Source: Pseudoxanthomonas sp. PXM03 (GTDB taxonomy: Bacteria > Pseudomonadota > Gammaproteobacteria > Xanthomonadales > Xanthomonadaceae). From it: a DNA stretch of 64,000 nucleotides. Shown one piece after another: positions 1 to 64,000 of the stretch. The stretch is from NCBI RefSeq assembly GCF_014852005.1, contig NZ_JACVAU010000001.1, positions 124,001-188,000 of the forward strand, in the 5' to 3' direction. Position 1 is the stretch's first letter. Each line of letters opens with the position of its first letter. The notes beneath the pieces were generated by a model, which was not told the origin of the DNA, ran no database searches, and saw nothing but the letters and a program-made list of their open reading frames with translations. Both the position numbers and the translations under genes were made by a program.

Positions 1-2391
1 CGCCTCGCCATCCACGTAGGTGTAGTTGGCGTTGAAACCGAAGTTGTCCCCGATCGGCTGCTCGTAGGTCAGCTCCACGCCGCGTGCCTTGCCGTTCGAG
101 TTGACCGGGATCGACACCAGGTAGTCGCTGTAGACGTCCGTGCCCGCGGCCTGGCTGGCCTGCTGGTCCTTGTATTGCACGATCACGTTGCCGAAATCGA
201 CGTAGCCGTCCAGGTCCATCGAGAACACGCTGGCGGCCAGCAGGGCGCGCGGCGCGAAGTACCATTCCAGCGAAGCGTCGAAGTTGGTCGACACCAGCGG
301 GTCGAGGTTCGGGTTGCCACCGCTGCCTTCGTGGGTCAGGTCGTTGAGCGTCAGCGAGCCGGCAAGCGCGGAGAAGTCCGGACGGGTCATGGTCTTGCTG
401 CCTGACACGCGCGCCACCAGGCTGTCGGTCAGTTCGAACTTGAAGTTCACGCTGGGCAGCAGTTCGTTGTAGTCGTTGTTCACCACGACCGGCAGGTAAT
501 CGCCGAACGCCGAGCCGGTGATCGCGCCCGGGATGCCGGAGTTGACCGCCAGCGCCTGGTTGTAGTTCACGTCGGTCTGCGTACGCACGTGGCGCAGGCC
601 GGCGTTGCCGCTCCAGCGGTCACCACGGAAGTTCAACTGCGCGTACACCGCGTTGATGTCTTCCTTCACGCCGTAGACGTCGGAGAAGTAGAAGCGCTCC
701 GGATTGTTGCGGTTGGCGAAGCGGGCGTTGATCTCGGCCAGCTGCGCGGGCGTGTAGTACCAGATGCCCGACGGCACGTTGCCGCCCACGCCGAAGTCGC
801 CGGGATACGTACCGCCCGCCGCCGGATACGCCGCGATGTCGGTCCAGTTGGTGGCCCAGTTGGGGCCCTGCGCGAGCGAAAAATCGTTGCTGCGCTCATG
901 CGTGGCGTAGCGGTAGCCGAAGTCCAGCGAGGACAGGATGTCGTTGTCGAAGAAGAACTGGCCGTCCGCCGAGGCCCAGTCTTCCTTGTCCAGCACGTCG
1001 ATGCCCTGCGCGCCGAAGATCCAGCCGCTCTGCGGGAGATGGTTCGCGGCGGTATTGGTGCCGCCCAGCGACCAGTCGATCGGGTTGCTGACGCCATTCA
1101 TGCTCCAGCTCGCGCCTGCGTTCCCGGCGATGCCGGTTTCCAGCACGTCCTGCGTGGGGCTGCTGCCCCGGCCCTTGGTGGAGCCCAGCTGGAAGACGAA
1201 CTTCAGCGCGTCGCTGGCATTCCACTCGGCATCCAAGGCGATGTACTTGGACGTGGATTCGGCACCCGGGCGGGAGATCATGTCGTACACACCGTAAGGC
1301 GTGACGGTCGTGCCGCCGGTGACCGGCGCGTAGGTGGCGCTGGTCAGCACGCCGTTCTCGATGGTGTAGCTGCTGGGCGCGCGCGCGTTGATGAACTGAC
1401 TGGCCCACATCATGTAGTTGCGGTTGTAGTTGTCCGCCTTCAGGCGCGAGTAGAATGCGTTGACGTTCAGGGTCAGGTTGTCGGTGACCTTCGCTTCGAT
1501 GTTCGCCACGCCGCCCTGACGCTTGCGTACCTGCTCGAACAGGGCGGCGCCGATCAGGTTGGGATACAGCACGCCCACGAGATCCGGATTGCTGGTCGCG
1601 ACGGGAGTACGGGTGACACCGTCCGCTTCGAACTCCGCGATCGTGCCGTAGCCGCCCACCACTTCCTGGCCATCGCGGCGCAGGCTGCGCTCCTCATTGA
1701 AGACCTGTACCAGGAAGCCGGCGGTACCTTCGTCGTTGCGCCAGTTCAGCAGTGCATCGAGCTGCGGCTTGGTGTCGCCCGGCAGGTCGGAATGCACCGC
1801 GCCGATGGAGCCCTGGATGGTGAGCGGCTCGGCGAACTGCAGCGGACGACGGGTGATGATGTTGACCGAGCCGGCGGTGCCGCCTTCGACCAGCTTCGCT
1901 TCTGAAGTCTTGTGCACCACCACGCGGTCGACGATCTCGGACGGATACAGCGAGTAGCTCACGCTGCGGCCGACGTTGCCTACCTGGCTGAGCACGAACC
2001 AGTCGCCGGTGCCGATGCCGTGTCCGTTGACGAGGGTCTGGGTAAGGCTGGGATTGGTGCCGCGCAGGCTGACGCGGTCGGCTTCGTCGAAGCCACCTTC
2101 GCTGGCGCTGGACGACGCGATGTTGACGCCGGGCAGCTGGCGCAAGGTGTCGGCCACGTTCTTGGCCGGCAGCTTGCCGATGTCTTCGGCGGTGACGACT
2201 TCGACGTGGGTGGCGGCGTCGCGCTTGGCATCGAGGGCCTTCTCGATGCTGCCGCGGATGCCGGTGACGACGACGGTGTCGAGGTCGGTCGCCGTCGTGT
2301 CGGCCGGTGCGGCGTCCTGCGCGTTGACTTGCATCGAGAACGCGAGCCCGGCGGCGATCGAGGCCGAAAGGATCGAGGTGCGGTACTTCAT
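1..2391 (-). CDS. TonB-dependent receptor, C-terminus cut off by window edge
   Basis: Outer-membrane active transporter, probably for chitin-derived oligosaccharides or GlcNAc given its neighbours. The frame stays open for 797 codons from the ATG at 2391 to base 1, so only the end of the beta-barrel is missing. Residues 1-24 are a signal peptide ending in VNA before QDA. A TonB-box-like stretch (DLDTVVVTG) follows at about residues 36-44. The plug domain contains the typical LPAKNVADTLRQLPGVNI and GGTAGSVNIITRRPL segments. The ATG is preceded by GGGAGAGA. It lies 145 bp downstream of the GlcNAc kinase on the same strand, so it may be transcribed from the same NagR-operated promoter. The family is certain; the substrate is inferred. 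Confidence 0.93.
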   Translation of the reverse strand, partial: MKYRTSILSASIAAGLAFSMQVNAQDAAPADTTATDLDTVVVTGIRGSIEKALDAKRDAATHVEVVTAEDIGKLPAKNVADTLRQLPGVNIASSSASEGGFDEADRVSLRGTNPSLTQTLVNGHGIGTGDWFVLSQVGNVGRSVSYSLYPSEIVDRVVVHKTSEAKLVEGGTAGSVNIITRRPLQFAEPLTIQGSIGAVHSDLPGDTKPQLDALLNWRNDEGTAGFLVQVFNEERSLRRDGQEVVGGYGTIAEFEADGVTRTPVATSNPDLVGVLYPNLIGAALFEQVRKRQGGVANIEAKVTDNLTLNVNAFYSRLKADNYNRNYMMWASQFINARAPSSYTIENGVLTSATYAPVTGGTTVTPYGVYDMISRPGAESTSKYIALDAEWNASDALKFVFQLGSTKGRGSSPTQDVLETGIAGNAGASWSMNGVSNPIDWSLGGTNTAANHLPQSGWIFGAQGIDVLDKEDWASADGQFFFDNDILSSLDFGYRYATHERSNDFSLAQGPNWATNWTDIAAYPAAGGTYPGDFGVGGNVPSGIWYYTPAQLAEINARFANRNNPERFYFSDVYGVKEDINAVYAQLNFRGDRWSGNAGLRHVRTQTDVNYNQALAVNSGIPGAITGSAFGDYLPVVVNNDYNELLPSVNFKFELTDSLVARVSGSKTMTRPDFSALAGSLTLNDLTHEGSGGNPNLDPLVSTNFDASLEWYFAPRALLAASVFSMDLDGYVDFGNVIVQYKDQQASQAAGTDVYSDYLVSIPVNSNGKARGVELTYEQPIGDNFGFNANYTYVDGEA

Positions 2392-2536
2392 GATGTCTCT
2401 CCCATCATTGTTTTAGAGTTCCGGCAGCCATCGCTCGCGCTGTTCCGCCGTGCTTGGTACTTCGATGTCGCCTGGCGTTGCACGTATCCCCTGCACCCCG
2501 CCCCTTCATGCTTCGCGCCTGTGCCGGCGCTTTCCT

Positions 2537-3571
2537 TCATTGGCCCTCGTCGCGATCCAGGTACCACCTGGCCGCCCCGATGACGCCCAACTGCCCGTGC
2601 TCCACCAGCTTCACGGGAATGCGTTCCAAAGCCTCGCGCATCGACCCCTTGTTGAGGAACCGCGGCACGAAACTGCTTTGAATCAGGAAATCGCGGATCT
2701 TCGGCAGGATGCCGCCGGCGAGGTACACGCCGCCCTGCACGCCGTACAGCAGCGCCATGTCGCCGACCACGCTGCCCAGCAGGCCGCAGAACACGTCGAG
2801 GCTTTCGCGCGCCATCGGGTCCTCGCCGGACAGGGCGGCGGCGGTGATGTCGCCGGGGCGCGCATACGCTGAAGGCGCGGCACCGCGCACCGCGCACAGC
2901 GCGGCGTGCAGGTTCATCAGGCCGGGACCGGAGAGGGCCTGTTCGACCGGCACGTGGGTGCGGGTTTTCAGCATCTCGGTGAGCAGCGCCATTTCCAGTG
3001 CGTTGCCGGCGGTCAGCGCGGCCTGGCCGGCTTCGGTGGCCAGGACCACGGCCCGCTTGCCGGCAGGAATCCAGACCGCCGCCCCCAGGCCGGTGCCCGG
3101 GCCGAGGATCAACGTGGGTCCCCGCGCCGGCGCGATGGCGGGACCGGCCAGTTGCAGGACCTCGCTGGCGTCCATCTGTGCAGCGGCGTGCGCCACGGCT
3201 TCGAAATCGTTGACCAGGCGAACGTCGTCGAAGCCCAACTGCGCGCGCAGCTCGACTGGCGACAGTCGCCACGGCAGGTTGTTGGTGATGACGGTGCCGT
3301 CTTCCAGCGCGTAGCCGGCACTGGCGATCACTGCTCGGCTCACCCGGGCCGGAGCCAGGCGGGCGAGGAAGTCGCCGACGATGTCACCCAGGCCCGCGTA
3401 CTCGGCGCAGGCGTACTTGCGGTACTCGAGCACACTGACTGGCGCGCCAGGATCGCCGCTGCCGCGGACCAGGCCGATGCGTACATGCGTGCCACCGACA
3501 TCCGCCGCGATGAAGGCGTCTTCCGCCCTGCGGATGGCATCTGCCGGTACTGGATTTGCAATGGCGACCAC
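2537..3571 (-). CDS. nagK: Glucokinase-family N-acetylglucosamine kinase (NagK-II/Glk)
   Basis: Cytoplasmic ATP-dependent sugar kinase of the bacterial glucokinase family (COG0837), 344 aa. Visible are phosphate-1 motif DVGGT (24-28), the LVNDFEA motif with the catalytic Asp, phosphate-2 motif GPGTGLGAA and the adenosine motif GGVYLAGGI. The GTG at 3571 is chosen because it is preceded by GGGGAGA and gives a normal N-terminus; the frame is open further upstream but without family character. In Xanthomonas, Glk-family kinases in nag clusters phosphorylate GlcNAc, and here the gene is divergent from nagP-nagR-nagB-nagA-nagX, so GlcNAc kinase is more likely than plain glucokinase. An operator palindrome lies 65 bp upstream of the start. 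Confidence 0.88.
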   Translation of the reverse strand: MVAIANPVPADAIRRAEDAFIAADVGGTHVRIGLVRGSGDPGAPVSVLEYRKYACAEYAGLGDIVGDFLARLAPARVSRAVIASAGYALEDGTVITNNLPWRLSPVELRAQLGFDDVRLVNDFEAVAHAAAQMDASEVLQLAGPAIAPARGPTLILGPGTGLGAAVWIPAGKRAVVLATEAGQAALTAGNALEMALLTEMLKTRTHVPVEQALSGPGLMNLHAALCAVRGAAPSAYARPGDITAAALSGEDPMARESLDVFCGLLGSVVGDMALLYGVQGGVYLAGGILPKIRDFLIQSSFVPRFLNKGSMREALERIPVKLVEHGQLGVIGAARWYLDRDEGQ

Positions 3572-3636
3572 ACGTCTCCCCACATGTTCGCGGCCGGGAC
3601 TCCCGCATCCCGATATGGCCCGAGTGTGGAAAGTGT

Positions 3637-3652
3637 TTGACAACGTTGTCAA
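3637..3652. promoter_or_regulatory. Perfect 16-bp operator palindrome, probable NagR box
   Basis: TTGACAACGTTGTCAA is a perfect 16-bp palindrome with the central CG typical of LacI-family operators. It lies 65 bp upstream of the nagK start and in the divergent region controlled by the LacI-type regulator at 5265-6347. A TGACA-ACGT-TGTCA type box is known for NagR of Xanthomonas. Assignment to this regulator is inferred from proximity. Confidence 0.75.
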
Positions 3653-3883
3653 GACTCTGTCATCAAATGGGCGTCTGGCGGGCAGTTGGGTGTAGCGAAA
3701 CGGAAACAATTGGCGTATTCAGCATTTGATTGTCCGCATATTTGCGGTTAATCATTGAAAAGGAAGGTCAATTTTCTTCAAGTCTCGCAGGACTTCATGC
3801 TGCAGTGCACGAAGGCTTGGCGCTCACACAAGGGGTTGCGCTGTCGCCGCGACTGCCCATACGGTCGCTCTTTGATGGATTCT

Positions 3884-3899
3884 TTGACAACGTTGTTTC
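3884..3899. promoter_or_regulatory. Second, imperfect NagR-type operator before nagP
   Basis: TTGACAACGTTGTTTC matches the upstream palindrome at 13 of 16 bases and keeps the TGACAACGTTGT core. It lies 52 bp before the nagP ATG, where a repressor would block initiation or early elongation. The two operators are 247 bp apart centre to centre, which would allow looping; that is speculation. Confidence 0.68.
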
Positions 3900-3951
3900 C
3901 GGTCGCGGGTTTGTTGCGGACCCGCTCATCGGCCAGCACGAGGGGACTCTC

Positions 3952-5268
3952 ATGACCATCGCATCCGGCTCCACCCCGCTTCGCTCGCTGGCCATCGTCG
4001 GCCTGCTGTTCTTCATCATCGGGTTCTTCACCTGGATCAACGGACCGCTGATCACCTTCGTGCAGCTCGCGTTCGACCTGGACGAGGTGAATGCCTTCCT
4101 CGTGCTGATGGTGTTCTACCTGTCGTACTTCTTCCTCGCCCTGCCGGCGGCGGCGTTGCTCAAGCGCACCGGCATGAAGAAGGGGCTGGCGATCAGCCTG
4201 TTCGTGATGGCAGTGGGCGCCGCGATGTTCGGCGAGTTCTCCACCCAGCGCTGGTACCCGGGCGCGCTGTCCGGCCTGTTCGTGATCGGCGGCGGATTGG
4301 CGTTGCTGCAGACGGCGGTGAACCCGTACGTCAGCATCCTCGGCCCCATCGAGAGCGCGGCCAGGCGCATCGCGCTGATGGGCATCTGCAACAAGATCGC
4401 CGGCATCCTGGCGCCCATCGTGATCGGCACGCTGGTGCTGCATGGGGTGGGCGACCTCGCTGCGCAGGTCGAGGCCGCCGACGCGGCCGGCAAGGCGGTG
4501 CTGCTGGATGCATTCGCCGCGAAGATCCATCTGCCGTACCTGGTGATGGCCGGCATCCTGGTTGTGGTCGCCATCGGCATCCTGTTCTCGCCGCTGCCGG
4601 AGGTGAAGCCTTCCGACGCCAACGCCGCGCCCGTGGCGGATGCCGCCGATGGCGAACGCGGCCTGGCGCAGTTCCCGCACCTGTGGCTGGGCGTGCTGTG
4701 CCTGTTCCTCTACGTGGGCGTGGAGGTGTTGGCGGGCGACGCGATAGGCACGTACGGCCGCGGCTTCGGCCTGCCGCTCGACCAGACCAAGCTGTTCACG
4801 ACCTACACGCTGTTCGCGATGCTGGCCGGTTACCTCGTCGGACTGGTCGCGATCCCGCGCTTCGTGTCGCAGGAACGCTACCTGGCCATCTCCGCGACGC
4901 TGGGCGTGCTGTTCGCGCTCGGCGCGCTGCTGACCCATGGCTATGTGTCGGTGGGTTTCGTCGCGGCGCTGGGCTTCGCCAACGCGATGATGTGGCCGGC
5001 GATCTTCCCGCTGGCGATCAAGGGCCTCGGTCGGCATACCGAGACCGGATCGGCCCTGCTGATCATGGGCATCGCCGGTGGCGCCATCCTGCCGCAGGCG
5101 TTCGCGGTGCTGAAGCAGCACTACGACTTCCAGGCGGTGTTCGCGGGGCTGGCCGTGCCTGGGTACCTGTACATCCTGTACTACGCACTGGCCGGACACC
5201 GGGTGGGTCGGTCGCGGCCGGCGACGGACGTGCCGGAACGCGGCATCATGGCGGACTCGCCTCCATGA
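3952..5268 (+). CDS. nagP: GlcNAc/sugar MFS transporter (NagP, FucP family)
   Basis: Inner-membrane proton-coupled sugar permease of the FHS/FucP branch of the major facilitator superfamily, 438 aa with about 12 hydrophobic segments. It begins MTIASGSTPLRSLAIVGLLF, and the first helix carries the FFTWINGPLI segment typical of FucP/NagP proteins. The ATG at 3952 is preceded by GAGGGGA at a good distance. The last bases overlap the start of nagR (ATGA). In xanthomonads this gene imports GlcNAc across the inner membrane after TonB-dependent uptake across the outer membrane. The substrate is assigned from the surrounding nag genes; the fold is certain. Confidence 0.9.
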   Translation: MTIASGSTPLRSLAIVGLLFFIIGFFTWINGPLITFVQLAFDLDEVNAFLVLMVFYLSYFFLALPAAALLKRTGMKKGLAISLFVMAVGAAMFGEFSTQRWYPGALSGLFVIGGGLALLQTAVNPYVSILGPIESAARRIALMGICNKIAGILAPIVIGTLVLHGVGDLAAQVEAADAAGKAVLLDAFAAKIHLPYLVMAGILVVVAIGILFSPLPEVKPSDANAAPVADAADGERGLAQFPHLWLGVLCLFLYVGVEVLAGDAIGTYGRGFGLPLDQTKLFTTYTLFAMLAGYLVGLVAIPRFVSQERYLAISATLGVLFALGALLTHGYVSVGFVAALGFANAMMWPAIFPLAIKGLGRHTETGSALLIMGIAGGAILPQAFAVLKQHYDFQAVFAGLAVPGYLYILYYALAGHRVGRSRPATDVPERGIMADSPP

Positions 5269-6347
5269 CGGAAACGCCCATGCGCCGACCCACCATCAAG
5301 GACGTTGCCGAACGCGCGAAGGTCTCGCTGAAGACCGTGTCCCGGGTCATCAACAACGAACCGTCGGTGCTGCAGGGCACCCGCGCGCGCGTGCTGCACG
5401 CGATCGCAGAACTGGACTACGAGCCGGACCAGTCCGCGCGCAACCTGCGCAGCGGCACGCCGTTCGTGATCGGGCTGGTGTACGACAACCCCAACCCGTA
5501 CCACATCATCGGCGTGCAGAACGGCGTGCTGGCCGCGTGCAAGGAAACCGGCTTCGGCCTGCAGATCCATCCGGTCGATTCCACCTCGCCGTTGCTCGCG
5601 GAGGAGCTGGTCGAGTTCGTGCAGCGTTCGCGCTTGGCCGGCCTGGTGCTGACCGCACCGATGTCCGAGCGCGCCGACCTGGTGACGGCGCTCGCCGCGC
5701 GCGGGGTGAAGCTGGTGCGCATCATCGCCGCCACCGAAGATCCGGACGATGGCCTGCCCTGCGTCTACGTGGATGATCGCGACGCCGCATACGAGATCAC
5801 CGAACACCTGATCCAGCTCGGCCACCAGCGCATCGGTTTCCTCTGGGGCGGCCTGGCGCACCGGTCGAGTACGGAGCGCTATGCCGGCTACGAGAAGGCG
5901 CTGAAGGATTACGGCATCCAGCTCGACAAACACCTGGTGGTGCCGGGCGACTACACCTTCGACGATGGCTTCCGGGGTGCACGCCGGTTGCTGGCGCTGC
6001 GCGAGCCCCCCACGGCGATCTTCGGTTCCAACGACGAGATCGCGGCCGGCGTGCTGGCCGCCGCCAAGTCCACCGGCATGAACGTGCCTTACGACCTGTC
6101 CATCGCCGGGTTCGAAGACAGCCCGTTTTCCAAGCAGTCGTGGCCGCCGCTGACCACCGCCAAGCAGGCCACGCAGGACATCGCGAAACAGGCCGCACGC
6201 CTGCTGATCGCCGGCCTGCGCCAGGACGCCTACGACGACAATCCTTCGCCCGTGCACAACCAGGGCTTCGTGCCGCAACTGGTGGTGCGTGGCTCCACTG
6301 CGCCGGTCAGGCCGCGCGCGGACCGACCCGAACCGACCTCCCCATGA
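5265..6347 (+). CDS. nagR: LacI-family transcriptional regulator of the nag cluster
   Basis: DNA-binding repressor, 360 aa. The N-terminal LacI helix-turn-helix is clear (TIKDVAERAKVSLKTVSRVI, about residues 9-28), followed by the hinge helix region (YEPDQSARNLRSG) and a periplasmic-binding-protein-like sensor domain with GFEDSPFSK near the C-terminus. The ATG at 5265 overlaps the nagP stop as ATGA; a second ATG at 5280 (MRRPTIK) is possible. It probably binds the palindromes at 3637 and 3884 and is released by GlcNAc-6-phosphate or a related metabolite. The regulator class is certain; target and ligand are inferred. Confidence 0.9.
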   Translation: MTETPMRRPTIKDVAERAKVSLKTVSRVINNEPSVLQGTRARVLHAIAELDYEPDQSARNLRSGTPFVIGLVYDNPNPYHIIGVQNGVLAACKETGFGLQIHPVDSTSPLLAEELVEFVQRSRLAGLVLTAPMSERADLVTALAARGVKLVRIIAATEDPDDGLPCVYVDDRDAAYEITEHLIQLGHQRIGFLWGGLAHRSSTERYAGYEKALKDYGIQLDKHLVVPGDYTFDDGFRGARRLLALREPPTAIFGSNDEIAAGVLAAAKSTGMNVPYDLSIAGFEDSPFSKQSWPPLTTAKQATQDIAKQAARLLIAGLRQDAYDDNPSPVHNQGFVPQLVVRGSTAPVRPRADRPEPTSP

Positions 6348-7381
6348 CCGACATCTCGTTGCCCGCACCCTCCGATACGCTGATGCACCAGGAGGCGGCC
6401 CAGACCGCCGACATCGTCGCCGACCAGTACACCCGCAACGCCGCCACGGTGAAGGTGCTGGCCGACGACCTCCGCCGCAATCCGCCGCCCTTCGTCGTCA
6501 CTTGCGCGCGTGGCAGTTCCGACCATGCGGCCACCTATGCGAAGTACCTGTTCGAAACCCAGCTGGGCGTGGTGACCGCATCGGCCTCGCCATCGGTGGG
6601 TTCGGTCTACGAAGCGAAGCAGCGGCTGGACGGCGCGCTGTATGTGGTGGTTTCGCAGTCGGGCAAGAGCCCGGATCTGCTGCGCAACGCGACGCAGGCG
6701 AAGGAGTCCGGCGCGCGCGTGGTGGCGCTGGTCAACGTGGAGGACTCCCCGCTGGCGCAACTCGCCGATACCGTGCTGCCGCTGCGCGCCGGTCCCGAGC
6801 GCAGCGTCGCGGCGACCAAGAGTTATCTCGGCTCGCTGGCGGCCATCCTGCAGCTGGCCGCGTACTGGAAGGACGAAGCGCCGTTGCATGCGGCGACGGA
6901 GGCGCTGCCGGAAGCGTTGCGGCGCGCGTGGCAGGCGGACTGGTCGCCGTTGGCGGAGGGGCTGGTGGGTGCACACAACCTGTTCGTGCTCGGCCGCGGA
7001 TTGGGCCTGGCCGCCGCGCAGGAAGCCGCCCTGAAGTTCAAGGAAACCTGCGGCCTGCACGCGGAAGCCTACAGTTCGGCCGAGGTGAAGCATGGGCCGA
7101 TGGCGCTGGTGGGACCGGGTTTCCCGGTGCTCTGTTTCGCCCAGCCCGATGAAACCGAGGCCGGCACGCTGGCGCTGGCGCAGGAATTCCGCGGCCGCGG
7201 CGCACAGGTGTGGGTGGCGTCGCGGCAGGGCGATCTGCCGCTGGTCGAAGCACCGCATCCGGCCTGCGCGCCGCTGCTGACCATCCAGAGCTTCTATCGC
7301 GCGATCAATGCACTGGCGCTGCGTCGCGGCCACAATCCCGATGTGCCGCCGCATCTGAACAAGGTCACTGAAACGGTATGA
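6344..7381 (+). CDS. nagB: SIS-domain glucosamine-6-phosphate deaminase (NagB-II)
   Basis: Cytoplasmic enzyme converting glucosamine-6-phosphate to fructose-6-phosphate and ammonia, 345 aa with two tandem SIS (sugar isomerase) domains. It resembles the isomerase half of GlmS but has no glutamine amidotransferase domain. Visible motifs are TCARGSSDHAATYAKY and VSQSGKSPD in the first SIS domain, VLGRGLGLAAAQEAALKFKE with AEVKHGPMAL in the second, and a C-terminal HLNKVTETV like the GlmS tail. ATGA overlaps on both sides (nagR, nagA) indicate translational coupling. Family members are often mislabelled as GlmS; the missing amidotransferase domain and nag context favour the NagB-II deaminase. Confidence 0.88.
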   Translation: MTDISLPAPSDTLMHQEAAQTADIVADQYTRNAATVKVLADDLRRNPPPFVVTCARGSSDHAATYAKYLFETQLGVVTASASPSVGSVYEAKQRLDGALYVVVSQSGKSPDLLRNATQAKESGARVVALVNVEDSPLAQLADTVLPLRAGPERSVAATKSYLGSLAAILQLAAYWKDEAPLHAATEALPEALRRAWQADWSPLAEGLVGAHNLFVLGRGLGLAAAQEAALKFKETCGLHAEAYSSAEVKHGPMALVGPGFPVLCFAQPDETEAGTLALAQEFRGRGAQVWVASRQGDLPLVEAPHPACAPLLTIQSFYRAINALALRRGHNPDVPPHLNKVTETV

Positions 7382-8523
7382 ATGCGATGAGTCCTGCCAC
7401 CGCCCTGTGCCATGCACGCGTGCTTACGCCCGACGGCGTCGTCGATGGCCTGGCGGTGCTGATGCAGGATGGTCGCATCGCCGACCTCGTCGCCAATGAC
7501 GCGGTGCCGGCGGAAGCGAAGCGGGTCGATCTCGGAGGTGCACTGCTGGCGCCCGGCTTCATCGACGCGCAGGTCAATGGCGGTGGCGGCACGCTGTTCA
7601 ACAACGACACCAGCGTCGAGGCGATACGCACCATCGCAGAGGCGCACCGTCGTTTCGGCACCACGGGGCTGTTGCCCACGCTGATCAGCGACGATGCCGA
7701 CGTGATGGCGCGCGCCATCGCCGCCACGCGTGATGCCATTGCGCAACAGGTTCCGGGCATCCTCGGCATCCATCTGGAAGGGCCGTACATCGCGCCGGCG
7801 CGCAAGGGCACGCACGATGCCGGCAAGTTCCGCGTACCGGGCGCAGACGAGGTCGCGATGGCCACCTCGCTGGCCAATGGCGTCACCTTGCTGACGCTGG
7901 CACCGGAGCAGGTGCCTGCGGACACCATCCGCGCGATGGTGGCGCGCGGTGCCATCGTGGTGGCCGGGCACACCGCCGCCACGTACGAACAGGTCCGCAC
8001 CGGCATCGATGCCGGCATATCCGGGTTCACCCACCTCTACAACGCGATGTCACCCCTGCAGGGCCGCGAGCCCGGCGCGGTCGGCGCCGCCCTCGAAGAC
8101 GACGGCTGCTGGTGCGGAGTGATCGTCGATGGCGTGCACGTGCATCCGGCCAGCTTGCGCGTGGCGCTGGCGGCCAAGCCGCGCGGCAAGGTGTTCCTGG
8201 TCACCGACGCGATGCCACCGGTCGGCGCGGATGATCCCTCCTACGTGTTGTACGGCGAAACCATCACCGCCATCGACGGCGTGGTGCGCAACGCCGCGGG
8301 TGCGTTGGCGGGCTCGGCGCTGGACATGATCACGGCAGTGCGAAACAGCGTGCATCTGCTGGGCCTGCCGCTGGAGGAGGCGCTGCGGATGGCGTCGACC
8401 TATCCGGCCGAATTCCTTGGCTTGGGCGCCACGCACGGTCGCATCGCGCCGGGCTATCAGGCCGATCTGGTCGCGCTGGACGCCCGCCTGCAGGTGGTAG
8501 GGACGTGGATCGGCGGGAAGTGA
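7378..8523 (+). CDS. nagA: N-acetylglucosamine-6-phosphate deacetylase
   Basis: Hydrolyses GlcNAc-6-phosphate to GlcN-6-phosphate and acetate, 381 aa, amidohydrolase superfamily. Visible are GFIDAQVNGGGG (60-71, Gln/Asn in place of the HxH pair as in E. coli NagA, implying a single-metal site), HLEGPYI with metal ligand Glu134, AGHT with His198, THLYNAMSP with His219, DGVHVHP (251-257) and catalytic Asp277 in VTDAM. It overlaps nagB by ATGA and is followed after 10 bp by nagX, so it is part of the nagP-R-B-A-X operon. Confidence 0.95.
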   Translation: MNAMSPATALCHARVLTPDGVVDGLAVLMQDGRIADLVANDAVPAEAKRVDLGGALLAPGFIDAQVNGGGGTLFNNDTSVEAIRTIAEAHRRFGTTGLLPTLISDDADVMARAIAATRDAIAQQVPGILGIHLEGPYIAPARKGTHDAGKFRVPGADEVAMATSLANGVTLLTLAPEQVPADTIRAMVARGAIVVAGHTAATYEQVRTGIDAGISGFTHLYNAMSPLQGREPGAVGAALEDDGCWCGVIVDGVHVHPASLRVALAAKPRGKVFLVTDAMPPVGADDPSYVLYGETITAIDGVVRNAAGALAGSALDMITAVRNSVHLLGLPLEEALRMASTYPAEFLGLGATHGRIAPGYQADLVALDARLQVVGTWIGGK

Positions 8524-8533
8524 CGCGGTACGC

Positions 8534-9604
8534 ATGAGCGTCGCCTCGGCCCGGTTCGCCTCCGTCGACGCGCTGCGCGGGTTGACCGTGGCGGCGATGT
8601 TGCTGGTCAACACGCCGGGTGACTGGTCGCATGTGTATGCGCCCTTGCTGCACGCCGAATGGCATGGCGTCACCCCGACCGACATAGTGTTCCCGTTCTT
8701 CCTCTTCATCGTCGGCGTGTCGATCGCGCTGGGTGTCGTGCCACGCAGAGAGGCCGGCGTGGAGCGCAAGGTGCTGGTGCGTGCCGTGCTGTGGCGGGCG
8801 ACGAAGATCGTCGCGCTGGGAATGGCCCTGCACCTGCTCGCATTCTGGTTGCTGGATCGTCCGCAGTTCCGTCCGTGGGGCGTGCTGCAGCGGATCGGGC
8901 TCTGTTTCGCGGCCGGCGGGATGATCGCGCTGTACCTGAAACCGCGCCTGCAATGGACGGTGGTCGTGACCACGCTGCTCGGTTACTGGGCGCTGCTGGC
9001 GCCGTGGGGCTACGCGCCCTTCGAGCATCTTCCCGCCCGGGTGGACACCGCGCTGTCCGGACACTGGCTGTACCAGTGGGACCCCGCAACGGGGCGCGGG
9101 CAGGATCCCGAAGGATTGCTCAGCACATTGCCCGCCATCGCCACCACGCTGCTCGGAGTGCGCGCGGGCGAGGCGTTGCGTGCGGGCGCGGTGAAGCCAC
9201 TTGCGGTCGCGGGCGTGCTCGCGGTCGCGCTCGGCCTGGGCTGGGCGCCGTTGTTTCCGTTGAACAAGGCGCTCTGGACATCGTCCTACGTGCTGTTCAC
9301 CGCCGGCTGCGCGACGCTGGCGCTGGCGGCGTGCCATCTGCTGGTGGATCGGCATGGCTGGCCGGCGCTGGGTCGTCGCTTCGGCATCAATGCCATTGCC
9401 GCGTACGTCGGTGCGGCGGTCATGACCTACATCTTGCTCGGCATGGGCTGGATGGGGCCGATCTACCAGGTCGGCTTCGCCGGATGGATGACGCCGCGAT
9501 TCGGTCCTTACGTGCCGTCGCTGGCGTTCGCGCTGGCGTTCGTCGGCGTGTGGTGGCTGGTCGTGCGCCTGATGGACCGCCAGGGCTGGTACCTGAAGGT
9601 CTGA
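8534..9604 (+). CDS. nagX: NagX-type inner-membrane protein (DUF5009, heparan-alpha-glucosaminide acetyltransferase-like)
   Basis: Integral membrane protein of 356 aa with about ten hydrophobic segments. It starts MSVASARFASVDALRGLTVA; the RxxSxDxLRG-type opening and the following HAEWHGVTPTDIVFPFFLF segment are hallmarks of the COG4299/DUF5009 family related to lysosomal heparan-alpha-glucosaminide N-acetyltransferase. In Xanthomonas this gene is a fixed member of the nag operon (nagX). Its exact role is unproven; transmembrane acetyl transfer to glucosamine-containing sugars, or help with transport, are both plausible. The 10-bp gap after nagA supports cotranscription. Confidence 0.85.
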   Translation: MSVASARFASVDALRGLTVAAMLLVNTPGDWSHVYAPLLHAEWHGVTPTDIVFPFFLFIVGVSIALGVVPRREAGVERKVLVRAVLWRATKIVALGMALHLLAFWLLDRPQFRPWGVLQRIGLCFAAGGMIALYLKPRLQWTVVVTTLLGYWALLAPWGYAPFEHLPARVDTALSGHWLYQWDPATGRGQDPEGLLSTLPAIATTLLGVRAGEALRAGAVKPLAVAGVLAVALGLGWAPLFPLNKALWTSSYVLFTAGCATLALAACHLLVDRHGWPALGRRFGINAIAAYVGAAVMTYILLGMGWMGPIYQVGFAGWMTPRFGPYVPSLAFALAFVGVWWLVVRLMDRQGWYLKV

Positions 9605-9679
9605 AGCACAGGAACCATCACGCTTTTCTTCACCGCGCGGGAGTACAACGGCAGCCAGTCACCCGCCGGATGCGCCCGC

Positions 9680-10948
9680 ATGAGGATGTCGTTGCTGCTC
9701 GCCTGTTGCCTGAGCCTGCCCGCATGCCAGCGGGCAACGGTGGACGACCAGGGCGTGAAGGTCGTGGTGGCCTCGCGGACGGGCTCCGCGACATCCGGAC
9801 CGGCCGCAGGCATTGCGCCAGTAGCGTCGCCGGTATCCGATGCCTCCGCATCGGGAACCGGCCGCACCATGGCGGGCCTGTCGCGGGCGCGGGCGGTGCC
9901 GGACCCGCCCTTCACCAGCACACCGGTGGCCACGTTCAACGAGCCCTGGGCGATGACGTTCCTGCCCGATGGCCGCCTGCTGGTGACGGAGAAATCCGGC
10001 AGGCTGCGACTGGCCAATATCGCCACGGGCCAGGTCGGCGAGATCATCGGCGTGCCCACCGTCGCGTACGGGGGACAGGGCGGATTCGGTGACGTGCTGC
10101 CGCATCCGCGTTTCGCCGACAACCGGCTGGTCTACCTCAGCTATGCCGAAGCCGGCAGCGGCGGCACGCGCGGCGCCGCAGTGGCGCGTGCGACGCTGGT
10201 GCTGGATGCCAGCGGCAACGGCGGCAGCCTGTCCAACCTGCAGGTGGTGTGGCGGCAGTTGCCGAAGGTCAGCGGTGATGCCCACTACGGGCATCGGCTG
10301 GCGTTCGGTGCGGACGGCAAGCTGTGGATCACCTCCAGCGACCGCCAGGCGATGGCACCGGCGCAGGACCTGCAGTCGTCGCTTGGAAAGCTGATCCGCC
10401 TCAACGACGATGGCAGCGTGCCACCGGACAATCCGTTCGCCGCGCAGGGCGGTATCGCCGCGCAGGTGTGGACGCTCGGGCATCGCAACCTGCTGGGCAT
10501 CGCCTTCGACGGCAGTGGCCGTTTGTGGACCCACGAGATGGGTCCGGCGGGCGGCGACGAACTCAACCTGATCGAGCGCGGAAGCAACTACGGTTGGCCG
10601 GTGGTTTCCAATGGCGACCACTACGGCGGCACGCCGATTCCCGATCACCCGACACGCCCGGAGTTCAATGCACCGGAAGCGTGGTGGACACCGGTGATCG
10701 CGCCGGCGGGCTTCGTCATCTACTCGGGCAATCTGTTCCCGTGGTATCGCGGGAAGGGCTTCATGGGCGGGCTCGCCTCGCAGGCGCTGATCGAGATCGA
10801 ATTCGACGGCACGCAGGCACGCGAGGCGCGTCGCTATCCGATGGGCCGCCGCATTCGCGAGGTCGAACAGGGGCCCGATGGCGCGCTGTGGCTGCTGGAA
10901 GACGGCAGTGGTGGCCGCCTGTTGAAGCTGACGCCCAATCGCAGCTGA
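9680..10948 (+). CDS. PQQ-dependent sugar dehydrogenase-like lipoprotein (Gdh/YliI beta-propeller)
   Basis: Predicted envelope lipoprotein, 422 aa. The lipobox LPAC puts the acylated Cys at residue 16. A low-complexity linker to about residue 75 is followed by a six-bladed propeller of the soluble glucose/sorbosone dehydrogenase family, with [46 protein letters not shown] and [22 protein letters not shown]. Such proteins oxidise aldose sugars with PQQ in the periplasm. No PQQ synthesis genes are in view. A second ATG lies at 9686. The stop is immediately adjacent to the stop of the convergent LAB_N gene. It lies 75 bp after nagX, so readthrough from the nag operon is possible. Confidence 0.85.
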
Positions 10949-11281
10949 TCAGGGCGTGCTTCCCAGCGCCCGCTGCTGGCGCTGGTGATGGATGTCCAGG
11001 TAGAGGCTGTAGGCGGCGGTGAAGGCGGGCAGCAGGTTCTGCAGCACGCCTACCGCATCCTGCTTGGACGAGAACAGGAAGTAGCTCAACGCCATCAGGC
11101 TGCCGCACAGGCTCATGTACCAGAACAGGCGCGGGATCACCGGGCGGCGTGCGCGCCGCGATGCGACGAACTGGACCAGCCAGCGCGCGCCGAACAGGGC
11201 GGCGCCGGTCAGGCCGATCAGCTTCCACGGCGTCATGTGCAGGCCGGTCCAACCCAGCCAGACGATTTCCTGGTCCATCAT
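10949..11281 (-). CDS. LAB_N-domain small membrane protein (lipid-A-disaccharide synthase N-terminal-like)
   Basis: Integral membrane protein of 110 aa with three hydrophobic segments, matching the LAB_N family (pfam07578) that is also found fused to LpxB in some species. Typical features are the WLGWTGL start, a GxxxFGARWLVQFVASRR segment and a C-terminal LLPAFTAAYSLYLDIHHQ. The start is MMDQ at 11281 (second ATG 11278). It sits 2 bp after the GT2 gene as the last gene of the PAP2-ept-GT2 operon. LAB_N proteins often accompany ArnC/DPM1-type transferases and may assist lipid-linked sugar handling; the function is not established. Confidence 0.82.
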   Translation of the reverse strand: MMDQEIVWLGWTGLHMTPWKLIGLTGAALFGARWLVQFVASRRARRPVIPRLFWYMSLCGSLMALSYFLFSSKQDAVGVLQNLLPAFTAAYSLYLDIHHQRQQRALGSTP

Positions 11282-11283
11282 GT

Positions 11284-12039
11284 TCACGATTTGCGCCCTG
11301 CATGGATCTCGCTGACGGCGGTCACGTGGCTGCGATGGATCAGCCACGACACGCCCATCAGATCGCGAATGCCGACCAGGGCGCGGCCCAGATTGGTGTA
11401 CTTCGATTGGCCGGACCCGCGTGGCCGGTGCGACACCGGCACGCTGACCGTCAGCCAGCCGGCACGCTGCATGAGCGCGGGCAGGTAACGGTGCATGTGG
11501 TCGAAATAGGGAAGCTCGAGGAACGCCGCACGCTCGAACAGCTTGATGCCGCAGCCGGTGTCGGGCGTGTCGTCATGCAGGAGCCACTGGCGGATGCGGT
11601 TGGCCCAGCGCGATGCCCAGCGCTTGCTGCTGGTGTCCTTGCGATCCACCCGCCAGCCCGCGTAGAGCCGGGTCTGCGGATTGCCCGCCTCGCGTGCCGC
11701 CAGCAGCTTGAGGATGTCGCCGGGATCGTTCTGGCCGTCACCGTCGAGGGTGACGATCCATGGCGACAGCGCATGCTTCACGCCGGTGCGGACGGCGGCG
11801 CTCTGGCCGCTGCGCCGGTGGTGCACCACCACGCGCAACTCCGGCACCTCGGCCTTCAACGCCGCGAGCACGTCGCGGGTGTCGTCTTCGGACTGGTCAT
11901 CCACGCAGACGATGTCGAACACGATGCGGCCACGGAGGTGCTGGACCACTTCGCGCACCAGCGGCCCGATGTTGCCGGCCTCGTTGAAAACAGGAATGAC
12001 GACGGAAAGGCTTGTCATGGGGGTGCTCGTCTCGACCAT
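11284..12039 (-). CDS. Family 2 glycosyltransferase, dolichyl-phosphate-mannose/ArnC-like
   Basis: Cytoplasmic-face glycosyltransferase, 251 aa, GT-A fold. It opens with LSVVIPVFNEAGNIGPLV, then VCVDDQSEDDT and TLDGDGQNDPGD (the DxD metal/nucleotide-sugar motif), and HRPRGSGQSKYTNLGRA near the end, all characteristic of DPM1-type enzymes that put a sugar on undecaprenyl or polyisoprenyl phosphate. There are no strong C-terminal membrane helices. It starts one base past the end of the phosphoethanolamine transferase gene; a second start at 12018 (MTSLSVV) is possible. Together with the ArnT-like protein at 14556-16271 it could form a lipid-linked sugar donor/transferase pair for lipid A modification. 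The sugar is unknown. Confidence 0.88.
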   Translation of the reverse strand: MVETSTPMTSLSVVIPVFNEAGNIGPLVREVVQHLRGRIVFDIVCVDDQSEDDTRDVLAALKAEVPELRVVVHHRRSGQSAAVRTGVKHALSPWIVTLDGDGQNDPGDILKLLAAREAGNPQTRLYAGWRVDRKDTSSKRWASRWANRIRQWLLHDDTPDTGCGIKLFERAAFLELPYFDHMHRYLPALMQRAGWLTVSVPVSHRPRGSGQSKYTNLGRALVGIRDLMGVSWLIHRSHVTAVSEIHAGRKS

Positions 12040-12040
12040 G

Positions 12041-13708
12041 TCAGCGTGCGCTCCTGCAGGTCAGGAAAATGTCGTAGTCCGGCTGATACAGCGATGTCTT
12101 CACGTCGGTGAGTCCCAGTACGGTGTGGAAAAGCTGGTCATGGCTGGCCTGCCTGCCCGTGCGGTCGCGCAGGCACTGCGGATCCAGGTGCGTGGATTGC
12201 CGCCACGAGGGCGAGAACCACGCGACCATCGGCACGTCGAGTTGCTCGCGTGGCGCGATGGCATAGGGCATGCCGTGCAGGTAAAGGCCCTTCTCGCCCA
12301 GCGATTCGCCGTGGTCTGAGACATAGAGCAAGGCCGTGTCGTAGCCCGGGAGCGTCGACAGGCGATCGATCGCGCCCGCGAGTACGTGGTCCGTGTAGGC
12401 GAGTGCGTTGTCGTATGCATTGACGATCTGCGCGCGGCTGCAGCGCCCAAGATCCGAGGTCTCGCAGACAGGCGTGAAGCGACGGAAAGCAGGCGGGTAG
12501 CGCTCGAAGTAGGTCGGGCCGTGGTTGCCCAGCATGTGCAGCACGATCACCTGGTCGCCCTTGTTGCGCGCGACGCTTTCCTCCAGCCCTTCAAGCAGGA
12601 TGCCGTCGAAGCAGCGCGTCCCGTTGCAGAGTGCGGGGTCCTTGCGTGCATGCAGGTCTTCGACCGGCAGTCCGGTACAGACGCCTTTGCAGCCGGACTG
12701 GTTGTCGCGCCACAACGTGGCCACGCCCGCGCGTTGCAGGACGTGCAGCAACGACTGGTGGCTGCGGATCGCTTTTTCGTCGTAGTTTTCGCGTCCCCAC
12801 GGCGAGAACATGCAGGGCAGCGAGACCTCGGTGCTGCTTCCGCACGCAGTGACGTGCGGGAAGTTGAGGACGTCGCGTGCCGCCAGTTCCGGCGTGGTCT
12901 GGCGCGCGTAACCGTTGAGGCCCCAGTTGGCGGCACGCGCGGTCTCGCCCACCACCAGCACCAGCAGGCGTGGCCGCCGCATGGTGGCAGCGGGCGACTG
13001 CACGGCGTCCTCGCCGATGGGAAGTCGGGTATGGGCGCGGCCGGGCGGGTCTTCGCTGACCACCTTCGCCAGCGACACGAGTACGTTGGCGGGCGTGACG
13101 AGGTAGCGCACTTCGCGCTGGTTGCGCAGGAAGGCGGTAAGCGGTTGCAGGGAAGGCAGCACGCCGACCAGCCCGACCAGGACCATGCCGAGGAGGAAGA
13201 CGCTGCGCGCCAGCATTGCGCGCGCAACGCCGCGCGGCCGCAGGCGCACGCGCCACACAACGAATAGCGGAGGCACCGCCGCCAGCAATGGCAGCAGCGC
13301 ATCCGGGCCGGCGAGGTCGGCGGCCTCGCGCCAATCGGTGTGCAGGACGTTGCGGACCATGTCGGCGTCGATGTAGATGCCGTACGCGGCCATGTAGTGC
13401 CCGGCCAGCGCCGCGACCACCACCAGCAATGACAGCACCACGCGCGCGGTACGGCGCCAGACCAGCAGCGACAGCCAGATCCCGTGCACTGCGGTGACCA
13501 GCAGGAACAACGACAGCGTCCAGGTTCCCTGTGCCCATGGCTGCGGGGACGCCGCCCGCCAGAAGACCGCGTTCGCGAACAGGCTGAAGTAGAGGCAGGC
13601 CGCCAGGATCAGTGTTTCCGTGCCCACCAGCGGGCGGACCGCCAGCGCGGCACGCAACCGTTGCCAACGAGAGAGTGCGCCTGCGTGATCGAGCACCGAA
13701 ACGCTCAT
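12041..13708 (-). CDS. eptA: Phosphoethanolamine--lipid A transferase (EptA/MCR family)
   Basis: Inner-membrane enzyme transferring phosphoethanolamine from phosphatidylethanolamine to lipid A, 555 aa. About five N-terminal membrane helices lead into a periplasmic alkaline-phosphatase-like domain. Zinc ligands and nucleophile are in place: Glu255 in VGETARA, Thr293 in SSTEVSLPC, Asp465-His466 in SDHGES, plus His395 and His478 and the family's paired cysteines. The start at 13708 overlaps the PAP2 stop as ATGA and has GGAGG seven bases upstream; 13714 is an alternative. This chemistry lowers surface charge and is linked in the family to polymyxin tolerance. It is second in a four-gene operon with TCCGAC-type repeats upstream. 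Confidence 0.92.
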   Translation of the reverse strand: MSVSVLDHAGALSRWQRLRAALAVRPLVGTETLILAACLYFSLFANAVFWRAASPQPWAQGTWTLSLFLLVTAVHGIWLSLLVWRRTARVVLSLLVVVAALAGHYMAAYGIYIDADMVRNVLHTDWREAADLAGPDALLPLLAAVPPLFVVWRVRLRPRGVARAMLARSVFLLGMVLVGLVGVLPSLQPLTAFLRNQREVRYLVTPANVLVSLAKVVSEDPPGRAHTRLPIGEDAVQSPAATMRRPRLLVLVVGETARAANWGLNGYARQTTPELAARDVLNFPHVTACGSSTEVSLPCMFSPWGRENYDEKAIRSHQSLLHVLQRAGVATLWRDNQSGCKGVCTGLPVEDLHARKDPALCNGTRCFDGILLEGLEESVARNKGDQVIVLHMLGNHGPTYFERYPPAFRRFTPVCETSDLGRCSRAQIVNAYDNALAYTDHVLAGAIDRLSTLPGYDTALLYVSDHGESLGEKGLYLHGMPYAIAPREQLDVPMVAWFSPSWRQSTHLDPQCLRDRTGRQASHDQLFHTVLGLTDVKTSLYQPDYDIFLTCRSAR

Positions 13709-14427
13709 GCGCATGCCTCCGTCGTCACCGGGCCGCGTCGCGCGCCGACTCCCTCGACGGCACAGGCGATGGTCCAGCACACCGCCAGGCTGGCGACGTC
13801 ATGCGACAGGAAGTGCGCGCCGCGCAGCTGCTGCGCCAGGCCGAAGACGCCACCCGCCAGCAGCCCGATCGCGAGCCCTGCATGCCGCCATCGGGGCGCG
13901 ACGTGCAGGAAGAAAAAGTACGACGCCACCCAGGCATAGCCACTGGCGGCGTGCGCGGCGGGAAAACAGGCGGCGTGGCCCAGCGAAATAGGGCGCGGTG
14001 CCAGCAGCGGCACGTAGGCGCGTTGGCCGCCGAAGCCCGCCAGATCCCATGGGCAATCCACCTGCGTGACCGCCTTCAACAGGGCCACGCATGCGGTGGA
14101 CGCGAGCAGTGCCAGCAGCAGGCGGGCGGCAGGGCGCGTCCATGTGGCCGATGCAGGCTTCGCCCAGTGCACCAGGGTGGCGGCCAGCAGGCCAAGCCAA
14201 GCCAGCAGGCTCGCGGTGCGGCCGCCGCGATGCAGGACGGTTTCCAGCAACACGCTGCGCTTCAGCGACCACGCATCGCCTTCCCAATGGAACAGCCAAC
14301 CCGCCCAGGGCAGGTCGATGCGGCACGCCAGCAGCCACGCGATCAGCAGCAGGGGTAAGGAAACCAGCGCGAGGCGCGGCCAGGAACCTGCCGTCGAAGG
14401 AGAGCGCGGTAGCGATGAAACGGGCAT
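13705..14427 (-). CDS. PAP2-family membrane phosphatase (LpxE-like candidate)
   Basis: Integral membrane phosphatase of 240 aa (250 if the ATG at 14457 is used), with about six hydrophobic segments. The three PAP2 signature blocks are recognisable in order: KAVTQVDCPWDL, FPAAHAASG and RGAHFLSHD with the catalytic His. In other bacteria a PAP2 enzyme (LpxE) removes the lipid A 1-phosphate before EptA adds phosphoethanolamine, so its position upstream of eptA with an ATGA overlap suggests lipid A or undecaprenyl-pyrophosphate dephosphorylation. I prefer the start at 14427 because the likely promoter element at 14473-14500 would otherwise be only 15 bp from the start codon. Neither start has a good Shine-Dalgarno sequence. 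Confidence 0.85.
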   Translation of the reverse strand: MPVSSLPRSPSTAGSWPRLALVSLPLLLIAWLLACRIDLPWAGWLFHWEGDAWSLKRSVLLETVLHRGGRTASLLAWLGLLAATLVHWAKPASATWTRPAARLLLALLASTACVALLKAVTQVDCPWDLAGFGGQRAYVPLLAPRPISLGHAACFPAAHAASGYAWVASYFFFLHVAPRWRHAGLAIGLLAGGVFGLAQQLRGAHFLSHDVASLAVCWTIACAVEGVGARRGPVTTEACA

Positions 14428-14472
14428 GCGGATGCGAGTGCAGGAAGGTGCACGCATGCTCGTGGCCGCGAT

Positions 14473-14500
14473 GTCGTAGCGCAGTCGGACAGCCGTCGGA
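14473..14500 (-). promoter_or_regulatory. Tandem hexamer box (TCCGAC-N5-TCCGAC) before the PAP2-eptA operon
   Basis: On the plus strand GTCGTA (14473), GTCGGA (14484) and GTCGGA (14495) recur with an exact 11-bp period. Read in the direction of the operon this is TCCGAC-N5-TCCGAC-N5-TACGAC. The hexamer-N5-hexamer architecture is that of OmpR-family sites such as the PmrA box. The same hexamer occurs in the control region of the adjacent response regulator (16312-16347). Binding by that regulator is inferred. Confidence 0.6.
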
Positions 14501-14555
14501 AACGCGTTAAGTCACGCGCGAATGATTCCCGCCTGCACGCGGCGTTGTTTCGGAT

Positions 14556-16271
14556 TCAGTCTTCGCCGACATCCGCCGACCAGTCGGGTGGCACATCGCA
14601 GCCTTCGATCCAGGCATCCCCGGGTGCAAGAATCCATGCGCGCCGGTTGGATGCGCCGATGTCGATCACCTTCGCCGGATCCAGGCACGGGCCGATGGCT
14701 TCCCTGCGCAGGAAAAGCCAGCGCTTCGCCGGCGCTTGCAGCAGCCACGCGTGCGCATGCTGCCACTGCGCCGCCCAGGGCTGCTTGAAGCCGAAGTCGG
14801 TCACGGGCCGGTCCGCCTGCAGCAGGTGCTGTTCGCGCCAGCCCAGCATGGCCAGTTCGGCATCCGGACCGATCCGCTCGCCGACGCGCTGCATCAGCGC
14901 CTTGGCCGAACTGTCGGGGCTGAGCGCCGGCATGAAGCCCATGCCATACGCCGTCCACAGGGCGGCCGTCACGGCGACCAGCGCCACCGGCACATGTCGT
15001 CGCGCGGCGACTATCGCGGCGAGTGCGACGACAGCGAATCCCAGCAGCCATCCGCTCAGCTGCGCGACCGTCGCCATGTCCATGCCGCGGCCGTCGAGCA
15101 GTGCGTGCAGGCGCTCGGGTGGCGCCATCGACAGCCACGCGCCCAGCATGCCTGCGACCAATGCCAGCACGGCCATGTACGACCACAGCGTTGCGCGCAC
15201 CGCGCGTCGTCGCAACAGGCCCGGGAGCAGCGGTGCCGCCGCCACCGCCAACGCCGGCAGCATCGGGAAGATGTAGACCTCGCGCTTGCCCGGGCTGGCG
15301 CTGAAGAACACCAGCACCAGCGCCGCCCAACCCAGCAGCAGGACGTGGCGCGCATCCGGCCGGCGCACGCGCCGCCACCACGCGGGCAGCAGCCACGGCG
15401 CCAGCAGCACGCCGGGCAGCCACAGCGTCAGCATCGCTTGCAGGTAGTACCACGCCGGTTTCACGTGATGCCATGCGTTGGCATAGCGCGTGCCGGTCTG
15501 CTTGAACAGCATTTCGCGCGCATACCCCTGCAGCGCGGGGTCCGGGGAAGAGAGCGCCGTCGCCAGCATCGGCACGAGCCACGTGCCCGCACCCAGCAGG
15601 AATCCCGCCACGCCTGCAAGCACGTGCACGCCACGCGGTGCGGGCAGCGCCCGGGATGCCGTCCGTCGCGCCCACAGCCACGGCAGGAACACCAGCAGCG
15701 GCAGGAAGCCGACTCCCTTGGTCACCGTGCCCAGGCCGGCGGCGAACGTGCCGAGCGCCAGCAGCCACGGACTCGGCTTCTCCAGCAGATAGCGCAGCAA
15801 CGCCCACAGCGACAGCGTGGTCATGGCCACCAGCACCATGTCGATCTGCGCACGCTTGGCCTGCAGAGCGAACTGCAGGCAGACGAACAGGCCGAAGACG
15901 GCGTAGGGCATTGCGTGCCGGCCCCACAGGCGGCGCGCCAGGTCACCGGACAACCCGAGCGTCAGCAGCGCGGCCAGCAGCGACGGCAGCAGGAACGCCA
16001 CCTGCCAGCTGCGCACCAGCAGGTAGCTGACGGCCTGCAGCCACATGAATGTCGGAGGCTTCTCGGCGTACAGCTCCACGCCACGGTGCGGGAACAGCCA
16101 CTGGCCGGTCTCCACCATCGTCCGCGCGGCCAGCACGAAGCGCGGTTCGTCCGCCGGCATCGGTTCGCGCATGCCCAGTCCCGCCAGCAGCGCCCACACC
16201 ATCAGCACGAGCAGCAGCGGCGTCTGCCAGCCGGGGGCGTGTTGAAGGCGCATCGGGCGCATGGGGGGCAT
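14556..16271 (-). CDS. ArnT-like GT83 membrane glycosyltransferase
   Basis: Large polytopic membrane protein, 571 aa with roughly a dozen hydrophobic segments, of the ArnT/PMT superfamily that transfers a sugar from a polyprenyl-phosphate carrier to lipid A on the periplasmic side. The first periplasmic loop has MREPMPADEPRFVLAARTM with the catalytic-type DEPR motif and AEKPPTFMWLQA like ArnT; KRAQIDMVLV and TKGVGFLPLL follow. The start is uncertain: ATGs at 16271, 16262 and 16253 are in frame and none has a clear ribosome site. It lies upstream of the PAP2-eptA operon on the same strand with a 98-bp gap, and is divergent from the response regulator. Sugar identity (aminoarabinose or other) is not determinable; arnABCD are absent from the window. 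Confidence 0.85.
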   Translation of the reverse strand: MPPMRPMRLQHAPGWQTPLLLVLMVWALLAGLGMREPMPADEPRFVLAARTMVETGQWLFPHRGVELYAEKPPTFMWLQAVSYLLVRSWQVAFLLPSLLAALLTLGLSGDLARRLWGRHAMPYAVFGLFVCLQFALQAKRAQIDMVLVAMTTLSLWALLRYLLEKPSPWLLALGTFAAGLGTVTKGVGFLPLLVFLPWLWARRTASRALPAPRGVHVLAGVAGFLLGAGTWLVPMLATALSSPDPALQGYAREMLFKQTGTRYANAWHHVKPAWYYLQAMLTLWLPGVLLAPWLLPAWWRRVRRPDARHVLLLGWAALVLVFFSASPGKREVYIFPMLPALAVAAAPLLPGLLRRRAVRATLWSYMAVLALVAGMLGAWLSMAPPERLHALLDGRGMDMATVAQLSGWLLGFAVVALAAIVAARRHVPVALVAVTAALWTAYGMGFMPALSPDSSAKALMQRVGERIGPDAELAMLGWREQHLLQADRPVTDFGFKQPWAAQWQHAHAWLLQAPAKRWLFLRREAIGPCLDPAKVIDIGASNRRAWILAPGDAWIEGCDVPPDWSADVGED

Positions 16272-16311
16272 GCCGGTCTGCAACGCGGCGCATGATCGTG
16301 GATGATGGGGC

Positions 16312-16347
16312 GTAGGAGATTCGTCGGAATTCCGACGGCGCTTCGAC
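16312..16347. promoter_or_regulatory. Two back-to-back hexamer-N5-hexamer boxes in a divergent promoter
   Basis: A 36-bp block lies between the ArnT-like gene and the response regulator. From left to right it reads GTAGGA, 5 bp, GTCGGA, AT, TCCGAC, 5 bp, TTCGAC. The centre (16322-16337) is a perfect 16-bp palindrome, and each half carries a second hexamer exactly 11 bp away with one mismatch. Each half therefore forms a PmrA-like direct-repeat box oriented toward one of the two divergent genes (40 bp from the ArnT-like start, 51 bp from the regulator start). It probably binds the OmpR-type regulator at 16399, implying autoregulation. Confidence 0.62.
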
Positions 16348-16398
16348 GTCCGGCCTGCGATGCTGCCGGTCCTTCCCCTGCTGGCGCGGACCTTGCCG

Positions 16399-17103
16399 AT
16401 GCGGCTGCTGGTCATCGAAGACAACCGGAACCTGGTGGCGAACCTGTTCGATTACTTCGAGGCGCGCGGCCACACCCTGGACGCGGCGCCCGACGGCGTG
16501 ACCGGCCTGCACCTGGCCAGCACCCAGGTCTACGACGCCATCGTGCTGGACTGGATGCTGCCGCGCCTGGAGGGCCCGGAAGTGCTGCGCCGCCTGCGCG
16601 AGGAGCACGACTCCAGCGTGCCGGTCATCATGCTGACCGCGCGCGACGAACTGCCCGACAAGATCGCCGGTTTCCGCGCGGGCGCCGACGACTACCTGAC
16701 CAAGCCGTTCGCGCTGCCGGAACTCGAAGTGCGGCTCGAGGCGCTGATGGCGCGGATGCACGGCCGGCAGCGGCGCAAGGTGCTCGAAGTGCACGACCTG
16801 AAACTCGACCTCGCCACGCTGGAGGCTACCCGCGCCGGGCAGGTGCTGCATCTGTATCCCGCCTGCCGCAAGCTGCTGGAAACGCTGATGCAGGCCAGCC
16901 CTGCCGCCGTCACCCGGCAGCAGCTGGAACATGCGCTGTGGGGCGACCACCCGCCGGATGGCGACATGCTCCGCTCGCACATCTACGAATTGCGCCGCAG
17001 CGTGGATGGCCCGTTCCCGGTGAAGCTGATCCAGACCCTGCCCCGCACCGGCTACCGTCTGGCGGTCACCCATCCGGAGGGACGCGATGGCAAAGCGCCG
17101 TAG
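16399..17103 (+). CDS. OmpR-family response regulator of the lipid A modification locus
   Basis: Two-component response regulator, 234 aa. The receiver domain (1-118) has acidic pocket residues ED (7-8), phospho-acceptor Asp51 in VLDWMLP, Thr80 in MLTAR and Lys102 in TKPF. A C-terminal winged-helix Trans_reg_C domain ends with RSHIYELRRSVDGPF and LPRTGYRL. The start at MRLLVIEDN (16399) is preferred over the ATG at 16360, which would add a hydrophobic N-terminus unlike the family. Its 3' end overlaps the kinase gene by 17 bp. Adjacent eptA, PAP2 and ArnT-like genes suggest a PmrA-like role; the TCCGAC repeats are the likely binding sites. Confidence 0.92.
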   Translation: MRLLVIEDNRNLVANLFDYFEARGHTLDAAPDGVTGLHLASTQVYDAIVLDWMLPRLEGPEVLRRLREEHDSSVPVIMLTARDELPDKIAGFRAGADDYLTKPFALPELEVRLEALMARMHGRQRRKVLEVHDLKLDLATLEATRAGQVLHLYPACRKLLETLMQASPAAVTRQQLEHALWGDHPPDGDMLRSHIYELRRSVDGPFPVKLIQTLPRTGYRLAVTHPEGRDGKAP

Positions 17104-18346
17104 CCTGCATGCGAAAATCAGGCGTCTGCTCGGTGGTTACGCGGTATTGCTGGCCGCCATCATCATCCTGGTCTTCGCGGATGACTTCCTGGAGGACTGG
17201 GTCTGGAAGTTGCTGCTCCAGCAGGAGATCGTGCACTACGTCCAGCAGAAGGCCGCAGATCCGGGCCACGAATGGCGTGACACCGACGCGATACAGCTCT
17301 ACAGGGTGCCGGGCCGCCAGCCCCCGCCCGGCCTGTCGATGCTGCCGCAAGGCGTGCACGATGATTTCTGGTTCGGCGGGCGCGAGAACGTGGTGCTGGT
17401 CCAGCGCGTGCAGGGCGTTGACTACTTCGTCGTGCGCGACATCACCGGGATCGAGACCATCGAGGACGCCCTGCTCCTGGGATCACTGGGTCTGGCGTTC
17501 ATCGCGCTGGTAGTCATAGGGGTGATGGTCGCCCGGGGCGTGCGGACTGCGCTGCGTCCCCTGTCCGACCTCGCGAACGACATCGGTGCGCTTTCTCCCG
17601 ATCATGCCGGCCAGCGCGTGGTCGTGGCGGACGGCGCCAGTTCCGAGCTGCATGTCATCACCAACGCCCTGAACGATTACCTGCGCCGCCAGGATGACTT
17701 CGTCGAGCGCGAGCGCACCTTCATCGACACCGCCAGCCACGAACTGCGTACGCCTATCGCCATCATGGCGGGCGCCAGCGAACTGGCACTGGAGCAACCC
17801 GGCCTGCCAGCGCCGGCGCGCCAGCAGGTGCAACGCATCCATCGCACGGCCCGCGACGTGGAGCGCCTGATCGCCCTGCTGCTGACGCTCGCCAAGGACC
17901 CGGCACGGTTGTCGCGCAGCAACGAAGTGGTGATGCTGCATGAACTGCTGCCGGACATCATCGACGACCACCGCCACCTGCTGGCGGGCAAGGATCTTTC
18001 CATCGTGGTCGACGAACTGCTGCCATGCACGGTGTCCGCGCCCCTGCACATCGTCCAGGCGGCCATCGGCAACCTGCTGCGCAACGCCATCGAGAACAGC
18101 GACCGCGGCGAGATCCACATCCGCCTCGACGCCGATGCCACCGTCACCCTGCAGGATCCCGGGCACGGCATGTCTCCGGAAGACATCAGCCGCATCTACG
18201 CACAGCTGGCGCGCGGCGGGAGTCGCGAAGGCGGCGGCATCGGACTGGATCTGCTGGCACGCCTGTGCGAACACCTGGGCTGGACGCTGTCGATCCAGTC
18301 GGCGCCGGGGCGCGGCACGATCAGCCGGCTGCGCCTCTCGCGCTGA
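17087..18346 (+). CDS. Sensor histidine kinase, partner of the upstream OmpR-type regulator
   Basis: Inner-membrane sensor kinase, 419 aa. It has a first membrane segment at about 15-31, a periplasmic sensor of about 95 residues, a second segment at about 128-149, a HAMP-like linker, the H-box DTASHELRTP with His218, the N-box NLLRNAIENS, DPGHGMS and GGIGLDLLARL for ATP binding. The periplasmic part is rich in Asp, Glu and His, which would suit sensing of cations, pH or cationic peptides, but the signal cannot be read from sequence. It overlaps the response regulator by 17 bp, so the pair is translationally coupled. Confidence 0.92.
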   Translation: MAKRRSLHAKIRRLLGGYAVLLAAIIILVFADDFLEDWVWKLLLQQEIVHYVQQKAADPGHEWRDTDAIQLYRVPGRQPPPGLSMLPQGVHDDFWFGGRENVVLVQRVQGVDYFVVRDITGIETIEDALLLGSLGLAFIALVVIGVMVARGVRTALRPLSDLANDIGALSPDHAGQRVVVADGASSELHVITNALNDYLRRQDDFVERERTFIDTASHELRTPIAIMAGASELALEQPGLPAPARQQVQRIHRTARDVERLIALLLTLAKDPARLSRSNEVVMLHELLPDIIDDHRHLLAGKDLSIVVDELLPCTVSAPLHIVQAAIGNLLRNAIENSDRGEIHIRLDADATVTLQDPGHGMSPEDISRIYAQLARGGSREGGGIGLDLLARLCEHLGWTLSIQSAPGRGTISRLRLSR

Positions 18347-18405
18347 CGGCACGCCTTCACACGATCGGCGCTAGCATGCGCCGCACCCCGTGCCGGAGAC
18401 CGCCG

Positions 18406-19056
18406 ATGAAGTCGCCCCTGTTGTGCCTCCCTCTGTTCCTGTTGGCAGCCTGTTCGCCCGAAACTCCCGCGCCTGCCGCTACAGCGCCCACCCCGGAGCC
18501 CGCCGCCACGGCGGCTCCTGCCGCGAGCGTGGCGGCCCCAGAGACCACTCCCGTGCTGGCACCGCCCTCGTTCGATTGCGCCAAGGCTGGCAGCGAGGCG
18601 GAGAAGCTGGTCTGCACCGACGCCGAACTGGCCGCGCTCGACCGTCAGCTTGCCGCGCGCTACGCGGAAGCCAAGGACATCGACCCCGCCGTGCAGCGCG
18701 GCTGGGTGAAGGGGCGCGACGAATGCTGGAAGGCGGACGATGCGCGCCTGTGCGTGCTGGAGTCCTACAGGACCCGCCTGGTCGAGCTGGCGATCCAAGC
18801 GCCCGGCCTGGTGGTACCGAAGGCGGTGGAATACCGCTGCGACGACAACAGCAAGCCGTTCACGATGACCTTCTACAACGACCTCGATCCGCCGGCGGCG
18901 GTGATGACCTGGGGCAACGACCAGGCCATCGTGTTCCCGCAACCGGCAGCCAGCGGCGCCAAGTACGGCCGCAGCGGCATCGAGTACTGGGAACACCAGG
19001 GCGAAGCCAGCGTGGACTTCTTCGGCAACAAGCTCAGCTGCCGGCCTGTCCCGTGA
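18406..19056 (+). CDS. Lysozyme-inhibitor lipoprotein with LprI-like and MliC domains
   Basis: Predicted lipoprotein, 216 aa, lipidated at Cys16 (LLAAC). A Pro/Ala/Thr-rich linker (about 18-50) is followed by a DUF1311/LprI-like domain (FDCAKAGSEAEKLVCTDAEL with paired cysteines, to about residue 130). The C-terminal MliC-type domain has YRCDDNSKPF, IVFPQPAASG and DFFGNKLSCRP, the usual invariant Cys pair. Both domain families inhibit lysozymes, MliC by inserting into the C-type lysozyme active site. The ATG is preceded by GGAG at seven bases. It follows the two-component pair by 59 bp and may belong to the same envelope-defence neighbourhood. Confidence 0.85.
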   Translation: MKSPLLCLPLFLLAACSPETPAPAATAPTPEPAATAAPAASVAAPETTPVLAPPSFDCAKAGSEAEKLVCTDAELAALDRQLAARYAEAKDIDPAVQRGWVKGRDECWKADDARLCVLESYRTRLVELAIQAPGLVVPKAVEYRCDDNSKPFTMTFYNDLDPPAAVMTWGNDQAIVFPQPAASGAKYGRSGIEYWEHQGEASVDFFGNKLSCRPVP

Positions 19057-19060
19057 CCAT

Positions 19061-19088
19061 GAGGGAAGGACGCCAAGCGTCCTCCCTC
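19061..19088. terminator. Hairpin between convergent genes
   Basis: The inverted repeat GAGGGAAGGACGC / GCGTCCTCCCTC (one bulged A, 3-base loop) lies 4 bp after the lipoprotein stop and before the stop of the convergent DUF3011 gene. There is no clear U-tract, so it is a weak or bidirectional terminator candidate. Confidence 0.5.
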
Positions 19089-19104
19089 TACGGGCTTCCG
19101 ACGT

Positions 19105-19770
19105 TCAGCGAACGCGGCGGTAGCGCACCTCGTTGTGCCGGTCCCCCACCTGCGAGGTGACCAGGCCGTCGCGGGACTGGTCGATGTCGAACGTGGTGTT
19201 GCCGACGTTGAGGCGGCCGTCGTTGATCCAGCCGTTCACCGTCTGGCCACCGGAACGGGCTTTTGCGCGGCCATCGGAGTCGATGGTCAGGGTCACGTCG
19301 CTGTTGTACATCGGGTTGTAGCCTTCGAACGTGCCGATCATCCAGCCGGGGACATACGACGTATGCCGCGGCCCCTGGTAACGGTCGTCGTCGTACTTGT
19401 TGTCCTTCTTGTCCGCGTTGGCGGCGATGGCGCCGAGGATGGCCGCGCCGATGAGGACCCCGGCCGCCACCTTGGCATCCTTGTTGCCGTCATGGTGGCC
19501 TGAAGAACTCGTGTGCACGCGGAAGGTCGCGCGGCAACCGTCATCCACCCAGATCTCGCGGCGGTTGTAGTCCCAACTGCGGCCCTGGACGCACGAGGTG
19601 CTGGACAACTGGCGGTCCAGGGTGACGTAGGCCGACGTGGAGATCGGGCAACTCTGGTAACGGTCGTTGCGGCTTTCGCAGGTGACATAGTCATCGTCGG
19701 CCCGGGCTTCGGAGCCCCACAGACCGGCGCCGGCCAGGCAGAGGTACAGAACGGTGCGCGTGCATTCCAT
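19105..19770 (-). CDS. DUF3011 domain-containing secreted protein
   Basis: Exported protein of unknown function, 221 aa. Residues 1-24 are a signal peptide (ending EARA before DDDYVTC). The mature N-terminal part (25-88) has the DUF3011 pattern of VTCES, CPIST, SCVQGRSWDYNRREIWVDDGC with conserved cysteines. A short hydrophobic glycine/alanine segment (AAGVLIGAAILGAIAANA) follows, then a C-terminal region with VTLTIDSDGRAKARSGGQTV resembling a small beta-rich domain. The ATG at 19770 has GAGGG upstream. It is convergent with the lysozyme-inhibitor gene. Envelope or carbohydrate binding is only a guess. Confidence 0.78.
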   Translation of the reverse strand: MECTRTVLYLCLAGAGLWGSEARADDDYVTCESRNDRYQSCPISTSAYVTLDRQLSSTSCVQGRSWDYNRREIWVDDGCRATFRVHTSSSGHHDGNKDAKVAAGVLIGAAILGAIAANADKKDNKYDDDRYQGPRHTSYVPGWMIGTFEGYNPMYNSDVTLTIDSDGRAKARSGGQTVNGWINDGRLNVGNTTFDIDQSRDGLVTSQVGDRHNEVRYRRVR

Positions 19771-19861
19771 GACGGACCCTCGAGTGTGGGATGGCGTGAT
19801 GCGGCTCCCGTGCCGCGAAGGCGACAATACCCGGGCATGCGTGAAATGTGATGCGAGCGGA

Positions 19862-21091
19862 TCAGCCGTTCGTCCGACGGGCCTGCTGCACGGCCGCCAC
19901 CCGTGCGGCGCGGATGGCGTCGCCGATCTGCGGGCCGGTCATGCCGTCACAGGCCACGTCGCGGGTACTGACCTGCCGGGCCGCCTGGTGCAGGCGCACC
20001 AGTTCCCGGCCCTGCGGATAGTCCGCCTCTGCATGGTCGCCACGTCCGCGTTTGTCCGCCTCGCAGACCGTGGCCAACCAGGGAATGCGCTCGGGACGAC
20101 GGAAGGCATCGCAGCGGGTGAGCAGCTCCACGACCGTGGCATCGCGCAGTTCGGCCAGGCGATGCACGTTGAGATGCTCGCGACACGCCATCACCGCCAG
20201 TTCGCGGTAGTCGGCTGGCACCTTCAGGCGCTCGCACAGGGCGAGCACGGGCCTGACACCTGCGTGCTCGTGCCCGATGTGCTTCGGCAGCATGTCGGCC
20301 GGCGTCAACGCCTTGCCGAGGTCGTGGGTCAGCGCAGCGAACCCGATGCACGCGTCACCGGGCGCGAGCCGCGCAGCCATGTCGCTGACCATCTCCTGGT
20401 GCACGCCCGTGTCCACTTCCGGGTGATACTCCGCGCGCTGCGGAACGCCGTACAGCGCATCCACCTCGGGCAGCACCACGGCCAGCGCCCCGCAGGCGCG
20501 CAGCGTGGACAGGAAGGCAGAAGGCGTCGTCGATGCCAGCGCGCGCCGGAGTTCCTGCCACATCCGTTCCGGCACCAGCGCGTCGAGCTCGCCACTGGCG
20601 ACCAGTTCGCGCATCAGCGCCATTGTTTCCGGTGCAATGGTGAAACCCAGCGATGCGAAGCGCGCCATGAACCGCGCCGCACGCAGCACGCGCAGGGGAT
20701 CTTCGACGAAGGCCAGGCTCACGTGCCGCAGCACGCGCGCGTCGATGTCACGCGCACCTCCGTACGGGTCGATCAGCGTTCCGTCGGCATCCTGCGCGAT
20801 GGCATTGAGGGTGAAGTCGCGCCGCTGCAGATCGTCTTCCAGCGTCACGGAGGGATCGGCATCGACCACGAAGCCACGGTAGCCCCGTCCGCTCTTGCGT
20901 TCCGTGCGCGCGAGCGCGTACTCCTCGCCCGTGTCGGGGTGCAGGAACACCGGGAAGTCGCGACCGACCGCCTTGAATCCCTGCGCTTCCATCGCCGCCT
21001 GGGTGGCACCGACCACGACCCAGTCGCGGTCGCCGGGCGCCAGCCCAAGCAACCGGTCGCGCACCGCGCCGCCGACGAGATAGATCTTCAT
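19862..21091 (-). CDS. cca: CCA-adding tRNA nucleotidyltransferase (multifunctional, HD domain)
   Basis: Adds or repairs the 3'-terminal CCA of tRNA, 409 aa, class II enzyme. The head domain has GGAVRD (7-12) and GDRDW with catalytic Asp21 and Asp23; [10 protein letters not shown] and [16 protein letters not shown] follow. A C-terminal HD phosphohydrolase domain ([12 protein letters not shown]) is present, as in E. coli Cca, giving 2',3'-cyclic phosphodiesterase/phosphatase activity. Length is as expected. The ATG at 21091 gives the standard N-terminus [13 protein letters not shown] 200-bp spacer holding a repeat separates it from slt. Confidence 0.96.
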
Positions 21092-21139
21092 GCCGGCATG
21101 ATGCCGGATTGGTGCGTTCGCCGTCTGCTGTTGACCTCT

Positions 21140-21274
21140 GCAGGAGCGACGTGAGCCGCGACCGGAAAAGCGGAACGATGTGACGCCTGATAGAGCGACT
21201 GCTCCTGACTCGCAGTGGAGCATCCGCGCACCTCTGGGTGCAGGGGGCGCGGTCGCGACTGACGTCGCTCCTGC
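21140..21274. repeat. Interspersed inverted repeat (GCAGGAGCGACGTGAG type)
   Basis: The arms at 21140-21164 and 21250-21274 are inverted copies, matching at 23 of 25 positions, and flank about 85 bp. The arm sequence is closely related to the 30-bp perfect arms at 54766-54924, so this is a dispersed xanthomonad-type intergenic palindromic element rather than a one-off hairpin. Confidence 0.8.
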
Positions 21275-21291
21275 AAGGAGCGCATCCGCCT

Positions 21292-23253
21292 TCAGCTCTT
21301 CGGCATCTGCGCCGTCGGGCAGGTGAAGGCCTTTCGCTTGGCCTGCACGCGCCCCATCATGCGGTCGGTCACTGGCAGGGCGTTGCCGTTGAGGCGCCAG
21401 TCGTAGATCACGCTGAAGGCAAGCACGCGCGCCACGTACTCGCGGGTTTCCTTGTAGCTGATTGTTTCGATCCAGACGTCGGGGTCGAAGCCCGGTCGCT
21501 GCGCCTGCCAGCGCGCGGTCGGTGCCGGTCCGGCGTTGTACGCGGCGATGGCGACATAGGGGACGCCATACTTGTCTTCCATCTCGCGCAGGTACGCGGT
21601 GCCGATGGCGATGTTGGTGTCGGCGTCGTACAGGCTCGCCGCGCCCGCATACGGGATGCTCCATCGCTTGGCAACACCGGCGCCCGTGCCGGGCAGGACC
21701 TGCATCAGCCCCATGGCGTTGGCGCCGGAGCGCGCCTTCGGATTGAAGATGCTCTCGGCGCGGATCTCGGCCGCGACCCAGGCCGGATCGATGTTGTGCT
21801 TCGTCGCTTCGCGCTTGATGGTGTCGTCGTGGTGCAACGGGAAGCGAAGCGTATACAGGCGCTGCTCGTCCGGCTGCCTGCCGAGCGAGAACACGGCACG
21901 GTCGAACCAGCCGTTGTCGCGCGCCACCTCCACCGCGATGCGGCGCTGGGTATCGTCGAAGCGCGACAGCGCCTCGTTCCACTCGGCGGTCGCCCAGCCG
22001 GGCCGCTCCAGTTGCCACAGCTCCATCGCGCGGACGATGGCCGGATCGCGCGCGACCATCTGCTTTGCGGCGACAGGATCATTCGGGATCCAGGCGCACA
22101 GCGCGTAGGGCTGCTCCAGGCGGTCGGCCGCCAGGAAGCCATGGAACGTGGGGCTGGCGGCGGTTTCCCGGAACAGGCGTTGCGCGCTGGCGCGGTCACC
22201 CGTCTTCTCGGACATGCGCGCTTCGAAATAACGCCAGCGCGAATCCGCGCGCTGTGCAGGCGGCATCTTCTTCAACGCAGCCAGCGCGGCCGGCCAATCG
22301 CCGCGCGACAGGGCCTCGCGCACGCGCCATTCGTGCAGGCGTTCGTCGTAGGCGGACTCGGGCACGTTGCCCAGCCGGCGCGCGGAATCCGGACCGTAGG
22401 AGGCGACCGTCCACAGCGCGACCTGGTACAGCACCTGCCCGCGTTCGGATTCGCCCATCCCCAACGCATCGGCGTACTGCGGCAACAGGCGCTCGGCGGT
22501 GTCGGGATCGTTCTGGGCCAGTCTGGCCAGTCCATGTGCGGCCATCCGCCGGCTGCGCTCGGTCTTGGGCCAGTTCAATGCGCGCGGATGGATGGCGTCG
22601 ATGAAGGCGGCGTAGTCGGCGGCCAGCGCGCCCTCCTCGGCGGGCAGTCCCCGGGCAGCCGAGCGCATCACGCCGGTCTGGCGCTCCGCGGCCGCCGCCT
22701 CGATGCGTTCCCAGCGCAGCGCGGGAGTGAGTCCGCCCTGGCTCGCGAGCACGTTGAAGACCGGCTCGCAACCATCGGGCAGCGACTTCGCGCCCTTGCG
22801 CCAGATCGCCTGCGCCTGCTGCGTCCACGCGGCATCGGTGCGGCCGGTGGCCTGGCGTGCCTGCAGGTGCGAGCACTGCAGGGAGAGGTTTTCAGTGGGC
22901 TTCCACGCGGCGAGGAAGGTGGGCCACTCCTGGCGCCGCGCCAACGCCGCCAGCCACAGGGAACGGAACTGTTCGGCCACGGCCTGGCCTTCGTGACGTT
23001 TCAGAAAGGCCTGCGCCTGCGGTGTCGACACTGCATCGATCTGGCGACGCAGCGAGGCGAACTCGACCCAGCCGTACAGCGGGTGACGGACGAGCGCGGA
23101 TGACGTGGCGCCATCGAGGCGGCCGGCTTCCGCTGCGGCGAGCGCGTCGCGGACGACAGGACGTTGGGTATCGAGCGATTGCGCGCGCGATACCGGCGCG
23201 ATGCACAGGCCCGCGAGGGCAGCGAGTACGATGACAGGGGGGATGCGGATCAT
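21292..23253 (-). CDS. slt: Soluble lytic murein transglycosylase
   Basis: Periplasmic peptidoglycan-cleaving enzyme that forms 1,6-anhydromuropeptides, 653 aa, close to the length of E. coli Slt70. It has a signal peptide 1-24 (PVSRA before QSLDTQ), a long alpha-helical superhelix (U and L domains), then a GEWL-type catalytic domain. In that domain [20 protein letters not shown] holds the catalytic Glu, followed by [10 protein letters not shown] and AAYNAGP. The ATG at 23253 is chosen because it gives the signal peptide; the frame is open upstream without further sense. It is divergent from the TSUP permease. Confidence 0.95.
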
Positions 23254-23314
23254 GCCGGCGACTATACCCAAGCCGGCTGAACCTCCCTGTAGACAGGCGA
23301 TGACGAGGTGATGC

Positions 23315-24112
23315 TTGGATGGTGTTTGGATTTTCCCTGTGCTGGGCGTGCTGGCCGGCATTCTCGCGGGTCTGCTCGGCATCGGAGGTGGCCTGGTGCT
23401 GGTGGCCGCACTCGCGTGGATACTCCCGCTGCATGGCATTCCGAAAGAAGCCGCAATGCATGCCGCGCTCGCCAGTTCATTGGCGAGCATCGTGCTGACG
23501 GCCACGTCGTCCGCATACGCGCACCATCGTCGCGGCAGCGTGTTGTGGCCCACGGTGGCGTGGATGGTGCCGGGCCTGCTACTGGGCGGTTGGGTTGGCA
23601 GCGGTCTGGCGGTGTACCTGGATGACGACGTGCTGCGCTGGATGGTGGCCGGCTACTGCTTCATCGCAGGTGCGCAGATGCTGTTCGGCGGCAACGCGCA
23701 CCCTGAAGGCCGTGGCGTACCCGCCCCGCGCGGTGCCGGCATGAGCGTGGCGGGCACCGCGATCGGGGCAGTGTCGGCGGTGGTCGGTATCGGGGGCGGC
23801 AGCATGACGGTGCCGCTGCTGGTGTGGCGCGGCGTGCAGCCGGTGCGCGCGGTCGGCACGTCCAGTGCCTGCGGCGTGGCCATCGGGCTCGCAAGTGCCG
23901 CGGGTTATGCGCTGCACGCGCCGCCAGGTGCATTGCCGGCGCATGCGGTGGGTTACATCTATCTTCCGGCCGCCATCGGCGTGGCTGTCGCCTCCGTCCT
24001 CGCCGCGCCCTACGGCACGCGACTGGCGCACCGCATTGGCGGCAAGGCGCTGAAGCGTGTGTTCGCCGTCTTCATGGTGGTGATGGGCATCGCGATCATC
24101 GCCAGCGGCTGA
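23315..24112 (+). CDS. TSUP (TauE/SafE) family membrane permease
   Basis: Polytopic inner-membrane protein, 265 aa with about eight hydrophobic segments, of the TauE/SafE/YfcA family that moves sulfite, sulfoacetate or other organosulfur/oxyanion compounds. The duplicated family motif is visible twice: GLLGIGGGLVLVAAL (20-34) and VVGIGGGSMTVPLLV (about 157-171). It begins at TTG 23315, which has GAGG six bases upstream; no in-frame ATG exists nearby. The substrate is unknown and neighbours give no hint. Confidence 0.88.
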   Translation: MDGVWIFPVLGVLAGILAGLLGIGGGLVLVAALAWILPLHGIPKEAAMHAALASSLASIVLTATSSAYAHHRRGSVLWPTVAWMVPGLLLGGWVGSGLAVYLDDDVLRWMVAGYCFIAGAQMLFGGNAHPEGRGVPAPRGAGMSVAGTAIGAVSAVVGIGGGSMTVPLLVWRGVQPVRAVGTSSACGVAIGLASAAGYALHAPPGALPAHAVGYIYLPAAIGVAVASVLAAPYGTRLAHRIGGKALKRVFAVFMVVMGIAIIASG

Positions 24113-24122
24113 TCGCGACGCG

Positions 24123-24227
24123 TTCTACACGCATTTAGTTGTTAACCATCGTGACGGCCGTGTGTAGAAACTCGCGGTAAACCTGTTTATATCCCGATAA
24201 TCACCGTTACCTTCTTCAAAACGGTGA
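24123..24227. promoter_or_regulatory. A+T-rich leader with two inverted repeats before the TonB receptor
   Basis: The 214-bp gap before the receptor holds two dyads. TTCTACAC (24123-24130) pairs with GTGTAGAA (24162-24169). TCACCGTT (24201-24208) pairs with AACGGTGA (24220-24227) across 11 bp. Such paired dyads could be regulator sites or RNA hairpins in the leader. I see neither a Fur box nor a NagR-type palindrome here, so the controlling factor is unknown. Confidence 0.4.
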
Positions 24228-24326
24228 CTTGTTTCCGTTGTGGGTGTTTTACCGATTCTTTACAACGATGGGCAAGCCGCTTTAGGCATCGGCCGTGCGG
24301 CCCAATCCCTTCCGGAGAGAGAATCC

Positions 24327-27167
24327 ATGAACGCACGCCGCCACAAACTGGCTTCGGCCATACAACTCGCAGTGCTTCTCGCGTTGCCCGCCACCGTCCT
24401 GGCCCAGGAGGCCACCACGCTGGACACGATCACCGTGACCGGCAGCCGCATCAAGCGTGCCGAGATGGAGGGCCGCGTACCGGTGCAGACGCTGTCACGC
24501 GAAGACATCGAGCGCTCCGGCCTGACCTCCATCGGCGACATCCTGCAGGAACTCACCGGTTCCGGTTCCGCCCTCAACACCAAGTTCAATTCCTCCGGCA
24601 ACTTCGGCTTCTCGCCCAATGGCGATGGTGTGGGCGCCGGCTCGGCACAGGTGGACCTGCGCAACCTGGGTCCGAAGCGCGTGCTGGTGCTGGTGGACGG
24701 GATGCGCTGGGTCAACGAGTCTTCCGCTTCCGGTGTTTCCGCGGCAGTCGATCTCAACACCATTCCACTGGCGCTGGTGGAGCGCATCGAAGTGCTCGAA
24801 GACGGCGCGTCGTCGCTGTACGGTTCCGATGCCATCGCCGGCGTGGTCAACATCATCACCCGGCGCAACTTCGATGGAGGGCAGGTCACGCTCAACTACG
24901 GCCAGTACGACAAGGGTGACGGCGAGATCACCGGTGCCGATTTCGCGTGGGGCTTCGACACCGAGCGCAGCAACCTGTTCCTGAGCCTGAGCTACACCGA
25001 ACAGAAGGAAGTCAGCTCGGCGGACCGCTACATCTCTTCGATCCCGATCCAGGGCGGCAGCTCGCGCATCCTCGGTGGCCGCTACGCCTTCACGGATCCG
25101 AACGGCAACGAATACGACCTGTCGGTGAAGCCCGGACAGACCAACCCGGTCTACACGCCCAACCTGCCGGACTGCGATTCGGGTGTTGCGCGCACAGACG
25201 GATTCCAATGCTTCGACTTCGGGCGCGATGCCTTCAACTATGCGCCGTACAACCTGCTCATCACCCCATCCAAGCGCATGGGCGTGTTCGGCCAGTACCG
25301 CTTCTCGATCACCGAGCAGCTGAACTTCTATGCGAAGGCGCTGTACAACCGCCGCGAATCCACCAACCAGGCCGCGCCGGAGCCGATCGACCTCGGGCCT
25401 GGCGCGGGCACCAGCTACACGGCCGACCTGGTCATACCGGCCAACCATCCCTACAACCCGTTCGGCTTCGACCTGGTGGGTGGGCCCGGCGGCAACATCG
25501 GCACCATCCGACGCCGCCCGCTGGAAGGTGGTCCCCGCATTTTCGAGCAGGAGGTCGATACGCAGTACATCGCGGCCGGGCTCGAAGGTTCCTTCGGTGG
25601 CGAGCGCCAGTTCTTCTGGGACGTCAACGCGGCCTTCAGCAAGAACGAAGCGGACCAGACCAACCGCGGCAGCTACAACGCGCGCAACATCGCCACGGCC
25701 CTGGGCGATCCCGCGGTCTGCGCAGCCACGAACGGGTGCACGCCGCTGGATATCTTCGGCTTCGACACCATCACGCCCGCGATGCTTGCCTACATCAGCC
25801 CCCTGTTCCGCGACCGCAGCGAACAGAAGCTGACCCAGGTCACCGCCAATCTGAGCGGCGCGCTGTTCCCGGCGTGGGCGGGGGACGTGGAGTTCGCAGC
25901 AGGCGTCGAGTACCGCAAGTACGAAGGCAGCTACAACCCGGATCCGCAGACGGTGGCCGGCGAGTACAACGGCGTGCCGTCGCTGCCGACATCCGGCGAG
26001 TACGACGTCAATGAAGCGTACGTGGAATTGAACGTGCCGCTGTACGCGCAACAGGATGGCGCGGGCAAACTCGACCTGAGCCTGGCTGGCCGTTATTCGG
26101 ACTACTCGACCTTCGGTGGCGAGTTCACGCCGAAGTATGGCCTGCGCTGGCAGGTGGCCGAGGACCTGGTGCTGCGCGCGACGTATGCGGAAGGCTTCCG
26201 CGCCCCGTCGATCGGTGAACTGTACGGCTCGCAGAGCCGCTTCGATGCCTTGCTGGTCGATCCTTGCCTGGTACCGCCAAGCGCACCGGCCGGGTCCGTC
26301 GCGCCGGTCGCATGCCCCGGCGTGCCGGTGGGCGCACGGCAGAATGATCCGCAGATACCGGTGCTGACCGGCGGCAACCCGGAACTGCAGCCGGAAACCG
26401 CGCGCAGCTTCAGTGCCGGACTGGTGTTCAGTCCTTCGTTCGCGGAAGACGTGGCATGGTCGGACAAGCTGGACTTTGAAGTCACGTACTACCGGCACAA
26501 CCTGGAAGGCGCCATCCAGGCCATCGACGCGCAGACACAGCTGGATCTGTGTGCGACCACGCAGGATCCGCAGTACTGCACCGGCATCAACCGCCTGGCA
26601 TCGGGCGAGATCGATACCTTCGCCAACTTCCTGATCAATCTCGGCTCGATCAAGACGGATGGCTGGGATGCGGACGTGTTCTGGACGCTGCCGGAGAGCA
26701 CCATCGGCCGCTTCAAGTTGAGCTGGCAGAACACCATCGTGACCCGTTACGAAGCCCGCGGTGCGGGTGGCCAGTTGCAGCCACAGGCCCCGGGCATCGT
26801 CGTCAACGACACCGCGATCCCCGAGTGGACGTCGACCGCGACGCTGGACTGGAAGCTGGGCAACTGGAATGCCGCGTGGAGCATCCGCCACCTGTCCGAG
26901 ATGGAGGAGGCCTGCCTGGCGGCGGATCCGTCCGAGTTCTGCGACACGCCGACCCGCAACACGCTGGCCGCCACGACTTACCACGACCTCCAACTGGGCT
27001 ATGAGTTCGAATGGTTCAAGGGGCTGCAGCTGACCGGTGGCGTCAACAACGTGTTCGACGAGGATCCGCCGGTGTGCACATCGTGCTCGCTCAACGGCTA
27101 CGAAGCCTCGACCTACGACATTCCCGGCGGTCGCTTCTTCTACGTGCGTGCCAACCTGAGGTTCTGA
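24327..27167 (+). CDS. TonB-dependent receptor (large, VTGSRIKR type)
   Basis: Outer-membrane transporter, 946 aa. The signal peptide ends VLA before QEA (about residue 26). The N-terminal sequence [12 protein letters not shown] contains the TonB-box region; the plug has [19 protein letters not shown] and [20 protein letters not shown]. The 22-stranded barrel follows with an [13 protein letters not shown] block and the terminal [10 protein letters not shown], ending in aromatic Phe as needed for BAM insertion. GGAGAGAG precedes the ATG. The family is widespread in Xanthomonadaceae; no ligand can be assigned. Flanking genes (TSUP permease, EEP phosphatase) do not define a pathway. Confidence 0.94.
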
Positions 27168-27189
27168 GACATCGCATTGTCTGCAGTAC

Positions 27190-27217
27190 GAAGAAGCCGG
27201 CGTCTGCCGGCTTCTTC
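27190..27217. terminator. Strong hairpin after the TonB receptor
   Basis: A 12-bp perfect stem (GAAGAAGCCGGC / GCCGGCTTCTTC) with a 4-base loop lies 22 bp after the receptor stop. The CTTCTTC arm gives a partial U-tract. It separates the receptor from the convergent phosphatase gene and probably works both ways. Confidence 0.75.
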
Positions 27218-27271
27218 ATGTGGCGTGCCGCGACGGCGCCGCGATCCTTGGCCCCGGCATACCGCGAGGTG

Positions 27272-28042
27272 TCAGCGCAACGCGATGTCCGGCACGTCGA
27301 TATCCATCGCCAGCGCAAGATGGTCCGAATTCGCGGCGGGCATGGCGCGTGCGTTGTCGGTGCGCAGGCCTTCGCTGACCAGGATGTGGTCAATGGCGCG
27401 CTGCGGGCGCCAACTGGGGAACGTGGGCACGCAGAATGCCGGAGGACGCAGGCGGGTGCGCTTGTAGAGCAGTTGCATTTCCGGCGTGTCGGGCACGCAG
27501 TTGAAGTCGCCCATCAGCACCGCGTGCGGATGATCCGACAGCAGTTCGCCGATGAAGGCCAGTTGCGAGCGGCGCGAGTTGGCGCCCAGCGACAGGTGCG
27601 CGACGGCGACCGTGAGCCCTTCGTCACCCTCGCCGAAGCGCGCCATCAGCACGCCGCGGCCGCTGATGCGGCCGGGCAGGCTGTGGTCGGTGACTTCCAC
27701 CGGTTCAAGTTTGCTGAGCAGGCCGTTGGCGCTGCCGGCGACCCGCGCGACATTGCGGTTGGGCTGGTGCGTCCAGTAATCGAAGCCCGCGCGCTCGGCC
27801 AGGTAATGCGTCTGGTTGGTGAAGCCCGAGCGCAGGCTGCCGGGATCGGCCTCCTGCAGGCCGACGATGTCGTGCTCCCCGGCCAGCTGCGCGATCAGGT
27901 CCAGGCTGCCGCGCTTGTTGCCCGCCGGCAGCGCATGCGACCAGCTGCGGGTCACATAGTCGCTGTAGCGGCGGGTGCTGGAGCCGGCCTGGATGTTGGC
28001 GCTGAGCAGCCGCAGCCGCCGCGTGGCCGGAGCGTCGATCAT
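27272..28042 (-). CDS. Endonuclease/exonuclease/phosphatase (EEP) family protein
   Basis: Metal-dependent phosphodiesterase-fold protein, 256 aa, cytoplasmic (no signal peptide). Core motifs are in order: LSANIQAG, IVGLQEADPG (catalytic Glu), HLSLGANSRRSQL, LMGDFNCVPDTPEM (Asp/Asn), AIDHILVSEGL (Asp-His) and NSDHLALAMDI (catalytic His). Substrates in the family range from DNA to phospholipids and inositol phosphates, so specificity is open. It lies 23 bp downstream of the lipoprotein DsbA gene and is probably cotranscribed with it. Confidence 0.85.
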   Translation of the reverse strand: MIDAPATRRLRLLSANIQAGSSTRRYSDYVTRSWSHALPAGNKRGSLDLIAQLAGEHDIVGLQEADPGSLRSGFTNQTHYLAERAGFDYWTHQPNRNVARVAGSANGLLSKLEPVEVTDHSLPGRISGRGVLMARFGEGDEGLTVAVAHLSLGANSRRSQLAFIGELLSDHPHAVLMGDFNCVPDTPEMQLLYKRTRLRPPAFCVPTFPSWRPQRAIDHILVSEGLRTDNARAMPAANSDHLALAMDIDVPDIALR

Positions 28043-28065
28043 GGAAGTGGGGGCTTCCGTGGCGT

Positions 28066-28893
28066 TCAGCGGCGTGCGCGTTCCATCGCGACCAGGTGGT
28101 CGGCGATGCGCAGCACGTCGGCGTAGGTCTGGCCGCCGGTCACGCGGTACTTGCCGTTGACGATGATGGTGGGGGTGCTTTCCGCCCCGGCGTTCTTGGC
28201 GAACTGCATGCCGCGGGCGACCTGCGAGTTGGTGCCGAAACTGTTCATCAGCGACACGAACTCCTTCGCGTCCACGCCGTACTGGGCATACCACTGCGCG
28301 ATCTGCGCCGGATCCGCCGGCGGCTTGCCTTCGCCCGGCAGCGAGCGCTGCAGGTGGATGGCGCTGAACACCGCGTCATGGGTCTTGTCGACCAGGCCCT
28401 TGGCCTGGGCCGCGTAGAACGCCTTGCCGTAGGGCGCCCACACGGGACCGAAGACCACCGGCACGTAGGTCACGCGCACGTCGGCAGGCTGCTTCTTCTT
28501 CCAGGCCGAGACTTCGGGGGCGAAGCGGGCGCAGGCCGGGCAGACATAGCCGAATACCTCGACGACTTCGATCTGGCCGTTGAGCGGCGCGTACGGCTGG
28601 CCATTGGGGATCTCTACGTAGTCCGTGCCGGCGACCGGCGGCGGACCCTGCGGCGGCAGGACGGGGTTGGTGTTGGCGGTCGCCGTGCTGTCGGCACCGT
28701 CGGCCGGCGCTGCGGTCGCGGCATCGGCGGAAGCTGCCGGCGCGTCGGTGGCGGGCGCGGTGGTGGCATCGATCGTGGTCGCCGGTGCGGCGGGCGCCTC
28801 GGCGGCCGGCGTGGTGTCGGTGGCCGGCTTCGGACCACAGGCCGCCAGCACGGGCAGCAGCAGGGACAGCATCAGGACGTGACGGGATTTCAT
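28066..28893 (-). CDS. DsbA-like thiol:disulfide interchange lipoprotein
   Basis: Periplasm-facing thioredoxin-fold oxidoreductase, 275 aa. A lipobox LAAC places the acylated Cys at residue 19. It is followed by an unusually long Ala/Pro/Thr-rich linker (20-88), then a DsbA domain with active-site C118-P-A-C121, an inserted helical domain and the cis-Pro loop STPTIIVNG. It is paralogous to the next gene upstream (28990-29640), which has CIHC instead. CPAC differs from the E. coli DsbA CPHC, which should change redox potential. It is probably part of the same transcription unit as the second dsbA. Confidence 0.9.
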   Translation of the reverse strand: MKSRHVLMLSLLLPVLAACGPKPATDTTPAAEAPAAPATTIDATTAPATDAPAASADAATAAPADGADSTATANTNPVLPPQGPPPVAGTDYVEIPNGQPYAPLNGQIEVVEVFGYVCPACARFAPEVSAWKKKQPADVRVTYVPVVFGPVWAPYGKAFYAAQAKGLVDKTHDAVFSAIHLQRSLPGEGKPPADPAQIAQWYAQYGVDAKEFVSLMNSFGTNSQVARGMQFAKNAGAESTPTIIVNGKYRVTGGQTYADVLRIADHLVAMERARR

Positions 28894-28989
28894 CGCGCGA
28901 GCTCCAATGGATCAGAGGAAAAAGGTGCCGGCCGGGCCGGGGACATCACATTCTGCATGGCGCCCGCAACGGCCGCCATGACGGGATCG

Positions 28990-29640
28990 TCACTTGCGGC
29001 CGCGTTCGCGGGCGACGAGCCGGTCGGCGATCTTCAGCCTGTCGCTGTAGTTGCCGCCGCCGGTGACGCGGTACTTGCCGTTGACGATGATCGTCGGCGT
29101 GCCTTCCACGCCAGCGGCGGCCACCCAGTCCTGTGCCTTGGCCAGTTGCTGGTCGACGACCGGGCCGCGCAGGGCGGCCAGGAACTTCGCGCGGTCCACG
29201 CCCTGGCTGGCATAGAACCCGGCGATTTCCTCGGCAGATGCGTTCTGGATGGGCAGGTTGCCGGTCTTGTGCAGGGCGTCGAACACCGCCTGGTGGGTGC
29301 GCTCCTGCACGCCCAGCTGCTGCGCGGCGTAGAAGGCGCGTGCATAGGGAATCCAGTAGCCACCGAAGGCCGCCGGGACCGGCGTCAGCTGCACATCGCG
29401 CGGCAGCTTCTTCTTCCAGGCGGCGAGCGTGGGTTCCAGGTGCGCGCAGTGGATGCAGGTGTAGCCGAACACCTCCACGACCTCGATCTTGCCCTTGGCG
29501 GGCGCGAACGGCTTGCCGTCCGGAATCACTTCATAGTCCTGCCCCTCGACCAGCGGGGGCGATGCGGGCGGTGCGGCAAGGGTGGCGACCGGCAGCAAGG
29601 CAAGCAGGGTGATCAGCACGGGCAGCAGACGCGAGACCAT
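28990..29640 (-). CDS. dsbA: Periplasmic thiol:disulfide interchange protein DsbA
   Basis: Secreted disulfide oxidoreductase, 216 aa, with signal peptide 1-23 (ATLAA before PPASP). The DsbA domain has active site C62-I-H-C65 and the cis-Pro loop GTPTIIVNG, and keeps the VEVFGYTC lead-in. It introduces disulfides into exported proteins and would be reoxidised by DsbB (not in the window). It lies 96 bp upstream of the lipoprotein paralogue and downstream of the cytochrome c4 terminator. Confidence 0.92.
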   Translation of the reverse strand: MVSRLLPVLITLLALLPVATLAAPPASPPLVEGQDYEVIPDGKPFAPAKGKIEVVEVFGYTCIHCAHLEPTLAAWKKKLPRDVQLTPVPAAFGGYWIPYARAFYAAQQLGVQERTHQAVFDALHKTGNLPIQNASAEEIAGFYASQGVDRAKFLAALRGPVVDQQLAKAQDWVAAAGVEGTPTIIVNGKYRVTGGGNYSDRLKIADRLVARERGRK

Positions 29641-29688
29641 CGGGATTCTCCAGAATGGAACGGGACGTCCCGCTCCGGGGCGTCGCGG

Positions 29689-29720
29689 AAAAAGAAACGC
29701 CGGCCATGGTGGGGCCGGCG
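29689..29720 (-). terminator. Rho-independent terminator of cytochrome c4 gene
   Basis: Read on the minus strand, CGCCGGCC and GGCCGGCG form an 8-bp GC stem with a 7-base loop followed by TTTCTTTTT. It is a textbook intrinsic terminator, placed 51 bp past the cytochrome stop and upstream of dsbA. Confidence 0.85.
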
Positions 29721-29771
29721 CGATGAACAGGAGCTTGCACTTGCGGCCGCGCGACGCGGCCGGGTGCGGGA

Positions 29772-30554
29772 TTACTTGCCGCCGGCCTTGGCGGCGGCCA
29801 CGTCGTCGGCGCGGGCATGCAGGCCCTGCAGGTAGCTGGCCAGCGCCTGGATTTCCTGCTCGGTCAGCGGTGCGGCGACCTGCGCCATGATGTTGTGCAG
29901 GGTCGGGTCCTTCAGCGTGGTGGTGCCGGCCTTGTATTCCTGCAGGCGACGCACGGTGTAGTCCTGCATCTGCCCGCCGATGTGCGGGTAGGCCGGGCCG
30001 GGGTTGCCGGCGCCGGTGGGGCCGTGGCACGCCATGCAGGCCGGCACGCCGCGCGCGGCGTCGCCGTTGCGGTACAGCTGCTGGCCTACTTCGTAGAACT
30101 TCATGTCCTTGTAGGGACCCTCGGCGACGATGCTGTCGTCGGCCAGGCCGGCACCCGACTTCTGGGTGGCGAAGTACGCACCGACATCGCGCATGTCCTG
30201 CGCATTGAGGGTCTGGGCGAACGGGGCCATCACGGCCGCCATGCCGGTGTTGCGCTCGCCCGAGGCGAACAGCGCGAGCTGGTGCGCGATATAGCGCTCG
30301 CTCTGGCCGGCGATGCGCGGGTACTGCGGATCGCTGGGGTTGCCGTCGGCGCCGTGGCAGGCCGCGCAGGCAGCCGCCTTGGTCTGGCCGGCCTTGGCAT
30401 CGCCCCAGGTGGTCTTGGTGAGGTTGATGTCCAGAGGCGCGGTCTCGACCGGCGCATTGTCCGGCACCGGAACCACGGTGGTCTGTGCAAAAGCGACTGC
30501 GCCCACGGCCAATACGGCCAGTCCGGCAAGTCCCATAACGCGAGCGTGGCGCAT
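29772..30554 (-). CDS. Dihaem cytochrome c4
   Basis: Periplasmic or membrane-associated electron carrier, 260 aa. The signal peptide 1-23 ends AFA before QTT. Two cytochrome c domains carry haem-attachment sites CAACH (63-67) and CMACH (173-177), with distal methionines likely in NTGMAAVM and HNIMAQV. Cytochrome c4 passes electrons from the bc1 complex to terminal oxidases and may take electrons linked to DsbA/DsbB or cytochrome maturation; the adjacent dsbA genes are a common arrangement in xanthomonads. It is divergent from engB. Confidence 0.93.
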   Translation of the reverse strand: MRHARVMGLAGLAVLAVGAVAFAQTTVVPVPDNAPVETAPLDINLTKTTWGDAKAGQTKAAACAACHGADGNPSDPQYPRIAGQSERYIAHQLALFASGERNTGMAAVMAPFAQTLNAQDMRDVGAYFATQKSGAGLADDSIVAEGPYKDMKFYEVGQQLYRNGDAARGVPACMACHGPTGAGNPGPAYPHIGGQMQDYTVRRLQEYKAGTTTLKDPTLHNIMAQVAAPLTEQEIQALASYLQGLHARADDVAAAKAGGK

Positions 30555-30613
30555 GCTAAAGCTCCGAAACCCTAGACGATACGCGGCGCAGAATGCAGCC
30601 GCGAAACCGTTGA

Positions 30614-30643
30614 ATTATCCCTGCGCCGGGGCTGTCCGGTCAA
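30614..30643 (-). promoter_or_regulatory. Sigma70-type promoter for cytochrome c4
   Basis: On the minus strand TTGACC (30643-30638) and GATAAT (30619-30614) are separated by 18 bp, close to consensus in an otherwise GC-rich region. Transcription would start near 30607, about 50 bases before the ATG at 30554. Confidence 0.55.
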
Positions 30644-30695
30644 TTCAACGGGCTTCCGGCATGTCCCCGGGGCCGGCACATGCCATGCTAGTGCC

Positions 30696-31295
30696 ATGTC
30701 GAACCCCCTGAATTCCGCCACCTACCTGCTTTCCGCCCACACCCCGCGCCAGCTGCCGGAAGATGGTGGATTCGAGGTGGCCTTCGCCGGCCGCTCCAAT
30801 GCCGGCAAGTCCAGTGCCCTCAATGCGCTGGTCAACCACAACCGCCTGGCGCGGGTCTCCAAGACCCCCGGGCGCACCCAGCAGTTGGTGTTCTTCCAGG
30901 TCCAGCCGGAACGCTATCTGGTGGATCTTCCCGGCTACGGCTACGCCAAGGTGCCGCAGGATCTCCAGGCGCACTGGCAGGCCTTCATCGACCGCTACTT
31001 CCGCACCCGCGAAGCGCTCAAGGGCTTGGTGGTGGTGATGGACATCCGCCACCCGCTGAAGGACTACGACCGCCAGATGCTGGGGTACGCCGTCCAGCGC
31101 GGACTGCCGGCCCATGCGCTGCTGACCAAGGCCGACAAGCTGGGCCGTGGCCAGCAGGGCAACGCACTGCAGGCGGTGAAGAAGGAGCTGTTCTCCGCCT
31201 TCGGCGACACCGTCAGCGTGCAGACCTTTTCGGCCGAGTCCAAGCAGGGCGTGGACGAGGCACGGATGATCGTGGGGAACTGGCTGGCCGTTTAG
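30696..31295 (+). CDS. engB: Ribosome biogenesis GTP-binding protein EngB/YsxC
   Basis: Essential GTPase for late 50S subunit assembly, 199 aa. G1 is GRSNAGKSS (32-40), G2 Thr in TPGRTQ, G3 DLPGYG, G4 TKAD and G5 near SAES. The length is typical. It is divergent from cytochrome c4, a frequent neighbour pairing in proteobacteria. It ends 3 bp before the stop of the convergent VIT gene. Confidence 0.96.
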   Translation: MSNPLNSATYLLSAHTPRQLPEDGGFEVAFAGRSNAGKSSALNALVNHNRLARVSKTPGRTQQLVFFQVQPERYLVDLPGYGYAKVPQDLQAHWQAFIDRYFRTREALKGLVVVMDIRHPLKDYDRQMLGYAVQRGLPAHALLTKADKLGRGQQGNALQAVKKELFSAFGDTVSVQTFSAESKQGVDEARMIVGNWLAV

Positions 31296-31298
31296 GGA

Positions 31299-32015
31299 TC
31301 ACACGGCGACGTGGAACAGGCGGCCCACCAGCGCCGCCGCGCCCATCGCCATGGCACCCCAGAAGCCGACCCGCAGCGCGCCGCGCAGGATCGGTGCGCC
31401 GCCGACCCGGGCCGCCAGCGCCCCCGACAGCACCAGCCCCACCAAGGTCGCCACGGTCGTCACCATGCCGACCTGGCCGGCGGGCGCCAACAGCGTGGTC
31501 GCGATGGGCAGCAGTGCGCCCACCGTGAACGCACCCGCCGACGCGAGCGCCGCCTGCACCGGACGGGCACGCAGGGCCTCGGTGATGCCCAGCTCGTCGC
31601 GTGCATGGGCTTCCAGCGCATCGTGCGCGGTCAGCTGTTCCGCCACCTGGCGCGCAAGCGCGGGCGACAGGCCGCGCTGCACATAGATCTGGGCCAGCTC
31701 CAGCAACTCGCTCTCCGGCGTATCCCGCAGCTCGCGTGTCTCCACCGCGAGATCGGCTTCCTCGGTATCGGCCTGCGACTGCACGGAGACGTATTCGCCT
31801 GCAGCCATCGACATGGCGCCCGCCACCGTGCCGGCCACGCCGGTCAGCAGGATCGTCGAAGGCGCTGCGCCACTCGCGGCCACGCCTACCACCAGGCCGG
31901 CGACCGACACGATGCCGTCGTTGATGCCCAGCACAGAGGCGCGCAACCAGCCCACGCGATCGGTGCGATGACGTTCGCGATGGCGGGCCTGGGGCGAGCG
32001 GGGATGTGAGGGCAT
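31299..32015 (-). CDS. VIT1/CCC1-family membrane transporter
   Basis: Integral membrane protein of 238 aa related to yeast Ccc1 and plant VIT1 iron/manganese transporters. Helix 1 has ASVLGINDGIVSVAGLVVGV, helix 2 GAMSMAAGEYVSVQSQ (the conserved MxxGEYxS motif). A cytoplasmic metal-binding helical hairpin rich in Glu (EEADLAVETREL and nearby) follows, then three more C-terminal helices. It may detoxify or store Fe(II) or Mn(II). The ATG at 32015 is preferred over longer options. Confidence 0.87.
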   Translation of the reverse strand: MPSHPRSPQARHRERHRTDRVGWLRASVLGINDGIVSVAGLVVGVAASGAAPSTILLTGVAGTVAGAMSMAAGEYVSVQSQADTEEADLAVETRELRDTPESELLELAQIYVQRGLSPALARQVAEQLTAHDALEAHARDELGITEALRARPVQAALASAGAFTVGALLPIATTLLAPAGQVGMVTTVATLVGLVLSGALAARVGGAPILRGALRVGFWGAMAMGAAALVGRLFHVAV

Positions 32016-32184
32016 GGATGCAGCGTAGTCCACGTCCGGACACGCGTCGATGTGCACCACGGATGGGATGCTGCGGCGCCTGGATGGCCATGCTGGCGTG
32101 CATCCGGTCACGTTATAGTGCCGGCCTTGCGACAGCGGGGCTTCGTCTCCACGTCGTGGCCTCTCCCTTCGCGCGAGTCTGCCC

Positions 32185-33549
32185 TTGTCCAGCCCCAGCC
32201 ACGTTGCCGACACGCTGATCACCGATCGCGCGCAGTTGGTCGAATACATCGCCTCGGGTGAGAAGCCCGCGCCGGATTGGCGCATCGGCACCGAGCACGA
32301 AAAGTTCGGCTTCCGCCTGGACGACCTGCGTCCGCCGACCTTCGACGGCGAGCGCGGCATCGAGGCCCTGCTGAAGGGTCTGACGCGTTTCGGCTGGGAA
32401 GCGATCGAAGAGAAGGGTCGCGTCATCGCCCTGACGAAGGACGGCGCGTCGGTCACGCTCGAGCCGGCCGGCCAGCTGGAACTGTCCGGCGCGGCAGTCG
32501 AAACCCTCCACCAGACCTGCGTGGAAGTGGGCACGCACCTCAAGGAAGTGAAGCAGGTCGCCGACGAACTCCAGCTCGGCTTCCTCGGCATGGGGTTCCA
32601 GCCCAAGTGGCGCCGCGACGAGATGCCGTGGATGCCCAAGGGCCGCTACCAGATCATGAAGTCGTACATGCCCAAGGTCGGCCAGCTGGGCCTGGACATG
32701 ATGACGCGCACCTGCACCGTGCAGGTCAACCTGGATTACGCCACCGAAGCAGACATGATCAAGAAGTTCCGCGTGTCGCTGGCGCTGCAGCCGGTGGCGA
32801 CGGCGCTGTTCGCGGATTCGCCGTTCACCGAGGGCAAGCCGAACGGCTACCAGAGTTACCGCTCGCACATCTGGACCGATACCGACGGCGACCGCACCGG
32901 CATGCTCGACTTCGTGTTCGAGGAGGGCTTCGGCTACGAGCGCTACGTCGACTACCTGCTCGATGTGCCGATGTACTTCAGCTACCGCGATGGCATCTAC
33001 CATGACGCCAGCGGGCAGAGCTTCCGTGATTTCCTCAAGGGCGAACTCCCGGTGCTGCCGGGCGCGCTGCCCACGCTGCGCGACTGGTCCGACCACATGA
33101 CCACCGCGTTCCCGGAAGTGCGGATGAAGAAGTTCCTGGAAATGCGCGGCGCCGACAGCGGTCCCTGGAACCGCATCTGCGCGCTGCCGGCGTTCTGGGT
33201 GGGCCTGCTGTACGACGATGCCGCACTCGATGCGGCGTGGGACCTGGTGAAGGACTTCACTCTGGAAGAGCGTCATGTACTGCGCGACGGCGTGCCGAAG
33301 CATGCATTGAAGCTGCCGTTCCGCGGCGGCACCGTGCGCGACCTGGCCAGCGAAGCAGTGAAGATCGCCATCGGCGGTTTGAAGCGTCGCGCACGCCTCA
33401 ACAGCAAGGGCGTGGACGAGGCCGGCTTCCTCGATGCGCTGGTGGAGATCGTCGAGGCCGACGAAACACCCGCCGAACGCAAACTGGCGTTGTTCCATGG
33501 CGAGTGGAACGGCGACATCGATCGCGTGTTCCGCGAGTTCGCGTACTAA
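32185..33549 (+). CDS. gshA: Glutamate--cysteine ligase (plant/proteobacterial GCS2 type)
   Basis: ATP-dependent first step of glutathione synthesis, 454 aa, of the class found in alpha- and xanthomonad gammaproteobacteria and plants rather than the E. coli class. Diagnostic stretches are [29 protein letters not shown]-type sequence, [10 protein letters not shown] and [17 protein letters not shown]-like WNRICALP. The start is a TTG at 32185 (no in-frame ATG nearby); homologues begin at the same point, but the ribosome site is weak. Glutathione made here would serve the neighbouring formaldehyde pathway and glutaredoxins. It is convergent with arsN2. Confidence 0.93.
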
Positions 33550-33587
33550 CCCATCCTGCACCCGGACACCAGGCCGCTCCGCGATGA

Positions 33588-34019
33588 CTACAGCGGCTTG
33601 AGCATGCAGATGGCGCTGGCGGGACACAGCGACTGGAATTCCGCGCTGTCGCGCACGGCATCGGGCACGGCGTCGCGCGCGACCACGGCGTAGCCCAGGC
33701 GCGCGAAAAAGGCGTCCGCTGTCTGCGTCAGCAACACGATCCCGGTGATGCCGCGCGTGCGCGCCTCGGTTTCCAGGGACTGCACGAGCCGCTGGCCATG
33801 GCCCTTGCCCTGGTGCAGGGGCGACACCGCCAGCGAGCGCAGCAAGCCTGTGCCGCCATGTTGCTCCAGGCCGATCACGGCCGCGATACGGCCACCCTCT
33901 TCCTCCACCCAGAAGGCCACCTGCGAGGCGGCAAGGTCGGCCGTCGGCAAGGCGTGCGTTTCCAGCAGTGCGGTGATGGCGGCGATGTCGCCGGCGTGGG
34001 AAGGGCGTATCGAGGTCAT
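33588..34019 (-). CDS. arsN2: ArsN2-type GNAT acetyltransferase
   Basis: Small cytoplasmic GNAT-fold N-acetyltransferase, 143 aa. It starts with IRPSHAGDIAAITALLETH, the acetyl-CoA loop is in LAVSPLHQGKGHGQRLV, and the family-specific tail EFQSLCPASAICMLKPL closely resembles ArsN2 proteins of arsenic islands. ArsN1 relatives acetylate arsenical amino-acid analogues such as arsinothricin; the ArsN2 substrate is less certain. It is the last gene of the arsR-acr3-arsC-gap-arsJ-arsN2 unit. Confidence 0.82.
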   Translation of the reverse strand: MTSIRPSHAGDIAAITALLETHALPTADLAASQVAFWVEEEGGRIAAVIGLEQHGGTGLLRSLAVSPLHQGKGHGQRLVQSLETEARTRGITGIVLLTQTADAFFARLGYAVVARDAVPDAVRDSAEFQSLCPASAICMLKPL

Positions 34020-34099
34020 GGTGTTTTCCGGGGTGTCGTGTGGCGCGCGAAGGCGATGATGCCTTGAATCCGATGCGGCGGCCGGAAGCGTTTTGCCGC

Positions 34100-35320
34100 T
34101 CAGCCCCTTGCTTGCACGGCCGACCGGGGAAGCGCCACCGACACCGCCGCCGCCAGCGCGATCAGCGCGGCGGAGATCGCCAGGCACGCGGCCAGGCTCC
34201 AGTGCTGGAAGACCCAGCCCGACAGCACCGTGCCCAGCAGGCGTCCCATGGCGTTGGCCATGTAGTAGAAGCCGACATCTAGCGATACGCCGTCTTCGCT
34301 GGCATAGCTGACGATCAGATAGCTGTGTAGCGCAGAATTCAGCGCGAACAGCACGCCGAAGACCGTCAGCCCGACGACCAGCACCCACGCCGCCGGCACG
34401 CCGTAGACCAGCAGCACTGCCATCGTTGCCGGCACCATGGCGAGCAGCACGGCCCATGCGCTGGCCGAGCGCCCATCCGGCAAGCGACCCGTGCCGCGCC
34501 CGGTAATGTGCGGTGCGAACGACTGCACCAGTCCATAGCCGATGATCCATGCCGCGAGGAATCCGCCCACCTGCCAGAAATCCCAGCCCAGCGTGGAAGC
34601 CAGGAACACCGGCAACGCGACCACGAACCAGACGTCGCGCGCACCGAACAGGAACATCCGCGCGGCCGACAACAGGTTGATGGCGCGACTCTTCGAGAAG
34701 ATGTCGCGGAATTTCGGCTTGGCCTTGGCCTTGCCCAGGTCGCGCTTGAGCAGCAGCAGGCTCAGCAGCCACACCAGCAGCAGTGCACCGGCCATGATCG
34801 CCACCGCTGGCGCGAAGCCCACGGTGGCAAGCAGCGCGCCGCCCAGGAAGAACCCGATTCCCTTCAATGCATTCTTCGAGCCCGTGAGTGCCGCCACCCA
34901 GCGATACAGCGTGCCTTGCCGGTCGCCCGGCACCAGCAGCTTGATGCTGCTCTTGGCGCTCATCTTGTTGAGGTCCTTGGCGATGCCGGACAGCGCCTGC
35001 GCCGACATCACCCACGGAACGGTCAGCCAACCCGAGGGAACCAGCAACATCGACAGCGCAACGACCTGCATCGCGAGCCCGATATTCATCGTCCGGTTGA
35101 GCCCGATCCTGGCACCCAGCCATCCGCCGACCAGGTTGGTGATGACGCCGAAGATCTCGTAGAACAGGAACAGCATCGCGATCTGCAGCGGGCTGTAGCC
35201 CAGCTGGTGGAAGTGCAGCACCACCAGCATGCGCAGTGCGCCGTCGGTCAGGGTGAAGGCCCAGTAGTTCCCGGTGATCAGCAGGTACTGGCGGACGTCG
35301 GCCGACAGGCGTGCGAGCAT
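34100..35320 (-). CDS. arsJ: Organoarsenical efflux MFS transporter ArsJ
   Basis: Major facilitator, 406 aa with about 12 hydrophobic segments. The start LSADVRQYLLITGNYWAFTLTDGALRMLVVL and the ALSGIAKDLNKMSAKSSIKLL loop are typical of ArsJ. ArsJ exports 1-arseno-3-phosphoglycerate, made when a GAPDH uses arsenate in place of phosphate; the unstable product then releases arsenate outside. The dedicated gap gene is immediately upstream (5-bp gap), which strongly supports the assignment. Confidence 0.9.
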   Translation of the reverse strand: MLARLSADVRQYLLITGNYWAFTLTDGALRMLVVLHFHQLGYSPLQIAMLFLFYEIFGVITNLVGGWLGARIGLNRTMNIGLAMQVVALSMLLVPSGWLTVPWVMSAQALSGIAKDLNKMSAKSSIKLLVPGDRQGTLYRWVAALTGSKNALKGIGFFLGGALLATVGFAPAVAIMAGALLLVWLLSLLLLKRDLGKAKAKPKFRDIFSKSRAINLLSAARMFLFGARDVWFVVALPVFLASTLGWDFWQVGGFLAAWIIGYGLVQSFAPHITGRGTGRLPDGRSASAWAVLLAMVPATMAVLLVYGVPAAWVLVVGLTVFGVLFALNSALHSYLIVSYASEDGVSLDVGFYYMANAMGRLLGTVLSGWVFQHWSLAACLAISAALIALAAAVSVALPRSAVQARG

Positions 35321-35325
35321 CGGTG

Positions 35326-36330
35326 TCAGCCCGCCTTGCCGACCAGCTGCACGAGTTCGGCGGTACGGTTCACGTAGCCCCACTCATTGTCGTACCAGGC
35401 GTACAGCTTCACCTGTGTGCCGTTGATCACCATCGTGGACAGTGCATCGATGATGCTGGAACGCGGGTCGGTCTGGTAATCAATCGACACCAGCGGCCGC
35501 GTTTCGTAGCCAAGGATACCGGCCAGTTCACCCTCGGCAGCGCGCTTCAGCAACGCGTTCACTTCCTCGACCGTCGTCGCACGCTCCACTTCGAACACGC
35601 AGTCGGTCAGCGAGGCATTGGTCAGCGGCACGCGCACGGCATGGCCGTTCAGGCGGCCCTTCAATTCGGGGAAGATTTCGGCGATGGCGGTCGCCGAGCC
35701 GGTCGAGGTCGGGATCAGGCTGCTGCCGCACGCACGCGCACGGCGCAGGTCCTTGTGCGGCGCGTCCACGATCACCTGCGTGTTGGTCAGGCTGTGGATC
35801 GTGGTCAGGCTGCCGTGGCGGATGCCGATGCCTTCGTGGATCACCTTGACCACCGGTGCAAAGCAGTTGGTCGTGCACGACGCCGCCGACACGATGCGGT
35901 GCAGCGCGGGATCGAAGCGGTGGTGGTTCACGCCCACCACCACATCCAGCACGCCGGGCGACTTGACCGGCGCGGTCACCACTACGCGCTTCACACCCTG
36001 ATCCAGGTAGGGCTGGAGCACATCAGGTTTGCGGAATTTGCCGGAGGATTCGATGACCACGTCGCAGCCCGACCAGTCGGTCGCCGCGATGTCCTTGTTG
36101 CGCGTCACTGGAATGCGTTTGCCGTTGATCACCAGCGCCTCGCCGTCGGCGTGGATCTCGCGGTCCCAGCGGCCGTGGATCGAATCGAACTCCAGCAGAT
36201 GCGCCAGCGTGGCGGCATCGCCGGCGGGGTCATTGATCTGGACGAACTGCAGGCCGGGATTGTCCCAGGCCGCACGCAAGGTGAGGCGGCCCATGCGGCC
36301 GAAGCCATTGATGCCAACGCGAATGCTCAT
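35326..36330 (-). CDS. gap: ArsJ-associated glyceraldehyde-3-phosphate dehydrogenase
   Basis: NAD-dependent GAPDH, 334 aa. The Rossmann start is [12 protein letters not shown], the catalytic Cys lies in SAASCTTNC, and the C-terminal [11 protein letters not shown] is intact. Placed between arsC and arsJ, it fits the arsenical-island GAPDH that converts glyceraldehyde-3-phosphate plus arsenate into 1-arseno-3-phosphoglycerate for ArsJ export. It differs from housekeeping GAPDH in its surroundings; the glycolytic copy should be elsewhere. The start at 36330 gives the normal N-terminus. Confidence 0.92.
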
Positions 36331-36374
36331 GGAAGGTTCTTGGATGGAGGTGGAATAGCAGGTGGATGTGGCGT

Positions 36375-36869
36375 TCAGGACGAGGTGCCGATCTCGCGTA
36401 CCCGCGTCTCCAGCGCCAGGCGATCCAGCGCTTCGGGCTTGAGCGCAAGCAACAGCGTGATGCGGTGCTGCAACAGGTGCAGGGCGTGGGCAAAGGCTTG
36501 GCGTACCTGCTCCGGGGAGCCGGCGACGGCGGCGGGATCTTCGACGCCCCAATGCGCGGTGACCGGATGGCCTGGCCAGACGGGACACGCTTCGCCAGCG
36601 GCCTTGTCGCAGACGGTGATGATCAGGTCCATCGGTGGCGCATCCGCGGCGGCGAATTCGTCCCACGGCTTGCTGCGCAACGACGCTGTAGGCAAGCCGG
36701 CCTCCTGCAGGATCTGCAGCGCGACCGGATGCACGCGGCCGCGCGGGTGGCTGCCCGCGCTGTAGGCATGGAAGCGGCCTTTGCCCAGGTGGTTGGCCAT
36801 GGCCTCGGCCATGATGCTGCGGGCGGAATTGCCGGTGCACAGGAACAGCAGGTTATAGGGGCGGTCCAT
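36375..36869 (-). CDS. arsC: Arsenate reductase, low-molecular-weight phosphatase type
   Basis: Reduces arsenate to arsenite, 164 aa. The phosphatase loop LCTGNSARS has nucleophile Cys11 and Arg17. Two further cysteines, Cys87 and Cys95 in [16 protein letters not shown], correspond to the redox relay of thioredoxin-linked ArsC from plasmid pI258, though the spacing is one residue longer. A C-terminal tail of about 40 residues ([24 protein letters not shown] region) is typical of proteobacterial forms. Its arsenite product would normally leave through Acr3, whose gene just upstream is interrupted. Confidence 0.9.
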
Positions 36870-36911
36870 GGGCGTGTCCTGAAGGAAGAGGAGTGGGCGG
36901 GGAGGAAGGAA

Positions 36912-37973
36912 TCAGGCGCGGCGTTCGTACCAGGGCTTCGACGCGTTGACGATGCGGACGACGGACAACATCACCGGCACTTCCACCAGCACGCCGACCA
37001 CCGTGGCCAGCGCTGCGCCGGAATGCACGCCGAACACACCCACGGCCGTGGCCACGGCAAGCTCGAAGAAATTGCTGGCGCCGATCAGGGCCGACGGGCC
37101 GGCCACGCAATGCGCCACGCCCAACCGGCGGTTGAGCCAGTACGACACGCCGGCGTTGAAATACACCTGGATCACGATGGGGACCGCGAGCATCGCGATG
37201 ATCAGGGGCTGGTCCACGATCTGGCGGCCCTGGAAACCGAACAGCAGCACCAGCGTGAGCAGCAACGCGCACAGCGACACCGGCCCCAGCCGCTCGAGCA
37301 GCACCTGCAGTGCCGCGTCGCCACCACGGCCAAGTACCCAGTGGCGCACCAGCGCCGCGGCGATGACCGGCACCACGATGTACAGCGCCACCGACAGCAT
37401 CAGCGTCGCCCACGGCACGGTGATGGACGAGATGCCCAACAGCAGGCCGACGATGGGCGCGAAGGCCACCACCATGATCGCGTCGTTCAACGCGACCTAG
37501 CTCAGCGTGAAGCGCGGCTCGCCATCGCACAGGTGGCTCCACACGAACACCATGGCGGTACACGGCGCGGCCGCCAGCAGGATCAGCCCGGCCACGTACG
37601 AATCGATCTGCGCTGCAGGCAGGTGGTCGGCGAACACATGCCGCACGAACAGCCACGCCAGCACCGCCATCGAGAACGGCTTGATCGCCCAGTTCACGAA
37701 CACGGTGACGCCGATGCCTTTCCAGTGCCGCTTCACGTCGCCCATCGCGCGGAAGTCGATCTTCAGCAGCATCGGGATGATCATCAGCCAGATCAGCACG
37801 GCCACGGGCAGGTTCACCCTGGCGACTTCCGCCGACCCCAACGCGGCGAATGCGCCCGGCAACAGGTAGCCCAGCGCGGTGCCCACGCCGATGCAGCCCA
37901 GCACCCACCATGTGAGGTGGCGCTCGAAACCGCCCATGCGGCGCGACAGCGGCGGCGTGCCGGTTGCCGTCAT
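36912..37973 (-). pseudogene. acr3: Arsenite efflux permease acr3 with an in-frame amber codon
   Basis: Bile-acid/arsenite transporter superfamily permease; 353 residues if read through, with about ten membrane segments. Codon 159 (37499-37497) is TAG where family members have Gln (the context reads PRFTLS, stop, VALNDAIMVVAF). The frame is intact on both sides and no other lesion is seen. The N-terminal 158 residues keep the essential Cys in AAPCTAMVFVWS; the downstream half has the remaining helices. The ATG at 37973 overlaps the arsR stop as ATGA. A single base change (CAG to TAG) explains it: recent inactivation, a sequencing error, or amber suppression. Without Acr3, arsenite export would be lost. 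Confidence 0.88.
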
Positions 37974-38305
37974 GCACAACCTTCAGGGCCGCACGGTGTG
38001 GCAGGCGCGCATTGCGCCGTGTCGCCACCGCAGCAGTTCCGGGTCAGGAATTCGATCAGCCCGTTCATCGCCGCGAAATCGGCCCGATAGCAGACGTGCC
38101 GCCCGCGTGACTCGCTCTGCACCAGTCCTGCGGCCACCAGTTCCTTCAGATGGAAGGACAGCGTGGCGCCCGGCAGCCCCAGGGCTTCGGCAATCTCCCC
38201 TGCCATGCGACCGGTCGGGCCGGCTTCGACAAGCAGGCGGAAGACCGCCAGGCGGGTGGTCTGGCCAAGGGCGGCCAGGGCAACGGTTGCGTTTGTTATT
38301 TCCAT
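37970..38305 (-). CDS. arsR: ArsR-family arsenic-responsive repressor
   Basis: Winged-helix metalloregulator, 111 aa. The HTH region is MAGEIAEALGLPGATLSFHLKELVAAGLVQSE-like, with SFHLKEL as recognition helix. Instead of the classical ELCVC motif, it has C-terminal cysteines Cys91, Cys92, Cys99, Cys105 and Cys110, resembling the Acidithiobacillus ArsR subclass in which C-terminal cysteines bind As(III). The ATG at 38305 gives the family N-terminus MEITNATVAL; a TTG at 38326 is possible. There is no Shine-Dalgarno before either, so it may be leaderless. It is divergent from arsH with 41 bp between. Confidence 0.9.
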   Translation of the reverse strand: MEITNATVALAALGQTTRLAVFRLLVEAGPTGRMAGEIAEALGLPGATLSFHLKELVAAGLVQSESRGRHVCYRADFAAMNGLIEFLTRNCCGGDTAQCAPATPCGPEGCA

Positions 38306-38306
38306 A

Positions 38307-38316
38307 ATTCTAGAAT
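38307..38316. promoter_or_regulatory. Probable ArsR operator in the arsR/arsH divergent region
   Basis: ATTCTAGAAT is a perfect 10-bp palindrome in an A+T-rich 41-bp gap between arsR and arsH, one base from the arsR start codon and 30 bp from the arsH start. Its location allows ArsR to repress both directions. Confidence 0.5.
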
Positions 38317-38346
38317 AATCGAACAATCACAGCTTAACAAGCCGAC

Positions 38347-40640
<2,294 letters not shown>

Positions 40641-40648
40641 AGTTGCAG

Positions 40649-40803
40649 CCCCTCTCCCCTCGGGAGAGGGGTTGGGGTGAGGGTGCGGCGACATCCCGAT
40701 GATCGAACGCCGCGCTTCTTGCAACGTCCACTGCTGTTCGCCCGTTACGCTCCGTCCAACCCTCATCCGGCGCTTCGCGCCACCTTCTCCCGGCGGGAGA
40801 AGG
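40649..40803. repeat. Composite palindromic repeat element between frmA and fghA
   Basis: Two hairpins, CCCCTCTCCC-ctc-GGGAGAGGGG (40649-40671) and CCTTCTCCC-ggc-GGGAGAAGG (40783-40803), bracket about 110 bp. The bracket includes GGGGTGAGGGTGCGGCG and CAACCCTCATCCGGCGC. This is the same modular unit that occurs four times at 53574-54093, here in inverted orientation. It interrupts the frm operon and could act as an attenuator or mRNA-stabilising structure. Confidence 0.85.
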
Positions 40804-40819
40804 GAACACGGGAACCACC

Positions 40820-41656
40820 ATGACACTCGAACGCATCGAACACCGCGCCTGCTTCGGCGGCTGGCAGGACGTCTACCGCCATCGCTCTGCCGTACTCGGC
40901 TGCGACATGACGGTGGGCGTCTACTTTCCGCCGCAGGCCGAACAGGGACCATGCCCGGTGCTCTACTGGCTGAGCGGCCTGACCTGCACCGAGCAGAACT
41001 TCATCACCAAGGCCGGTGCGCAGCGTTATGCGGCCGAACACGGCCTGATCCTCGTCGCGCCGGACACCAGTCCGCGCGGCGAAGACGTGGCGGACGCCGA
41101 GGGCTACGATCTGGGCAAGGGCGCGGGCTTCTACGTCAACGCAACTCAGGCGCCCTGGGCCTCGCACTACCGGATGTACGACTACATCGTCGACGAACTC
41201 CCGGCCTGGGTCGAAGCCGATCCGGCCGCGAGCGATCGGCGTGCGATCAGCGGGCATTCGATGGGCGGGCATGGCGCGTTGACGATCGCGTTGAAGAATC
41301 CCGGCCGCTACCGCAGCGTGTCGGCGTTCTCGCCGATCGTCGCGCCCTCGCAGGTGCCGTGGGGCGAGAAGGCGTTCACCGCCTATCTTGGTGAGGACCG
41401 TGCGGCTTGGAAGGCGCACGACACCGTCGCACTTGTCGCGGCCGCGCAGGAACGGCTGCCGCTGCTGGTCGACCAGGGCGATGCGGACGAGTTCCTGCGC
41501 ACGCAGCTGAAGCCGGAACTGCTGCAGGCCGCAGCCGAGGCTGCCGGCCACCCGCTGACGCTGCGCCTGCAGCCCGGCTACGACCACAGCTATTACTTCA
41601 TCGCCAGTTTCATCGGCGACCACATCGCGTACCACGCCAAGGCCCTGCACCGATGA
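40820..41656 (+). CDS. fghA: S-formylglutathione hydrolase
   Basis: Esterase D family alpha/beta hydrolase, 278 aa. It hydrolyses S-formylglutathione to formate and glutathione. The nucleophile elbow GHSMGGHG has Ser147, and the Asp ([10 protein letters not shown]) and His (YDHSYYF) of the triad are visible. [11 protein letters not shown] is family-typical. It lies 179 bp after frmA, separated by a repeat element, and overlaps the following monooxygenase gene by ATGA. Confidence 0.95.
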
Positions 41657-41988
41657 GCCTCGATCACGCTGCAACCCCGTCCGTACCGCTGGTGTTCTAC
41701 GTCCGTCTGCGCGTGAAGCCGGAGCGCGTCGACGAATGGCTGCGTGCGGTGCACGATATCGTCGATGCGATGTCGAAGGAGGACACGTTCCTGTCGTGTG
41801 CACTGCATCGAGACACCCATGACCCGACGCTGTTCACCCTCTATGAACGCTGGGCCGAACCTGACGTGGCCACCTTCCTCGAGCGGCAGGACAAACCCTA
41901 CCGTCGCGACTACGAGGCGCGGTTGCCCGAGTTGCTGCAGGGACCACGCGAACCGCAGGTACTCGTGCCATTGGCCAGCTGGCCGTAA
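41653..41988 (+). CDS. ABM-domain (YgiN-like) putative quinol monooxygenase
   Basis: Small ferredoxin-like dimeric alpha/beta barrel protein, 111 aa, of the antibiotic biosynthesis monooxygenase family. [18 protein letters not shown] opens the domain; [20 protein letters not shown] and the EVQVLVPL-like end follow. The ATGA overlap with fghA makes it the last gene of the formaldehyde operon. A reaction on a reactive aldehyde or quinone is plausible but not shown. Confidence 0.82.
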
Positions 41989-41997
41989 CCGGAGTGA

Positions 41998-42046
41998 GTC
42001 GGCAGTGCGTAGTCGGTGGCATCGAACATCGTGTCGGCGGAGACGC
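41998..42046 (-). pseudogene. Degenerate copy of the 3' end of the adjacent ATP-pyrophosphatase gene
   Basis: Bases 41998-42018 match 42139-42159 almost exactly, and 42019-42046 resembles 42219-42246, with about 60 bp missing between. Read on the minus strand it would encode SADTMFDA joined to TDYAL, compared with SAGPMFDA and FTDYAL in the gene at 42128-42823. The copy is separated from the gene by the palindromic element at 42065-42129. It is a fragment only and not expected to be expressed. Confidence 0.6.
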
Positions 42047-42064
42047 GATGCATCGAAGGCGTAA

Positions 42065-42129
42065 GGCGGGCTCAAGCCCACCGTCCCGTGACCATCGGCT
42101 CACCGCGATGGTGGGCCAGGGCCCACCCT
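42065..42129. repeat. Palindromic GTGGGCC-type intergenic element
   Basis: The arms GGCGGGCTCAAGCCCACC (42065-42082) and GGTGGGCCAGGGCCCACC (42110-42127) are each self-complementary and imperfect inverted copies of each other. They belong to the same family as 51606-51696. The right end supplies CTA, that is the TAG stop of the minus-strand gene at 42128. Confidence 0.7.
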
Positions 42130-42823
42130 ACGTGGGCACGTCGGCGAGTGCGTAGTCGGTGAACGCGAAGCGGTCGTCGCGCAGTTCGGTGTCGCCCTGC
42201 GCCAGGGCGAGTGGTGCGTCGAACATCGGGCCGGCCGACACGCAGGTGTGGAACTCGCCGTTCTCGCCGCACGGGTCCACGCCCGCCGGCAGTGTATCGA
42301 GCAGCCCGGCATCGAATGCATGCCCGGCGAAGGAAGCATCGAGTTGCTGCGTGTCCACGCAGCACAGGTGCGCGCGCAGGCCGCTCTCGATCATCTCGCG
42401 CGCAAGCGTCGCCGTATCGCTGCCGAACAGCGGCGTCAGTACGTCCCAGCCGATCCTCGCCAGGTTCTGCACGCGGTACGCGCGGATGTCCTCCAGGAAC
42501 AGGTCGCCGAACGCCATCGTGCGCAGGCCGGGCCAGCGTTGCGTCGCCCGCGCCAACGCGGCGGTCATCGCCCGTTCGTAATCATCGTTGGTGCAGCGCG
42601 CTGGAATCATCGCTTCGATCAAAGGCAGGCCAGTGGCCTGTGCCTGTGCATGCAGCACGCTACGGCGGATGCCCTGCATCGATACGCGGCCGTAATCCTC
42701 GGTCACCGTGGTCAGCAGACCAACTACCTCGACATCAACGCGCTGGCGCAGGACATGCAGCGTCCACGCCGCATCCTTGCCACCGCTCCAGGCCAACAGT
42801 GCAGGCGTGCGACGCGCCGTCAT
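42128..42823 (-). CDS. Dph6-like ATP-pyrophosphatase (DUF71)
   Basis: N-type ATP pyrophosphatase fold, 231 aa. The PP-loop is WSGGKDAAWTLH (residues 13-24) and the C-terminal motif GENGEFHTCV (about 194-203) is characteristic of the Dph6/DUF71 family. In eukaryotes and archaea, Dph6 amidates diphthine; bacteria lack diphthamide, and bacterial members are suspected to act in B12 salvage or other amidation. The stop codon lies in a palindromic repeat and a decayed copy of the gene's 3' end lies beyond it, so the native C-terminus may have been altered. Confidence 0.85.
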   Translation of the reverse strand: MTARRTPALLAWSGGKDAAWTLHVLRQRVDVEVVGLLTTVTEDYGRVSMQGIRRSVLHAQAQATGLPLIEAMIPARCTNDDYERAMTAALARATQRWPGLRTMAFGDLFLEDIRAYRVQNLARIGWDVLTPLFGSDTATLAREMIESGLRAHLCCVDTQQLDASFAGHAFDAGLLDTLPAGVDPCGENGEFHTCVSAGPMFDAPLALAQGDTELRDDRFAFTDYALADVPT

Positions 42824-42853
42824 GAGGCGGTGCCTCCGCGCGAAGGCCGCGCG

Positions 42854-43198
42854 CTACGCGGCCGAGACGTCGCGCAGTTCCCACGCATGGCCCGCCAGCA
42901 GCCGCAGGCGGTGCTTGAGGACCTGGCCGGGGATGGACGAGGTCGCCACCAGCAGGATGCTGAGATCGTCCTGCTGGCCACGCACCGTCGCGGCATCGTC
43001 GGTGACACCGAGGCCGGGATCGACTTCATCGGGTTCTTCCTGGCGTGCACGCCACCGCTCGAACAGGCTGCTGGTCCGCAGCGCGTGCTGCAGCTGCGCG
43101 GCGAATTCATCTGCGCCATGGGCATCGAAACTGAAAGCCGGATCGCCGCCGCGTGCGCGGGTGGGATTGGGCAGACTGATGTAGTAGCGGACCGCCAT
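42854..43198 (-). CDS. Conserved hypothetical protein
   Basis: Protein of 114 aa beginning MAVRYYISLPNPTRARG, probably cytoplasmic, with no signal peptide, membrane segment or motif I can name. It is rich in Arg, Asp and Ala, and the middle (ELAAQLQHALRTSSLFERWRA-like region) is likely helical. The composition matches neighbours and the frame is undisturbed. It lies 30 bp upstream of the ATP-pyrophosphatase gene on the same strand, so the two may be cotranscribed. Confidence 0.7.
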   Translation of the reverse strand: MAVRYYISLPNPTRARGGDPAFSFDAHGADEFAAQLQHALRTSSLFERWRARQEEPDEVDPGLGVTDDAATVRGQQDDLSILLVATSSIPGQVLKHRLRLLAGHAWELRDVSAA

Positions 43199-43253
43199 GG
43201 CGCCCCCGGTTCAAGCCAAGGCCATAGCGTAGCCCTGCCGCGTTAGTCCGTCG

Positions 43254-44201
43254 TTATGTCGCCTTGAACGGCGCGGGCGGCGCGGCGAAGGCGGCCACGA
43301 CGGCCCCCTTGCCCACGTTGACCATGCCGGTCAGGCTCATGACGCTTTCGAACACCTCGACCTTGTTGTTCTCGCAGATGTCGCGCAGGCGCTGGTAGCC
43401 GGGCAAGGCGCGCAGTTCCGACAGTTCGCCGCCGTAGCTCAGGCAGACGGTCGGCGTCATCAGGCCGGCCATCACCCGGTTGCCGGTGAACTTGAACATC
43501 TGTTCGACCGCATTGTCGAAACCCTTGATCTTCGCCACCGGTTCGGTGTTGCCGGCATGACCGTACAGCACCGGCTTGATGTCCAGCGCGCTGCCCAGCG
43601 CCGCGCTGAGCAGACCCACGCTGCGGTCCCCCTTGGTGCGGGCGCGGTTGCGCAGGTAATACAGGTCGCGCGGGATCATGTAGCCATGCGTGTTGTTGGC
43701 CAGTTCCTCCAGCCGCACGCGGATCTGCTGCACGTTCGCGCCGGCATCGCGCATGCGCACGGCTTCCACCGCGGTGATGCCCTGCGCGGCGAACAGGTTC
43801 TGCGTATCGATCACCCGCAACGCGAACGGCGAGTTGTGCCCCGCGGCCTGGCGTACCGGCTTGTAGTCGTTGAGGATCGCGAAGCTGGCCTGCATCGCGT
43901 TCTCGTGGATCGGGCTGCGCGTCTTGGTGATCGTCATGCAGAAGACGTGGTCGTAGTCGATCACCAGCTGGCCCAGGAACAGGTCCCGGATCTGGTTGAC
44001 GGTGAACGGCGTGGTCTCGGCCTCGTGCCCGCGTTCGGCCACGTGCGCATGCAGGAAGCTCAGCGTGGCCTGCTCGTCGCGGTGATCGGCAAGCACGGCT
44101 TCGCCGATGCGTACGGTGATCGGCAGGATGACGATGTTGTGTTGTTGCAGGTATTCCAGCGGCAGATCGCACGCCGAATCGACGACTATTCCAATGCGCA
44201 T
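43254..44201 (-). CDS. DegV family fatty-acid-binding protein
   Basis: Two-domain DegV protein, 315 aa; family members bind a fatty acid, and in Firmicutes present it to a fatty acid kinase. It starts MRIGIVVDSACDLPLEYL, the canonical DSxCDLP motif, and includes TITKTRSPIHENA and VIDTQNLFAAQGI. A C-terminal extension of about 30 residues relative to the shortest members is present. The ATG at 44201 is preceded by GGAGGG. It is divergent from the diguanylate cyclase across a region holding two CRP/Clp-like sites. No DhaK/FakA-like partner is visible nearby. Confidence 0.88.
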   Translation of the reverse strand: MRIGIVVDSACDLPLEYLQQHNIVILPITVRIGEAVLADHRDEQATLSFLHAHVAERGHEAETTPFTVNQIRDLFLGQLVIDYDHVFCMTITKTRSPIHENAMQASFAILNDYKPVRQAAGHNSPFALRVIDTQNLFAAQGITAVEAVRMRDAGANVQQIRVRLEELANNTHGYMIPRDLYYLRNRARTKGDRSVGLLSAALGSALDIKPVLYGHAGNTEPVAKIKGFDNAVEQMFKFTGNRVMAGLMTPTVCLSYGGELSELRALPGYQRLRDICENNKVEVFESVMSLTGMVNVGKGAVVAAFAAPPAPFKAT

Positions 44202-44291
44202 CTCAGCCCCTCCCGGCATCCATCGCATTTGCTCTTATCTCCGCAAAACTAGCGGACATCCGCCGGCAAGTCGTTGCGTAAACGCGTGAAG

Positions 44292-44307
44292 TGTGAGTTG
44301 CATCACC
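44292..44307. promoter_or_regulatory. CRP/Clp-like site 1
   Basis: TGTGAGTTGCATCACC matches TGTGA-N6-TCACA with one mismatch in the second half-site. It lies 90 bp upstream of the degV start and 160 bp before the diguanylate cyclase start. Confidence 0.55.
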
Positions 44308-44380
44308 TTTTGTCTGCATGCGGCAGGGAGGAAAACGTGGGCTGCGTCCGACACCGGCTGAGGTATGTGCCCATAGTTTA

Positions 44381-44396
44381 TGTGACTCACATCACA
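44381..44396. promoter_or_regulatory. CRP/Clp-like site 2 (perfect half-sites)
   Basis: TGTGACTCACATCACA has both half-sites of the CRP consensus (TGTGA-N6-TCACA) intact, inside an A+T-rich patch. It lies 70 bp before the diguanylate cyclase ATG. In xanthomonads the CRP-family protein Clp binds the same motif and is inhibited by c-di-GMP. Confidence 0.72.
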
Positions 44397-44466
44397 TAAT
44401 TACCAGATTCCGGCTTGCCGGTGGAGAGGCCCGGCCCGACACTCGCCTCGAACGCGATGGGGCAAC

Positions 44467-46149
44467 ATGAAACAGGGGTGGTGGTCTCTACTGCTGCTTC
44501 TGGCCCTGCTGCCAACGATGGATGTGCGAGGGGAGAACATCGCGCGCATTGATCGCATCCAGCCACTGACGCTGGAGCAGCAGGCCGGACAGCGCGCCGG
44601 ATTGTTCTCGGAACGCCGCTTCGACGACGGGGGCGTGACCGTGCGCGTGATCGGCAACGGGGAATGGCGCGTGGAACCCACGCCGGGCGTGCGGGAGCCG
44701 CTGCTGGTGTTCTATCACCCCTATACCGCCCGCGTGACCGTGCTCGACCAGGCGGAAGGCACACCGCGCCGGCGGGACATCTTCAGCGCCGACCTCGATC
44801 CGCAGTACAGCCGGCGTGCCCTGGTGTTCCCCTTGCAGGGCGATGGCCCGGTGTACGTGAAGGTCGAGGGCGCGCGTTATCCACTGCATGTGTCGGTGGA
44901 GTCCGGCCCGTCCTATGCCGTCGCCGACCTGTGGCACGTGCGGCTGGTGTTGCCGGCGATCGGCGTGGTGCTGGGCGTTTCGCTGGCGGTGCTGCTGTTC
45001 TGGGCCGTGCTGCGCGAGCGCGTCTATCTGTTGTACGCCGGCGCCATGCTGTTCCAGTTGCTGTACGCGCTGTGCTCGTACGGTGAAGCCTACGCATGGC
45101 CGGGGTTGTCCCTGCTGGCGCGCTTCGGCGCGCAGGGCATCTGGGGCACGGGCACGCTCGCCACCATCCTGCTGGTCTACCTGTGGCTGGACTACGCTGG
45201 CCTGCGCCGGGTCGCGCCGCGGCTGGCGTGGCTGGTGCGCGTCGTGGGCGCCTACGGGTGCGGCCTGACCTTGCTGCTGTTGCTGTTGCCGTGGCCCGCC
45301 GACAAGACCTGGTTCCCCGACATCGCCAACGCGCTCTTCCTGCTCACCAATGCCATCGCGCTGGTCACGCTGGTGGTGGCCTGGCGTCGTGGCCAGCGGC
45401 ATGCGGCCTACGTGCTGATCGCGTGGGTGCCGCTGCTGGTGTTCACCATGACGCGTGCGCTGCGCTTCAGTGCCGGTGAGCGAGCCGAGCCGTGGCTGGA
45501 ATACGGCCTGCCCTGGGTGCTCGCCTTCACCGCCGTGGTGCTGGCGCTGGGCCTGGCCGACCGCATGCTGACCTTCCGCCGAGAACGCGACCGGGCCAAG
45601 GCGCACGCCGAGCGCGACGGGCTGACGGGCGTGCTCAACCGGGGTGGCATCGAACACCGCCTCGACTGGGCCCTGATCGAGCGGCGGCGCGAACGCATCC
45701 CGGTCTCGCTGCTGTTCATCGACCTGGATCACTTCAAGCAGGTCAACGACCGCCACGGGCATGCCCTGGGCGATGCCTGCCTGCGCGCGGTGACGCGCGT
45801 GGTCAGCCAGCGCTTCCAGTACGGCGACCAGTTGGGACGGCTGGGCGGCGAAGAGTTTGTCCTGGTGCTGGCCGGCGTGGAACTGCCGGCCGCGATCCGG
45901 TTCGGCGAAGAAGTCAGCGAACGCATCCGCCATGACTGCGCGAGCGTGGAAGGCGTCCCCGTGGGCGTGACCGCCAGCATCGGTGCCGCACAGGCGCGCG
46001 ATGGCGATACGGTCACCTCGCTGATCGCGCGCGCGGACCATGCCATGTACGCGGCCAAGCGGGCGGGCGGCGACCGCGTGGTGGGCGAAGACGCGCTATC
46101 CGTGCCGTCGCACAGTACGAAGGCGCCCGAAGGCGCCCCCGTGGACTGA
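44467..46149 (+). CDS. Membrane diguanylate cyclase with 7TMR-DISM sensor
   Basis: Makes the second messenger c-di-GMP from two GTP, 560 aa. Signal peptide 1-22; an N-terminal periplasmic beta-sandwich (7TMR-DISMED2-like, about 23-155); seven membrane segments (about 160-365); a short linker; then a GGDEF domain with DLDHFKQVNDRHGHALGD and the active-site G460-G-E-E-F464. The inhibitory I-site RxxD is degenerate: residues 451-454 are QYGD, so product feedback is probably weak. There is no EAL domain. Two CRP/Clp-like sites lie upstream, which suggests wiring into c-di-GMP/Clp signalling. Confidence 0.93.
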   Translation: MKQGWWSLLLLLALLPTMDVRGENIARIDRIQPLTLEQQAGQRAGLFSERRFDDGGVTVRVIGNGEWRVEPTPGVREPLLVFYHPYTARVTVLDQAEGTPRRRDIFSADLDPQYSRRALVFPLQGDGPVYVKVEGARYPLHVSVESGPSYAVADLWHVRLVLPAIGVVLGVSLAVLLFWAVLRERVYLLYAGAMLFQLLYALCSYGEAYAWPGLSLLARFGAQGIWGTGTLATILLVYLWLDYAGLRRVAPRLAWLVRVVGAYGCGLTLLLLLLPWPADKTWFPDIANALFLLTNAIALVTLVVAWRRGQRHAAYVLIAWVPLLVFTMTRALRFSAGERAEPWLEYGLPWVLAFTAVVLALGLADRMLTFRRERDRAKAHAERDGLTGVLNRGGIEHRLDWALIERRRERIPVSLLFIDLDHFKQVNDRHGHALGDACLRAVTRVVSQRFQYGDQLGRLGGEEFVLVLAGVELPAAIRFGEEVSERIRHDCASVEGVPVGVTASIGAAQARDGDTVTSLIARADHAMYAAKRAGGDRVVGEDALSVPSHSTKAPEGAPVD

Positions 46150-46165
46150 CGCCGCGCGGCGTCGC

Positions 46166-47557
46166 TTACTTCGAATACGCCCGCGGCAGCGGGCCGGCCT
46201 GCTGCAGGTAACGGTCGCGCAGCTCGGTCTGGCGCGAGCGCATCGGGATCGCGCGCCCACCCAGCCACACCTGCTCGGCGGTGTTGACCACGTCGAGCGG
46301 ATCGCCGCTCCACAGCACCAGGTCGGCCAGCTTGCCCGGTGCGATCGTACCCACCCGGTCGCCCACGCCGAATGCCTCCGCCGGCACCCGGGTCAGCCCG
46401 GCCAGGCCGTCTTCCCAAGGCAATCCGTTGGCCACCGCGTTGCCCGCCAGCTGGCGGATCTTGCGCGCGTTGTGCGAGGCATCGCCGGCCTGGGAGAAAC
46501 TGACGCCCACGCCCGCTGCATCCAGCCGCGCCGCATTCTCCAGCGTGGCGCCGATCTGGTCGAAGTCGGCCGGCAGGTCCGCGAGTGCATCCACGAACAC
46601 CGGCACCTTCGCCTGCGCGAGTTGGGGCGCCAGCTTCCACGCCTCCGCACCCCCGGCGATGGCGATGCGCACGTTCTCGCGCTGCGCCCAGCGCAACAGC
46701 TGGCGGATGTCCGCCGCACGGTTCACCTGCACGACGATGCGGCCGTTGCCGGCGAGATAGCGCGCCAGCGTGGCGCGGCCGGCTGGCGTCAACAACGCAT
46801 GCGGCGAATCCACCGGCACGCGACCGCGCGCCTCGGCCACCATCTGGTCCAACAGCATCCATTGCGCCGCGCGCGACTTGCCGCTCAGGTCGGACGCGCC
46901 AGCGCCCAACCGTACGAACAGCGCACGCGGGCCGACCGGGTCGGCGCTGCCGTCCAGCCGCACCACGCCCCCCTGTCCGGCGATGAAGGAACCGCCCGTC
47001 GACGCCGCCAGCAGGGTAAAGCCGATGCCCTCCACGCGCGTCACCGGGATCACCACCGATGCCGGGTTGTACGCCAGCGTCACGTCGAACTCCGGCCGCA
47101 TGGGCTGATCGGTCAACGTCACGGCCGCATCGACCGTGGACGCTTCGCCCGACACTTCTTCCACGCCGATCTCGGTGATGCCACCGAAGAACGCCGGCGT
47201 CAGCGGACGGCCGTTGGCATCCACCACCGTCGCACCGGCGGGCGCCGCGATGCCATTGCCGACCGACTGCACCACGCCGTTGCGCACCAGTACATCTGCA
47301 TTCTTCAGGGTGCCCTGTGCCCCGGCGGTGTGCACGGTGGCGTTGCGAATCAGGACGTCCTGGGCGAAGGCGGCGAAGGATGTAGACGCCAGTGCAGCCG
47401 TCAGCACCGCCGCCCTCGCCGTCATCCCAGCGAATGCTGGGATCCATTTTGCTTTGGTTCTTGCTGCTGCTTCTGCTTTCGGTCCAAGTGGCAGGAGCCA
47501 AATGGATCCCAGCGTGCGCTGGGATGACGGCAGGGACGTACGACGGACGCGCTTCAC
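46166..47557 (-). CDS. Amidohydrolase-like protein without metal ligands, leader split by a repeat
   Basis: Secreted amidohydrolase-fold protein, 463 aa from GTG 47557 (419 aa from the internal ATG 47425). The normal HxH position reads LTPAFFGGITEIG, and other ligand positions are also replaced (QVNRAADI, SFSQAGDASHN), so it is probably a pseudoenzyme or a subunit of the canonical partner at 47554-48975. GTG 47557 overlaps the partner's stop (GTGA) and has AGGAGG seven bases upstream. MKRVRRT is then followed by about 36 residues encoded by the palindromic repeat at 47422-47527, then ARAAVLTAALASTSFAAFAQ, the rest of a signal peptide. The repeat thus lies in frame inside the leader. Confidence 0.8.
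   Translation of the reverse strand: MKRVRRTSLPSSQRTLGSIWLLPLGPKAEAAARTKAKWIPAFAGMTARAAVLTAALASTSFAAFAQDVLIRNATVHTAGAQGTLKNADVLVRNGVVQSVGNGIAAPAGATVVDANGRPLTPAFFGGITEIGVEEVSGEASTVDAAVTLTDQPMRPEFDVTLAYNPASVVIPVTRVEGIGFTLLAASTGGSFIAGQGGVVRLDGSADPVGPRALFVRLGAGASDLSGKSRAAQWMLLDQMVAEARGRVPVDSPHALLTPAGRATLARYLAGNGRIVVQVNRAADIRQLLRWAQRENVRIAIAGGAEAWKLAPQLAQAKVPVFVDALADLPADFDQIGATLENAARLDAAGVGVSFSQAGDASHNARKIRQLAGNAVANGLPWEDGLAGLTRVPAEAFGVGDRVGTIAPGKLADLVLWSGDPLDVVNTAEQVWLGGRAIPMRSRQTELRDRYLQQAGPLPRAYSK
47422..47527. repeat. 106-bp palindromic element inserted in a signal-peptide coding region
   Basis: The terminal inverted repeats TCATCCCAGCGAATGCTGGG and its counterpart ending CGCTGGGATGA extend into GATCCATTT / AAATGGATC. 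The centre is a Gln/Ala-codon-like CTGCTGCTTCTGC stretch. Translation through such elements gives the recurrent KWIPAFAGMT sequence seen in many proteobacterial genomes. Here the reading frame stays open across it. Confidence 0.88.
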
Positions 47558-48975
47558 GGCATCACCTCCTGGCCCAGCATGAAGTCCGACACCGGTTGCC
47601 TGCTGCGGTCGTTGCGGTCGTAGATGCGCGCGCCGTCGATGTAGACCTGCTCGGCCTTGGCGTACACGCTGAAGGGGTTCTGGTTCCACAGCACCACGTC
47701 GGCCATCTTGCCGGCCTCCAGCGTGCCGGTGCGCTCGGCGATGCCCAGCGACTTCGCTGCGTTGCTGGTCACCCAGCGGATCGCGCGCTCCGGCGCGATG
47801 TCGCCCATGCCGGCGCGGCGTGCGTTCGCCATCACCTTGGCGGCTTCCTGGTTGAGGCGCTGGATGCCTTCGTCCGAATCCGAATGCACGATGGCGCAGC
47901 TGTTGGCGGGCCGGTCCACCAGCGCGATGTTTTCCTGGATGCCATCGAAGGCCTCCATCTTGAAGCCCCACCAGTCGGCCCACAGCGCGCCGCAGACGTT
48001 CTCCTGCGCCAGGCGGTCGGCCAGCTTGTAGGCCTCCACGCCATGGTGGAACGCGGCCACCTTGAAGCCGAACTCCTTCGCCAGGTCGAGCATCGTGGTC
48101 ATTTCATCGGCGCGGTAGCAGTGGATGTGCACCAGGATCTCGCCGTTGATCGCACCCGCCAGCGTGTCCAGCTTCAGGTCGCGCTTGCCGCCGGCATCGC
48201 CACCGCTGTCGGTGCCTTCGCCGCCACTGGCGCGTTCCCACCAGCGCTTCCGCTTCGGCTGCTGCGGCTTGGGTGCGTTCTTCTTCAGGTATTCGCTGGC
48301 ATCGATGAAGGCCGCGCGGTAGCCGGCCACGTTGCCCATGCGCGTGGCCGGGCCGGCCTTGCCGCCGTACACGCGCTTGGGGTTCTCCCCGCAGGCCATC
48401 TTCAGGCCCCACGGCGCACCCGGGAACTTCATGCCCTGGTAGCTGGTGGACGGCACGTTCTTCAGCGTCACGCCGCGGCCGCCGACCAGGTTGGCCGAGC
48501 CGGGCAGGATCTGCATCGACGTCACGCCGCCGGCGAGCGCGGTGTGGAAGCCCGGGTCCTGCGCCCAGATCGAATGCTCGGCCCACACGTTCGCCGTCAC
48601 TGGCGCCGTCATTTCGTTGCCGTCGCTGTGCGCCTTCACGCCCGGGCTGGGATACACGCCCAGGTGCGAATGCACGTCGATCAGGCCGGGTGTGACCCAC
48701 TTGCCCGTCGCGTCGACGCGCGTGGCGCCTTCCGGTGCCGACAGGCCGCGGCCGACCGCCGCCACCTTGCCGTCGGCGAGCAGCACGTCCGCACCGTCCA
48801 GGCGCTCGCCGGTGCCGGTCAGCACGGTGGCGTTGGCCAGCAGCACGGGCCCGGAACCGAGCGCCCGGTAGGTGCTGGGGTACGGGTCCTGGGTGAAACG
48901 GGAGGCGGGCGTGGCGGCATGGGCGCCACTCCCCGACGCAGCCAGGACCAGCCCGGCCAACAAGGTCATTCGCAT
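47554..48975 (-). CDS. Secreted metal-dependent amidohydrolase (imidazolonepropionase-like)
   Basis: Periplasmic amidohydrolase, 473 aa, with signal peptide 1-20 (SGAHA before ATPAS). Metal site I is intact as GLIDVHSHLG; later ligands appear in LVHIHCYRADE, AAFHHGVEAY and AIVHSDSDEG. A Lys/Arg/Gly-rich insertion (KPQQPKRKRWWERASGGEG region) separates two parts of the barrel. Relatives include imidazolonepropionase- and prolidase-like enzymes; the substrate is unknown. The stop overlaps the next gene's GTG start (GTGA), so both are coupled. Confidence 0.88.
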   Translation of the reverse strand: MRMTLLAGLVLAASGSGAHAATPASRFTQDPYPSTYRALGSGPVLLANATVLTGTGERLDGADVLLADGKVAAVGRGLSAPEGATRVDATGKWVTPGLIDVHSHLGVYPSPGVKAHSDGNEMTAPVTANVWAEHSIWAQDPGFHTALAGGVTSMQILPGSANLVGGRGVTLKNVPSTSYQGMKFPGAPWGLKMACGENPKRVYGGKAGPATRMGNVAGYRAAFIDASEYLKKNAPKPQQPKRKRWWERASGGEGTDSGGDAGGKRDLKLDTLAGAINGEILVHIHCYRADEMTTMLDLAKEFGFKVAAFHHGVEAYKLADRLAQENVCGALWADWWGFKMEAFDGIQENIALVDRPANSCAIVHSDSDEGIQRLNQEAAKVMANARRAGMGDIAPERAIRWVTSNAAKSLGIAERTGTLEAGKMADVVLWNQNPFSVYAKAEQVYIDGARIYDRNDRSRQPVSDFMLGQEVMP

Positions 48976-49088
48976 GGTGTATCCCCTGGAAGAGAAGCGA
49001 AACCTAACCGGCCCGGGCGCACTCTGCCAAGTGCGCGCGTCGCAGTCGTGCCAGAATCGTCGCAAACAACAAAAAGAAGAGGAGCCCC

Positions 49089-49865
49089 ATGAAAGACAAG
49101 AGCGAAATCGTCGACAACTGGCTGCCGCGCTACACCGGCGTGCCGCTGGACCAGTTCGGCGAGCACGTGCTGCTGACCAATTTCGGCGGCTACCTCAACG
49201 TGTTCTCGCAGCTCACCGGCGCGCCCATCGTGGGCCTGGACCGGCCGATGGCCAGCGCCACCGCCGATGGCATCACCATGATCAACTTCGGCATGGGCAG
49301 CCCCAACGCCGCCACCATGATGGACCTGCTGTCGGCCATCATGCCCAAGGCGGTGCTGTTCCTCGGCAAGTGCGGCGGGCTGAAGCGCAAGAACCAGTTG
49401 GGCGACCTGGTGCTGCCCATCGCGGCGATCCGCGGCGAAGGCACCAGCAACGATTACCTGTTGCCGGAGGTGCCCGCGCTGCCGGCGTTCGCGCTGCAGC
49501 GCGCGGTCTCCACGATGATCCGCGACCTCGGCCACGACTACTGGACCGGTACGGTCTACACCACTAACCGCCGCGTCTGGGAACACGACGTCGCGTTCAA
49601 GGAACGCCTGCGCGCGATGCGCTGCATGGCCATCGACATGGAAACCGCCACCGTCTTCGCCGCCGGCTTCGCCAACCGCATCCCCGTTGGCGCCCTGCTG
49701 CTGGTCAGCGACCAGCCGATGATCCCCGAAGGCGTGAAGACCGAAGCCAGCGACGCCAAGGTCAGCTCGTCATTCGTGGAGAACCACATCACCGTGGGGA
49801 TCGAGGCGCTGAAGCTGATCCGGCGGAACGGGAAGTCGGTGCGGCATTTGCGGTTTGATGAGTAG
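49089..49865 (+). CDS. amn: AMP nucleosidase
   Basis: Cleaves AMP to adenine and ribose-5-phosphate, 258 aa. It consists of the nucleoside-phosphorylase-like domain only and lacks the extra N-terminal domain of E. coli Amn, as usual in this short subfamily. Key stretches are MINFGMGSPNAATMMDLL, FLGKCGGLKRKNQLGDLVLP, IDMETATVFAAGF and LVSDQPMIPEGVKT. GAGGAG precedes the ATG. It is divergent from the amidohydrolase pair with 113 bp between. Confidence 0.9.
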   Translation: MKDKSEIVDNWLPRYTGVPLDQFGEHVLLTNFGGYLNVFSQLTGAPIVGLDRPMASATADGITMINFGMGSPNAATMMDLLSAIMPKAVLFLGKCGGLKRKNQLGDLVLPIAAIRGEGTSNDYLLPEVPALPAFALQRAVSTMIRDLGHDYWTGTVYTTNRRVWEHDVAFKERLRAMRCMAIDMETATVFAAGFANRIPVGALLLVSDQPMIPEGVKTEASDAKVSSSFVENHITVGIEALKLIRRNGKSVRHLRFDE

Positions 49866-49906
49866 CAGCGTCGAACACCGCCAATGACACGAGGTCGCAT
49901 CGGCGA

Positions 49907-50575
49907 ATGAGGAACAGGGTGGTGAAGAATGACGATGTCAGCGTGATGTTCCTTTGCAGGCATGCCGTCATGGCGGGATTGCTTCTGTGCGGGGTGCTTC
50001 CCGTGAAAGCGGGCAGCACCACCGGCATGGAATCCCGCACCCCTGTCGACGGGTCCGCAACGATGAGTGAGCCCGCGTCGTTGGCGACCCCAACCAAGCA
50101 CCGGGAACCGGGCAAGGAGCAAAGACAGGTGAACGCCTCTACGCAATCCGAAGCCGGGAGCGGCGACAATCAGCAGTGGCTTCTGCTCCGCTCGCTGACG
50201 AAGAGCCGCCCCCATTTCGTGGGCGTCATGCCCGCGCTTCCACCGGCCGACGTGCGGGCCGCGTTCCCGCATCGCATCACGATCGTGGTCGCCTACGAAG
50301 AGGATGAGAAGGGCTTGCCCCTCTACGCCGACGATCTGGAGGCGCTAAACGGACTGGAGGACGACATCCGTGAATGGGATCCGGACCGGCGCGTGTTCCT
50401 CAATGCAGCGCGAAGCACCGGGCTGGGAGAACGGCGCTGGATTCTGTACGCCTCGGATGTCGCTGCGATGGAAGCGCTGGTGCCGGAGAACGACTTCATG
50501 GATATCTCCGCCGAGCACGATCCGGAATGGTCGGAGATCGCGGCCATTCTCGCCGGGATTCCGAAGGCCCATTGA
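49907..50575 (+). CDS. DUF695-like protein with N-terminal hydrophobic leader
   Basis: Hypothetical protein, 222 aa. The N-terminus has a hydrophobic stretch after MRNRVVKNDDVS (VMFLCRHAVMAGLLLCGVLP), which may be a signal peptide. A low-complexity linker extends to about 80. The C-terminal half resembles DUF695: RITIVVAYEEDEKGLPLYAD, LEDDIREW, RRWILYASDVAAMEAL and HDPEWSEIAAIL. DUF695 function is unknown. Composition is slightly lower in GC than the neighbours. It may start at a later codon; the ribosome site is weak. Confidence 0.7.
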   Translation: MRNRVVKNDDVSVMFLCRHAVMAGLLLCGVLPVKAGSTTGMESRTPVDGSATMSEPASLATPTKHREPGKEQRQVNASTQSEAGSGDNQQWLLLRSLTKSRPHFVGVMPALPPADVRAAFPHRITIVVAYEEDEKGLPLYADDLEALNGLEDDIREWDPDRRVFLNAARSTGLGERRWILYASDVAAMEALVPENDFMDISAEHDPEWSEIAAILAGIPKAH

Positions 50576-50626
50576 TCCGGTCGAACGTCGTGCATTATCC
50601 GTGAACCAGACAGCAGGGCAGGCCGG

Positions 50627-50995
50627 ATGAACCTCGACACGATCGAAATGAAAGCCTTCGTCCCCGCGAAGGATCTCGCGGAGTCGATCGCCTTCTACGA
50701 AGCGCTGGGCTTCGAGGCGATCAGGGAGTCGGACGAACTGGCCTATCTCCGCCATGGCAGCACGGCCTTCCTGCTGTCGCAGTTCTACCTACGCGAGCAT
50801 GCGGAGAATTTCGTGATGCACCTGCTGGTCGCGAATGCGGACGACTGGCACAGGAACGTCGAGGCGTCGGGTGTCGTCGAGAAATTCTTCGTGCGCCTCA
50901 GCCTGCCGGACGATCGGCCGTGGGGCATCCGGGACTTCACCCTCATCGATCCCACCGGCGTGCTTTGGCGGATCGGGCATGTCATCGCGGGCTGA
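50627..50995 (+). CDS. VOC-family (glyoxalase/bleomycin-resistance fold) protein
   Basis: Single VOC module, 122 aa. MKAFVPAKDLAESIAFYEALGF is the classic first beta-alpha-beta unit, and FTLIDPTGVLWRIGH closes the domain. The usual metal-ligand His/Glu positions are not all obvious, so it could be a binding protein rather than an enzyme. It could bind small hydrophobic compounds; no substrate can be inferred. It lies 51 bp after the DUF695-like gene on the same strand. Confidence 0.85.
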   Translation: MNLDTIEMKAFVPAKDLAESIAFYEALGFEAIRESDELAYLRHGSTAFLLSQFYLREHAENFVMHLLVANADDWHRNVEASGVVEKFFVRLSLPDDRPWGIRDFTLIDPTGVLWRIGHVIAG

Positions 50996-51061
50996 TGCGC
51001 GATACTCCTTCCGGACCGAGTCCGCTTTCCCGATCGCCGTGATCCGAACACGAGCCAGCGC

Positions 51062-51601
51062 ATGAACGAATCCAATGACGTCATCACCTTCTGGCGCAAC
51101 GCCGGTTACGAGAAGTGGTTCGCCAACGACGATGCATTCGATGCCGAGTTCGACCAGCGGTTCCGCGGGCTGCACTTCCGTGCGGCGCGGCGGGAGCTGG
51201 AAGGATGGATGGGCGATGCCGGGGGTGCGCTGGCGTTGGTGCTGCTGTTGGACCAGTTCCCGCGCAACTGCTTCCGGCAGAGCGCGCATTCCTACGCCAC
51301 CGACGGGCTGGCGCGACACTACGCCGCGCGTGCCATCGAGGCGGGCTTTGACGCGCAGGTCGATCCGGCGCTGAAGATCTTCTTCTACATGCCGTACGAG
51401 CATTCCGAAGCGCTGGAGGACCAGCAGCACTCGCTGGACCTGTTCCGCGCCATCGGTGACGAGAACTACCTCAAGTACGCCCAGCTGCACTACGACCTGA
51501 TCGCCCGTTTCGGCCGCTTCCCGCACCGCAACGAGGCGATGGGGCGCACATCGACGCAGGAAGAGCGTGACTACCTGGCGGCGGGCGGGTTCGCCGGGTG
51601 A
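51062..51601 (+). CDS. DUF924 family protein
   Basis: Cytoplasmic all-helical (TPR-like) protein of unknown function, 179 aa. Family hallmarks are VLLLDQFPRNCFR, FFYMPYEHSE and RFGRFPHRN. Widespread in proteobacteria and fungi. It follows the VOC gene by 66 bp and is followed by a palindromic element and a bidirectional terminator. Confidence 0.88.
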   Translation: MNESNDVITFWRNAGYEKWFANDDAFDAEFDQRFRGLHFRAARRELEGWMGDAGGALALVLLLDQFPRNCFRQSAHSYATDGLARHYAARAIEAGFDAQVDPALKIFFYMPYEHSEALEDQQHSLDLFRAIGDENYLKYAQLHYDLIARFGRFPHRNEAMGRTSTQEERDYLAAGGFAG

Positions 51602-51605
51602 CGTA

Positions 51606-51696
51606 GGGTGGGCCCCGGCCCACCGTCGCGACGCAGCGTGACAGCATGACCCTGCCAAGGTTTTGACCTTCCGTGGTGGTGGGCCGGGGCCCACCC
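51606..51696. repeat. Perfect 19-bp inverted repeat, GTGGGCC family
   Basis: GGGTGGGCCCCGGCCCACC (51606-51624) is exactly inverted at 51678-51696, with 53 bp between. Each arm is itself palindromic. It is related to the element at 42065-42129. Confidence 0.85.
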
Positions 51697-51726
51697 AACA
51701 GGGTCGCTCCCCTACATTTGCCACGA

Positions 51727-51752
51727 AAAAGGCGGGCCGAAGCCCGCCTTTT
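51727..51752. terminator. Bidirectional intrinsic terminator
   Basis: AAAAGGCGGGC-cgaa-GCCCGCCTTTT is a perfect 11-bp stem with a UUUU run on either strand. It serves the DUF924 gene from the left and the glutaredoxin-rhodanese gene from the right. Confidence 0.9.
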
Positions 51753-51773
51753 CTGTGCCTGCGAAGACGCGGC

Positions 51774-52703
51774 TCAGTACTTGCTGATCGTGCCGTCCAC
51801 ATCGTCGGCCCAGGCGTTGATGCCGCCGGTGATGTTGTGGACGTTCGTGAAGCCGAGTGCGAGGAACTCTTCCGCCGCCTGCTGGCTGCGACCGCCACTG
51901 CGGCACAGGAAGGCGAGCGCCGTGTCCTTCGGCAGCGCTTCCAGGTCGGCGCGGCCGTTGCCGTCGAAGGTCTTGAAGGGCAGTTTCACCGAGGCGATGG
52001 CGCGCTCGTCGGCCGGGCGCACGTCGACCAGCAGTACTTCGCTGGCGCGGACCTTCGCATCGGCGTCCATAGGCGACAGCGCCTGCACAGGCTTGGGTGC
52101 ATTGGGGTTGTCGATGGCCAGGCCCTTGCCGCGGATGTCGTCGACCCAGTCGATGGTGATGCCGTCGGCGCGGCGCGCGCTGGCCAGGTCGAACTGCACG
52201 CGCACGCCGTTGGATTCGCTGGCGATGGCGTTGGCGTCGAACTGCGCCAGCTGGAAGTTGGGCTGGAACTGCGCGTTGATCGACAGCGCCAGCGCAGCGC
52301 CCGGGCCGGCGTCGGCCACGGCGTTCTGCAGCATCTCGGCGGCCGAGGCGGTGATGGTGATCGCCGGCGGGGTGCGGTCGGGGGCTTCCAGGCCCAGCAG
52401 CGTGGCCAGTTCGCCGGAGTTGGTCATCTGTTCGATGATGTCGCTGCCGCCGACCAGTTCACCGTCGATGTACAGCTGCGGGATGGTCGGCCAGTCGCCG
52501 TAGACCTTGATGCCCTCGCGGATGTCCTGGTCGGCCAGCACGTTGACGTGGGCGTAGTCCACGCCCAGCGCGGACAGCGCGCCCACCGCCTTGGCCGAGA
52601 AACCGCACTGCGGCATGGTCGGCTGGCCCTTCATGAAGAGCACCACGCGGTTGGATTGCAGGAGGGATTCGATGCGCGAGCGCAGGGCGGGATCAAGGGA
52701 CAT
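51774..52703 (-). CDS. Glutaredoxin / HesB-like / rhodanese fusion protein
   Basis: Cytoplasmic fusion of three domains, 309 aa. Residues 1-105 are a monothiol glutaredoxin with C33-G-F-S and the WPTIPQLYIDGELVGGSD motif that binds a [2Fe-2S] cluster with glutathione. Residues about 112-203 resemble the A-type/HesB Fe-S carrier fold (GITIDWVDDIRGKGLAIDNP) but lack the three ligand cysteines. Residues about 210-305 are a rhodanese with Cys267 in CRSGGRS. A role in iron-sulfur cluster handling or sulfur transfer is likely. The ATG at 52703 gives the usual Grx4 start. The gene is in convergent orientation to DUF924 and ends at the bidirectional terminator. Confidence 0.9.
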   Translation of the reverse strand: MSLDPALRSRIESLLQSNRVVLFMKGQPTMPQCGFSAKAVGALSALGVDYAHVNVLADQDIREGIKVYGDWPTIPQLYIDGELVGGSDIIEQMTNSGELATLLGLEAPDRTPPAITITASAAEMLQNAVADAGPGAALALSINAQFQPNFQLAQFDANAIASESNGVRVQFDLASARRADGITIDWVDDIRGKGLAIDNPNAPKPVQALSPMDADAKVRASEVLLVDVRPADERAIASVKLPFKTFDGNGRADLEALPKDTALAFLCRSGGRSQQAAEEFLALGFTNVHNITGGINAWADDVDGTISKY

Positions 52704-52768
52704 GGCAGGTACCGGAATGCGTGAAGGGCGTGGGGAATCGGATTTTACGCCCCGTGGCATCATGGGGC

Positions 52769-53581
52769 ATGACCACGCCGGGAACACTGCATCGTCCGCC
52801 ACGCCGTCCCGGTCTGATATTGGGCCTGCTGGCGCTGTCGCAAGTGGGTGTGGCGTGGCTGTGGTGGACCTACGGGTGGCGCATCGGCGTGCCGGCGATG
52901 CTGGCGACGCACCTGCTGGTGGTGTGGGCCACGCTGTACCCGCGCGCCACCCTGTTCTGCCCGGCCCTGTCGTGCCTGCCCACCGACGAGCGCGTGGTGT
53001 GGCTGACCATCGACGATGGCCCGTCCGGGGACACTCCCGCCATGCTGGACCTGCTGGACCGGCATGGCGCGAAGGCCACGTTCTTCCTGGTCGGCGAGCG
53101 CGCGCTGGCGCAGCCGCATCGGGTGCAGGCGATCCGCGACCGGGGGCACGGCATCGGCAACCACAGCGCCAGCCATCCGGACACGCGCTTCTGGCGGCTG
53201 GGCCCGGGCGCGCTGGAGGACGAGATCAGCCGCAGCCAGTCGCTGCTTACGGCCATCACCGGGCAGACGCCGCGCTGGTTCCGCAGCGTGGTGGGCATGA
53301 CCAATCCCTTCGTCGGCCTGTCGCTGAAGCGTCACGGACTGGCGCGCGTGGCGTGGAATGCGCGCGGCTTCGATGGCGTCGATTGCAAGCCGGAGCAGGT
53401 GCTGGCGCGCATCACCCGCGACATCGCGCCGGGCGCCATCGTGCTGTTGCATGAAGGCGCGGCGCATGGACACAACGTGGCGATCCTGGCGCAGTTGTTG
53501 GCGTGGCTGGACGCGCAGGGCTACCGCACGGTGCTGCCGGAAGCAGCGGCCGCACATGATGGGTTGGGCATCACCGCTTGA
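52769..53581 (+). CDS. NodB-type polysaccharide deacetylase, membrane anchored
   Basis: Carbohydrate esterase 4 family, 270 aa. Two N-terminal hydrophobic segments (about 15-55) anchor it; the catalytic domain faces the periplasm or outside. Metal/catalytic motif 1 is TIDDGPSGD (Asp82, Asp83), motif 2 is NHSASHP (His132, His136), and the later RSVVGMTN and LLHEGAAHGHN correspond to motifs 3-5. It probably removes acetyl groups from an N-acetylated polysaccharide or peptidoglycan. Its last codons and TGA stop lie at the beginning of the tandem repeat array. Confidence 0.88.
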   Translation: MTTPGTLHRPPRRPGLILGLLALSQVGVAWLWWTYGWRIGVPAMLATHLLVVWATLYPRATLFCPALSCLPTDERVVWLTIDDGPSGDTPAMLDLLDRHGAKATFFLVGERALAQPHRVQAIRDRGHGIGNHSASHPDTRFWRLGPGALEDEISRSQSLLTAITGQTPRWFRSVVGMTNPFVGLSLKRHGLARVAWNARGFDGVDCKPEQVLARITRDIAPGAIVLLHEGAAHGHNVAILAQLLAWLDAQGYRTVLPEAAAAHDGLGITA

Positions 53582-54093
53582 ATCCTTCTCCCTTCGGGAG
53601 AAGGTGGCGCGCAGCGCCGGATAAGGGTCGGCGATGCAGGAAACGGCCCGATGCTCCGACCCTCACCCCAACCCCTCTCCCGATGGGAGAGGGGCTCTGA
53701 TCGAGACCGCTTGAATCCTTCTCGCTCCGGAAGAAGGTGGCGCGCAGCGCCGGATAAGGGTCGGCGATGCAGGAAACGGCTCGATGATCCGACCCTCACC
53801 CCAACCCCTCTCCCGAGGGGAGAGGGGCTCTGATCGAGACCGCTTGAATCCTTCTCGCTCCGGGAGAAGGTGGCGCGTGGCGCCGGATGGGGTTGGCGAT
53901 GCAGGAAACTGCCCGATGCTCCGACCTGCACCCCAACCCCTCTCCCGAGGGGAGAGGGGCTCTGATCGAAACCGCGTGAATCCTTCTCCCTCCGGGAGAA
54001 GGTGGCGCGCAGCGCCGGGTGAGGGTCGGCGATGCAGGAAGCTGCCGGATGCTCCGACCCTCACCCCAACCCCTCTCCCGAAGGGAGAGGGGC
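53574..54093. repeat. Tandem array of four 132-133 bp palindromic units
   Basis: Units begin at 53574, 53707, 53840 and 53972 and differ by a few percent. Each has CCGCTTGAATCC, a CTTCTCCC/GGGAGAAGG hairpin, GTGGCGCGCAGCGCCGG, GGTCGGCGATGCAGGAAAC, CCCTCACCCCAACC and a CCTCTCCC/GGGAGAGG hairpin, then CTCTGATCGA. The 512-bp stretch after the deacetylase has no gene; short frames in it are repeat translations. The first unit overlaps the deacetylase stop codon and the last ends at the base before the SGNH hydrolase stop. A single inverted unit occurs at 40649-40803. Confidence 0.95.
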
Positions 54094-54741
54094 TTATGCC
54101 AGCAGGTGATGCGCGACGGGGAACGCCAGCCGCGTCCATTCGGTGTACATCGCGGCGGAAGGGTGCAGGCCATCGCCGGCGAGCATCGCTGGTTCGGCGC
54201 CACGCGCGCGACTCACGGCGGTGATGTCGACGAAGGCCACGCCGCGCTGCGCGCAGACCTCACGCGCGGCGGCGTTGTAGGCGTCCAGTTCCCGCGCGAT
54301 CTGCCTGGCATCGCGGCCGGACTGCGCGGCGAACGGGGTGACGCCCCAGTCGGGAATCGACAGCACGAGTACGCGATCCGGCCGGTTGCGGGCGAAGCCG
54401 ATGGCGCGCCACAGCAGTGCGGCGAACTGCGTGCGGTACTCCTCCACGTCGCGGCCGCGGTACTGGTTGTTGACGCCGATCAGCAGGGTGACGAAGTCAT
54501 GCTCGCCCAGCGGTTCGGCGGCGGTGATCGCGGCGTCGAGTTCGTCGGTCGTCCAGCCGGTGGTGGCGATGATGCGCGGGTCGCCGACCAGCACACCTTC
54601 CATCCGCAACAGGCGCGCCAGCTGCATTGGCCAGCGGCCCGCTTCGTTCACCGCTTCGCCGATGGTGTAGGAGTCGCCGAGCGCGAGATAGCGCAGCTCG
54701 GTGGTGAGGGCGGTGGTGTGCGGGGCGGAGATCGTCGTCAT
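54094..54741 (-). CDS. SGNH/GDSL-family hydrolase
   Basis: Esterase/lipase-fold protein, 215 aa, without a signal peptide. Block I has ALGDSYTIGEA (catalytic Ser), block III LLIGVNNQYRGRD (Asn) and block V GDGLHPSAAMY (Asp and His). It could deacylate a lipid, sugar or acyl-CoA; the substrate is unknown. Its stop codon abuts the tandem repeat array, in convergent orientation to the deacetylase. Confidence 0.9.
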   Translation of the reverse strand: MTTISAPHTTALTTELRYLALGDSYTIGEAVNEAGRWPMQLARLLRMEGVLVGDPRIIATTGWTTDELDAAITAAEPLGEHDFVTLLIGVNNQYRGRDVEEYRTQFAALLWRAIGFARNRPDRVLVLSIPDWGVTPFAAQSGRDARQIARELDAYNAAAREVCAQRGVAFVDITAVSRARGAEPAMLAGDGLHPSAAMYTEWTRLAFPVAHHLLA

Positions 54742-54765
54742 GGGTGAATGATGCGCTCTTCGGAT

Positions 54766-54924
54766 CCCCTGTAGGAGCGACGTGAGTCGCGACCGTGAAT
54801 CCGGGCGGCCGGGTAGAGGTCGAGCACCCGAGACTTCGCCAGCGGAGTTGCGGTGCCCGCGCTCGAACAGGGACCAATGCCCGACCGTGGCGTGCGGTCG
54901 CGACTCACGTCGCTCCTACAGGGG
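54766..54924. repeat. 30-bp perfect inverted repeat flanking about 100 bp
   Basis: CCCCTGTAGGAGCGACGTGA plus ten more bases (54766-54795) is exactly inverted at 54895-54924. The 99 bp between is GC-rich without a gene. It shares the arm core GGAGCGACGTGAG with the element at 21140-21274. It fills most of the gap between the SGNH hydrolase and the aminotransferase. Confidence 0.9.
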
Positions 54925-54932
54925 CAACGCGC

Positions 54933-56213
54933 TTACGCCGCCGCTGGCCGCGACTTGCCCTTGATCGGGACCACCTTGGTGGCGGCTTCGGCGCGGCGCG
55001 ACAGTGCGCGGTCGATGCGGGCGAAGACTTCGCGCATCGTCGCCGCTTCCGGCAGCAGGGTGACGCGGAAGTGGTGGCGGTACGGCACGTTGAAGCTGGA
55101 GCCCGGCACGACCAGCACGCCTTCGGTTTCCATCAGTTCCAGCGCGAAGCCGTGGTCGTCGAAGCCCTTGGCGGCATCGCCGACCACCGCCGGGAACGCA
55201 TACAGCGCGCCGGCCGGGTTCACCAGCTCCAGGTGCGCGCAGGCTTCGCAGGCTTCGATCACGGCGCGGCGGGTTTCGTACAGGCGGCCGCCGGGGGCGC
55301 ACAGCGCGCTGATGGTGTCGGGTCCGTTCACCGCGGCGTCGATGGCGTACTGGCCCGGCACGTTCGCGCACAGGCGCAACGCACTGAGCAGGTCCATCGC
55401 ATGCAGGAAGTCGCGCACCACGTCGCCGTGGCCGGAGACCACGCCCCAACCCACGCGCCAGCCGCAGGCGCGGTGCACCTTGCTCAGGCCGCTGAAGGTG
55501 ATGCATGGCACGTCGCCCGCGAGTGGCGCCACCGGCACGAAGGTCGCGCCGTCGTACAGCACCTGGTCGTAGATCTCATCGACCATCAGCAGCAGGCGAT
55601 GCTTGGCCGCGATGGCGACGATGCGCTCCAGCAGCTCGCGCGAGTACGTCGCGCCGGTGGGGTTGTTCGGATTGATCAGCACGATGGCGCGGGTGCGCGA
55701 GCTGACCAGCTGCTCAATCTCGTTCGGATCGGGCTGGAAGTCGTTCTCCGGATCGCAGCGGTAGTACACCGGGCGTCCGTCATTGAGGATGGTGGCGGCC
55801 GACCACAGCGGATAGTCGGGCGACGGCACCAGCACTTCGTCGCCCGGATTGAGCAGCGCGCGCAGCGACAGGTCGATCAGTTCCGACACGCCGTTGCCCA
55901 CGAACACGCGGTCCGGGTGCGCATCCGGCGTGCCGCGCTTGGCGTATGCCGAGGCGATGGCCTCGCGCGCCGAGGGCAGGCCCTGCTGGTGCGTGTACGG
56001 ATCGGTGCGGCCCATGTCGTCGGCAATCGCGCGCTGCAGATGCTCCGGCGCACGGAAACCGAACGCGCCCGGGTTGCCGATGTTGAGCTTGATCAGCTTC
56101 TGCCCCTGCGCCTCCAGCTCCCGGGCTCGCCGTGCCAGTTCGCCCCGGATCTCGTAGCGGACTTCGGACAGGCGTTCGCGCGTGGCGAGCGGTTTGACGG
56201 GCGGAGTGGACAT
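54933..56213 (-). CDS. alaA: Class I/II PLP-dependent aminotransferase (AlaA-like)
   Basis: Pyridoxal-phosphate enzyme, 426 aa. KLIKLNIGNPGAFGF, INPNNPTGATYS, DEIYDQVLYDG and the PLP-lysine motif FSGLSKVHRACGWRVGW are present, with a C-terminal PGSSFNVPYRHHFRVTLL. It most resembles glutamate-pyruvate (alanine) aminotransferases of the AlaA/YfbQ group. A C-terminal extension of about 15 basic residues (RRAEAATKVVPIKGKSR) goes beyond the usual end. Exact substrate preference would need assay. Confidence 0.88.
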   Translation of the reverse strand: MSTPPVKPLATRERLSEVRYEIRGELARRARELEAQGQKLIKLNIGNPGAFGFRAPEHLQRAIADDMGRTDPYTHQQGLPSAREAIASAYAKRGTPDAHPDRVFVGNGVSELIDLSLRALLNPGDEVLVPSPDYPLWSAATILNDGRPVYYRCDPENDFQPDPNEIEQLVSSRTRAIVLINPNNPTGATYSRELLERIVAIAAKHRLLLMVDEIYDQVLYDGATFVPVAPLAGDVPCITFSGLSKVHRACGWRVGWGVVSGHGDVVRDFLHAMDLLSALRLCANVPGQYAIDAAVNGPDTISALCAPGGRLYETRRAVIEACEACAHLELVNPAGALYAFPAVVGDAAKGFDDHGFALELMETEGVLVVPGSSFNVPYRHHFRVTLLPEAATMREVFARIDRALSRRAEAATKVVPIKGKSRPAAA

Positions 56214-56316
56214 GGCGGGACCGCAGGGCTGGTGAAAGAAGGGAAGAAAGGCCAAGCTTAACGGATATTTAGCCTCTCCGGCCCTCCCGCTCCAGTGCCC
56301 GTCTAGAATCCGCCCC

Positions 56317-57441
56317 ATGCCCGAAACCCCCGCTCCGAATGTGTCCGACGTCACCCTTCTGCGGTCGATCGGATGGCCGTATGCGGGTGCCCCGGAGGAC
56401 GATGCGTGGCGGGCCGCGATGGACGCGCATCCCCAGGCCACCCCGGCGCGGGTGATCGAGCAGCACCGTTCCGGGTACGTGGTCGCCGATGCGCCCGGCA
56501 TGGGCGTCAAGGCCGAGTCGCTGCCGGAGTGGCAGCGCCCCCGTTTTCCGGCGCATGAACGGCCCGCCGTCGGCGACTGGGTGCTGCTGGAGGATGCGGC
56601 GGGCAAGCGCCCGCGCATCGTCGCCCTGCTGCCGCGCCACACGGGCATCAAGCGCGGCGCGGCCGGCGAGCATTACCACCAGCAGGTGATCGCGGCGAAC
56701 ATCGACACCGTGTTCATCGTCTGCGGCCTGGATGCGGACTTCAATCCGCGCCGCATCGAACGCTACCTGCTGCTGGTCGGCGGCGGCGGTGCGCAACCGG
56801 TGGTGGTGCTGACCAAGGCCGACCGCACCGAGTACGCCGACGACGCGGTCGAGGTGCTGGCCGATCTGACCGCGCAGGGCGTCCCCGTGTTCACCGTCAA
56901 CGCGAAGGACCCCGAGAGCGTGGCGCAGCTGGTGCCGTGGCTGGAGCCCGGCCACACCGTGGTGCTTGTCGGCTCCTCGGGCGCGGGCAAGTCCACGCTG
57001 ACCAACACGCTGCTCGGCGACGAGCGGATGAAGACCGGCGAAGTACGCGAAAACGATTCGCGCGGGCGCCACACCACCACCTTCCGCGCCCTCATCCCGC
57101 TGCCGGCGGGTGCGTGCCTGATCGATACGCCCGGCATGCGCGAACTGAAGCCCACCGGTGAGGAAGACCTGGCCGACGGCGGTTTCGCCGACATCGAGGC
57201 GCTGGCGGCGCAGTGCAAGTTCCGCGACTGCTCGCACGACCGCGAGCCCGGCTGCGCGGTGCGTGCGGCAATCGAGCGCGAAGAACTGGACGAAGGCCGC
57301 TTCCTCAACTACCTCAAGCTGCGCGACGAAGTCGCCGCCGCCGCCGACAAGCTCGCCAGTCGCCTGGCCGACAAGGCAAATGCCAAAGTGCAGAACAAGG
57401 CATTGAACAAGCGGCTGACGGACAAGTACGGGAAGCGTTAG
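56317..57441 (+). CDS. rsgA: Small ribosomal subunit biogenesis GTPase RsgA
   Basis: Circularly permuted GTPase in 30S maturation, 374 aa. An N-terminal OB fold is followed by G4 TKAD (166-169), then G1 GSSGAGKST (219-227), the switch region RGRHTTT and G3 DTPGM, the G4-G1-G3 order of this family. The C-terminal zinc finger has CKFRDCSHDREPGC. The N-terminus has about 40 residues more than E. coli-like forms. It is divergent from alaA. Confidence 0.95.
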   Translation: MPETPAPNVSDVTLLRSIGWPYAGAPEDDAWRAAMDAHPQATPARVIEQHRSGYVVADAPGMGVKAESLPEWQRPRFPAHERPAVGDWVLLEDAAGKRPRIVALLPRHTGIKRGAAGEHYHQQVIAANIDTVFIVCGLDADFNPRRIERYLLLVGGGGAQPVVVLTKADRTEYADDAVEVLADLTAQGVPVFTVNAKDPESVAQLVPWLEPGHTVVLVGSSGAGKSTLTNTLLGDERMKTGEVRENDSRGRHTTTFRALIPLPAGACLIDTPGMRELKPTGEEDLADGGFADIEALAAQCKFRDCSHDREPGCAVRAAIEREELDEGRFLNYLKLRDEVAAAADKLASRLADKANAKVQNKALNKRLTDKYGKR

Positions 57442-57475
57442 CGGCCACCGTTACCGTTATTGATTTGATGAATCG

Positions 57476-57763
57476 TTAGAGCTCAACGACGGCCACCGAG
57501 CCCGGAATGGTTGAGATCTGCTCAGCGAGAAAAACAGCGTCTTCCAACGTTTCTGTGTCGTCATGCGCGGCGGTGAGCATGAAGTATGGCTCTGCGCCAT
57601 CACCCATGCATAGATCATCAATTGCGTCCTCGATCCTCGCCGCCTCGTGGCCAACGACGCCGACGTACTGCACGCCGTCCCGAATCCAGTCCCGGACCAT
57701 CCCTGTCAACTCCGGACGAAAGCCGCTGAGCGAATGAATGACAATCTTGCGTGGAAATGTCAT
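57476..57763 (-). CDS. Small hypothetical protein in a lower-GC patch
   Basis: Protein of 95 aa, MTFPRKIVIHSLSGFRPELT at its start, acidic, with no signal peptide or membrane segment. No known domain recognised. Base composition is visibly lower in GC (about 57-60% in sampled lines) than flanking genes, and codon use is more relaxed, which hints at acquisition by transfer. It sits alone between convergent rsgA and the gltS gene. Confidence 0.6.
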   Translation of the reverse strand: MTFPRKIVIHSLSGFRPELTGMVRDWIRDGVQYVGVVGHEAARIEDAIDDLCMGDGAEPYFMLTAAHDDTETLEDAVFLAEQISTIPGSVAVVEL

Positions 57764-57801
57764 TGAGCTCTAAGTCCGGCGATAGTGGGGATGATGGTTG
57801 A

Positions 57802-59004
57802 TCAATCCCACAGGTTGATGAACCCCGTGATGATCAACGCATTGCTGAAGTCGATGAAGAACGCGCCCACCAGCGGCGCCACCAGGAACGCGCGCGGCGC
57901 CATGCCGTAGCGCTCCACCAGCGTGCGCATCACCGCCATGGCATTCGCTGTGGTGCCGAGCATGAAGCCGATGAAGCCGCCGCCCATCACGGCGGCGTCG
58001 TAGTCACGGCCCATCACCCGGAACACCACGCCGCAGAACAACGCCACCAGCGCCACCTGCAGCGCCAGGTTGACCAGCAGTGGCGCGGCCAGTCCCGCCA
58101 GTTCCCACAGCTTGAGGTTCATCAGCGCCACCGCCAGGAACAGCGAGAGGCAGACGTTGCCGACCAGGTCGGTGGTCGCTACCGGCAGGCCGATCCAGCG
58201 AGTGCGGTCGTCGATGTAGCGGATCATCGCGCCGACCATCATCGCGCCGACGGTGGCCGGCAGGGTCATGCCGATGGCCTCCAGGCCGTTGCTGACCCCG
58301 GCACCCAGCCACATCGCCACCAGGATCACCACGATGCTCTTCAGGGCGGCGTGCTCGCGCGTGGCGAAGTCGGGCGTATCGCGCGCGCCCGCGGGCTCTG
58401 CCGCAGATTCGTCCGGCGCGCCCAGGCGCACGCCGCCGTACAGCTTGTGGCGGCGGATCAGCACGGTGGCCACCGGGCCACCGATCAGGCCGCCGCACAG
58501 GATGCCCGCCATCGCTGCCGCGACCGCGATGGATTCCGCGCCGGCCACGCCCGCCTGTTCGAACAGCGGCGCGAACGCGAGCCCCGTCGCCGGACCGCCG
58601 GTCAACGTGGTGGAACCGGCCAGCACGCCGAACAGCGGGTGCAGGCCGAAGCCCATCGCCACGGCCATGCCCAGCAGGTTCTGCGCGATGGCGAACGCGG
58701 TGGCGAGCAGCAGGAACACCACGACCTGCCGGCCGCTGATCTTCAGCAGCGCCACGCTGGCGTTGACGCCGATGGTGGTGAAGAAGGCGATCATCAACGG
58801 CGTCTGCAGGCTGGTGTCCAGCGTGAACAGGGTGACGTCGCGGCTGCGCGCGAACAGCACCGCCACCGCCACCACGAGGCCGCCGATCACGGGTGGGGGC
58901 AGGTTGTAGCGGGAGAACAGCGGGACCACGCGGCAGAGCGCATAGCCGAGGAAAAGCGCCAGGCCCGCGAAGGCCAGCGTCTGCACCGCATCGAGTTCCA
59001 GCAC
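57802..59004 (-). CDS. gltS: Sodium/glutamate symporter GltS
   Basis: Sodium-coupled glutamate uptake protein, 400 aa with about ten membrane segments arranged as an inverted duplication. The re-entrant-loop motifs are TLTGGPATGLAFAP in the first half and GGGFIGFMLGTTANAMAVM in the second, each with the GxG/GTA signature. A hydrophilic loop (DESAAEPAGARDTPDFATRE) links the halves. It is divergent from the DUF1704 gene with 101 bp between. Confidence 0.93.
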   Translation of the reverse strand: MLELDAVQTLAFAGLALFLGYALCRVVPLFSRYNLPPPVIGGLVVAVAVLFARSRDVTLFTLDTSLQTPLMIAFFTTIGVNASVALLKISGRQVVVFLLLATAFAIAQNLLGMAVAMGFGLHPLFGVLAGSTTLTGGPATGLAFAPLFEQAGVAGAESIAVAAAMAGILCGGLIGGPVATVLIRRHKLYGGVRLGAPDESAAEPAGARDTPDFATREHAALKSIVVILVAMWLGAGVSNGLEAIGMTLPATVGAMMVGAMIRYIDDRTRWIGLPVATTDLVGNVCLSLFLAVALMNLKLWELAGLAAPLLVNLALQVALVALFCGVVFRVMGRDYDAAVMGGGFIGFMLGTTANAMAVMRTLVERYGMAPRAFLVAPLVGAFFIDFSNALIITGFINLWD

Positions 59005-59105
59005 GCTGCCCCCGCACCGTTGGAAGAATGCCGAGCATAGTCGAGCGGCCGTGGTTGTGCCGGCTGTCGCGCAGGCTGGGCTACAGTGGCGGCCGGGAGG
59101 ACCAC

Positions 59106-60344
59106 ATGCAGCCTGACATCGCCCATCACGCCGCGCTGGACGCGCGCCTGGTCAAGGCCGTGCGCGGCATCAAGCTGCTGAGCCTGGCCAGCTGGCCGGC
59201 CGACGTGCAGGCGCCGTTCCTCGACGGCGTGGCGCGCGGCCAGCCGCAGCTGCCGGTGATCGCTTACCCGCGGCTCGATTTCGGCGATGCGCGCCGCGAA
59301 CTGGCCGCGATCGCGGTGGCGGCCGATGCCGCGCATCCGCTGGGATGCTACCTGCGCGAGTCGGTTCGCAGCTGGGACATCGCCGCGCAGTTGCTGGAGT
59401 CGCTGGGGACGCCTGCGGTGACCACGCATTCGGTCGCGCTGTTCGGCACGCCCGAGGAATGCCTGCCCGGCGACGGGCCGACCACGCGCGACGCCGCCGG
59501 CCACTTCATCGCCATCGCCAACGAACTGGACCACGAACTGCTCGCGCCGGAGGAACAGATCCCGGTGTCGGCAACGGCATTGCAGCTGCAGTTGCAGGCG
59601 GATCTGGACGACTTCTTCGATGGCCGCGTCATCACCGTGGAACTGGACCGCAACCTGATCGCCAAGGCCGCTGCGGGCGCCACCCGCATCCGCCTGCGCC
59701 ACGGTGCGGCCTTCAGCGACTACGACCGCCGCCAGCTGCTGCAGCACGAGGCGCTGGTGCATTCGCTGACCGCGTTGAACGGCCGCGAGCAGGCGGTGCT
59801 GCCCAGCCTGGCGCTGGCCTCGCCGCGGGTCACCGCCACGCAGGAAGGGTTGGCCACGTTCGCCGAGCAGATCACCGGCAGCATCGACATCGAGCGGATG
59901 AAGCGCATCAGCCTGCGTATCGAAGCGGTGGCGATGGCGCTGGCCGGCGCGGACTTCATCGAGGTATTCCGCTACTTCACCGACGCGGGGCAGAACCCGG
60001 CGGAGAGTTTCTCGTCCGCGCAACGCGTGTTCCGCGGCGTGCCCACCTCCGGCGGCGCAGCGTTCACCAAGGACACGGTGTACCTGCGTGGCCTGATCGG
60101 CGTGCACACCTTCTTCCGTCGTTCGCTGCAGCAGGACCGGCTGCGGCTGTGCCGGCGCCTGTTCGCCGGCAAGATGACGTTGGAGGACGTGACCGCGTTC
60201 GAGCCGCTGTTCGACGCCGGCGTGCTGGTGCCGCCGCGCTGGCTGCCGAGCTGGGTCAGCCGCGCCAATGGCCTTGCGGGCATGCTGGCGTTCTCGCTGT
60301 TCGCCAACCGCATTCGCCTGGACCGGTTGTCGGACGACACCTAG
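59106..60344 (+). CDS. DUF1704 putative metallopeptidase (QEGLA motif, MATCAP-related)
   Basis: Protein of 412 aa annotated in many genomes as flavohemoglobin expression-modulating QEGLA motif protein. It has H214-E-A-L-V-H219 (an HExxxH zinc-binding motif) and T245-Q-E-G-L-A250, whose Glu247 is a likely third ligand. The family is homologous to vertebrate MATCAP tubulin tyrosine carboxypeptidases, which use the same HExxxH site. A bacterial peptidase activity is therefore inferred; the substrate is unknown. There is no signal peptide, so it is cytoplasmic. The longer open frame upstream (from 58893) is rejected because the family begins here. Confidence 0.88.
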   Translation: MQPDIAHHAALDARLVKAVRGIKLLSLASWPADVQAPFLDGVARGQPQLPVIAYPRLDFGDARRELAAIAVAADAAHPLGCYLRESVRSWDIAAQLLESLGTPAVTTHSVALFGTPEECLPGDGPTTRDAAGHFIAIANELDHELLAPEEQIPVSATALQLQLQADLDDFFDGRVITVELDRNLIAKAAAGATRIRLRHGAAFSDYDRRQLLQHEALVHSLTALNGREQAVLPSLALASPRVTATQEGLATFAEQITGSIDIERMKRISLRIEAVAMALAGADFIEVFRYFTDAGQNPAESFSSAQRVFRGVPTSGGAAFTKDTVYLRGLIGVHTFFRRSLQQDRLRLCRRLFAGKMTLEDVTAFEPLFDAGVLVPPRWLPSWVSRANGLAGMLAFSLFANRIRLDRLSDDT

Positions 60345-60392
60345 CCACAAAGTGCTAACCGCGCCGGCGGTCGCGGATGGCACACTGGTGGC

Positions 60393-61037
60393 ATGAGTTC
60401 GCCTGCCATCCTCGTTGCCGACGACCACCCGCTGTTCCGCAATGCGGTGATCCATGCACTGCGCGAGGCGTTGCCCGGCGCGATGGTGTCCGAGGCAGCC
60501 AGTGCCGCCAGCCTGGGCCAGGCGCTGGACGCGCGGCCGGATACCGACCTGGTGCTGCTGGACCTGAGCATGCCCGGTGCCCACGGCTTCTCGGCGTTGC
60601 TGCATGTGCGCGGTGAGCATCCCGAGGTGCCCGTGGTGGTGATCTCGTCGAACGAACACCCGCGCGTGATCCGCCGCGCGCAGCAGTTCGGCGCGGCCGG
60701 TTTCATTCCCAAGTCGTCGCCGGCCGAGACCATCGGCGAGGCGGTGATCGCCGTGCTGGATGGGGGCACCTGGTTCCCGCCGCTGACGGTGGAGCGTTCG
60801 GAACAGGATGCAGCGCTGGCCGCACGGCTGGCGCAGATCACCCCGCAGCAGTTCCGCGTACTGCTGTGCCTGGCCGACGGCCTGCTCAACAAGCAGATCG
60901 CGCACGAGCTGGGCCTGGCGGAAAACACCGTGAAGGTGCACGTCACCGCGATCCTGAAGAAGCTGGAATGCCACAGCCGTACGCAGGCGGCGGTGCTGGT
61001 GAAATCGCTGGAGCCGGAAGGGCCGCCAGTCGAGTGA
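60393..61037 (+). CDS. LuxR/NarL-family response regulator
   Basis: Two-component regulator, 214 aa. The receiver domain has ADDHPLFRNAV, phospho-acceptor Asp in VLLDLSMPG, Ser in ISSNE and Lys in IPKSSPAE. The C-terminal LuxR HTH is QFRVLLCLADGLLNKQIAHE, then ENTVKVHVTAILKKL. Its likely partner is the hybrid sensor kinase at 61978, which faces it across the AEC transporter gene. It lies 48 bp after the DUF1704 gene. Confidence 0.92.
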   Translation: MSSPAILVADDHPLFRNAVIHALREALPGAMVSEAASAASLGQALDARPDTDLVLLDLSMPGAHGFSALLHVRGEHPEVPVVVISSNEHPRVIRRAQQFGAAGFIPKSSPAETIGEAVIAVLDGGTWFPPLTVERSEQDAALAARLAQITPQQFRVLLCLADGLLNKQIAHELGLAENTVKVHVTAILKKLECHSRTQAAVLVKSLEPEGPPVE

Positions 61038-61040
61038 GGC

Positions 61041-61961
61041 TCAGGCCAGCCAGGCAGGCAGCTGCATCGCCAGCGGGACGGTGGCCGCGGCGAACAATGT
61101 CTGCCACGTCACCAGCGACGCCATCAGCGGCGCATCGCCGCCCATCTGCCGGGCCATGATGTACGCGTTGGACGCGGTGGGCAGGGCCGCGTAGAAGCAG
61201 GCCGCCACGGTCACGGCGTCGCTCGCTCCCAGCCAGCGGCAGATCAGCACGGCGAGCAGCGGCAATGCGAGCAACTTCAGGGCGGAGGTTGCACCGAGCA
61301 GCAGCGGACGCACGTGGTTGCGGTTGAACTGCAGGCCGCCGCCGACGCACAGCAGACCGAGCGCCAGTGCCGCGTCGGCGAGGATGTCGAGCGCCGCCGC
61401 CAGCGGTACCGGCAACGGCAGGCCGCCGAGGTTGAACAGCAGGCCGGCCAGCGTGGCCAGGATGATCGGATTGCGCGCCAGCGCCCGGGCGATGCCGCGT
61501 GCGCTGGCATCGCCATGGCCCCAGGCGGCCAGCGCGACGACCGCAATGACGTTGACCACCGGCAGGCAGATCGCCAGCGCGAGCATCACCATCGCGGTGG
61601 TCTCCGGTGGGAACAGCAATGCCGCGACCGCCAGCCCGAAGTAGCTGCTCGGCCGCACCGCGCCCTGCACCACCGAGGAGCGGCTGGGATCGGGCAGGCG
61701 CTTGGCGAACCGCAGCGCGAGCAGCACGAGGCCGGTCAGCAGCAGCGTGGGCAGCAGCGCGGCCAGCGACAGGTCGAGCGCGTCGGTGGCGGACAGCGCC
61801 AGCCGCGCCGTGCCAACGAACAGCAGCGCGGGGAAGGCGACGTAGAAGGAGAACCACTCCATCGCTGGGAACAGGCCCTCGGGCACGCGGCGCATCCGTC
61901 GCAGCGCGGCGCCGAGCAGCACGATGGCGAGGACGGGAATGACGTAGGTCAGCATCGGCAC
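61041..61961 (-). CDS. AEC (auxin efflux carrier) family transporter
   Basis: Integral membrane permease, 306 aa with about ten hydrophobic segments. It starts MPMLTYVIPVLAIVLLGAAL; NPIILATLAGLLFNLGG marks the second half, where AEC proteins have their conserved LxNP-type region. Bacterial members export or import malonate, malate or other small acids. It ends 3 bp from the stop of the convergent LuxR-type regulator and begins 16 bp after the sensor-kinase stop; this suggests cotranscription with the kinase and a possible sensor/transport link. Confidence 0.86.
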   Translation of the reverse strand: MPMLTYVIPVLAIVLLGAALRRMRRVPEGLFPAMEWFSFYVAFPALLFVGTARLALSATDALDLSLAALLPTLLLTGLVLLALRFAKRLPDPSRSSVVQGAVRPSSYFGLAVAALLFPPETTAMVMLALAICLPVVNVIAVVALAAWGHGDASARGIARALARNPIILATLAGLLFNLGGLPLPVPLAAALDILADAALALGLLCVGGGLQFNRNHVRPLLLGATSALKLLALPLLAVLICRWLGASDAVTVAACFYAALPTASNAYIMARQMGGDAPLMASLVTWQTLFAAATVPLAMQLPAWLA

Positions 61962-61977
61962 GGCATGCGAGGGTCCC

Positions 61978-64000
61978 TCAGCGCGCGCGGCGCACGTGGA
62001 GTTGGGTCATCAGTGCGCGTAGCGCCGCGGGTTTCACCGGCTTGGCGAGGAAGCCCCAGCCGCGCTCCAGCGCCAGCGCCCGCAGTGCCTCGTCGCGCTC
62101 GGCGGTCACCAGGATCACCGGCGGCGCGCTGCCCCAGCGTTCGCACAGGCGCGCATACAGCGTCGGCCCCTCGGTGTCGCCCAGTCGCACGTCGAGCAGC
62201 AGGAGATCGGGTGCCTGGTCCGGCACGGCCGCTGCCATCGCGTCGTCGGGACCGGACGCAAGGTCCACTTCGCACTCCCAGCGCAGCAGCAGCGCGCGTG
62301 TGGCTTCGCAGACACGCGGGTCGTCGTCCACGCACCATACGCGGCGACCGCGCAACGGCGAGCCATCGTCGATGTCATCGAGCATCGGCAACGCTTGCGC
62401 TGTCGTGGCATTGGCCACGCCGCGCGGCAGTTCCACCCAGAACACGCTGCCCCGCCCCAACTGCGACCGCAGGCCGATGCGGTGGCCGAGCACGCGGCCG
62501 ATGCGTTCAACGATGGCCAGCCCGAGGCCGGCGCCGCGATCGTTCACCACCCCGTCGTTGAGGCGGCGGAACTCTTCGAAGATCTCCGCCTGCAGGCTTT
62601 CCGGGATGCCGGGCCCCTGGTCGTGCACTTCGATACGCACCTGTCCGCCGCGCCGACGTACACCGAGCAGCACGCGCCCGCGCGGCGTGTAGCGGATCGC
62701 GTTGGACAGGAAGTTCTGCAGGATGCGGCGCAGCAGGGCTTCATCGCTGCGCACGATGATGCTGGTCGGAATGCACGCAAGCGCCAGGCCGCGTTCGCCG
62801 GCGACCATGCCGAACTCGCGCGCCAGCGTTTCCAGCAGCGGCGCCAGGGCGAAGTCGCGCACGCGCGCCGGCAGCGTGCCCGATTCCAGCCGGGCGATGT
62901 CCAGCAGGCTGTTGAGGATGGCGTCCTGTGCGGTCAGTGCATTGTCCACGTGGTCGGCGATGCGGCGGGCTTCGTCGTCGTGCAGCCGCCCGCGCAGTGC
63001 CGACACGAACATGCGCGCGGCGTTCAGCGGTTGCAGCAGGTCGTGTACCGCCGAGGCGACGAAGCGCGTCTTGTAGCGGTTGGCGTTCTCCGCCGCCTGT
63101 GTGGCGGCGGCGAGCGCGCGCGTGCGTTCCTCGACGCGGCGTTCCAGCGCATCGGCCAGCGAGCGCAGTTCGCGGGCGGCATTCTTGTAGCTGGTGATGT
63201 CGGCGTAGCTGGTGACGAAGCCGCCGTCCGGCAACGGGTTGCCGCGGATCTCCAGCACCACGCCATCGTCCTTCTCGCTCTCGCGCATGTGCGGCTTGCC
63301 GCTGCGCAGATGGTCCAGCCGGCGCTGGATCGCCTCTTCAACCGGTCCGGGCCCGAGCAGGCCGCGGCGTGCGTTGTGGCGGAACACGTCTTCGATCGGG
63401 CGGCCGACATGGATCAGGTCGGGCGGGAAGCGGAACAGGTCCATGTAGCGGGAGTTCCATGCGACCAGCCGCAGGTCGGCATCGATGATGACCACGCCCT
63501 GTGGCAGGTGTTCCAGGCTGCGGCTGAGGCCGGCATCTGCCTGGCGCGCGGCTTCGACGATGCCGTCCTGCGCGGTGCGCAGTTCCTGCGCATGCTGCTG
63601 CAGCACGGCTTCCAGCTCGTCGCGGCTGCGCTGCTGCAGCAGCGCGGTGCGTCGGCGCTGCTGCATGAACAGCGCCAGGAACGCCAGCGCCAGCCAGCCT
63701 CCGCCAGCCGCGAGTGCAGCGGTGCGGCCTGCGGCGGTGATCGCCGAAGCATCGTGCAGCAGGTGCAGGTGCCAGCCTTCCTCCGGCAGCGCCATCGATT
63801 GCCACAGCACCGCACCGGCCAGCGCCGGGTCGGTGAACTGCACGCGCCGCGCGCCGGCATCCGTCGTGGACAGGTCCTGCGACTGCAGGGGCGTGAGCCT
63901 CTGCCGCGCATACTGGCGGGTGGCAGCCAGTTCGCGACGGTCGGCATCGCTCAGCGCGTTCAACGTGCGATAGCGCCATCCGTCGCGGCTGGCGAGGAAG
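61978..64000 (-). CDS. Hybrid sensor histidine kinase (DctB-like), N-terminus outside window
   Basis: Partial gene: the frame stays open to the right edge; the visible part is about 674 aa. From the N-terminal side it has the end of a periplasmic double-Cache-like sensor (RDGWRYRTLNALSDADRREL is DctB-like), a membrane helix (ALAAGGGWLALAFLALFM), a coiled-coil, and a PAS domain (LEHLPQGVVIIDADLRLVAW). The kinase core follows with H-box ASAVHDLLQPLNA, N-box NFLSNAIRYTP, DQGPGIP and GAGLGLAIV. It ends in a receiver domain with VDDDP, Asp in LLLLDVRLGD and Lys in AKPVKP. The sensor type suggests dicarboxylate or similar organic acid signals. It is likely paired with the response regulator at 60393. 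Confidence 0.92.
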   Translation of the reverse strand, partial: FLASRDGWRYRTLNALSDADRRELAATRQYARQRLTPLQSQDLSTTDAGARRVQFTDPALAGAVLWQSMALPEEGWHLHLLHDASAITAAGRTAALAAGGGWLALAFLALFMQQRRRTALLQQRSRDELEAVLQQHAQELRTAQDGIVEAARQADAGLSRSLEHLPQGVVIIDADLRLVAWNSRYMDLFRFPPDLIHVGRPIEDVFRHNARRGLLGPGPVEEAIQRRLDHLRSGKPHMRESEKDDGVVLEIRGNPLPDGGFVTSYADITSYKNAARELRSLADALERRVEERTRALAAATQAAENANRYKTRFVASAVHDLLQPLNAARMFVSALRGRLHDDEARRIADHVDNALTAQDAILNSLLDIARLESGTLPARVRDFALAPLLETLAREFGMVAGERGLALACIPTSIIVRSDEALLRRILQNFLSNAIRYTPRGRVLLGVRRRGGQVRIEVHDQGPGIPESLQAEIFEEFRRLNDGVVNDRGAGLGLAIVERIGRVLGHRIGLRSQLGRGSVFWVELPRGVANATTAQALPMLDDIDDGSPLRGRRVWCVDDDPRVCEATRALLLRWECEVDLASGPDDAMAAAVPDQAPDLLLLDVRLGDTEGPTLYARLCERWGSAPPVILVTAERDEALRALALERGWGFLAKPVKPAALRALMTQLHVRRAR

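Follow-up and report, generated by a model that had tools for sequence, protein, structure and literature searches.

The TCCGAC direct repeats that precede the lipid A modification genes of Pseudoxanthomonas sp. PXM03 are very probably operators of the response regulator encoded beside them, a protein that its gene neighbours and its low score on the PmrA family model place with Xanthomonas RaxR (Pseudomonas ColR) and not with PmrA. This reading is based on the elements themselves, their conservation and spacing, the geometry of their promoters and their co-occurrence with raxR, all of which were observed. A RaxR operator is the most likely explanation and points to a lipid A regulon that appears to have been kept across the Xanthomonadaceae genera examined.

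RaxR is the Xanthomonas orthologue of Pseudomonas ColR, and its control of the raxRH-arnT-lpxE-eptA cluster has been proposed in Xanthomonas (PMC8306577). The consulted part of that paper names no operator, and neither "promoter" nor "binding site" nor "direct repeat" appears in its text; a description of a RaxR operator was also not found in the open-licence literature searched, nor was TCCGAC in the papers listed there, a search outside which most subscription journals lie. To that work the present analysis adds the operator, the promoter geometry and a family-wide test. A box with a fixed promoter geometry makes the proposal testable by footprinting and reporter assays, and lets the regulon be read from genome sequences across the family, crop pathogens among its members.

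The lipid A locus and its conserved boxes

Inspection of the window, which is the whole stretch of 64,000 nucleotides analysed, revealed the following genes.

16399..17103, + strand: raxR, OmpR-family response regulator
17087..18346, + strand: raxH, sensor histidine kinase with a TM2-proximal ETIE (ExxE) motif
14556..16271, - strand: arnT-like GT-C glycosyltransferase (start approximate)
13705..14427, - strand: lpxE-like PAP2 phosphatase (revised start)
12041..13780, - strand: eptA, phosphoethanolamine transferase (longest frame; true start nearer 13711)
11284..12039, - strand: GT2, ArnC-like glycosyltransferase
10949..11347, - strand: LAB_N small membrane protein (longest frame)

Pfam matches comprised receiver and Trans_reg_C, HisKA and HATPase, PMT_2, PAP2, EptA_B_N and Sulfatase, GT2, and LAB_N domains. 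The locus is the raxRH-arnT-lpxE-eptA cluster described in Xanthomonas, where the RaxH-RaxR locus has the same gene set and divergent order (PMC8306577). In one relative (L134), the neighbour of eptA encodes an M2 peptidase (Pfam PF01401, 669 bits), an arrangement that the same paper also shows for X. oryzae. At a paralogue locus, the closest by DNA identity of four named genomes was Pseudoxanthomonas beigongshangi (81% over 3.8 kb), the other three matching over shorter pieces at 69-83%, which makes an origin of the window in or close to Pseudoxanthomonas probable. Two tandem raxR-like genes flanking GT2-LAB_N were observed at L138 (4428-5117 and 6493-7185, in raxR orientation) and at L155 (4386-5060 and 6480-7172).

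An earlier note had described TCCGAC hexamers recurring in the window at an exact 11-bp spacing, three of them before PAP2-eptA-GT2-LAB_N and two outward-facing pairs at 16312-16347, between the ArnT-like gene and the response regulator, with a 16-bp palindrome at their centre. Each of these was verified: the minus strand at 14500-14473 reads TCCGAC-N5-TCCGAC-N5-TACGAC, and the palindrome lies at 16322-16337. The half-sites, boxes and predicted -10 elements are as follows.

14506..14511, - strand: half-site CTTAAC, degenerate, first of four in the lpxE promoter and in the same 11-bp phase
14495..14500, - strand: half-site TCCGAC, second in the lpxE promoter
14484..14489, - strand: half-site TCCGAC, third in the lpxE promoter
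14473..14478, - strand: half-site TACGAC, fourth in the lpxE promoter
14456..14461, - strand: predicted -10 GAGCAT of the lpxE operon, at the fixed distance from the last half-site
16312..16328, - strand: box TCCGAC-N5-TCCTAC facing arnT
16295..16300, - strand: predicted -10 CACGAT of arnT
16331..16347, + strand: box TCCGAC-N5-TTCGAC facing raxR
16359..16364, + strand: predicted -10 GATGCT of raxRH

The lpxE promoter of the window has the order CTTAAC, TCCGAC, TCCGAC, TACGAC, 11 bp, GAGCAT. The palindrome was considered as a functional unit and rejected, because its 2-bp centre and the gap between the outward boxes vary between loci; the gap ranged from 2 to 35 bp in 22 loci, two negative values among these arising from a tie between overlapping matches. 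It arises incidentally where two outward-facing boxes meet end to end.

Conservation was assessed in 61 loci, consisting of the window and 60 relatives in 21 genera that were hand-picked among the matches listed (RaxR identity of at least 75%) and spread over genera. The 88 upstream regions of these loci, the window included, were scanned, an upstream region being a stretch of at most 450 bp between gene matches in which some coding sequence is possible. The box TCCGAC-N5-TCCGAC was present in all 88, matching at 12/12 positions in 57, at 11/12 in 28 and at 10/12 in 3. Dinucleotide shuffles gave an expectation for 88 regions of 3.7 at 10, 0.27 at 11 and none at 12; boxes of at least 11/12 were thus observed in 85 of 88 regions, compared with about 0.3 by shuffles. 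A spacer of 5 gave 140 matches and a spacer of 16, the next 11-bp phase, gave 33, with every other spacer at 12 or fewer. When the 120 anagrams of the hexamer were compared, the best other one was the one-base shift CTCCGA (54 matches), and the rest gave 5 or fewer. Box density was 5.87 per kb in upstream regions versus 0.021 per kb in the remainder of the same loci. A de novo dyad count, blind to the hexamer already noticed, ranked CGAC-N7-CGAC first, and this dyad was found in 60 of the 68 regions outside ten close loci.

OmpR-type hexamer-N5-hexamer boxes are present before all three units, as had been suggested, and are conserved at the orthologous promoters, the place where a lack of the repeats was to have counted against the suggestion. 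Their conservation strengthens the observation well beyond what a single genome would allow. Of 232 genomes in a class-wide search, 4 had RaxR at an E of 1e-75 or better; three of these belong to the family, and the stretch fetched around the fourth (L258, 56% identity) held no box of at least 11/12, so that the box was followed no further than the family. A scan of named genomes gave no RaxR orthologue among the matches listed, the best being at most 52% identical.

Promoter geometry and the sign of control

A -10-like hexamer, defined by A as its second letter and T as its last, was found to start 28 bp after the start of the box at 44 of 54 sites that face lipid A genes and at 23 of 31 that face raxR, a placement that leaves 11 bp between the end of the second half-site and the hexamer. 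At raxR-facing sites, offset 27 accounted for 8; no other offset held more than 7 lipid-A-facing or more than 3 raxR-facing sites. For this count, the 3'-most of tied sites was chosen and sites below 11/12 were dropped, which kept 73 lipid-A-facing sites from the 88 regions and 42 raxR-facing sites from the 61; the 54 and 31 are distinct sites, with the ten close loci and duplicates left out. In those ten loci the lpxE register was moved along by 11 bp to bring the last pair into place before the -10, and the scan of the window genome with box and -10, giving 1 mismatch in the shifted register versus 2 in the unshifted one, supports the shift.

Promoters of lpxE and eptA mostly contained four half-sites, and those of arnT and raxR two. 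An upstream TTAAC was present at -21 in 27 of 48 lpxE/eptA-type sites outside the close group and, after the 11-bp shift, at the first half-site in 10 of 10 close loci, the window included; it was absent at arnT sites (0/15) and at raxR sites (0/42).

With its second half-site ending 11 bp before the -10, the box covers the -35 region, as is the case in class II activation by regulators of the OmpR/PhoB type. The sites described here consist of direct half-sites one helical turn apart at a fixed distance from the -10, and the regulator is composed of receiver and winged-helix domains. The layout is that of an OmpR/PhoB-type class II activator site, from which activation is predicted. The same geometry bears on two start codons (window 14425-14457 and 16360-16399), at which the longest-frame starts overlap a predicted -10 and the next ATGs are likelier. 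Because the ATG at 14457 falls in the predicted lpxE -10 and that at 16360 in the predicted raxRH -10, the probable starts are 14427 for LpxE and 16399 for RaxR, so that two likely start codons are corrected.

In the mechanism that we infer, from signal and binding to activation and chemistry, RaxH in the membrane would sense an envelope or metal signal and phosphorylate RaxR, dimers of which would occupy TCCGAC half-sites head-to-tail and one helical turn (11 bp) apart. The bound half-sites would lie in the position of a -35 for sigma-70 RNA polymerase, and RaxR would recruit the polymerase to the -10 lying 11 bp downstream. The lpxE-eptA-GT2-LAB_N promoter would accommodate two dimers (four half-sites), and the arnT and raxRH promoters one dimer each. 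The outcome would be a coordinated remodelling of lipid A, by phosphoethanolamine addition, dephosphorylation and the addition of sugar with a lipid-linked donor. Excess metal, to which ColS responds (PMC4074579, PMC9952513), is a plausible signal for RaxH by analogy, since the sensor keeps the TM2-proximal ExxE motif; the motif was found in 45 of 61 loci and is ETIE in the window.

RaxR may, on the other hand, bind with mixed sign, activating lpxE-eptA and repressing arnT or raxRH. The ColR protein of P. aeruginosa activates eptA and is reported as a repressor of the arn operon (PMC8306577), which makes activation at arnT less than certain, and the arnT and raxR sites have two half-sites where most lpxE/eptA sites have four. 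Set against this, the raxR-facing sites share the activator-like distance to the -10 and the arnT site of the window fits the same composite pattern. Control of mixed sign is on balance rather unlikely.

The probable identity of the regulator

The association of the box with RaxR was further assessed in 296 family genomes, a RaxR orthologue (best E at or below 1e-80) being present in 167 of them and absent from 129. The exact box with its -10 was found in 140 genomes, and the reversed pattern gave one match in all. The box with its -10 occurred in 138 of the 167 genomes with RaxR, being absent from 29, and in 2 of the 129 without. Both exceptions are short contigs (4636 and 4498 bp) on which eptA, lpxE and arnT are present and the sequence stops at the point where raxR would come next. 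The proposal that the local two-component system controls eptA, the ArnT-like gene and itself is favoured in its first two parts, by boxes that are conserved and co-occur with RaxR, whereas self-control would hold for some lineages: a raxR-facing box of at least 11/12 was present in 42 of 61 loci and lacking in 19. Autoregulation of raxR would, as judged from these boxes, be lineage-dependent. ColR of P. putida is reported not to control its own gene (PMC2689224).

The boxes could be bound by another regulator linked to the module, such as a RaxR paralogue, with RaxR merely co-occurring. By co-occurrence RaxR is inseparable from the rest of the module: 24 of 30 RaxR-less genomes examined were also without an EptA homologue (E 1e-40), and in the six that keep an EptA-like gene the stretch fetched held no box that passed the filter. 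The co-occurrence therefore indicates that module and box go together and does not by itself name the binder. Furthermore, the genome that contains the window encodes three more regulators matching RaxR at an E of 1e-60 or better. Matches of this quality are, however, present in 294 of the 296 genomes, yet the RaxR-less ones are almost devoid of boxes; the box faces raxR itself in the majority of loci noted above; and no box of at least 11/12 was found at four RaxR-paralogue loci used as controls (L039-L042). Binding by such a regulator in place of RaxR is improbable.

Binding by a PmrA-type regulator, local or encoded elsewhere, has still less to recommend it. The hexamer-N5-hexamer layout of the OmpR family and targets of the eptA/arnT type in lipid A modification are common to the PmrA box and the box described here, and CTTAAC at 14511-14506 resembles the PmrA half-site YTTAAK (PMC10927774). 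That upstream element was the only one near YTTAAK, the conserved core being TCCGAC, and the box tracks RaxR across genomes. The local regulator lies outside the PmrA family model, scoring 131 bits against an NCBIfam cut-off of 330, and the PmrA kinship suggested by the earlier note found no support. PmrA boxes are a very improbable explanation.

The gene content, by contrast with PmrA, matches RaxRH/ColRS: the regulator gene adjoins genes of the lpxE, eptA and arnT type, and the operator is composed of two AC-ending hexamers at an 11-bp period. The seven published ColR sites of P. putida are mostly TTTSAC-like hexamers with an 11-bp period (PMC2689224), and likewise repeat, in direct orientation, a hexamer whose last two letters are AC. 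One of them lies between the PAP2 gene PP0900 and colR, a likeness to the locus described here, and dgkA belongs to the P. putida ColR regulon, just as the box precedes dgkA in some relatives (PMC2689224). The half-sites themselves differ, TTTSAC-type in P. putida (PMC2689224) versus TCCGAC here. The P. putida consensus TTTTTSAC was not found, CC replacing TT at hexamer positions 2-3, and for this reason the motif is called ColR-like rather than a P. putida box. When the RaxR and ColR matrices were compared in all registers (mean -0.04, sd 0.14), the best was the one that aligns with the ColR core, with a modest mean column correlation of 0.32. The motif appears to resemble a diverged ColR box. 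VgrR of X. campestris (PMC5231390), once also named ColR, is a paralogous regulator with an iron regulon, in contrast to the lipid A genes controlled here according to the prediction.

Within the 4.03-Mb genome, exact TCCGAC-N5-TCCGAC occurred once, at lpxE. When each of two window regions was shuffled 3000 times with dinucleotides preserved, a score of at least 11/12 was reached in 4 shuffles of the arnT-raxR region and 1 of the lpxE region, and 12/12 in none. The bare pattern at up to one mismatch was not enriched genome-wide (20 matches versus 27 for the reversed control) and, as a genome-wide search, the bare hexamer pair was rejected as too weak in favour of the box with its -10. The latter also showed no enrichment in this genome at up to two mismatches (26 versus 25 for the reversed control) and was informative at up to one mismatch only, where three of four matches were the three promoters of the locus; the fourth (L182, one mismatch) is covered by long open frames on both strands. 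The signal is the position of the boxes, not their number. Chance repeats in G+C-rich DNA, for which one might cite the lack of genome-wide enrichment at one mismatch and the 17 window matches at two mismatches (8.9 expected, with 2 of 100 shuffles reaching 17), are refuted by conservation, spacing, geometry and co-occurrence and retain virtually no credibility.

A possible wider regulon and the sugar donor

Twenty boxes outside the raxR intergenic region, hand-picked among the matches listed and not a random sample, were inspected, and 8 of the 20, those in the first six lines below, lead into lipid A genes or their partners.

L213, L214: box before dgkA-lpxE-eptA
L225: box before dgkA, then arnT
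L222 (2541, + strand) and L223 (2581, - strand), genus g43: box and -10 before an epimerase-GT2-LAB_N operon, away from raxR
L226: box before lpxE-eptA
L227: box before a PMT_2 glycosyltransferase, with GT2 further on, just after raxH
L229: box before an eptA homologue
L217-L221, L224: box before a conserved membrane protein of ~120 aa with no Pfam match
L215, L216: box before a Sulfatase-domain membrane protein of 672 aa (longest frame)
L228, L230: box before a DUF347 membrane protein
L231, L232, genus g42: box before a MerR-like frame (family assigned by eye)

For dgkA of the window genome, the stretch fetched gave just two matches at 9/12, and both lacked the A and T of a -10.

Each of the 17 genomes searched had one copy of GT2, always beside LAB_N, and in 12 of them the pair lay away from the locus. 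With a filter requiring a box score of at least 10 together with the -10 letters, none of the 12 unlinked GT2-LAB_N loci had a box of at least 11/12, and 10/12 was found in L241, L244 and L247. Because the full box occurs only in L222 and L223, clusters that were found through the box itself, the link of the box to GT2-LAB_N is not general. In these two, the box is predicted to place supposed ArnT donor genes under the same control, which would, for some lineages, tie the unassigned GT2-LAB_N pair to ArnT through common regulation. In make-up, the epimerase-GT2-LAB_N trio matches the PXO_RS22260-22270 cluster, considered as a source of the ArnT donor in PMC8306577, where linkage of its last two genes to arnT in other species is also described.

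Ara4N as the ArnT sugar has already been doubted (PMC8306577). The window genome contains a single Formyl_trans_C match, in an open frame of 310 aa that would fit methionyl-tRNA formyltransferase; as this is the lone match, ArnA and the supply of Ara4N seem to be absent, and the sugar added by the ArnT-like enzyme is therefore probably not Ara4N.

Taken jointly, these observations allow a tentative reading, somewhat doubtful as a whole, in which RaxR would be a dedicated switch for lipid A remodelling in the Xanthomonadaceae lineages that keep it, its operator having drifted from the TTTSAC of ColR to TCCGAC. In some lineages the box might also mark supply lines: dgkA would deal with the diacylglycerol that EptA leaves behind, and epimerase-GT2-LAB_N would provide the lipid-linked donor of the sugar. 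Since no ArnA-type formyltransferase was found in the window genome, the sugar added by the ArnT-like enzyme might differ from Ara4N and could be a uronic acid.

Two of the products encoded behind boxes may be mentioned separately. The ~120-aa membrane protein of L217-L221 and L224 is a candidate new lipid A or envelope gene product, and the Sulfatase-domain protein of L215 and L216 resembles relatives of LTA synthase or of phosphoethanolamine transferases.
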